Positions 1-33,066 of a stretch of 33,066 nucleotides of DNA are shown here, piece by piece (positions within the stretch are counted from its first letter, which is position 1; each line of letters begins with the position of its first letter). The translations under genes and the position numbers were made by a program. Under the pieces are notes generated by a model. That model saw only the letters and a program-made list of their open reading frames with translations, had not been told where the DNA came from and did not search any database. The stretch is from Alphaproteobacteria bacterium (GTDB lineage: Bacteria > Pseudomonadota > Alphaproteobacteria > ATCC43930 > Allostellaceae), in assembly GCA_020852355.1 (NCBI GenBank), contig JADZBA010000376.1, positions 1 through 33,066 of the forward strand. The letters are read 5' to 3'.

Positions 1-64
1 GCGCCGGTACGCCGAAGCGTTCGTCCCACAGGGTGGAAAGGTCGGGCGGGGTGGCGTCTTCCAT
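1..64 (-). CDS. N-terminal fragment of an unidentified gene
   Basis: Only the first 21 codons are in the window (reads MEDATPPDLSTLWDERF...); the rest lies beyond position 1. The ATG at 64-62 is preceded on the minus strand by a GAGGAA ribosome-binding sequence with about 6 bases of spacing, so this is a credible gene start rather than a chance ORF. Nothing in these residues allows a family to be named. It shares orientation with the SDR gene to its right, with a gap of about 60 bases. Confidence 0.55.
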   Translation of the reverse strand, partial: MEDATPPDLSTLWDERFGVPA

Positions 65-126
65 GGCGGTTCCTCGGCGGTCGTTGGACGAGGGCGCACT
101 ATGCCCGAAAACGCCGTCCGGTCGCC

Positions 127-855
127 TCATCCGCGCGATCGCGCGTCGGCGCGCCAGCCGAGCAGGGCCTTCGCCTTCCCGCTGTCCACCGTGCCGTCGT
201 CCTCGGCCACGTTGTAGATGCCGGGTACGCCCTTGCCGACGGCCAGGCGCGCGGCCTCGGCCGCCGCGTCGACATGGACGGGTGCGGCACCCGCCGGCGC
301 GTCGACCCCCGTGCCGGGCCCGTAGAGACGGCCATAGCGCAGGACGACACCCTCGAGCGGTGCCGCCAGCACCTGCGCCTCCAGGCTGGCGACGCCGCGC
401 GCCGAGACGCTGCCGCCGCCTGGCGCCGCGACGTTGAGCGGGGCGTCCTCGCGGTAGGGCAGGGGCCCCGGCGCATAGGCGAAGGCGATGCTCTGGGCGA
501 CCAGGCGGCGCGCGCCGGCGGCCACCGCGGCGGCTACCAGGTTGCGCGTGCCCACCTCGCGCAGACGGGCGTTGCGCGCCAGCGCCTCCTCGCGCCCGGC
601 CGGGTCGAGGATGCCAGCCAGGTCGGTGAGCTGATGGACCACGATCGCGGGGCGCACCCGCGCCACGGCGGCGGCCAGCGCCGCCGCGTCGAAGACGTCG
701 ACGACGACCGGCGCGACGCCCATGCCTTCCAGCTCCGCGGCCTTCGCGGGCGAGCGCGTCGTGCCGACGATGCGCCAGCCGTCGGCGCGCAGCAACGGGA
801 CGAGGCGGCGGCCGATCGCGCTGGCGGCGCCGGCGAGGAAGAGGGGCTCTGGCAC
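127..855 (-). CDS. NAD(P)-binding SDR / NAD-dependent epimerase-dehydratase family protein
   Basis: A 242-residue protein of the extended short-chain dehydrogenase type. The N-terminus holds a Rossmann nucleotide-binding turn (LFLAGAASAIGRRL, residues ~5-18), followed by the usual 'VVVDVFDAAAL' strand and a 'VVHQLTDLA' segment. Downstream are 'LRYGRLYGPGTG' (~170) and 'GIYNVAEDDGT' (~218), both typical of nucleotide-sugar-epimerase-like members. The usual catalytic YxxxK is not visible: the corresponding stretch reads SARGVASLEAQ. The protein may therefore bind NAD(P) without classical SDR chemistry. It is divergent from the methyltransferase at 988. Substrate cannot be told from sequence. 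Confidence 0.85.
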   Translation of the reverse strand: MPEPLFLAGAASAIGRRLVPLLRADGWRIVGTTRSPAKAAELEGMGVAPVVVDVFDAAALAAAVARVRPAIVVHQLTDLAGILDPAGREEALARNARLREVGTRNLVAAAVAAGARRLVAQSIAFAYAPGPLPYREDAPLNVAAPGGGSVSARGVASLEAQVLAAPLEGVVLRYGRLYGPGTGVDAPAGAAPVHVDAAAEAARLAVGKGVPGIYNVAEDDGTVDSGKAKALLGWRADARSRG

Positions 856-953
856 GGTTCGGCATCTCCCGGAACGGCCGCGGCTGGGGGGCCGCAGGCG
901 CGGACACTACTGCCGCGACGGCGCGACTGGAACCACGTCGCCGTTCCGCCTAT

Positions 954-966
954 GTTCGTTGCGAAC
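954..966. promoter_or_regulatory. Inverted repeat between divergent genes
   Basis: GTTCG-TTG-CGAAC is a perfect 5-base-arm inverted repeat in the 132-base gap between the SDR gene and the methyltransferase, ending about 21 bases before the methyltransferase ATG. A TATGTT hexamer overlaps its left side. It could be a small operator, but a 5-base arm is weak evidence. Confidence 0.25.
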
Positions 967-987
967 GACTTGCAATCGGAGGATGTG

Positions 988-1674
988 ATGACGGCAGCAC
1001 CTGCGACGATCGCCACCTGGCACAAGGACCGTGTCCGCGAGAACGCCATGGGGCCGGCGCACGCCCCGATCTGGCGCCACTTCATCGATCTCGTCCCCGA
1101 GGGCGACCTCTCGGCCAAGACGGTCCTCGACTTCGGCTGCAACCAGGGCGGCTTCCTTCGGATGCTGCACGCCGTGCGGCCGTTCCGCCGCGGGCTCGGC
1201 GTCGACATCGCCGCCGATTCGGTGGCGCGCGCCCAGGCGATGAAGGGCGACCTGCCGATCGACTATGCGCCGGTCGCCGCGCTCGACGCCCATGCCGGGC
1301 GCTTCGACATCGCCTTCAGCCACGAGGTCATCTATCTCGTCCCCGACATCGCCGCGCACGCGCAGCAGGTCTGGGCGGCGCTGCGTCCCGGCGGCGTCTA
1401 CTACGCGGTGACCGGCTGCCATACCGGCAACAAGCTGTGGCCGCGCTGGCGCACCCTCATCGCCGAGACGACCAACGTCGCGACCCAGGACCGCTCGCTC
1501 GACGACTATGGCGAGGCGTTCCGGGCGGCGGGCTTCGAGGTCGGCGTGAAGCGCTTCGGCTTCAGCGGCTTCGCGCCGTACGGCGGCTACAGCGACTACT
1601 ACCCGACGCTGGAGGAACGCATCTACTACTACAGCGAGGCGAAGACCCTGTTCCGCCTCGTCAAGGAGGGCTGA
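988..1674 (+). CDS. Class I SAM-dependent methyltransferase
   Basis: A 228-residue methyltransferase. Motif I is clear (VLDFGCNQGGFLRML, ~46-60), followed by an acidic strand end (GLGVDIAADSV), 'FDIAFSHEVIYLVPD' (motif IV region) and 'ALRPGGVYYAVTG' (motif VI). The C-terminus is rich in Tyr/Gly (YGGYSDYYPTLEERIYYY). The ATG at 988 was chosen because a GGAGG-type sequence lies 4-8 bases upstream; the reading frame stays open upstream but has no better ribosome-binding site. The substrate is unknown. It stands alone between a divergent SDR gene and an aldehyde dehydrogenase about 130 bases downstream. Confidence 0.85.
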   Translation: MTAAPATIATWHKDRVRENAMGPAHAPIWRHFIDLVPEGDLSAKTVLDFGCNQGGFLRMLHAVRPFRRGLGVDIAADSVARAQAMKGDLPIDYAPVAALDAHAGRFDIAFSHEVIYLVPDIAAHAQQVWAALRPGGVYYAVTGCHTGNKLWPRWRTLIAETTNVATQDRSLDDYGEAFRAAGFEVGVKRFGFSGFAPYGGYSDYYPTLEERIYYYSEAKTLFRLVKEG

Positions 1675-1803
1675 GGCGGCGCCCGGTGGACCGGCCGCCA
1701 TCTTGCGCCCGTCGAAACCGATCCCATGTGCCGGCGGAGCCGGCGTCGCCGCGGGTGTCGGGCTCGCCGGTCGCCCCCACCATTCCCAGAGGCCAGGACA
1801 GCC

Positions 1804-3234
1804 ATGCAGCAGCTCCAGATGTTCATCGACGGCCGTTGGCGCGACGGCACCGGCGGCGGCGAGGAGGTCATCAACCCGGCGACCGAGCAGCCGATCGCGG
1901 CCCTGACCCATGCTTCGCCCGCCGATCTCGACGAGGCGATCGCATCGGCCCGGCAGGGCTTCGAGGTGTGGCGCCGCACCTCGGCCTACGATCGCTCGGC
2001 GATCCTGCGCAAGGCTGCCCAGTCGCTGCGTGCGCGCGCCGACGAGCTGGCCCGGGTCATGACCCGGGAGCAGGGCAAGGTGCTGGCGGAATCGAAGGTC
2101 GAGGTCCTGACCTCGGCCGACATCATGGACTGGTATGCCGAGGAGGGCCGCCGCGCCTACGGCCGCATCATCCCCGGCCGCGTCGCCGGCTCGCGCCAGA
2201 TGGTGCTGAAGGAGCCGGTCGGCGTCGGCGCCGCCTTCACCCCCTGGAACTTCCCCGCCCTGACGCCGATGCGCAAGATCGCCGGCGCGCTGGCCGCCGG
2301 CTGCGCCCTCATCATCAAGCCGTCGGAGGAGACGCCGGCCTCGGCCATCGCCATCGCCAGGGCGCTGGAGGAGGCGGGGCTGCCCAAGGGCGTGCTCAAC
2401 CTCGTCTTCGGCGTGCCGGCCAGGGTGTCGGAGCACGTCATCGCATCGCCGGCGGTGCGCAAGATCTCCTTCACCGGCTCGACGGCGGTCGGCAAGCTGC
2501 TGATGGGGCTTGCGGCCAAGGGCGCCAAGCGCTCCACGATGGAGCTCGGCGGCCATTCGCCGGTCATCGTCTTCGACGACGTCGATGCGGCGAAGGTCGC
2601 AGCCGTCGCGGCCGGCGGCAAGTACCGCAACGCCGGCCAGGTGTGCATCTCGCCGACCCGCTTCTTCGTGCATGAGAGCAGCTACAAGAAGTTCGTCGAC
2701 GCCTTCGCCGAGGTCGCCAACGGGCTGAAGCTGGGTGACGGGCTGGCCGCCGACACGCGCATGGGGCCGCTGGCCAACGCCCGGCGCGTCGATGCGATCG
2801 AGGGCTTCGTGCGCGACGCCGTCGACAAGGGCGCCAGGCTGCGGGCGGGCGGCGAGCGCCAGGGCAACAACGGCTACTTCTTCGCGCCGACCGTGCTGTC
2901 CGACGTTCCCGACGACGCCCGCATCATGCGCGAGGAGCCGTTCGGCCCGGTGGCGCCGATCGTGCCGTTCAAGACCTTCGACGAGGTGATCGCGCGGGCC
3001 AACAGCCTGGAATACGGGCTCGCCGCCTATGCCTTCACCAGTTCGGAGAAGACCGCGGCGGCCGTCGCCGACGCGCTGGAGAGCGGCATGGTCGGCGTCA
3101 ACAGCCTCGCCGTCTCCACGCCCGAGACGCCGTTCGGCGGGGTCAAGGATTCCGGCCACGGCTCGGAAGGCGGCATCGAGGGCCTGGACGCCTACCTCAA
3201 CACCAAGTTCGTGGCGCAGTACCAGCCGGCCTGA
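1804..3234 (+). CDS. NAD(P)-dependent aldehyde dehydrogenase (succinate-semialdehyde dehydrogenase-like)
   Basis: A 476-residue member of the ALDH superfamily, of the usual length. It should oxidise an aldehyde to its acid with NAD(P)+ in the cytoplasm. Visible landmarks are the oxyanion-hole Asn149 in FTPWNFPAL, the cofactor motif SFTGSTAVGK (~220-229), the general base Glu247 in MELGGHSPV, the nucleophile Cys281 in NAGQVCISPTRF, and EEPFGPVAP near 380. The overall pattern most resembles GabD-like succinate-semialdehyde dehydrogenases, but the substrate is not fixed by these motifs. The ATG at 1804 gives the standard ALDH N-terminus (MQQLQMFIDGRW). The upstream in-frame extension is low complexity and looks spurious. 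Confidence 0.93.
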   Translation: MQQLQMFIDGRWRDGTGGGEEVINPATEQPIAALTHASPADLDEAIASARQGFEVWRRTSAYDRSAILRKAAQSLRARADELARVMTREQGKVLAESKVEVLTSADIMDWYAEEGRRAYGRIIPGRVAGSRQMVLKEPVGVGAAFTPWNFPALTPMRKIAGALAAGCALIIKPSEETPASAIAIARALEEAGLPKGVLNLVFGVPARVSEHVIASPAVRKISFTGSTAVGKLLMGLAAKGAKRSTMELGGHSPVIVFDDVDAAKVAAVAAGGKYRNAGQVCISPTRFFVHESSYKKFVDAFAEVANGLKLGDGLAADTRMGPLANARRVDAIEGFVRDAVDKGARLRAGGERQGNNGYFFAPTVLSDVPDDARIMREEPFGPVAPIVPFKTFDEVIARANSLEYGLAAYAFTSSEKTAAAVADALESGMVGVNSLAVSTPETPFGGVKDSGHGSEGGIEGLDAYLNTKFVAQYQPA

Positions 3235-3243
3235 CGGGCCGGC

Positions 3244-3271
3244 CGCGAGGGGCCGCCTGCGGCCCCTCGCG
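3244..3271 (+). terminator. GC-rich hairpin downstream of aldehyde dehydrogenase
   Basis: A 12-base perfect stem (CGCGAGGGGCCG / CGGCCCCTCGCG) with a CCTG loop starts 9 bases after the ALDH stop codon. No T-tract follows. Position and stem strength suggest a transcription terminator or mRNA 3'-end stabiliser. Confidence 0.55.
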
Positions 3272-3330
3272 CCGTTCGCCGGCGAGCGCGGGGTGTGGAG
3301 CCGCCCCGCACCTCGGCGTATCGTGCCGTC

Positions 3331-4812
3331 ATGGAGCGTGCGGCGCACAGCAACTACCTCGACGGCGTGCTGGAGCAGGCGCGCCTGCGGCCCGGCGCGC
3401 CGGCCCTCGACACCGCCGCCGGCATCGTCACCTACCGTGACTTCGCCGCCGCCCTCGGCGGGGTGGCGGCCGGGCTGGCGCGGCAAGGCCTCGTCCCGGG
3501 CGACGGCGTGGCGATCCTGTGCGGCGACGCCGGGGATTATCTGCGCGCGGCACTCGGTGCGGCACTCGGCGGCTTCGTGGTGGTCGCGGTCGACCCGGAT
3601 TGGCCGGCCGGCGACATCGCCCGCCTGCTGGCGCTGACCGGGGTGGCGGCGATCGTCGGCGACGGTGCCGCTGCCGGTGCGCTGCCGGTCCTGCCTCCGG
3701 CGTCGCTGGCTCCGGCCGATCCCTGGGCGGCACGCCATCCCGGCGGCCCGCATACGGTGCAGGTCGCCGTCTCCTCCGGCACCACCGGTCCCTCGAAGGC
3801 GGCCCCGGTGGCGCACGATCAGCTTCTCCGGCGCACCCGCGCCATGACCGAGGCGCTCGGCGTCGGCGCGGCCGACCGCTACCTGCCGATCGTCGCCATG
3901 CCGTTCGCGATCGGCCGAGGGCCGGCACTGCGCGTCCTCGACGTCGGCGGCACCGTGGTGCTGCGGCCGCCCGCGGCGACCATCGCGGAGCACGTCGCCG
4001 ACCTGGCGGCGCTGGGCATCACCTACCTCTCGGTCACGCCCAGCCATGTCCATTCCTATCTCGACGCGCTGCCGCCGGCCGCCGCCCCGGCGATGCCCGG
4101 CGTGCGCGTGCTGACCGTCAACTCGGCGATGCTGGCGCCCGGCGTGCGGCGCCAGGTGCGCAGCCGGCTGACGCCGGGGCTGCACATCACCTACGGCACC
4201 AACGAGGCGGGCTACGTCGCCCATGCCGGGCCGGCCGATCTCGGCCGCCGTCCCGCGACGGTCGGTCGCGCGTTTCCCGGGATGGCGATCGAGATCGTCG
4301 ACGATGCGGGGCGTGCGCTGCCGCCCGGGACCGTGGGCGAGGTGCGCGTGCGCACGCCCTTCGTGGCGTCCGCCTATCTCGACGATGCCGCCGCGACCGG
4401 CCGGGCCCATCGCGGCGGTTGGTTCCATCCGGGCGACGTCGGCCATCTCGACGCCGACGGCTTCCTCTTCCTCGCCGGCCGCGTCGACGACCGCATCAAT
4501 GCCGGCGGCATCAAGGTCTATCCGGCGGAGATCGAGGCCGCACTGCTGGCCCATCCCGCGGTGGCCGAGGCGGCGGCGGTCGGCTGGCGGTCGGCGCGCC
4601 TCGGCGAGGCGCCGGTCGCCGCCGTGGTGCTGCGCTCGCCCGTCCCCGAGGCGGCGTTGCGCGCCTTCGCGCGCGACCGGCTGGGGGCGGAGAAGACGCC
4701 GCGCCGCGTGCTGGCGGTGCCGGCCCTGCCCCGCTCGCCGACCGGCAAGGTGCCGCCGCGCGAGCTGCGGCGCCTCCTCGAGGCGTTGCTCGCCGGCGCG
4801 GCCTCAGCCTGA
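3331..4812 (+). CDS. AMP-dependent synthetase/ligase (acyl-CoA synthetase-like)
   Basis: A 493-residue member of the class I adenylate-forming (ANL) family, expected to activate a carboxylic acid as acyl-AMP and usually transfer it to CoA. The phosphate-binding loop VSSGTTGPSKAAP is at ~147-159, the A5 motif TYGTNEAGY at ~287, the hinge region GRVDDRINAGGIKVYP at ~385, and the catalytic lysine is K473 in SPTGKVPPREL. It is somewhat shorter than typical acyl-CoA synthetases. ATG 3331 is preferred; an in-frame GTG at 3295 would add 12 residues, and neither has a strong ribosome-binding site. Its last 9 bases overlap the end of the convergent ATP-grasp gene. Substrate unknown; no beta-oxidation or polyketide genes are nearby. 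Confidence 0.87.
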   Translation: MERAAHSNYLDGVLEQARLRPGAPALDTAAGIVTYRDFAAALGGVAAGLARQGLVPGDGVAILCGDAGDYLRAALGAALGGFVVVAVDPDWPAGDIARLLALTGVAAIVGDGAAAGALPVLPPASLAPADPWAARHPGGPHTVQVAVSSGTTGPSKAAPVAHDQLLRRTRAMTEALGVGAADRYLPIVAMPFAIGRGPALRVLDVGGTVVLRPPAATIAEHVADLAALGITYLSVTPSHVHSYLDALPPAAAPAMPGVRVLTVNSAMLAPGVRRQVRSRLTPGLHITYGTNEAGYVAHAGPADLGRRPATVGRAFPGMAIEIVDDAGRALPPGTVGEVRVRTPFVASAYLDDAAATGRAHRGGWFHPGDVGHLDADGFLFLAGRVDDRINAGGIKVYPAEIEAALLAHPAVAEAAAVGWRSARLGEAPVAAVVLRSPVPEAALRAFARDRLGAEKTPRRVLAVPALPRSPTGKVPPRELRRLLEALLAGAASA

Positions 4813-5688
4813 CGGCCCGTCGAGCGCGGCGAGCGCCGCCGCCAGCCGCGGGAAGACGCGGGCCGCGACCGCGGCGCGGTCCGGCCGCAGGCTGGCGGGG
4901 CTGGCGATCAGCGGGTTGGTGTTGATCTCCCAGACGATCATCCGGCCGTCGCGGACGCTGAAGTCGATGCGGCCGTAGTCGAGCCGCGCCAGGCGGAACA
5001 CGTCGATGATCGCGTCGGCCCACGGGTTCTCGTCGAGGAAGCGCAGCTCCGCCGCGGTCTCCGCGGGATCGACGATGTCGATGTCCTTCACCGCCCAGGC
5101 ACGGCTCGTGTCCATGTGGCCGGCGACCACGCTGCCGGCGACGTGGAAGGCGCCGAACTTGCGGTAGAGCCCGTCGGCCCCGCGCGTGTCGGAGAACTCG
5201 ACGACGATCATGCGCTGGCGCGGCCAGGCGCGCCGCCGCAGCCCGGCGACGGCGGTGAACAGCGCCTCGGCGTCGCCGCACAGCGCGGAGACGGGGCCGC
5301 TGTGGTTGTCGTCGCGCCGCAGGAACACGGGATAGCGGCGCGGCGGTCGCTGGTCGGTCAGGCGGTAGACGTCGAAGTCGTTGATCCCCTTGTCGTGCAG
5401 CAGGCGCAGCATCTCGTAGCGGCGCAGCGCCCGCGTGGGATGGTTGAGCAGCCGGCAGCCGCGCTCGGCCAGCCGCCGCCACAGCCGGGCGGCGAGCATC
5501 GCGCCCTGCCAGCCCAGCCGTTCCAGGTCGGCGAAGATCCAGGTGCCCAGGGGCAGCCGGTCGGGGTCGCGGGTCAGCACCTCCTCGTAGTGCATCGTCC
5601 GCACCCGGCCGGCCAGTGCCGCCCCCGGGCCCGCCAGGAAGTCTCCCATGGGATAGTCGTGGGCCGCCGTCGCGAGATAGACGATCAT
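4804..5688 (-). CDS. ATP-grasp fold protein, function unknown
   Basis: A 294-residue protein that reads like a small ATP-grasp ligase. The C-terminal half contains GRIDFSVRDGRMIVWEINTN (~245-264), the pattern in which Asp, Glu and Asn bind Mg-ATP in this fold; 'KDIDIVDP' and 'YPVFLRRDDNHSGPV' fit the central ATP-binding strands. The N-terminal part (MIVYLATAAHDYPMGDF) has no sequence-specific landmark. ATP-grasp enzymes join an acid to an amine or thiol through an acyl phosphate, but the partner cannot be deduced. It starts 99 bases from, and divergent to, a small RTX protein, so a shared control region is possible. It overlaps the 3' end of the AMP-ligase gene by 9 bases. Confidence 0.72.
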   Translation of the reverse strand: MIVYLATAAHDYPMGDFLAGPGAALAGRVRTMHYEEVLTRDPDRLPLGTWIFADLERLGWQGAMLAARLWRRLAERGCRLLNHPTRALRRYEMLRLLHDKGINDFDVYRLTDQRPPRRYPVFLRRDDNHSGPVSALCGDAEALFTAVAGLRRRAWPRQRMIVVEFSDTRGADGLYRKFGAFHVAGSVVAGHMDTSRAWAVKDIDIVDPAETAAELRFLDENPWADAIIDVFRLARLDYGRIDFSVRDGRMIVWEINTNPLIASPASLRPDRAAVAARVFPRLAAALAALDGPSG

Positions 5689-5787
5689 GGCGCGTGCGGT
5701 GCCGGGGCGCCGTCGACGCTTGCGTCCGGCCCGGCGATCATGGATAGCTCGAATCCGCGCGGCGGCTGGCCGGGGAAGGGTTCGGAC

Positions 5788-6519
5788 ATGGCGACACGAC
5801 TGCTCGGGACGTCGATCGGCGGCGGCGACGCGTGGCCCGGCACGTATGGCGAGGCGAACGACGGCGCCGACAGCATCGTCGGCAATACCGGCGCCGACAC
5901 CATCGTCGGCGGTGCCTCGCCCGACACGCTGGCCGGCGCCACCGGCAACGACAGCATGTTCGGCAACACGGGCGACGACGTCCTCGACGGCGGCAACGAC
6001 AAGGACCTGCTGTGGGGCGGCCAGGGCAACGACCTGGTCTCGGGCGGCGCCGACGCGGACTGGGCGCTGGGCGACAAGGGCACCGACACCGTCAACGGCA
6101 ATGGCGGCGACGACGTGGTGTATGGCGGCCAGGGCGACGATGTCGGCAATGGCGGGCAGGGCGCCGACTCGCTGTTCGGCGGCTTCGGCGACGACACGCT
6201 GTCGGGCGACCTCGGCGCCGACACGCTGTTCGGCGGCGACGGCGCCGACCGCTTCGTCTTCCGCGATTCGAGCGCCCTCGACCGCATCGCCGACTTCGAC
6301 CCCGCCGGCGGCGACGTGATCGTCATCGAGATCGGCCCCGACGGCACCATCAACGGCGTGCCGATCCCCAGCTTCGACGTCCTGTTCTCCCGCATCGAGG
6401 ACATCCCCGGGGGCGTCTTCGTGCATCTCTGCGACTGCCCGGTGCCATCCCAGGGGATCACCATCGTCGGCGTCACCAAGGCGCAGCTCGCGGCCGACGA
6501 CTTCCTGCTGGTCTTCTGA
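5788..6519 (+). CDS. RTX-type calcium-binding repeat protein (small)
   Basis: A 243-residue protein. From about residue 25 to 160 it is made of glycine/aspartate nonapeptide repeats (GGxGxDxLx type, e.g. GGQGNDLVSGGADADWALG), which fold into a calcium-binding parallel beta-roll. After the repeats comes GADRFVFRDSSALDRIADF, typical of the C-terminal domain shared with serralysins. The end (AQLAADDFLLVF) resembles C-terminal signals for type I secretion. No Sec signal is seen and no type I exporter is encoded in this window. A Cys-Asp-Cys sequence in the tail (HLCDCPVPSQG) is unusual for RTX proteins. The start at 5788 follows GAAGGG; an ATG at 5740 is the alternative. No enzymatic domain is present, so the role is unknown. 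Confidence 0.85.
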   Translation: MATRLLGTSIGGGDAWPGTYGEANDGADSIVGNTGADTIVGGASPDTLAGATGNDSMFGNTGDDVLDGGNDKDLLWGGQGNDLVSGGADADWALGDKGTDTVNGNGGDDVVYGGQGDDVGNGGQGADSLFGGFGDDTLSGDLGADTLFGGDGADRFVFRDSSALDRIADFDPAGGDVIVIEIGPDGTINGVPIPSFDVLFSRIEDIPGGVFVHLCDCPVPSQGITIVGVTKAQLAADDFLLVF

Positions 6520-6558
6520 CGCCGGCGGACGGCCAGTTGGCGAAGACCGGGGGCTGTC

Positions 6559-7143
6559 TCAACCGGCCTTGCCCACGGTCAGCGCGGCGCGAAATTCCGG
6601 GTCGGCGTCGACGAAGGCCGGCTCCGGGCCGGCCCCGACCGCGTCGAAGAAGCGGCTGACGAAGCAGCGGAAGGCGGCGCACAGCGCGATATCGCAGATC
6701 TCCCGATCGGAAAATCCGGCCTCGCGCAGCCGCGCGATGTCGCCCTCGGCGATCCGCGAGGCGTCGGTCGTCACCTTCTCGGCGTAGGCCAGCATCGCGA
6801 CGTCGCGCGCCGGCAGGCCGGCGGTGCGGAAGTCGCGCTGCACCGCCATCACCGCCTCCCTCGACCCGAGATCGGCGACGAGCTGCCCGCCGTAGACGTA
6901 GGAGCAGTAGGTCGACGGGATGTGCCGGGCAGCGATCAGGGTGATCAGCCGCCATTCCCGCTGGCCGAGCGAGAAGCCCGCGCGAATGCCCTGCAGGAAG
7001 TCCGTATAGAGGGGCAGCAGGTCGGGCCGGGCGGTGAAGCAGCGCGTCGCCGCCATGACGAAGCCGAGCTGCGCCTGCTGCGCCCGGTAGATGTCCGCGA
7101 CCCTGCCGGTCGCGTCCTCTTCCGCGATCGTCTCGATGAACAT
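6559..7143 (-). CDS. Carboxymuconolactone decarboxylase / AhpD-like family protein
   Basis: A 194-residue all-alpha protein of the AhpD/CMD superfamily, in the 'peroxidase-related enzyme' group: opening MFIETIAEEDATGRVADIY, then YTDFLQGIRAGFSLGQREWRLITLIAARH and a duplicated-helix C-terminal half. The family's active site usually carries CxxC plus a nearby His. Here the segment reads STYCSYVYGGQLV, with only one cysteine and no obvious partner His, so classical thiol peroxidase chemistry is doubtful. It is the last gene of a minus-strand operon, starting 15 bases after the stop of an aldo/keto reductase, which suggests joint work on reactive carbonyls or peroxides (inference). It is convergent with the RTX gene, 39 bases apart. 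Confidence 0.8.
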   Translation of the reverse strand: MFIETIAEEDATGRVADIYRAQQAQLGFVMAATRCFTARPDLLPLYTDFLQGIRAGFSLGQREWRLITLIAARHIPSTYCSYVYGGQLVADLGSREAVMAVQRDFRTAGLPARDVAMLAYAEKVTTDASRIAEGDIARLREAGFSDREICDIALCAAFRCFVSRFFDAVGAGPEPAFVDADPEFRAALTVGKAG

Positions 7144-7158
7144 CGCGTTCTCGGTCGC

Positions 7159-8193
7159 TCAGGGACGGGTGGGCGGCGGGTTGCGGTCGCTGCTGGTGCG
7201 GCGCTGGTGCCAGTAGGGGTAGACCGGCGGCCGCCCGCTCGCCTCGTCGAGGCGCGCCACCTGCTCGGGCGTCAGGGTGAATTCGACGGCGCCGAGATTC
7301 TCGCGGAGCTGCGCCTCGTTGCGGGCGCCGACGACGACCGACGCCACCGTCGGCCGGCGCAGCACCCAGTTGAGCGCCACCTGCGGTACCGTGCGCCCGG
7401 TCTCCCGGGCGAGGTCCTCCAGCACGTCGACGATGGCGTAGTGCTGTTCCTGCGGATATTCCGGCCCCATGGCGCCGATCTGCGCCGTGCGGGTGCCCGC
7501 CGGCAGCACCCGGTTGCGCCCGATCTTGCCCGACAGGCGGCCGCCCGACAGCGGGCTCCAGATCACCGCGCCGACCTGCTGGTCGAGGCCGAGCGGCATG
7601 AGCTCCCACTCGTACTCGCGCGCCAGCAGCGAGTAGTAGACCTGATGGGCGACGTAGCGCGACCAGCCGTAGCGATCGGCCGTCGCCAGCGACTTCATCA
7701 GGTGCCAGCCCGAGAAGTTGGAGCAGCCGACATAGCGCACCTTGCCGGCGCGCACGATGTCGTCGAGTGCCCGCACCGTCTCCTCGATCGGTGTCTGCAG
7801 GTCGAAGCCGTGCATGTACCAGAGGTCGATGTGGTCGGTGCCGAGCCGCTTCAGGCTGGCGTCGCAGGCGGCGACCAGGTGATGGCGCGAGGAGCCGAGA
7901 TCGTTGGGCCCGGGACCGACGCGGAACGTCGCCTTGGTCGAGATCAGCAGCCTGTCGCGGCGGCCGGCGATCGCCTGGCCGAGGATCTGCTCGGCGAGGC
8001 CCGTGGAATAGGCGTCGGCGGTGTCGAACATGGTGAGGCCGGCGTCGAGGCAGAGGTCGACCAGCCGCGTCGCCTCGGCGACGTCGGACGCGCCCCAGGC
8101 GCGGAAGAAGTCGTTGCCGCCGCCGAAGGTCGCCGTGCCGAAGCTGAGCGCGGGCACGCTGAAGCCCGAACCGCCGAGCCGCCGATATTCCAT
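7159..8193 (-). CDS. Aldo/keto reductase
   Basis: A 344-residue (alpha/beta)8-barrel oxidoreductase using NADPH to reduce aldehydes or ketones. The catalytic tetrad is visible: Asp and Tyr in MFDTADAYSTG (~58-68), Lys in LLISTKATF, and His in DLWYMHGFD. The C-terminal cofactor region VVGARNEAQLRENL is intact. Start chosen at ATG 8193 because a long GAGGAGGAGGAA ribosome-binding sequence ends 7 bases upstream; an in-frame GTG at 8199 would sit only one base from it. It is the middle gene of a three-gene operon, 36 bases behind another, exported-looking aldo/keto reductase. The physiological substrate is unknown. Confidence 0.92.
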   Translation of the reverse strand: MEYRRLGGSGFSVPALSFGTATFGGGNDFFRAWGASDVAEATRLVDLCLDAGLTMFDTADAYSTGLAEQILGQAIAGRRDRLLISTKATFRVGPGPNDLGSSRHHLVAACDASLKRLGTDHIDLWYMHGFDLQTPIEETVRALDDIVRAGKVRYVGCSNFSGWHLMKSLATADRYGWSRYVAHQVYYSLLAREYEWELMPLGLDQQVGAVIWSPLSGGRLSGKIGRNRVLPAGTRTAQIGAMGPEYPQEQHYAIVDVLEDLARETGRTVPQVALNWVLRRPTVASVVVGARNEAQLRENLGAVEFTLTPEQVARLDEASGRPPVYPYWHQRRTSSDRNPPPTRP

Positions 8194-8229
8194 CGCCACG
8201 TTCCTCCTCCTCGATTGCGGGGCGGCAGT

Positions 8230-9195
8230 CTAAAGCGCGGCGGTCATCCGCGCGCGCATTTCCGCATCGGGCATCGGCCCGAATCCGGCGCCCGCATTGT
8301 CCCGCATGTGCTCGGGCCGCGAGGTGCCTGGGATGGCGCAGGTCACCGCCGGATGGCCGAGCACGAACTTCAGCAGCACCTGCGCCCAGCTCGCGCAGCC
8401 GGCCTCGCCAGCCCAGCCCGGCAGCGGCCGCCCGCGCAGGCGGCGCAGCAGCCCGCCGCCGCCGAACGGCTGGTTCACCAGGACGGCGATGCCGCGGTCG
8501 GCGGCGAGGGGCAGCAGCCGGTCCTCGGCAGCGCGGTCGTCGAGCGCGTAGTTGATCTGCACGAAATCCAGCCGCTCGGCGCGCATCACCGCTTCGAGCG
8601 CGTCGTGGGCGCCCGGCGTGTAGTGGGTGACGCCGACGTAGCGTACGCGCCCGTCCGCCTTCCAGCCGGCCAGCGTCGCCAGATGCGCGCGCCAGTCGAC
8701 GAGGTTGTGGACCTGCATCAGGTCGATGCGGGGCGCGCGCAGCAGCTCGGCCGAGCGCCGCATCTGGCTTATGCCCGCCTCGCGCCCGCTGGTCCACACC
8801 TTGGTGGCGAGGAACGCCCGGTCGCGGCTGCCGGCCGCCGCCAGCAGGTCGCCGACCACGCCCTCGGACGCCCCGTACATCGGCGAGCTGTCGATCACTG
8901 AGCCGCCGGCCGCGAACAGCGCGTCGAGAACCGCCGCCAGGGGCGCCCGCTCCGCCGTGCCGGCGCCGACGTCGAAGGTGCGCCAGGTGCCGCAGCCGAC
9001 GACGGGCAGCGCCTCGCCGGTCGACGGGATCGGTCGCGTCGCCATCCTCTCCCCGGCCATCGCCGCTCTCCCCGTCGCCGCGCCGAGCGCCGCCCAGCAT
9101 CCCGCGCCGGCGGCCATGCGCAGGAAGCCGGCGCGCGTCGTTCCCCCGGCGCACGGGCCCTGCGGATCGCGCCGCCTCGGGGCTGGCCGCTCCAT
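8230..9195 (-). CDS. Aldo/keto reductase with N-terminal export-like segment
   Basis: A 321-residue aldo/keto reductase with the tetrad in SVIDSSPMYGASEG (Asp, Tyr), FLATKVW (Lys) and LMQVHNLVDW (His). Unlike its operon partner it carries an N-terminal extension with basic residues followed by TRAGFLRMAAGAGCWAALG and a small-residue stretch ending near AAMA. This looks like a degenerate Tat or Sec signal; the twin Arg of a classical Tat motif is missing. Periplasmic location is therefore only suggested. Start uncertain: ATG 9195 is used; an in-frame ATG at 9246 would add 17 residues, and neither has a strong ribosome-binding site. First gene of the operon. Confidence 0.85.
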   Translation of the reverse strand: MERPAPRRRDPQGPCAGGTTRAGFLRMAAGAGCWAALGAATGRAAMAGERMATRPIPSTGEALPVVGCGTWRTFDVGAGTAERAPLAAVLDALFAAGGSVIDSSPMYGASEGVVGDLLAAAGSRDRAFLATKVWTSGREAGISQMRRSAELLRAPRIDLMQVHNLVDWRAHLATLAGWKADGRVRYVGVTHYTPGAHDALEAVMRAERLDFVQINYALDDRAAEDRLLPLAADRGIAVLVNQPFGGGGLLRRLRGRPLPGWAGEAGCASWAQVLLKFVLGHPAVTCAIPGTSRPEHMRDNAGAGFGPMPDAEMRARMTAAL

Positions 9196-9352
9196 CACGT
9201 CCAGTTGAGCGGATGCGGGGTGGCGCCGTCCACCCGCGATCGCCATCTGTGCCTGCGAGGAGGGTCGGCGCTCCGCCTCCTTGGCGCCGCCCTCCGGGCC
9301 TCGCCGGCGGCCCGATGGCGTCCCTCCCGCCGTCGCTGGCCGCGGTCTGGCC

Positions 9353-9381
9353 GGCGGGCCGGGGCCGTTCCCCGGCCCGCC
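9353..9381. other. Strong inverted repeat in divergent intergenic region
   Basis: A 12-base perfect stem (GGCGGGCCGGGG / CCCCGGCCCGCC) with loop CCGTT lies in the 306-base gap (9196-9501) between the divergent aldo/keto reductase operon and bfd. It lacks a T-tract on either strand. It might act as a 5'-leader structure of the reductase mRNA, or as an insulating terminator. Apart from this hairpin and the bfd promoter and operator, I see nothing further in the gap. Confidence 0.4.
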
Positions 9382-9440
9382 TCCCCATTTCCGATCCTCG
9401 GCTGCGGGCGAGCGCAGATGAGAGTGCGGCGCAATGGCAC

Positions 9441-9469
9441 TTGATCTCGGGCGAACCGGTCGCTAGTAT
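9441..9469 (+). promoter_or_regulatory. Sigma70-type promoter for bfd
   Basis: TTGATC (9441-9446) and TAGTAT (9464-9469) are separated by exactly 17 bases, close to the TTGACA/TATAAT consensus and rare in such GC-rich DNA. The predicted transcript would start around 9476, giving a leader of about 26 bases before the bfd ATG. Confidence 0.6.
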
Positions 9470-9473
9470 CGCG

Positions 9474-9488
9474 TGCGAATGGTTCGCA
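9474..9488. promoter_or_regulatory. Fur-like palindromic operator at bfd transcription start
   Basis: TGCGAA-TGG-TTCGCA is a perfect 6-base-arm inverted repeat placed over the predicted start point of the bfd promoter. Its arm sequence and layout resemble iron-responsive Fur-type boxes of alphaproteobacteria, and the gene behind it is an iron-release ferredoxin. Binding by Fur is inferred, not shown; another ferric-uptake-family regulator is possible. Confidence 0.5.
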
Positions 9489-9501
9489 ATTGCTGGTCGC
9501 C

Positions 9502-9690
9502 ATGATCGTCTGCAGCTGCCGCGTGATTTCCGACCGCGAGATCCGCATCGCCGCCGCCTGCGGCGCGCTGCGCTCCGCCGACGTGTTCCGGCGCTGCGGC
9601 AGCCGCCCGCAGTGCGGCAGCTGCCTGCCGATGATCCGCGAGATGCTGGCCGCCGTGCGGCCGGAGCCGGCGCTGGCCGCCGCCGACTGA
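9502..9690 (+). CDS. bfd: Bacterioferritin-associated ferredoxin (BFD-like [2Fe-2S] protein)
   Basis: A 62-residue protein that is essentially a single BFD-like [2Fe-2S] domain. The cluster ligands are Cys4, Cys6, Cys38 and Cys41 (MIVCSC... then QCGSC), matching the family spacing C-x-C-x31-C-x2-C. In characterised systems Bfd passes electrons to bacterioferritin so that stored ferric iron is reduced and released. The context agrees: the bacterioferritin gene is convergent, only 5 bases away. The gene has its own promoter with a Fur-like palindrome just upstream, consistent with induction under iron starvation. No clear Shine-Dalgarno precedes the ATG at 9502. Confidence 0.9.
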   Translation: MIVCSCRVISDREIRIAAACGALRSADVFRRCGSRPQCGSCLPMIREMLAAVRPEPALAAAD

Positions 9691-9695
9691 AGGGT

Positions 9696-10175
9696 TCAGC
9701 TCCCGTGCTCGCCCATCTGGCTCTGCAGGTAGTTCTGCAGCCCGACCTTCTCGACGAGAGCGATCTCGGTCTCGAGGAAGTCGATGTGCTCTTCGGTGTC
9801 GTCGAGGATGGCGGTCGCGATCTCGCGCGAGACGTAGTCCTGGACCTTCTCGCAATGGGCGATCGCGGCGAGCACGTCCTTGCGCGCCCCCGACTCCAGC
9901 CGCAGGTCCGCCTGCAGGCATTCCGGCACCGTCTCGCCGATCAGCAGCTTGCCGAGATCCTGCAGGTTGGGGTGCCCCTCGAGCATCAGGATGCGCTCGA
10001 CCAGCTTGTCGGCGTGGCGCATCTCGCCGATCGATTCCTCGTAGATCTTCCGGCCGAGCCGTCCGAAGCCCCAGTGCTTCAGGGTGCGGGCGTGCAGGAA
10101 GTACTGGTTGATCGCCGTCAGCTCGTTCTTGAGCAGGCGGTTGAGATGGACGAGGACGTCCGGATCGGTCTTCAC
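9696..10175 (-). CDS. bfr: Bacterioferritin
   Basis: A 159-residue heme ferritin, the length expected for a Bfr subunit (24 form an iron-storage shell). Ligands at E. coli Bfr positions are present: Glu18, Glu51, His54, Glu94 and His130, plus the heme ligand Met52 (GEMRHADKL). Position 127, normally a bridging Glu of the diiron site, is Thr (DDTEEHIDF), with Glu at 128 and 129. The C-terminus QNYLQSQM is typical. Start is a GTG at 10175 with AGGAGA about 8 bases upstream; longer in-frame extensions have no family similarity. Convergent with bfd. Confidence 0.95.
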   Translation of the reverse strand: MKTDPDVLVHLNRLLKNELTAINQYFLHARTLKHWGFGRLGRKIYEESIGEMRHADKLVERILMLEGHPNLQDLGKLLIGETVPECLQADLRLESGARKDVLAAIAHCEKVQDYVSREIATAILDDTEEHIDFLETEIALVEKVGLQNYLQSQMGEHGS

Positions 10176-10359
10176 GGATGCCGTCTCCTTTCGCGGTGGC
10201 GCCGGGGCGCCGCCGGGGACGCGCCGTTCCCGGCCGCCCAATTGCAGACCCCGAAGCCGTGCGACGCAAGGGCTTTAGGGACGATGGAGGCGGCATGATC
10301 GATCGCCCCCCGCGCCGCGCGCGCGGGGGCTGCGGAACCCCGGCGATCGTTCGCTCTGT

Positions 10360-10390
10360 GCGCGGGCCGTGTCGGCGACACGGCCCGCGC
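10360..10390. terminator. 13-base-stem hairpin between bfr and the binding-protein gene
   Basis: GCGCGGGCCGTGT and its exact complement flank a CGGCG loop. The hairpin lies about 90 bases beyond the stop of the substrate-binding-protein gene and about 185 bases before the bfr start, both on the minus strand. It probably ends the upstream transcript, though no T-run follows. The rest of the 304-base gap 10176-10479 shows no gene I can support. Confidence 0.5.
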
Positions 10391-10479
10391 AAGACCCAGC
10401 GGAACGGCCGATCTTCGGGGGGCGCGCGACCGGGTGGTGGATCGGCAGGGGTCACCATCCGGTCGCTGCGCCGAGCCGC

Positions 10480-11586
10480 CTAGAGTCGGGCGGCCTCGAA
10501 GGCCCCGCGCCGCCATTCGTAGACGACGTGGAAGGGAGCCTTCAAGTCCCCCTTCGCGTCGAACGCCATGGTGCCGACGACGGTGTCGAAGCTTCCGGCA
10601 CGCAGGGCGGCGGCGACGGCGGCCGGGCGCTCGCTGCCGGCCGCGGCGATGGCCCGGGCGACGAGCTGGATCGCCGCGTAATGGTAGAAGCTGAAATTGT
10701 CCGGCTCGGTCCCCGCGGCGCGCAGCTGCGCCAGCGCCGCGGCCGCCGCGGGGCGCCCCTTCACCTCCGGCGCGTCGGTGATCAGCGTGCCTTCGCCCGC
10801 CGATCCCGCGATCGCCCAGAACTCGGCGGTCGCCAGCGCCTCGCCGCTGACGAAGGTCGCCTCGACCCCCTGCCGGCGCGCCTGCCGCACCATCGGCCCG
10901 AGCTCGGTGTGGTCGCCGCCGAAATAGACGACGTCGATCCGCTGCTTCCTGAGGCGGGTGGCGATCGCCGTGAAGTCGCGCTCCCCGGCGTTGACGGCCG
11001 CCGCCATCGAGGTCGCGATGCCGTGCTCGCGCATCGTGGCGACCGCCTGGCGCGCCAGGCCCTGCCCGTAGGCGCTCCTGTCGTGGATGACCGCGATGCG
11101 GCGGCCGCGCCAGGGCCGGGTCGGCAGAACGCCGGCGACCGCGCCCTGCCGGTCGTCGCGCCCGCAGGCGCGGAAGACGTTGGCGAGCCCGCGCTCGGTC
11201 AGCGCCGGGTTGGTGGCCGAAGCCGTGATCATGATCGTGCCGGCTGCCGCGTAGATCGGCGCGGCGGCGATCGCCGCCGCGGAACAGAGATGGCCGACCA
11301 CCAGCCCGACCTTTTCCGAAACCAGCCTGTCGGCGACCGAGACCGCCTGCCTGGGGTCGCAGGCGTCGTCGGCCGGCACCAGCCGCAGCTTGCGGCCCAG
11401 CACGCCGCCCTCGGCGTTGATGGCCGCGACCGCCACCTCGGCGCCGCGCATCGCCTGGGTCCCGATGGCGGCGAGCCGGCCGGTCGACGCGACGGCGATG
11501 CCCAGGGGAATGTCGGCCTCCGCACGGGCGGGCTGGGCCATGGCCGCCACGACGGAGGCGGCGAGCAGGAAGGAGAGCGTCTTCAC
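10480..11586 (-). CDS. ABC transporter substrate-binding protein, branched-chain amino acid (Leu/Ile/Val) type
   Basis: A 368-residue periplasmic binding protein of the LivJ/LivK class. A Sec signal peptide is evident (KTLSFLLAASVVAAMAQPARA, cut near ARA|EAD). The mature protein begins IPLGIAVASTGRLAAIG and contains INAEGGVLGRKLRLV, the Cys pair seen in the family (DDACDP and GHLCSAA), and the second lobe VAVIHDRS-like segment RRIAVIHDRSAYGQG. Start is GTG 11586 with GGAGAA 6 bases upstream. No permease or ATPase gene is adjacent, so it is an orphan component. Its ligand could be an amino acid or another small organic molecule. Confidence 0.88.
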   Translation of the reverse strand: MKTLSFLLAASVVAAMAQPARAEADIPLGIAVASTGRLAAIGTQAMRGAEVAVAAINAEGGVLGRKLRLVPADDACDPRQAVSVADRLVSEKVGLVVGHLCSAAAIAAAPIYAAAGTIMITASATNPALTERGLANVFRACGRDDRQGAVAGVLPTRPWRGRRIAVIHDRSAYGQGLARQAVATMREHGIATSMAAAVNAGERDFTAIATRLRKQRIDVVYFGGDHTELGPMVRQARRQGVEATFVSGEALATAEFWAIAGSAGEGTLITDAPEVKGRPAAAAALAQLRAAGTEPDNFSFYHYAAIQLVARAIAAAGSERPAAVAAALRAGSFDTVVGTMAFDAKGDLKAPFHVVYEWRRGAFEAARL

Positions 11587-11693
11587 GCGGGCTTCTCCGA
11601 TGCGGTTTCCCAAGCGTCGGAAGGCCGCCCGGCCGCCGCCGCCGCAAATTGTGTCGCGGTGGCGGGAGGGTCAGTTCTGCGCGCGGTCCGCCG

Positions 11694-12059
11694 TCAGCGG
11701 CCCGCGATGCCGGCGACGGCGAGCGCCAGCCAGCCGGCGATCAGCACGCTGCCGCCCGTCGGCGCGGCGAGCGGAAAGAGGCGGGCCCCGAGCCAGGCGC
11801 GCGCCAGCAGGTCGCCGCAGAAGAGGATCGTGCCGAGCGCCAGCAGCCCGCCGGCGACGTGGGCGACCGGCCATCCCGGCGGCGCGCGCATGGCGACCGC
11901 GGCGGTCGCGGCGACCGCCGCGGCGTGCAGCAGCAGGAAGTGCGCGGCGGTGCGCAGCGTCTCGTCGCCCGTCCCGTGGGCGGCTACGGCGGCCGTCGCG
12001 ACGCCGCCCGCCCCGAACAGCCCGGCGAGGACCAGGAGGATGCGCACGGCGAGATCCAT
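11694..12059 (-). CDS. DUF423 family inner-membrane protein
   Basis: A 121-residue hydrophobic protein with about four transmembrane helices and the pattern of the DUF423/YgdD family (LAGLFGAGGV...AAHG, then HFLLLHAAAVAA and a C-terminal APTGGSVLIAGWLAL). Function in this family is unknown. The ATG at 12059 gives the normal family N-terminus. A GTG at 12110 overlaps the aminotransferase stop codon (GTGA) and would add 17 residues; it may be the true, translationally coupled start. It is downstream of the aminotransferase in the same operon. Confidence 0.8.
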   Translation of the reverse strand: MDLAVRILLVLAGLFGAGGVATAAVAAHGTGDETLRTAAHFLLLHAAAVAATAAVAMRAPPGWPVAHVAGGLLALGTILFCGDLLARAWLGARLFPLAAPTGGSVLIAGWLALAVAGIAGR

Positions 12060-12106
12060 GGACGCCAGGATGGGCGTCGCCGCGGCCGCGATCAAGCGGC
12101 CCCGGA

Positions 12107-13342
12107 TCACGCCGCCCGGGCCGTGCCTTCCGCCATCTCCGCGATCAGCGCGGCCAGCCGCGCGATGCCGGCGTCGATCGCCTCGTCCCCGGCCAGCGAG
12201 AAGCTGAGGCGGATGGTGTTGGCGCCGGTGCCGTCGGGATGGAAGGCGCCGCCCGGCACGAAGGCGACGCGCGCGCTCTCGACCGAACGGGCGAGGAGGC
12301 GGGCGCCGTCGAGCGTATCGGGCAGGGTCAGCCAGATGAACATGCCGCCCTCGGGCCGGGTCCAGCGCACGCCGGGCGGCATGTGCCGGGCGAGGGCGGC
12401 CAGCATGCGGTCGCGCCGCGCGCGATAGGCCGTGCGGACCTTCTCGACCTGGCCGGCGAAGACGGTCTCGGCGACCTGGTGCATGACCATCTGGTTGATC
12501 GTCGGGCTGTGCAGGTCGCCGGCTTGCTTGATCAGGACGACCTTGCGTACGACCGCGCTCGCGGCGCAGATCCAGCCCAGGCGCAGGCCGGGGGCGAGCG
12601 TCTTCGAGAAGCTGCCGCAATGGATGGTGCGCGTGCGCTCGATGTCGCCGGTCTGCGCGACGTCGAGGGCGAGAATCGCGGGCTGGGCGTCGCCGTCGTA
12701 GCGCAGCGCGCGATAGGCGGCGTCCTCGACGACCGGGATGTCGAGCTCGCGCGCCAGCTCGAGCACGCGCAGGCGGCCCTCCCGGCTGACCGTCTCGCCG
12801 GTGGGGTTGCAGAAGTCGGCGGTGAGGTAGGCGAGCTTCACCCGCCCGCCGGCGGCGGCCGCGGCCTCGCGGTAGGCCTGCGGCGTCATGTTGCCCTGCT
12901 CGGGCGTCAGGCGGTCGTAGCGCGGCTCGTAGGCGTTGAACGCCTGCAGCGCGCCGAGATAGGTCGGCCAGGTGGTCAGCACGGTGTCGCCGGCCGACAG
13001 GAACAGCTTGCCGAGCTGGTCGAGCGCCTGCTGCGAGCCGGCGGTGATGGCGATGTTCTCCGCGGTGCAGGGCACCCCGATGCCGGCCATGTAGCCGACC
13101 AGCCATTCGCGCAGCGGCGCGTGGCCCTCGCTGGTCGAGTATTGCAGCGCGGCGCCGGGATTGCTGCGCAGCGCCTCGTCATAGGCGGCGCGGAAGGCCG
13201 CGTCGGGGAAGAGGGCGGGGTCGGGGATGCCGCCGGCGAAGGAGATGATGTCCGGCTGGTCGAGCAGCTTCAGCAGCTCGCGGATCTCCGAGGCGCGCAT
13301 GCGCTCCGAGCGGGCGGCGTAGCGACGGTCCCAATCTTCCAC
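12107..13342 (-). CDS. PLP-dependent aminotransferase, class I/II (2-aminoadipate/LysN-like)
   Basis: A 411-residue fold-type I aminotransferase. Conserved parts: ISFAGGIPDPALFP near the start, YSTSEGHAPLREWL (~70), AITAGSQQALD (PLP phosphate region, ~98), the Asn of DFCNPTGETVS, the Asp/Tyr pair in VVEDAAYRALRY, the Schiff-base lysine in HCGSFSKTLAPGLRLGW and the substrate-binding Arg in NTIRLSFS. This pattern matches the aminotransferase domain of MocR-type regulators and stand-alone LysN/2-aminoadipate transaminases; no helix-turn-helix domain is attached. GTG start with AGGAG about 8 bases upstream. The amino donor and acceptor are not determined. Confidence 0.9.
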   Translation of the reverse strand: MEDWDRRYAARSERMRASEIRELLKLLDQPDIISFAGGIPDPALFPDAAFRAAYDEALRSNPGAALQYSTSEGHAPLREWLVGYMAGIGVPCTAENIAITAGSQQALDQLGKLFLSAGDTVLTTWPTYLGALQAFNAYEPRYDRLTPEQGNMTPQAYREAAAAAGGRVKLAYLTADFCNPTGETVSREGRLRVLELARELDIPVVEDAAYRALRYDGDAQPAILALDVAQTGDIERTRTIHCGSFSKTLAPGLRLGWICAASAVVRKVVLIKQAGDLHSPTINQMVMHQVAETVFAGQVEKVRTAYRARRDRMLAALARHMPPGVRWTRPEGGMFIWLTLPDTLDGARLLARSVESARVAFVPGGAFHPDGTGANTIRLSFSLAGDEAIDAGIARLAALIAEMAEGTARAA

Positions 13343-13446
13343 GGCCGGGGCTCCTGGCGATCTTTCCTGTCGCGAAGGTGCGCGCAGCGGATGGTTTATG
13401 TCAATGATGATGACCTATTGGAAAGACCATGGCTGGGTTGCGGGCT

Positions 13447-13476
13447 TTGCATGGGTGCCATTAATTAGGGTATGAC
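13447..13476 (+). promoter_or_regulatory. Promoter candidate for the toxin-antitoxin operon
   Basis: TTGCAT (13447-13452) and TATGAC (13471-13476) with 18-base spacing lie in a locally AT-rich strip (about 13385-13500), which stands out from the surrounding GC-rich DNA. The strip separates the aminotransferase start from the antitoxin start. Confidence 0.4.
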
Positions 13477-13482
13477 GTTATA
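13471..13482. promoter_or_regulatory. Operator-like near-palindrome before antitoxin
   Basis: TATGACGTTATA is a 12-base inverted repeat with one mismatched pair, overlapping the candidate -10 and ending 23 bases before the antitoxin ATG. AbrB-type antitoxins commonly repress their own operon at such sites; binding here is inferred. Confidence 0.35.
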
Positions 13483-13505
13483 AGGATCGATTGGAGAAAT
13501 GTAGG

Positions 13506-13712
13506 ATGGAGACCGTTTCCGTCTCGCCCAAGTTCCAGGTCGTCATTCCGCGCCGCATCCGCGAGGCGCTGGGGCTGCGGCCGGGCCAGAAGCTCCAGGC
13601 GGTGCAGTATGGCGACCGGGTGGAACTGATTCCGCTGCGGCCACTGTCCGCAGCGCGCGGTTTCCTGTCGGGCATCGCCACCGATATCGAGAGGGACGAG
13701 GATCGGGCGTGA
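13506..13712 (+). CDS. AbrB/MazE-type antitoxin (VapB-like)
   Basis: A 68-residue protein with an N-terminal SpoVT-AbrB swapped-hairpin DNA-binding domain (SVSPKFQVVIPRRIREALGL, followed by RPGQKLQAV and VELIPL). The short acidic/polar tail (ATDIERDEDRA) is the kind of segment that wraps the toxin in such pairs. The ATG at 13506 was chosen because GGAGAA sits 7 bases upstream. Its stop codon overlaps the toxin start (GTGA), the standard coupling for toxin-antitoxin genes. It should neutralise the PIN toxin and autoregulate the operon (family knowledge). Confidence 0.88.
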   Translation: METVSVSPKFQVVIPRRIREALGLRPGQKLQAVQYGDRVELIPLRPLSAARGFLSGIATDIERDEDRA

Positions 13713-14101
13713 TCCCGGACCCCAACGTCGTCGATTCGAGCGGCTGGCTCGAATATTTCGCGGACGGCCCGCAGGCCGAACGGTTCGCGGAACCGTTGCG
13801 CGACCCCGACCGTCTGATCGTGCCCTCGCTGTCGATCTTCGAGGTGTTCAAGCGCGTCCTGCAGCAGCGCGACGAGACGGCGGCGCTGCAGGCCGCGGCG
13901 CTGATGCAGCAGGGCCGGGTCGTCGATCTCGACGCGGTGATCACGTTGTCGGCGGCGAAGCTGTCGGTGGATCTGAAGCTGCCGATGGCCGACAGCGTGA
14001 TGCTCGCCACCGCCCGTCGGTTCGCCGCGACGCTGTGGACCCAGGACGCCGATTTCGCCGGCCTGCCGGACGTGCGCTATTTCCCCCGGGCGCGGTCGTA
14101 G
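13709..14101 (+). CDS. PIN-domain ribonuclease toxin (VapC-like)
   Basis: A 130-residue PIN-domain protein. The acidic metal-binding residues are Asp9 (VVDSSGW), Glu45 (SIFEVFKR), Asp95 (MADSVMLATAR) and Asp113 (WTQDADF), so the Mg-dependent RNase site looks complete. GTG start inside a 4-base GTGA overlap with the antitoxin gene. VapC toxins cleave tRNA or rRNA when freed from the antitoxin; the target here is unknown. No neighbouring mobile-element genes are visible. Confidence 0.9.
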   Translation: MIPDPNVVDSSGWLEYFADGPQAERFAEPLRDPDRLIVPSLSIFEVFKRVLQQRDETAALQAAALMQQGRVVDLDAVITLSAAKLSVDLKLPMADSVMLATARRFAATLWTQDADFAGLPDVRYFPRARS

Positions 14102-14119
14102 CGGGCCCGATGACGGCGG

Positions 14120-14141
14120 CCGCATCCGTCACCGGATGCGG
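14120..14141 (+). terminator. Hairpin after toxin gene
   Basis: CCGCATCCG-TCAC-CGGATGCGG, a 9-base perfect stem starting 19 bases past the toxin stop codon, without a following T-tract. Likely terminator or 3'-end structure of the toxin-antitoxin mRNA. Confidence 0.45.
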
Positions 14142-14195
14142 GAGAAGGCGGTCGATCCACGGAATGGAGGCGGGCGGTCTGCCGCGATGGGCATC

Positions 14196-14215
14196 GCCGG
14201 CACGTTCGTGCCGGC
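14196..14215. other. Second inverted repeat between toxin gene and imuA
   Basis: GCCGGCACG-TT-CGTGCCGGC, a 20-base inverted repeat located 33 bases before the imuA -35 hexamer. It may add to termination or bind a regulator; nothing decides between these. Confidence 0.3.
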
Positions 14216-14247
14216 CGCAGCGAGGTGCGCCGCGCCGTAGCGTCGGC

Positions 14248-14276
14248 TTGACGATACCCTGACCCCGCTCTAGAAC
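14248..14276 (+). promoter_or_regulatory. Promoter of imuA-imuB(-dnaE2)
   Basis: TTGACG (14248-14253) and TAGAAC (14271-14276) with a 17-base spacer form a good sigma70-type promoter. The -10 hexamer is embedded in the LexA box, so repressor binding would block RNA polymerase directly. Confidence 0.7.
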
Positions 14277-14287
14277 AAAAAGAGAAC
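14273..14287. promoter_or_regulatory. LexA (SOS) box, alphaproteobacterial type
   Basis: GAAC-AAAAAGA-GAAC is the exact reverse complement of GTTC-N7-GTTC, the direct-repeat LexA site known for alphaproteobacteria. It overlaps the -10 element and lies 27 bases before the imuA ATG. The genes behind it are canonical SOS targets in this class. Confidence 0.9.
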
Positions 14288-14313
14288 ACAAGCGGAGTCC
14301 GGAACGCCTCGCC

Positions 14314-15075
14314 ATGGCCGCCGTGGTGCCCATCGCCGTCTCGCCCCGCGCCCGTGCCGCCGCGGTGACGGCGCTGCGCGCGCGGCTGCGGGGGCTGGGG
14401 ACGGGCGCCGCGCCGGGGGCGGCGGTGCCGCTCGGGGTGCCGGCGGTCGACCGCTTCCTGCCGGGCGGGCTGGCGCGGCGCGGCGTGCACGAGGTGACGG
14501 CGGCGTCGGAGGGCGATCTCGGGGCGGCGACCGGGTTTCTGCTGGCGCTGCTGCGGCGCCTCGCGCCGCGCATGCCGGTGCTCTGGGCGCGCGCCGCCGA
14601 TCCCGCCGCCGGCGTGCCCTACGCCCCCGGCCTCGCCGCCGCGGGGGTGGCGCCGGGCCGGCTGCTGCTGCTCGTCGCGCGCCGGCCGGTCGAGGCCTTG
14701 TGGGCGGCGGAGGAGGCGCTGCGCGCCGGCCGTGTCGCCGTCGTCGCCGAGCTCGACGCGATCGACCTCACCGCCGGGCGCCGGCTCCAGCTCGCCGCCG
14801 AGGCGGGCGGCGGGCCGGCCCTGGTGCTGTGCCGGCGGGCCGAGCGCCGCACCGCCAGTGCGGCGCGCAGCCGCTGGCGCGTCGCCGCCGCCCCCGGCGA
14901 GGGGACGGCGGCCGACGGCGTCGGGCGATCGCGCTGGCGCGTGGCGCTGGTGCGCTGCCGCGGCGGCGGCGAGGGGGAGTGGCTGGTGGAGTGGGACGAT
15001 GCGACGGATCATCTCGCTGTGGCTGCCGAGCTGGCCGATCGACCGCTGGCGGCAGCGTCGCGCCGCGCCGGCTGA
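14314..15075 (+). CDS. imuA: ImuA, SOS mutagenesis protein (RecA-like)
   Basis: A 253-residue member of the ImuA family, RecA-related but with a degenerate nucleotide-binding region (VPAVDRFLPGGLARRGVHEV followed by TAASEGDLGAATGFLLALL). It ends in the family's WLVEWDDAT segment. ImuA works with ImuB and DnaE2 in DNA-damage-induced translesion synthesis. The gene is directly behind a LexA-controlled promoter. Its last 77 bases overlap the start of imuB in another frame. The ATG at 14314 is preceded only by a distant GGAG. Identity is secure from the following two genes as well as from the sequence. Confidence 0.9.
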   Translation: MAAVVPIAVSPRARAAAVTALRARLRGLGTGAAPGAAVPLGVPAVDRFLPGGLARRGVHEVTAASEGDLGAATGFLLALLRRLAPRMPVLWARAADPAAGVPYAPGLAAAGVAPGRLLLLVARRPVEALWAAEEALRAGRVAVVAELDAIDLTAGRRLQLAAEAGGGPALVLCRRAERRTASAARSRWRVAAAPGEGTAADGVGRSRWRVALVRCRGGGEGEWLVEWDDATDHLAVAAELADRPLAAASRRAG

Positions 15076-16579
15076 CGGGCCGTTCGCCCTCGTCGCGACG
15101 GTCGACGGCGGCCGCCGCCTCGCCGCGCTCGACGCCGCCGCGGTGGCGGCGGGGCTGCGCGTCGGCGACGCGCTCGCCGATGCCCGCGCCCGCCTGCCCG
15201 CCCTCGTCACCGCCGACGCCGAGCCGGAGCGCGACGCCGCCGACCTCCTGGCGCTCGCCCGCTGGTGCCAGCGCTACACCCCCTGGACGCGGCCCGACGA
15301 GCCGGCCGGGGTGCTGCTCGACGTGACCGGCTGCGCCGCCCTCTTCGGCGGCGAGGCGGGGCTGCTGGGCGATCTCGCCGGCCGCCTGGCGCGGCGCGGC
15401 CTCGGCCATCGCCTGGCGATCGCCGACACGCCGGGCGCGGCGTGGGCGGCGGCGCGCTACGCCGCCGGCCCGTCGCCCGCCGTGATCCCCGCCGGCGCCG
15501 GGCGGGCGGCGCTGGCGCCGCTGCCGGTCGAGGCGCTCGGCCTCGACGCGGTCGCCGCGGCCGGGCTGCGCCGGGTCGGCCTCGGCCGCATCGGCGATCT
15601 CTGCGCGCTGCCCAGGGCGCCGCTCGTCGCCCGTTTCGGGGCGGCCGTCGCCACCCGCCTCGACCAGGCGCTCGGCGCCCTGCCGGAGCCGGTGATGCCG
15701 CTCGCCCCGGCGCCGGAGCGGCGGGTGCGCCTGGCCTTCGCCGAGCCGATCGCCACCGCCGAGCCGATCGCCGAAGCGGCCCGCCGCCTGCTCGACGATC
15801 TCTGCGCGCGGCTGGCGGCCGACGGCACCGGCGCCGTCCGTCTCGCCCTCGATTTCTACCGGGTCGACGCGGAGATGCAGCGCCTCGCCGTCGGCACGGC
15901 GCGGCCGAGCCGCGACCCCGCCCATCTCTTCCGCCTGCTGGCCGAGCGCCTGCCCCTGGTCGAGCCCGGCTTCGGGATCGAGCTGGCGATGCTCTCGCTG
16001 CTCGAATCCGCCCCCCTGGCGCCGGAGCCGGCGGGCCGGCTCGACGTCGTCGTCCCGGCGGCGCCGGCGCCGGCCGCACCCCGGCGCCGGCCGCCGCAGG
16101 AGGACCGCGCCGGCGAGGTGCTGGCGATGGCGGCCGAGCTGGCGCCGCTCGTCGACCGCATCCAGAACCGCCTCGGCTATTCCGCCGTCCATCGTCCGGC
16201 GCCGCGGGCGAGCCACGTGCCGGAACGGGCGGTTGCCGCCCTGGCGCCCTTCGCCCCCGACCCGCCGGCCGAGGCGGCGTGGCCCGCCCGCCGCGCGCCG
16301 CGGCCGCTCCGCCTGCTGCGCCGGCCGGAGCCGGTGGAGGCGACGGCGCCGGTGCCCGACGACCCGCCGGTGCTCTTCCGCTGGCGCACCGTGCTGTACC
16401 GCGTCCGGCGCGCCGACGGGCCCGAGCGCATCGCCGCGGAATGGTGGCGCGAGGAGGGCGGCGTGCGCGACTACTACCGCGTCGAGGACGAGGCCGGCCG
16501 CCGCTTCTGGCTCTACCGCTCCGGCCTGCACGACGGCACCGCCACCCCGCGCTGGTTCCTGCACGGGTTCTTCGCGTGA
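14999..16579 (+). CDS. imuB: ImuB, Y-family polymerase-like adaptor
   Basis: A 526-residue protein of the DinB/ImuB branch of Y-family polymerases. It opens RRIISLWLPSWPIDRWRQRR, where active polymerases would have the first catalytic Asp, so it is probably a non-catalytic adaptor, as known for ImuB. Further marks: LLDVTGCAALFGGEAGL (~105), helix-hairpin-helix-like GLRRVGLGRIGDLCALPRA, and the conserved C-terminal block DRIQNRLGYSAVHR...SHVPERAV. The C-terminus is where partners bind in known ImuB proteins. Start ATG 14999 has GGAG upstream and overlaps imuA by 77 bases, so the two proteins are probably translationally coupled. Confidence 0.92.
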   Translation: MRRIISLWLPSWPIDRWRQRRAAPADGPFALVATVDGGRRLAALDAAAVAAGLRVGDALADARARLPALVTADAEPERDAADLLALARWCQRYTPWTRPDEPAGVLLDVTGCAALFGGEAGLLGDLAGRLARRGLGHRLAIADTPGAAWAAARYAAGPSPAVIPAGAGRAALAPLPVEALGLDAVAAAGLRRVGLGRIGDLCALPRAPLVARFGAAVATRLDQALGALPEPVMPLAPAPERRVRLAFAEPIATAEPIAEAARRLLDDLCARLAADGTGAVRLALDFYRVDAEMQRLAVGTARPSRDPAHLFRLLAERLPLVEPGFGIELAMLSLLESAPLAPEPAGRLDVVVPAAPAPAAPRRRPPQEDRAGEVLAMAAELAPLVDRIQNRLGYSAVHRPAPRASHVPERAVAALAPFAPDPPAEAAWPARRAPRPLRLLRRPEPVEATAPVPDDPPVLFRWRTVLYRVRRADGPERIAAEWWREEGGVRDYYRVEDEAGRRFWLYRSGLHDGTATPRWFLHGFFA

Positions 16580-16616
16580 GCGGCCGCGGCGACATGTCCA
16601 CCGGCGCTCCGTGTTT

Positions 16617-16645
16617 CCTCGTCCTTCGACGGGCTCATGGTGAGG
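16617..16645. repeat. REP-like intergenic element fragment (tentative)
   Basis: The stretch beginning CCTCGTCCTTCGACGGGCTC and ending GGTGAGG, between imuB and dnaE2, resembles short extragenic palindromes common in alphaproteobacterial genomes (CGTCCTTCGAC...GATGAGG style). Only one copy is in the window, so repetition cannot be confirmed from here. Confidence 0.35.
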
Positions 16646-16669
16646 CCCCGGCCGCTGCCGCTTTCTCGG

Positions 16670-16683
16670 GGGCCGATCGGCCC
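16670..16683. promoter_or_regulatory. 14-base perfect palindrome just before dnaE2
   Basis: GGGCCGATCGGCCC ends 5 bases before the dnaE2 ATG and covers the place where a ribosome-binding site would sit. It could form a small hairpin limiting translation, or be an operator; it does not match the LexA site. Confidence 0.35.
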
Positions 16684-16688
16684 GCGCC

Positions 16689-19886
<3,198 letters not shown>

Positions 19887-19911
19887 TGCCGCGCCCGGAT
19901 CGCCATGACCG

Positions 19912-21492
19912 TCACTCGTTGTTCCACAGCGTGAAGAACTCGTCGATCTGCTCCTTGACCTCGTCGGCATCGTGGCCGAGGAGGACGATGCGATGACCGC
20001 TGCCCATGTCGAGCACGGCATTGCCGTCGGGATCCTCCCCGATCGAGCCCAGCAGGTCGGAGACGGCGCCGATCGGCGTCGCCACGGGCTGGCCGTTCAC
20101 CCAGCGGATGAACACCGCGTCGTCGTCGAGAAGGATCTCGTCGTCCCTCGGGCTGAAGTCGGAGATCGTGTCGGCGCCGATGCCGATGCCGACGATGCCG
20201 CACGGGCAGTCCGAGACGGCGTCGGTGAGATCGAGAATGATCCGGTCCTTGCCGTCACCGAGGATCAGCAGGTCGTTGCCGGCGTCGAGGAAGAAGACGT
20301 CGTCGCCCGGACCGCCGTCCACGATGTCGTCGCCGGGGCCGCCGATCAGCTCGTCGTCCGCGAGCCCGCCCTCCAGCGTGTCGTCGTCGAGACCGCCGCA
20401 CAGGTAGTCGAAATCGTCCTGCCCGTGCAGGACGTCGGACCCGGCCCCGCCATAGATGGTGTCGTTCTCCTCGCCGCCCTCGAGGGAGTCGGCGCCCTTG
20501 CCACCGTGCAGATAATCGTGCCCCTCGCCGCCGGTGAGAGTGTCGGTGCCGTCCTCGCCGTAGACGGAATCGTCGTCGCCGCCGCCGCGCAGGCTGTCGG
20601 CGCCTGTTCCACCGAAGAGGGCGTCGCGGTCGAGATCACCGTAGAGCGTATCGTCGCCGTGGTCGCCGTGGGCGGTGTCGGCACCCTTGCCGCCGAAGAA
20701 GGAGTCGTTGCCAGGCGGTGGCGATCCGGGCTGCTCCGGCGCGTCGCCGAGGAAGAGGTCATTGCCCGGGCCACCGTAGCCGGTATCGTTGCCGCCGCCG
20801 GGTTCCAGCCGATCGTTGCCGGCACCGCCGGTCACCTCGTCCTGGCCCGCGCCGGCGACGACCGTGTCGTCGCCGTCGTCGCCGAACATCTGGTTGCCGT
20901 CGTCCCAGGCGACGAGCAAGTCGTTGCCGGCGCCGCCGTAGACGAGATTGAAGCCGTTGTTGCCGTGGACGTAGTCGTTGCCGGCGCCGCCGATGACCGT
21001 GTCGGCGCCGTCCTGGCCGTAGATCTGGTCGTCCCCCTCCCCGCCGTCGACGTGATCGCGTCCCCCGCCGCCGTCGAGCGTGTCCCGGCCGGCCTCGTCG
21101 GTGATCCAGTCGTCGCCTTCGCCGCCTTCCGCGCGATCGTCGCCCGGGCCGGCCAGGATCATGTCCGCTCCCTGGCGGCCGTAGAGGCGGTCGGCATCCG
21201 CCCCGCCGTGCAAGGTGTCGTCGCCGTCGCCGCCGTCGAGCAGGTCCTCCCCCTCCTCGCCGCCGAGGGTGTCGTTGCCGACGCCGCCGGAGACGGTGTC
21301 CTCGCCTGCCTGGCCGCTGAGATTGTCGGCGTCGCCGCCGCCGTCGATCAGGTCGTTGCCGGGGCCGCCCCAGACGAAGTCGCTGCCCAGGTTGCCGCCG
21401 ATCAGGTCGGGGCCGCCGTTGCCGTTGATGTCGTCGTCGCCGTCGCTGCCGACCAGCGTGTCGCCGGCGTCGCTACCTGTAAGCCGAGCCAT
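19912..21492 (-). CDS. Large RTX-type calcium-binding repeat protein
   Basis: A 526-residue acidic protein built from residue ~6 to ~405 of uninterrupted GGxGxDxL-type nonapeptides (e.g. [19 protein letters not shown]), i.e. a long calcium-dependent beta-roll. The last ~120 residues are different: [20 protein letters not shown] and a non-repeat tail ending FTLWNNE, which lacks the DF-hydrophobic end typical of type I secretion signals. A CPC motif ([10 protein letters not shown]) follows the repeats, and one repeat carries a Cys (DYLCGG). No signal peptide or enzymatic domain is found. The ATG at 21492 follows GGGAGG 5 bases upstream. It is divergent from the EF-hand protein gene, and both proteins are predicted to bind calcium. 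It may be a surface or matrix protein (inference). Confidence 0.87.
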
Positions 21493-21715
21493 TCGTGCCT
21501 CCCGAGGTTCGAGATCCGCCGGCTCGGCTCGCGCTGTCGTCGGGCGTTGCCGTGCCGTGCGCTCGATCCTGCGTCGCCCGGTTCGCCCATCCGGTTCATC
21601 CCCCGCCGGGCGCACGCGCGCCGGTATCCGGCGCAGGGTTTCCCGTTCCGGCGCGTGCAACTGGGCGACGGGTGCGGAAGCCCGTCGTCCCCACCCCCCG
21701 AAAGGACGCGTTTCG

Positions 21716-22318
21716 ATGAAGCTCCTCGTTTCCGCCGCGGCGCTGGCCATCGGCCTCGCCGCCGCCGGCGCCGCCGCGGCGCAGACCACCGCCTCGCCCG
21801 GTCCCGGCCCGCGCGGCGCCCGCCACATGGACATGATCAAGGCGATGGACGCCGACGGCGACGGCAAGGTCTCGAAGGCGGAGTTCCTCGCCTACCAGCC
21901 TCAGGGCCGCGGCAACCTCGACGCCGACGGCGACGGCCGCATCACCCGGGCGGAGTTCATGGCCCCGCACGGCGGTCCCGGCTCCGACCGCTGGAACGCC
22001 CGCATGGACGAGCGGCGCGACGCCGTCTTCAAGAAGCTCGACGCCAACGGCGACGGCGTCATCAGCCGCGAGGAGTTCGGTCAGCTCCGCGGCCGCGTCA
22101 TGGCGACCGCGGGCGAACCTTCCGCCGATCGCCGCGGGCGGTTCGAGAAGTCGCGCGCCGAGATGTTCCAGCGCCTCGACAAGAACGGCGACGGCGTGAT
22201 CGACGCCGCCGAGCGCACGGCCAGCCGCGAGGCCGCCTTCGCCCGCCTCGACAGGAACGGCGACGGCTTCGTCACCACCGACGAGCTGCCGCGGCGCGGC
22301 CACCGCCGCGACCGCTGA
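21716..22318 (+). CDS. Exported EF-hand calcium-binding protein (five EF-hand loops)
   Basis: A 200-residue protein with a clear Sec signal peptide (MKLLVSAAALAIGLAAAGAA, cut near residue 22) and five canonical EF-hand loops: residues 45-56, 69-80, 109-120, 155-166 and 179-190 (DADGDGKVSKAE, DADGDGRITRAE, DANGDGVISREE, DKNGDGVIDAAE, DRNGDGFVTTDE). All keep Asp/Asn at positions 1, 3 and 5 and Glu at 12, so all five should bind Ca2+ in the periplasm or outside. AAAGGA lies 9 bases before the ATG. The gene is immediately upstream of an ECF sigma factor and may share its transcript. Confidence 0.92.
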   Translation: MKLLVSAAALAIGLAAAGAAAAQTTASPGPGPRGARHMDMIKAMDADGDGKVSKAEFLAYQPQGRGNLDADGDGRITRAEFMAPHGGPGSDRWNARMDERRDAVFKKLDANGDGVISREEFGQLRGRVMATAGEPSADRRGRFEKSRAEMFQRLDKNGDGVIDAAERTASREAAFARLDRNGDGFVTTDELPRRGHRRDR

Positions 22319-22411
22319 GGGCGGGACGTGACCGCCGTCGCCGGCGTCCTGCCATCCGCCCCGGCTCCCGCCGGGGCGGCGAGGACGGCGACGGCGGGCT
22401 ATTCTCGCGCG

Positions 22412-22981
22412 ATGGCCGACTCGGCCGAGACCGACGAGACGCTGATGGCGCGGGCGGGACGGGGGGACCGCCTCGCCTATGCGCGGCTGGTCGACCGCCA
22501 CCTGCGCCGCGTCCACGCCGTCGCCCGCCGCTTCCTCGCCGACGGGCCGGAGGCCGAGGACGTGGCCCAGGAGGCGTTCCTCAGGGTCTGGACCCAGGCG
22601 CCGCGCTGGCAGCCGGACGGCGCCCGCTTCACCACCTGGCTCTACCGCATCACGGTCAATCTCTGCATCGACCGCAAGCGCAGGGTGACGCCGCTGCCGC
22701 TGGAGGCCGCCGGCGAGCCCGAGGACGGGCGCCCCGACGGCTTCGCCGCCCGCCATCGCGACGAGGTCCAGACGGCACTCTCGGGCGCCATCGCGCTCCT
22801 GCCGGACAGCCAGCGCGCGGCGGTGCTGCTCAGCTACTATGAGGGGCTCGGCAACGCCGAGACGGCGACGATCCTCGGCACCACGGTCGGCGCCGTCGAA
22901 TCGCTGCTGGTCAGGGCGCGCCGTGCGCTCAAGGATCGTCTCGGCGGCGTGCTCGCCGGGGCGCTGGAGGAGGGGCCATGA
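22412..22981 (+). CDS. ECF-type RNA polymerase sigma factor
   Basis: A 189-residue group IV sigma factor with only regions 2 and 4. Region 2 shows YARLVDRHLRRVHAVARRFL, EAEDVAQEAFLRVW and FTTWLYRITVNLCIDRKRR (core binding and -10 recognition). Region 4 shows LLPDSQRAAVLLSYYEGLGN followed by the helix-turn-helix ETATILGTTVGAVESLLVRA. The start is uncertain: ATG 22412 gives a normal ECF N-terminus (MADSAETDETLMARA), while an in-frame GTG at 22328, with GAGGG upstream, would add 28 low-complexity residues. It overlaps the next gene by 4 bases (ATGA), so it is co-translated with a probable anti-sigma protein. Confidence 0.92.
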   Translation: MADSAETDETLMARAGRGDRLAYARLVDRHLRRVHAVARRFLADGPEAEDVAQEAFLRVWTQAPRWQPDGARFTTWLYRITVNLCIDRKRRVTPLPLEAAGEPEDGRPDGFAARHRDEVQTALSGAIALLPDSQRAAVLLSYYEGLGNAETATILGTTVGAVESLLVRARRALKDRLGGVLAGALEEGP

Positions 22982-23310
22982 CCGACGACGTCCGCCGGGA
23001 GGATGCGCGGGCCGCGCGCGAGCGGATGCTCGACCGCGCGCTCGACCGGGCGCTGGCGCGCGCCCCCGACCCCGAGCCGCCCGCCGACCTCGCCCACCGC
23101 ATCCTCGCCGCCGCGTGGCGGACGCCGCAGGAACCGCCGCCGGCGCGGGCCGCCTGGTTCGTGCGGCCGCGGGGGGTGGCGGCGACGCTGGCGGCGGCCG
23201 CGGTCTGCGGCTTCCTGGTGGGCTGGGCCGAGCCCATGGTGATCGCCGACGCCCAGGCGCTGGACGTGGTGACCGTGGCCTTCGGGCCGGAGGCGGAGAT
23301 CGACCAGTGA
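22978..23310 (+). CDS. Small single-TM protein, probable anti-sigma factor
   Basis: A 110-residue protein: a charged, alpha-helical cytoplasmic N-terminal half (REDARAARERMLDRALDRAL, then PPADLAHRILAAAW), one transmembrane helix at about 66-84 (VAATLAAAAVCGFLVGWAE) and a short periplasmic tail. It is not clearly a member of a named anti-sigma family. The layout (sigma-binding-size cytoplasmic region, one TM helix, gene overlapping the sigma gene by ATGA) argues for an anti-sigma role, as for CnrY-like proteins. The gene also overlaps the following sensor-like gene by GTGA. Confidence 0.65.
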   Translation: MTDDVRREDARAARERMLDRALDRALARAPDPEPPADLAHRILAAAWRTPQEPPPARAAWFVRPRGVAATLAAAAVCGFLVGWAEPMVIADAQALDVVTVAFGPEAEIDQ

Positions 23311-23795
23311 CCATGCCGGCCGATGCGGGCGCGGTGGCGACCGGACGGCGCTGGCGGCGCTGGCTGCTGCCCGCCTGCCTGCTCGCCTCGCTCGCCTTCA
23401 ACGTCTTCCTCGGCAGCATCCTGGTCGGCCGGCTCACTCATGACCGGGCGCGGGGCGAGCCGTGGATGATCGCCTCGCTGCGCGAGTTCACCGAGAAGCT
23501 GTCGCCCGGCATGCGCGAGGCGGCGCGCGAGAGCTTCCGCGCCCGCCGCCCGGCGCTCGCCCGCGAGCGCCAGGAGCTGCGCGACGCCCGCTTCGCCGTC
23601 GCCCGCGCCCTGACCGCGGAGCCCTTCGACAGCGCCGCGGCGACGCGCGCCTTCGAGCGCCTGCGCGAGGCGACCGGCGCGATCTCGCGCACGACCCAGG
23701 AGGCGATCGTCGAGGCGGCGGCGCGGCTGCCGGCCGAGACGCGCCGCGAGCTCGTCGAGCGCGCCCCGCGCCTGTCGCGCCAGCCCCGGCCGTAG
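23307..23795 (+). CDS. Membrane-anchored periplasmic sensor-like protein (CnrX/Spy-like, heavy-metal-sensor family)
   Basis: A 162-residue protein with a basic N-terminus, one TM helix (~19-41, WLLPACLLASLAFNVFLGSI) and an Arg/Glu-rich helical periplasmic domain (LREFTEKLSPGMREAARESF, RPALARERQELRDARFAVAR). This layout fits the periplasmic 'metal_resist' sensors of CnrX type and Spy-like chaperones. The metal-binding His residues of CnrX are not apparent: only one His follows the TM segment, so the signal may not be nickel or cobalt. GTG 23307 was chosen because GGAGAT is 6 bases upstream and the GTGA overlap is intact; ATG 23313 is the alternative. It probably controls the sigma factor together with the preceding small membrane protein. 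Confidence 0.7.
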   Translation: MTMPADAGAVATGRRWRRWLLPACLLASLAFNVFLGSILVGRLTHDRARGEPWMIASLREFTEKLSPGMREAARESFRARRPALARERQELRDARFAVARALTAEPFDSAAATRAFERLREATGAISRTTQEAIVEAAARLPAETRRELVERAPRLSRQPRP

Positions 23796-23818
23796 CCGCC
23801 GCGCCCGCGCGGCCGGCC

Positions 23819-25249
23819 TCACCCCTTGATGCAGACGAGCGGCTCGAGGTGTGCGACGCGGCGGGCGAGGCCGGCCTTCTCGGTGACCTCGGCGATGCGG
23901 TGCAGATCCTTGTAGGCGCCCGGCGCTTCCTCGGCGATGCCGCGGGTCGACGGGCTGCGGACGAGGATGCCCCGGGTGGCGAGGTCGTCCTGCACCTTGC
24001 GTCCGCTGTAGAGCTTCAGCGCGGCGTGCCGGCTCATGGCCCGACCGGCGCCGTGGCACGCCGAGCCGAAGCTCGCCGCTTCCGCGGTTGCCGCTCCGGC
24101 CAGGACGTAGGAGCCGACGCCCATGCTGCCGCCGACGAGGACCGGCTGGCCATATGGCCTCAGGCGGTCGGGGAGGGCAGGGGAGCCCGGCCCGAGCGCC
24201 CTGGTCGCGCCCTTGCGATGCACGAACAGCGTGCGGTCAACACCGTCGACGGTATGCGTCTCCTCGCGGCAGGTGTTGTGCGAGACGTCGTACAGGAGGT
24301 CGAGCTGCGCACCGGGAAAGACCCTGGAGAAGGTCTCGCGGGTCAGCGCCGTGAGGATCTGCCGGTTGGCGAGCGCGCAGTTGGTCGCGGCGCGCATCGC
24401 GCCGAGATAGCTCCGGCCGAGCTCGGAGGCGATCGGCGCGCAGGCGAGCTCCCGGTCCGGCGGACGGAATCCCTGCCGCGGCGCGGCCACCGCCATGGCG
24501 CGCAGGAAGTCGGTGCCGATCTGGTGGCCGAGGCCGCGCGAGCCGCAATGGATGCTCACCACGGCCTGCCGCTTCGTCAGCTCGAAGGCCTTCGCGAGTT
24601 CCCGGTCGTAGAGTTCCGCGACCTGCTGGACCTCGAGGTAGTGGTTGCCCGAACCCAGCGTGCCCGTCTCCTTGCGCTGGCGCCGCTTGGCCTCGTCGGA
24701 GACGAGCCCGGGCGATGCCCCCGCCATCCGCCCGCGGTCCTCGATGCGCTCGAGATCGGCCGGCTCGCCCCAGCCCTGGGCCACCGCCCAGCCCGCGCCG
24801 TCCGCCAGCATGGCGTCCATGTCGGCGCCCGCCAGCGCGATCGCGCCCGTCGAGCCGAGGCCGGCGGGAATGGCTTCGAACAGGGCGTCGGCCAGCGCGC
24901 GCTGGTGGGCCTCGATGTCCTTGCGGGTGAGATTGGTGCGCAGCAGGCGCACGCCGCAGGAAATGTCGAATCCCACGCCACCGACGCTGATCACGCCGCC
25001 GGCCGCGGCATCGAATGCGCCGACCCCGCCGATCGGGAAGCCGTAGCCCCAGTGCGCGTCCGGCATCGCATAGGCGGCGCCGACGATGCCGGGCAGGCGC
25101 GCGACGTTGGTCAGCTGCTCGAAGACCTTGTCGTCCATCGCCGCCAGCAGGGCCTCGTCGGCGTAGAAGATCGCCGGGACGTGCATGCCGTCCGCGGGCT
25201 CGACCCGCCAGCACCAGTCGTTCACCTTGTGGAGGCCGGCGACGATCAT
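23819..25249 (-). CDS. rtcB: RtcB family RNA-splicing ligase
   Basis: A 476-residue RtcB protein, which joins RNA ends carrying 2',3'-cyclic phosphate or 3'-phosphate to 5'-OH using GTP and Mn2+. Seen: GVGFDISCGVRLLRTNL (metal-binding Asp/Cys), GTLGSGNHYLEVQ, HCGSRGLGHQIGTDF, DVSHNTCREE, GSMGVGSYVLAG, and the guanylylated His399 in CHGAGRAMSRH. All catalytic elements look intact. The start ATG lies 2 bases after the stop of the archease gene, a tight operon with its known activator. Likely use is repair of broken RNA, including tRNA cut by nucleases. No RtcA or RtcR is visible nearby. Confidence 0.95.
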   Translation of the reverse strand: MIVAGLHKVNDWCWRVEPADGMHVPAIFYADEALLAAMDDKVFEQLTNVARLPGIVGAAYAMPDAHWGYGFPIGGVGAFDAAAGGVISVGGVGFDISCGVRLLRTNLTRKDIEAHQRALADALFEAIPAGLGSTGAIALAGADMDAMLADGAGWAVAQGWGEPADLERIEDRGRMAGASPGLVSDEAKRRQRKETGTLGSGNHYLEVQQVAELYDRELAKAFELTKRQAVVSIHCGSRGLGHQIGTDFLRAMAVAAPRQGFRPPDRELACAPIASELGRSYLGAMRAATNCALANRQILTALTRETFSRVFPGAQLDLLYDVSHNTCREETHTVDGVDRTLFVHRKGATRALGPGSPALPDRLRPYGQPVLVGGSMGVGSYVLAGAATAEAASFGSACHGAGRAMSRHAALKLYSGRKVQDDLATRGILVRSPSTRGIAEEAPGAYKDLHRIAEVTEKAGLARRVAHLEPLVCIKG

Positions 25250-25251
25250 CG

Positions 25252-25734
25252 TCAGACGTCCACGACGCACTGGGCACGCCAGCGTCCGTCCGGCTGCCGC
25301 GTCACGCCGAGCTCGGTGAAGGTGGCGCCCTTGACCTCGACCGCCGGCTTGTGGCGCGCGGGATCGATCGCCTCTCCGAAGGCCGTCGCGTCGAGGTGGT
25401 CGTCCTCGATCGCGACCTCGAAGCGGCCGAACAGCATCTCCTCGGTCGCCATCGCCGCGATCAGGCGGTTCAGCCAGTCCAGGAGGAGGATTTCGCGGTC
25501 GGGCGCCGCGCAGGCGATCTCGATCCGCCTCGTCGGACGAATCGCCGCGGGGTCGGTGATCACGGACGTCAGGGCCATCGCGGCGTGCGCGAACGCTTCC
25601 GCGGGCGTGCGCCCGTAGCCGCGGACCCCCACGTCCGACCCGTGCGGGAACGTCTCCCAGGGCACGCGCAAGAGCGGATCCTCCAGGGTACCGGCCAAGG
25701 TCGTCGCTCCGGCGACGAGCCCCCAAGAACGCAT
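25252..25734 (-). CDS. Archease (RtcB cofactor)
   Basis: A protein of up to 160 residues matching the archease family, which speeds up RtcB guanylylation and turnover. Family marks: WETFPHGSDVGVRGYG (with the conserved Asp) near the N-terminus, LLLDWLNRLIAAMATEEMLF in the middle, and GEAIDPARHKPAVEVKGATF near the end. The start is uncertain: ATG 25734 is used, but known archeases begin close to the HGSDVGV segment, so an internal start (a TTG about 8 bases behind a GGAGG) is possible. It lies upstream of rtcB with only 2 bases between stop and start. Confidence 0.88.
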   Translation of the reverse strand: MRSWGLVAGATTLAGTLEDPLLRVPWETFPHGSDVGVRGYGRTPAEAFAHAAMALTSVITDPAAIRPTRRIEIACAAPDREILLLDWLNRLIAAMATEEMLFGRFEVAIEDDHLDATAFGEAIDPARHKPAVEVKGATFTELGVTRQPDGRWRAQCVVDV

Positions 25735-25888
25735 GGCGGCCGGCGGGCCGCCTTGATCCGCATCAACGCCGGCTCCGGCCCGGCCGACGCCATCCGCCCG
25801 CCGTCCGCGGCGGCCGCCGCGCCGCCGGGTTGTCCGCTGTGGCAGGCGCGGGTAGGGTCCGCCGCGCCCCGTCCCAGCCGGAACCGTC

Positions 25889-26779
25889 ATGGCCCTGTTC
25901 GGCGCCCGCACGCCGCTCGACCTGCTCCGCGACTACCGCAAGCGGCTCGTCACCACCGTCGCGCCCGCCGACCAGATGGTGCTGCGCTTCGACGCTGCGA
26001 CCATGGCGCGGATCGGCGAGAAGAGCTGGGAGGACCAGTATTTCCGCGTCGGCGAGGCGGCGCTGCGGGCCGTGGTGCGGGCGATGCTGCTGGCCGAGAA
26101 GACGGACCTCGCCTCGATCCTCGACCTGCCCTGCGGGCACGGCCGGGTCCTGCGCACGCTGCGCGCCGCCTTTCCCGGCGCGCGCATCGCGGCCTGCGAC
26201 CTCGATGCGGGCGGCGTCGAGTTCTGCGCGCGCACCTTCGCCGCCGAGCCGGTGCATTCGGCGGTCGATCCCGCCGCCATCCCGCTCACCGGCACCTTCG
26301 AGCTGATCTGGTGCGGCTCGCTGCTGACCCATGTCGACGCGGCGCGCTACGCCGCCTTCGTGCGCTGGTTCCTCGACCGGCTGGCGCCGGAGGGCCTGCT
26401 GGTCTTCACCAGCCACGGGCGCTGGTCGCTCGACTACCACCGGACATATCCCTACATCGCCGAGGACCGCTTCGAGGCGATCGTCGCCGACGTGGCGGCG
26501 ACGGGGTTCGGCTACCGCGACTATCCGGGCCAGGCGGAATACGGCATCTCCATCGCCCTGCCGTCCTGGGTCGCGCGGCTCGTCGAGGGCCACCGCGACG
26601 CGACCCTGCTCGCCTATCACGAGCGCGGCTGGGGCCACCACCAGGACGTCGTCGTGGTGTGGAAGAAGCCGATCGACGTCCCGCCGGGGCTGGAGCGTCC
26701 GCGCCCGGCGATCTACCGCGGGCACTACGACAAGTTCGCTCTCGCTGCTTCGGCCGGGTCGGGCACCAGCGAGCGGTAG
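25889..26779 (+). CDS. Class I SAM-dependent methyltransferase
   Basis: A 296-residue protein. The SAM-binding motif I is ILDLPCGHGRVLRTLRAAFP (~77-96), followed by the acidic ACDLDAGGVEFC, then ELIWCGSLLTHVD and LAPEGLLVFTSHGRWSL. A C-terminal segment (GWGHHQDVVVVWKKP) closes the fold. The substrate is not evident, but the next three genes on the opposite strand are glycosyltransferases, so a sugar or surface-polysaccharide methylation is plausible (inference). The 3' end overlaps the end of the convergent glycosyltransferase gene by 55 bases. The ATG at 25889 has no strong ribosome-binding site. Confidence 0.88.
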   Translation: MALFGARTPLDLLRDYRKRLVTTVAPADQMVLRFDAATMARIGEKSWEDQYFRVGEAALRAVVRAMLLAEKTDLASILDLPCGHGRVLRTLRAAFPGARIAACDLDAGGVEFCARTFAAEPVHSAVDPAAIPLTGTFELIWCGSLLTHVDAARYAAFVRWFLDRLAPEGLLVFTSHGRWSLDYHRTYPYIAEDRFEAIVADVAATGFGYRDYPGQAEYGISIALPSWVARLVEGHRDATLLAYHERGWGHHQDVVVVWKKPIDVPPGLERPRPAIYRGHYDKFALAASAGSGTSER

Positions 26780-27885
26780 AGCGCCAGCGTCTCGCGCACC
26801 ACCACCGCTTCGCTGAACGCCTCCTCGACCATCCGCCGCGCCGCCGCCCCCATGCGCCTGCGCGCGCCGTCGTCGGCGGCGAGGCGGGCCAGCGCGGCGG
26901 CCAGCGCGTCGACGTCGCCGTAGGGGACGAGCAGGCCGGTCTCGCCCGGCCGCACCACCTCGCGGTTGCCGGCGACGTCGCTCGCCAGCAGCGCGCGGCC
27001 GCAGGAGGCCGCCTCCAGCAGCGCCTTCGGCAGGCCCTCGCCCGAGGACGGCAGGGCGGCGACGTGGGCGGCGGCCCAGACCCGGCGGACGTCCGCCTGG
27101 TGGCCCCACCATTCGACGAGGCCGGCGGCCGCCCAGGCGCGGAGCTGCGCCTCGGGGATGGCGGTCGGGTTGCCGGCGTCCGGCGCGCCGGCGAGCACCA
27201 CCCGGACCGCGCGGCCCCGGGCGCTCGCCCGCCGCGCCGCCTCGACGAGGTCGGCGATGCCCTTCTCGTGGATCATCCGTGCGGCCATGGCGACGGTGAA
27301 CGGCCCGTCCGGCTCGGGCAGCAACGCGAAATGCCCGAGGTCGATGCCGGCCCCGCGGATGATGGCGACGCGGTCGTGGCGCAGGGCGCCGGCGCGGCGC
27401 AGCGTCAGCCGGTCGTCGTCGTTCTGCAGGTGGACATGGACGTTGGGCCGGTTCAGCGCGTAGCGCAGCATCAGCCCGACCAGGGGCCGCAGCGCGCGCG
27501 CGGCCGGCCGCGCCGAGGCATAGACGAACCCGAGCCCGTCGAGCGCGTCGATGATGGCGGGCACGCCGGCCCGACGCGCGGCGAAGGTGCCGTAGACGAC
27601 CGGCTTGACGGCCACCTGATGGACGATCGCCGGCCGCTCGCGGCGATAGAGGGCGACGAGGTCGGCGATCGCCGCCACCTCGGAGACGGGATCGAACGAG
27701 CGGCGGCGCATGCGGATCGGCAGCAGCGCGAAGCCCTCGCCGCGGATCCGCTCGCCGTGCGCGTCCTCGCGCGTCGCGACGGTGACCCGGAAGCCGGCAT
27801 CGCGCGCGGCGCGCGCGATCGCCAGCCGGTGCGACCAGAAGAACCAGTCCTCGGTGACGAGATAGAGGAGGGTCGGCGGCGTCAT
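26725..27885 (-). CDS. Glycosyltransferase, family 4 type (GT-B fold)
   Basis: A 386-residue retaining GT-B glycosyltransferase. N-terminal part: LLYLVTEDWFFWSHRLAIAR and the helix-rich YGTFAARRAGVPAIIDALDG. C-terminal donor domain: FTVAMAARMIHEKGIADLVE, ALPSSGEGLPKALLEAASCG with the E-x7-E motif, and GNREVVRPGETGLLVPYGD. The beginning resembles enzymes adding sugars to lipid-linked intermediates in capsule or O-antigen synthesis. The ATG at 27885 overlaps the stop of the preceding glycosyltransferase gene by 4 bases (ATGA). Sugar donor unknown. Confidence 0.92.
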   Translation of the reverse strand: MTPPTLLYLVTEDWFFWSHRLAIARAARDAGFRVTVATREDAHGERIRGEGFALLPIRMRRRSFDPVSEVAAIADLVALYRRERPAIVHQVAVKPVVYGTFAARRAGVPAIIDALDGLGFVYASARPAARALRPLVGLMLRYALNRPNVHVHLQNDDDRLTLRRAGALRHDRVAIIRGAGIDLGHFALLPEPDGPFTVAMAARMIHEKGIADLVEAARRASARGRAVRVVLAGAPDAGNPTAIPEAQLRAWAAAGLVEWWGHQADVRRVWAAAHVAALPSSGEGLPKALLEAASCGRALLASDVAGNREVVRPGETGLLVPYGDVDALAAALARLAADDGARRRMGAAARRMVEEAFSEAVVVRETLALYRSLVPDPAEAARANLS

Positions 27886-28943
27886 GCCCGTCCCGCGGCA
27901 CGCAGCAGCGCGACGACGCGCGGCGCCCAGGCGGCGAGCGAGAAGCCGGCGACCGCCCGCGCCCGGCCGGCCGCTCCCATGCGCCGGCGCAGCGCCGGAT
28001 CGCGGGCGAGCGTCAGCAGCGCATCCGCCCAGGCGTCGCTCCCGGCGGCCAGGAAGCCGGTCGTACCGTGCGCGACGATCGTGCCGTTGACGCCGACCGG
28101 CGAGGCGACGGCCGGGCGGCCGGCGGCCATGTACTGGATCAGCTTGTAGCCGCACTTGCCGCGCTCGAACGGCGTGTCGGGGAGCGGCATCAGGCCGACG
28201 TCCATGTCGGCGAGATCGGCCGCCTCGCGTCCCTCGTCCCAGGCGCGCACCGTGCCGGGCAGGCCGTCCAGCGCGTCCGCGCCGGCACCGACCAGCAGCA
28301 GGCGCGCGCCCGCCTCGCGGCACGCGCGCGCCAGCGCCGGCCGCACCGGATCGAGGTAGCGGGCGTTGGCCGGCGTGCCGATCCAGCCGATGGTGAAGGG
28401 GCGCGCCGGCGGCTCCGCGGCGACGACGATGGCGGTGTCGACCACGGTCGGCACCTCGACGATGCGGGTCGCGCCGGCAGCGCGCGCATGGGCGGCGATG
28501 TAGCCGTTGCCGGCGACGACGGTGTGCGCGGCCGCCATCACCCGGGCGATCTTGCCGCCCAGCAGGCGGCGCACGGCCGCGCTCGGATGGGCGTCGTAGC
28601 GATGGAACCAGGCATCGTCGTAGTCGACGACCAGCCGCGCGCCGCACCGCGCCAGGATCGTCTCGGCCACGGCCGGCAGCCAGGGGAACAGCTCCTTCTC
28701 GACCCACAGCGCATCCCAGCGCCGCGCCGCGAGCAGCCGGCCGGCGCGCCGCGCATAGGCGGCGGCGATGGGCAGCGCGCGCGGCCGGCCGCCGCCGTGC
28801 ATGCGGCGGACATAGCCGTCGTCGAGCAGGGCGTCGACGTCGACCGTGATTCCGGCCGCCGCCAGCGCGGGGAGGAACTGGAGATGCCGTTGCCGGCTAG
28901 TGGCGCTCAGCCGGCCGTACCGGCTGAGGAGCAACACGCGCAT
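27882..28943 (-). CDS. Glycosyltransferase (GT4-like)
   Basis: A 353-residue glycosyltransferase of GT-B type. It starts MRVLLLSRYGRLSATSRQRH, continues with VVDYDDAWFHRYDAHP, and has a donor-domain sequence PFTIGWIGTPANARYLDPV followed by GLMPLPDTPFERGKCGYKLI and GRPAVASPVGVNGTIV. The middle position in a three-gene overlapping set (47-base overlap with the upstream GT2 gene, 4-base overlap with the downstream GT4 gene) indicates a single polysaccharide-assembly operon. Acceptor and donor sugars cannot be read from the sequence. Confidence 0.9.
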   Translation of the reverse strand: MRVLLLSRYGRLSATSRQRHLQFLPALAAAGITVDVDALLDDGYVRRMHGGGRPRALPIAAAYARRAGRLLAARRWDALWVEKELFPWLPAVAETILARCGARLVVDYDDAWFHRYDAHPSAAVRRLLGGKIARVMAAAHTVVAGNGYIAAHARAAGATRIVEVPTVVDTAIVVAAEPPARPFTIGWIGTPANARYLDPVRPALARACREAGARLLLVGAGADALDGLPGTVRAWDEGREAADLADMDVGLMPLPDTPFERGKCGYKLIQYMAAGRPAVASPVGVNGTIVAHGTTGFLAAGSDAWADALLTLARDPALRRRMGAAGRARAVAGFSLAAWAPRVVALLRAAGRA

Positions 28944-29889
28944 CGCGGACGCCGGAGAGGGGGGTGCTGAGGATGCGCGGCAGGTCGGCGATCAGCAGCC
29001 GGTAGGCCCGCACGGTGTCGAGGACGACCGCGAGCGAGCCGCGCAGCACGGCCAGCGCCAGCCGTGACAGCGGCTCCGCCAGGATGGTGACCGCGGTCAG
29101 CGTCGCGGCCCGTCCCCAGCCGAAATGCTTGCGCGCGTAGATGATGCGGCTGCGCAGGCAATAGAAGATGCGCTCGGGCTTGACCTGCTCCGACGTGCCG
29201 CCGCCCTTGTGGTAGGCGGCGACGTCGGCCAGGAAGTAGCAGGGCCGGCCGAGCTGGCGCGCGCGCCAGGCGAAGTCGACATCCTCGAAATAGAGGAAGA
29301 ACCGCTCGTCGAACCCGTCGAGCTGCTCGAACAGGTGGCGGGGCATCAGGAAGAAGGCTCCCATCACCTGGTCGACGACGCGGCTGTCGCCGTGCGGCCA
29401 CTCCAGCATCAGGTGGCCGTGGAACAGCGACGGCGCGAGCCGGTCGAGACCCAGCACCTTGCCGACGAAGTGGCGGACCAGCGGGAAGCGCGCGCAGCTG
29501 CGGTGGGTGGCGCCACGCTCGTCGACCAGACGCACGCCGAGGATGCCGACTTCGGGGCTGCCGGCGAGATGGCCGAGCGAACGGGGGAGGGTGTCGGGCT
29601 CGACCCGGGTATCGGGATTGAGCAGCAGCAGGTACTCCGACTCGCCCATCGCCGAGGCGCGGTTGCAGGCCGCGCCGAAGCCGATGTTGGCGCCGATGCG
29701 CAGCACCGCCAGCGGCAGCGCGATGTCGTCGAGATGGTCGGCGGAGCCGTCGACCGAGCCGTTGTCGGCGACCACGACGCGGCCGATGCGGTAGTCGCCC
29801 GGCGCCGAGCGCGCGATCGATTCCAGGCAGGCGCGGAGCTGCCCGCCGGAGTTCCAGTTGACGATGACGATATCGAGGGTCGGGACCAT
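28897..29889 (-). CDS. Glycosyltransferase family 2 (rhamnosyltransferase-like)
   Basis: A 330-residue inverting GT-A glycosyltransferase. The N-terminus TLDIVIVNWNSGGQLRACLE and VVVADNGSVDGSADHL form the nucleotide-binding fold; LLLLNPDTRVEPDTL holds the metal-binding DxD-like segment; VMGAFFLMPRHLFEQLDGFD and FFLYFEDVDFAWRARQLG are the acceptor-site ED region, as in rhamnosyltransferases of cell-surface polysaccharides. A hydrophobic C-terminal stretch may associate with the membrane. First gene of the three-glycosyltransferase operon and divergent from putA (114-base gap). Confidence 0.92.
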   Translation of the reverse strand: MVPTLDIVIVNWNSGGQLRACLESIARSAPGDYRIGRVVVADNGSVDGSADHLDDIALPLAVLRIGANIGFGAACNRASAMGESEYLLLLNPDTRVEPDTLPRSLGHLAGSPEVGILGVRLVDERGATHRSCARFPLVRHFVGKVLGLDRLAPSLFHGHLMLEWPHGDSRVVDQVMGAFFLMPRHLFEQLDGFDERFFLYFEDVDFAWRARQLGRPCYFLADVAAYHKGGGTSEQVKPERIFYCLRSRIIYARKHFGWGRAATLTAVTILAEPLSRLALAVLRGSLAVVLDTVRAYRLLIADLPRILSTPLSGVRDARVAPQPVRPAERH

Positions 29890-30003
29890 GTCCTGCCCGC
29901 CTATCTAGACCGCGGCGCAGGCGGGCGCAACTTCGCCCGGCTTGACGGCGCCCGGCGCCCGGCCAATCGTCGCCCGGTCCGCCCCGCCCGGGAGTCTTCC
30001 GTG

Positions 30004-33000
30004 ATGCTGTTCCCCGCACCGCTGCCCGCCGCCGATCCGCTGCGCGCCGCCCTCAGGCGGGCGACACGCGCCGACGAGACGGAGGCGGTGCAGCGGCTGC
30101 TGGCCGAGGCGACGCTGCCGGCCGACGTCCGCGACCGCATCGCCGCCGCCGCCCGGCGGCTGGTCGAGGCGGTCCGCGGCGGCCGCCAGGGGCGCGGCGG
30201 CCTCGACGCCTTCCTGCACCAGTACGAGCTCTCCAGCCAGGAGGGCATCGTGCTGATGTGCCTGGCGGAGGCGTTGCTGCGCATCCCCGATGCCGACACC
30301 GTCGACCGGCTGATCCGCGACAAGATCGGCGGCGCCGACTGGGAGCGCCATCTGGGGCAGAGCGATTCGCTGTTCGTCAACGCCTCGACCTGGGCGCTGA
30401 TGCTGACCGGCCGGCTGGTGCGGCCGGGCGAGAAGGTGGGCCATGGCGGCGTGCTGCGCCGCCTCGTCACGCGTGCGGGCGAGCCGATCATCCGCGAGGC
30501 GGTGACCGGCGCCATGCGCATCCTCGGCCGGCAGTTCGTCATGGGCCGCACCATCCAGGAGGCGCTCGAGCGGGCGCGCGCGGCCGAGCTGCTCGGCTAT
30601 CGCCATTCCTACGACATGCTGGGCGAGGCGGCGCGCACGGCGGCCGACGCGGAGCGCTACCTCGCCTCCTATGCCGCCGCCATCGCCGCGATCGGCGGCG
30701 CGGCGGCGGGCCGCGGCCCGGTCGAGGGCCCGGGCATCTCCCTCAAGCTGTCGGCGCTGCATCCGCGCTTCGAGTTCGCGCAGGGGCACCGCGCGCGCGA
30801 GGAACTGGCGCCGCGCGTCGCCGCGCTCGCGGCCCGGGCGAAGGCGGCCGGCATCGGCTTCACCATCGACGCCGAGGAGGCCGACCGCCTCGACCTCTCG
30901 CTCGACGTCCTCCAGGCCGTCGCGGCCGACCCGGCGCTGGCCGGCTGGGACGGGCTGGGGCTCGCCGTGCAGGCCTACCAGAAGCGCGCCCTGCCGCTGC
31001 TCGACTGGCTGGCCGACCTCGCCCGGCGCACTGGCCGGCGGCTGATGGTGCGGCTGGTCAAGGGCGCCTACTGGGACAGCGAGATCAAGCGCAGCCAGGA
31101 GCGCGGGCTGTCGGGCTATCCCGTGTACACGCGCAAGGTCGCGACCGACGTCTCCTACATCGCCTGCGCCCGCCGCCTGCTCGCCGACCCCGGCGCCTTC
31201 TATCCGCAGTTCGCCACCCACAACGCCCACACCGTGGCGACCGTGCTGGAGCTGGCCGGCAACCGCGCGGACTGGGAGTTCCAGCGTTTGCACGGCATGG
31301 GCGAGGCGCTCTACGACGAGATCGTCGGCGCCGGCCGGCTCGGCCGCCCGTGCCGCGTCTACGCCCCCGTCGGCAGCCACGAGGATCTGCTCGCCTACCT
31401 CGTCCGCCGCCTGCTGGAGAACGGCGCCAACACCTCCTTCGTCAACCGCCTGGTCGACGAGAAGGCGCCGATCGACGAGATCGTCGCCGACCCGGTGGCG
31501 CGGCTCTCGCGCCTGGCGGCGAAGCCGCATCCGCACATCCCGCTGCCGGCCGACCTCTACGGGGCGGAGCGGCGCAACAGCGCCGGCATCGACCTCGCCG
31601 ACCCCGGCGCGGCGTCGGCTCTCGCCGAGGCCATGGCGGCGGCCGCGCGCGAGCCGGCGACGGCGATGCCGCTGATCGGCGGCCGGGTGGAGGGCGCCGG
31701 CGGCCGCGCCGTCGCCAACCCGGCCGACCGCTCGGTCACCGTCGGCACGGTGGTCGAGGCCGATGCGGCGGCCGTCGACCGGGCGGTGGCGCGCGCCGCC
31801 CGCGTCGCCCCGGAATGGGACGCCGTGCCGCCGGACGAGCGCGCCCGGGTGCTGGAGCGCGCGGCCGACCTCTACGAGGCGAACGGCCCGCGCCTGATGG
31901 CGCTGGTGGTGCGCGAGGGCGGCCGCACCGTGCCCGACGCGCTGGGCGAGCTGCGCGAGGCGGTCGACTTCCTGCGCTACTACGCCGCCCGCGCCCGTGC
32001 CGACCTGCCGCCGCGGCGGATGCCCGGTCCGACCGGCGAGCGCAACGAGCTGTCGCTGCACGGCCGCGGCGCCTTCGCCTGCATCAGCCCGTGGAACTTC
32101 CCGCTCGCCATCTTCACCGGCCAGATCGCCGCCGCGCTGGCCGCGGGCAATGCCGTGCTGGCGAAGCCGGCGGAGCAGACGCCGCTGGTCGGAGCGGCCG
32201 CGGTGGCGCTGCTGCACCGCGCCGGCGTGCCGGGCGACGTGCTGCAGTTCCTGCCGGGCGACGGGCCGACGGTCGGCGTGCCGCTGGTCGCCGACCCGCG
32301 CCTCGCCGGCGTCGCCTTTACCGGCTCGACCGAGACCGCGCGCGCCATCAACCGTGCGCTGGCGGCGCGCTCCGGGCCGATCGTGCCGCTGATCGCCGAG
32401 ACCGGCGGGCAGAACGCCCTCATCGTCGATTCCTCGGCCCTGCCCGAGCAGGTGGTGCAGGACGTGCTCGTCTCGGCCTTCAACAGCGCCGGCCAGCGGT
32501 GCTCGGCGCTGCGCGTGCTCTTCGTCCAGGAGGATGCGGCGGCGCGCACGCTCGCCATGCTGGCGGGCGCCATGGCCGAGCTCGCGATCGGCGACCCGGC
32601 GCTGCTCGCGACCGACGTCGGCCCGGTGATCGACGAGGACGCCCGCGCCATGCTCGCCCGCCACGCCGAGCGCATGCGGCGCGAGGGCAGGCCGGTGGTC
32701 GAGCTGCGGCCGCCGCCCGGCACCGAGCGCGGCACCTTCTTCGGCCCCGCCGCCTACGAGATCGACCGCCTCGATCGGCTGGAGGGCGAGGTCTTCGGGC
32801 CGATCCTGCACGTCGTGCGCTGGCAGGCCGGCCATCTCGACCGGGTCATCGACGCGATCCGCGCCACCGGCTACGGCCTGACGCTGGGCATCCACAGCCG
32901 CATCGACGAGACGGTGCGCCACGTGGTCGGCCGCCTCGGCGTCGGCAACGTCTACGTCAACCGCAACATGATCGGCGCCGTGGTCGGCGTGCAGCCGTTC

Positions 33001-33066
33001 GGCGGCGAGGGCCTGTCGGGCACCGGCCCCAAGGCCGGCGGCCCGCACTACCTGGCGCGCTTCGCC
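30004..33066 (+). CDS. putA: Bifunctional proline dehydrogenase / L-glutamate-gamma-semialdehyde dehydrogenase PutA (3' end cut off)
   Basis: At least 1021 residues, running off the window end without a stop codon. PutA oxidises proline to glutamate using FAD and NAD+. The PRODH part includes ELSSQEGIVLMCLAEALLRI (~80), GISLKLSALHPRFEF (~243) and RLVKGAYWDSEIKRSQ (~346). The ALDH part has the SPWNFPLAIFTG loop (~697), FTGSTETARAINRAL, Glu799 in IAETGGQNAL and the catalytic Cys833 in SAGQRCSALRVLF. The ribbon-helix-helix DNA-binding domain of enteric PutA is absent, so it is not a self-repressor. Start: GGGAG is 9 bases before ATG 30004; a GTG directly upstream (30001) is equally possible. Confidence 0.96.
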   Translation, partial: MLFPAPLPAADPLRAALRRATRADETEAVQRLLAEATLPADVRDRIAAAARRLVEAVRGGRQGRGGLDAFLHQYELSSQEGIVLMCLAEALLRIPDADTVDRLIRDKIGGADWERHLGQSDSLFVNASTWALMLTGRLVRPGEKVGHGGVLRRLVTRAGEPIIREAVTGAMRILGRQFVMGRTIQEALERARAAELLGYRHSYDMLGEAARTAADAERYLASYAAAIAAIGGAAAGRGPVEGPGISLKLSALHPRFEFAQGHRAREELAPRVAALAARAKAAGIGFTIDAEEADRLDLSLDVLQAVAADPALAGWDGLGLAVQAYQKRALPLLDWLADLARRTGRRLMVRLVKGAYWDSEIKRSQERGLSGYPVYTRKVATDVSYIACARRLLADPGAFYPQFATHNAHTVATVLELAGNRADWEFQRLHGMGEALYDEIVGAGRLGRPCRVYAPVGSHEDLLAYLVRRLLENGANTSFVNRLVDEKAPIDEIVADPVARLSRLAAKPHPHIPLPADLYGAERRNSAGIDLADPGAASALAEAMAAAAREPATAMPLIGGRVEGAGGRAVANPADRSVTVGTVVEADAAAVDRAVARAARVAPEWDAVPPDERARVLERAADLYEANGPRLMALVVREGGRTVPDALGELREAVDFLRYYAARARADLPPRRMPGPTGERNELSLHGRGAFACISPWNFPLAIFTGQIAAALAAGNAVLAKPAEQTPLVGAAAVALLHRAGVPGDVLQFLPGDGPTVGVPLVADPRLAGVAFTGSTETARAINRALAARSGPIVPLIAETGGQNALIVDSSALPEQVVQDVLVSAFNSAGQRCSALRVLFVQEDAAARTLAMLAGAMAELAIGDPALLATDVGPVIDEDARAMLARHAERMRREGRPVVELRPPPGTERGTFFGPAAYEIDRLDRLEGEVFGPILHVVRWQAGHLDRVIDAIRATGYGLTLGIHSRIDETVRHVVGRLGVGNVYVNRNMIGAVVGVQPFGGEGLSGTGPKAGGPHYLARFA

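Follow-up and report, generated by a model that had tools for sequence, protein, structure and literature searches.

The sensing of calcium by bacteria outside of the cytoplasm is poorly understood. In Caulobacter vibrioides, the gene of the periplasmic EF-hand protein CaBP (CCNA_02838) adjoins sigV (CCNA_02837) (PMC13171946, 2026). Transcription of cabp depends on SigV, and the cabp promoter, mapped by 5'RACE as GGAAA-13 nt-CGTTCA, is SigV-dependent and rises with EGTA and acid, i.e., the two treatments to which both cabp and sigV respond; in addition, sigV is transcribed separately from a promoter inside cabp, and SigT also contributes to the system (PMC13171946). The membrane link of this circuit was given as a question mark, no anti-sigma factor or sensor being named (PMC13171946).

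As regards gene organisation, the CnrYXH and NccYXH systems of Cupriavidus metallidurans consist of a cluster encoding a sigma factor, an anti-sigma factor with one transmembrane (TM) helix and a sensor of the CnrX/NccX fold, also with one TM helix, the genes being arranged in the order Y-X-H. Class II (CnrY-like) anti-sigma factors embrace the sigma factor with two short helices, and the metal ligands of CnrX comprise histidines along with Met123. CnrY is a short anti-sigma factor with two cytoplasmic helices (PMC4598750), and CnrX needs Met123 (PMC7689651). The RpoE8 operon of Azospirillum brasilense (AMK58_24940-24950) comprises genes for a sigma factor, a hypothetical protein and a periplasmic heavy metal sensor, with no EF-hand gene reported (PMC12826043). 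The periplasmic proteins Spy, CpxP and ZraP are soluble.

The locus considered here belongs to a stretch of 33,066 nucleotides from an alphaproteobacterium, referred to as the window, where four genes were delineated from position 21716 to 23795. Like in the CaBP-SigV system, a gene for an exported EF-hand protein directly precedes an ECF sigma gene, and the promoter form is the same (GCGACGGAAA-N13-CGTTCA in Caulobacter), although CaBP has three EF loops against five in the window protein and the window promoter has diverged. Like in CnrYXH-type regulation, the sigma gene is clustered with genes for an anti-sigma-like protein and a periplasmic sensor, each with one TM helix; unlike it, the order is sigma, anti-sigma, sensor, the metal ligands are missing, no efflux pump lies beside the operon and an EF-hand gene heads it. 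As annotated, the RpoE8 operon shares the three-gene core.

Gene content and conservation of the locus

The preliminary description had proposed an exported EF-hand protein, an ECF sigma factor and two single-TM proteins, the last three genes joined by short overlaps, and all four ORFs on the + strand were verified together with their Pfam matches. The first (P0001, 21716-22318, 200 residues), the counterpart of CaBP, has a Sec-type signal peptide by inspection and five canonical 12-residue calcium loops (Pfam EF-hand_5, 1.8e-32, over five stretches), which bears out its assignment as a calcium binder from sequence; throughout the family, the loops read D-x-[ND]-x-D-G-x-[ILV]-x-x-x-E. The second (P0002, 22412-22981), the counterpart of SigV, is an ECF sigma factor (Pfam Sigma70_r2, 3.3e-23, and r4_2, 4.5e-15; NF004113 above its cut-off), for which an in-frame GTG at 22328 is a possible upstream start yielding a longer form. 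The third (P0003, 22978-23310, 110 residues) overlaps the sigma gene by ATGA and the fourth (P0004, 23307-23795, 162 residues) overlaps P0003 by GTGA, exactly as had been proposed, the overlaps falling at the starts 22978 and 23307.

Around the module, an RTX gene with 14 HemolysinCabind stretches (19912-21492, - strand) is divergent and has a 223-bp intergenic region in common with the EF-hand gene. It has no match at the module in three genus relatives, one of which (L016) carries a DM13-domain gene in its place. Downstream on the - strand (23822-25911), genes for an RtcB RNA ligase and an archease lie side by side; the other neighbours are a DnaE-type DNA polymerase further upstream and a methyltransferase.

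The four-gene order is kept in three further complete genomes from this genus (L016, L017, and L018), that is, in four of four genus members with the window itself, at 46-78% identity (75-78% for the sigma factor and 53-59% for the EF-hand protein), and it recurs far beyond the genus. A scan of named genomes with an alignment of the sigma factor gave 80 loci as best named relatives, among which 76 have a Metal_resist gene two genes after the sigma gene, the remaining four being short contigs; in a sample of 79 loci drawn evenly over the Alphaproteobacteria, the sensor is present in 72. The core of the module is thus composed of the sigma factor, the anti-sigma factor and the sensor, and is widespread in the class.

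The EF-hand gene is a frequent and not an obligatory member of this module. In 59 of the 80 named loci, a multi-EF-hand gene ends just upstream of the sigma gene on the same strand, and EF-hand ORFs were met only once elsewhere in the flanks of these loci; such a gene stands immediately 5' of the sigma gene in 35 of the 79 evenly drawn loci and in 46 of 47 loci inspected in the Caulobacter-type genus. As such, the link between EF-hand and sigma genes, the loss of which in relatives had been named beforehand as refuting the proposed module, is found within and outside the genus. The other 44 evenly drawn loci have no EF-hand gene, the sigma and sensor genes being otherwise similar, and these include the top-scoring sigma relatives outside the genus. 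On a tree of the sigma factor, EF-linked loci are scattered over the Rhodobacterales, the Caulobacterales and less classified lineages, with 11 changes of the label versus 19 in shuffles. Within the 5.74-Mb source genome, EF-hand_5 matches are confined to the P0001 gene, and no EF-hand ORF lies near seven other ECF genes of this genome.

That the EF-hand gene came to lie next to the sigma gene by chance could be argued from its absence beside the closest relatives of this sigma factor found beyond the genus. Nevertheless, four genus members retain the order, which is encountered again in Rhodobacterales, Caulobacterales and others, and the two genes share a promoter (see below); since the order holds in the genus and the only EF-hand_5 matches of the genome are found here, the arrangement is not due to chance. 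The probability left to this explanation is next to nil, conservation having effectively refuted it. One genus member (G002) also carries a second, diverged set (L021:1919-4409), where sigma and Metal_resist genes come after an EF-hand gene of opposite orientation; the association therefore arose, or was kept, more than once.

The putative anti-sigma factor and the sensor

The designation of P0003 as anti-sigma-like relies on its position, its topology and a family match below threshold. Matches to DUF3379 and to the anti-sigma family NF052375 (1.1e-5) are both sub-threshold, the latter family being matched by 12 of 37 homologues, and neither a sequence match to solved anti-sigma factors nor a related solved structure was found. 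In a structure model (pTM 0.37), helices are predicted at residues 2-26, 36-48, and 65-83 with the TM segment at about 67-84, i.e., two predicted cytoplasmic helices, as in CnrY, ahead of the membrane, and an acidic tail on the periplasmic side. This tail carries a charge of -6 in P0003, and 61 of 62 homologues likewise have a negative one (median -7). Of note, anti-sigma ORFs at the named loci (L022-L101) come in two forms: the short form is that of the window, and the long form has an additional AYGAD..RWP..ER segment at its N terminus.

P0004 belongs to the Metal_resist family (PF13801, 4.9e-23), with a helical domain resembling those of CnrX, Spy and CpxP. Profile comparison matches Spy (2.8e-6), NccX (0.003) and CnrX (0.028), as well as CpxP and, weakly, ZraP; unlike the soluble Spy, CpxP and ZraP, P0004 is anchored in the membrane and is co-encoded with a sigma factor. 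Its model (mean pLDDT 86.5) retrieves CnrX on top with Foldseek (probability 1.00, target TM 0.61-0.70, best E 0.049), and a second aligner gives CnrX a Z of 9.6, a level reachable by chance among helical bundles. Among 124 homologues, residues S28, N32, G37, and G41 of the TM helix, several arginines and D108 are conserved, and the core domain of the sensor is mildly positive in charge; between EF-linked and unlinked loci, this charge differs weakly in a comparison that ignores relatedness.

The CnrYXH-like layout that had been claimed is borne out, as the locus encodes, next to a sigma factor, an anti-sigma-like protein and a sensor of the CnrX fold that each span the membrane once, and so is the absence from the sensor of the metal ligands expected of such a system. 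From the Metal_resist family and the CnrX-like fold, P0004 might be taken for a heavy-metal (Ni/Co/Zn) sensor of the CnrYXH type, an unrelated EF-hand gene standing in front. However, the periplasmic part of the 124 homologues has no conserved His, Cys or Met, the positions of the HxxxM ligands of NccX being occupied by small residues in P0004, and sensing of Ni or Co is unlikely because the ligands of CnrX are missing. Moreover, no metal efflux pump is found among the neighbours of the module (RTX, DnaE-type polymerase, RtcB, archease, and methyltransferase), and the promoter of the sigma factor is common to the EF-hand gene. Heavy-metal sensing is consequently considered very unlikely, and the label CnrYXH fits the locus as an architecture, not as a metal sensor.

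The two small proteins probably retain the sigma factor at the inner membrane. P0003 would have anti-sigma activity and would contact P0004, and the acidic tail of the former may meet the arginines of the latter.

A promoter shared by EF-hand and sigma genes

A two-block search of the regions upstream of EF-hand genes retrieved a conserved promoter of the form CGACGGAA-N14-CGTT or GCAGGRW-N14-CGTK. Its core, GACG-N17-CGTT, is present in all 46 loci of the Caulobacter-type genus and in 41 of 52 others, where the maximum for any word pair in shuffled sequence was 6. Most loci lacking the EF-hand gene have the same motif directly upstream of the sigma gene, as expected of an autoregulatory promoter, and the GCAGGRW variant takes this place in several of the nearest EF-lacking relatives. 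Within the class sample, one or the other variant occurs in 16 of the 35 loci with an EF-hand gene, where shuffling gives 0.07 on average, and in 16 of the 44 loci without it (0.08 on average after shuffling). A conserved promoter upstream of the EF-hand gene, or of the sigma gene where the EF-hand gene is absent, is the new element brought by this analysis.

In the genus of the window, the variant is GCGCAGGAA-N14-CGTTGAA, located 61-63 nt upstream of the ATG in each of the four genomes. The copy in the window (21631-21660, + strand), the predicted autoregulatory ECF promoter, reads GCGCAGGGT-N14-CGTGCAA, with GCAGGGT as -35 and CGTG as -10. With a scoring matrix built solely from the three genus orthologues, the window sequence being excluded, it is the best of about 66,000 window positions (17.2 versus 13.6 for the next). 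It is a diverged copy (GGGT-N14-CGTG), which is tied to the SigV-type form by way of the genus orthologues; in relatives, this form itself stands before the EF-hand gene. It is followed by a GC-rich hairpin of 11 bp (21663-21690, + strand; -26.2 kcal/mol, z -1.9) and then by GTCCCCACCCCCCGAAAGGA; hairpin and GTCCCCACCCCCCGAAAGGA block are kept in the four genus genomes at the predicted start, i.e., the 5' end, of the EF-hand mRNA, and no Rfam family was found for the hairpin region.

Recurrence of the sigma motif before the EF-hand and the RTX genes had been proposed as a check, and it holds for the former and not for the latter. The upstream region of the RTX gene has no top-scoring match and the gene is not kept beside the module in the genus, so that recurrence there was rejected. 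In several Caulobacter-type genomes carrying this sigma factor, a motif 66 nt upstream of phyR was considered as a sign of regulon membership and likewise dropped, as the upstream regions show a conserved GGAAC-N17-CGTT, the N14 spacing not being conserved; the GGAAC-N17-CGTT form upstream of phyR is presumably that of the general stress sigma factor EcfG. The sigma motif was also seen, in two loci without the EF-hand gene, ahead of a gene that follows the sensor gene and encodes by reading a HlyD/MacA-like adaptor (L031:5512) or a protein of 462 residues (L061:5439), both of which are possible further targets judging by the motif. Besides, a near-identical copy recurs in seven Caulobacter-type genomes (L171 and L173), lying in L173 67 nt before a gene for an exported 140-residue protein with no Pfam match.

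The regulatory coupling of EF-hand and sigma genes put forward in the preliminary description is supported by this shared promoter and, for the Caulobacter counterpart, by experiment (PMC13171946). The published cabp 5' primer ends in GCGCGACGGA, which is the -35 block, and this primer end and the mapped promoter together spell the motif found here (PMC13171946). Both published sigV primers match one locus of the Caulobacter-type genus (L145) with one mismatch each, just before the sigma start and at the sigma end; there, the EF-hand gene and the sigma gene are followed by genes for an anti-sigma-like protein of 150 residues and a Metal_resist protein of 209 residues. A primer search for the C. 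vibrioides locus itself gave no match in the two genera covered, and a search for the Caulobacter sigV promoter by its printed -35 and -10 was abandoned, the match being an unrelated conserved sequence. By analogy, C. vibrioides is predicted to have the same two genes downstream of sigV, and the two genes that follow the sigma gene are strong candidates for the membrane component left blank in the CaBP-SigV circuit.

Place of calcium in the regulatory circuit

Good support exists for the gene set and its conservation, the promoter in common, the missing metal ligands and the correspondence with SigV-CaBP. The explanation towards which we lean, with slightly better than even confidence, is an autoregulated ECF sigma operon in which an anti-sigma/sensor pair frees the sigma factor upon a periplasmic change and the EF-hand protein is the first product. 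The cytoplasmic helices of P0003 would hold the sigma factor inactive, its TM helix and acidic periplasmic tail pairing with the one-TM sensor of CnrX/Spy fold. A periplasmic change, for which a loss of divalent cations or a drop in pH as reported for Caulobacter is the most likely candidate, would alter this pair and free the sigma factor; using the promoter at 21631, the latter would then transcribe the operon that encodes it. The exported EF-hand protein, being the first product, would bind calcium in the envelope and feed back on the stress. The nature of the signal (cation depletion) and the sense of this feedback are inferred, as are the anti-sigma activity of P0003 and its contact with P0004; the calcium reading, putative for this organism, gains support from the published Caulobacter counterpart. 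Several points count against the autoregulated operon, namely (i) the sub-threshold support of P0003 and its want of a solved relative, (ii) the 44 of 79 loci that have no EF-hand gene, (iii) the divergence of the window promoter (GGGT and CGTG), and (iv) the separate sigV promoter inside cabp together with the contribution of SigT (PMC13171946).

The EF-hand protein could alternatively be the input, its calcium-free or calcium-bound form binding to either the sensor or the tail of the anti-sigma factor and thereby setting when the sigma factor is released. Its strong linkage to the sigma gene would agree with such a role, as would the rise of sigV expression upon overproduction of CaBP in Caulobacter (PMC13171946), and the acidic anti-sigma tail facing conserved sensor arginines makes charge-based periplasmic contacts plausible. 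However, the EF-hand gene is missing in 44 of 79 loci, the sensor persisting in nearly all of these, and EGTA induces the cabp promoter to a similar degree whether or not CaBP is present (PMC13171946). Net charge, considered as a clue to the partner, is also inconsistent across the EF-hand proteins. Such a role as input is thus unlikely. Because the gene is absent from so many otherwise similar loci, it is better placed on the output side, and is best read as a sigma-controlled output or modulator, possibly with feedback; for the same reason, calcium cannot belong to the switch in every case.

It is rather doubtful, though less so, that calcium has no signalling part at all, the signal being a general envelope or protein-folding stress, or acid, perceived by a Spy/CpxP-like sensor, with the EF-hand protein as one effector. 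The better profile match of the sensor to Spy than to CnrX, the dispensability of the EF-hand gene and the motif ahead of other genes in the two EF-lacking loci mentioned above, one with the adaptor, would fit, and acid also induces the Caulobacter pair (PMC13171946). The closest folds are nonetheless those of CnrX and NccX, not Spy, and the effect of EGTA in Caulobacter speaks for divalent cations.

Tentatively, then, the autoregulated operon may represent a widespread alphaproteobacterial sigma switch across the membrane linked to calcium, in which the two genes after the sigma gene would be the missing membrane part of CaBP-SigV, a sensor devoid of metal site would read the cation or envelope state of the periplasm, and the EF-hand protein would close a calcium feedback loop. 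For the unnamed membrane link in Caulobacter, the data point to two specific downstream genes and define the shared promoter; with the unit recurring in Rhodobacterales, Caulobacterales and other Alphaproteobacteria, the question of this link becomes directly testable by gene deletion.
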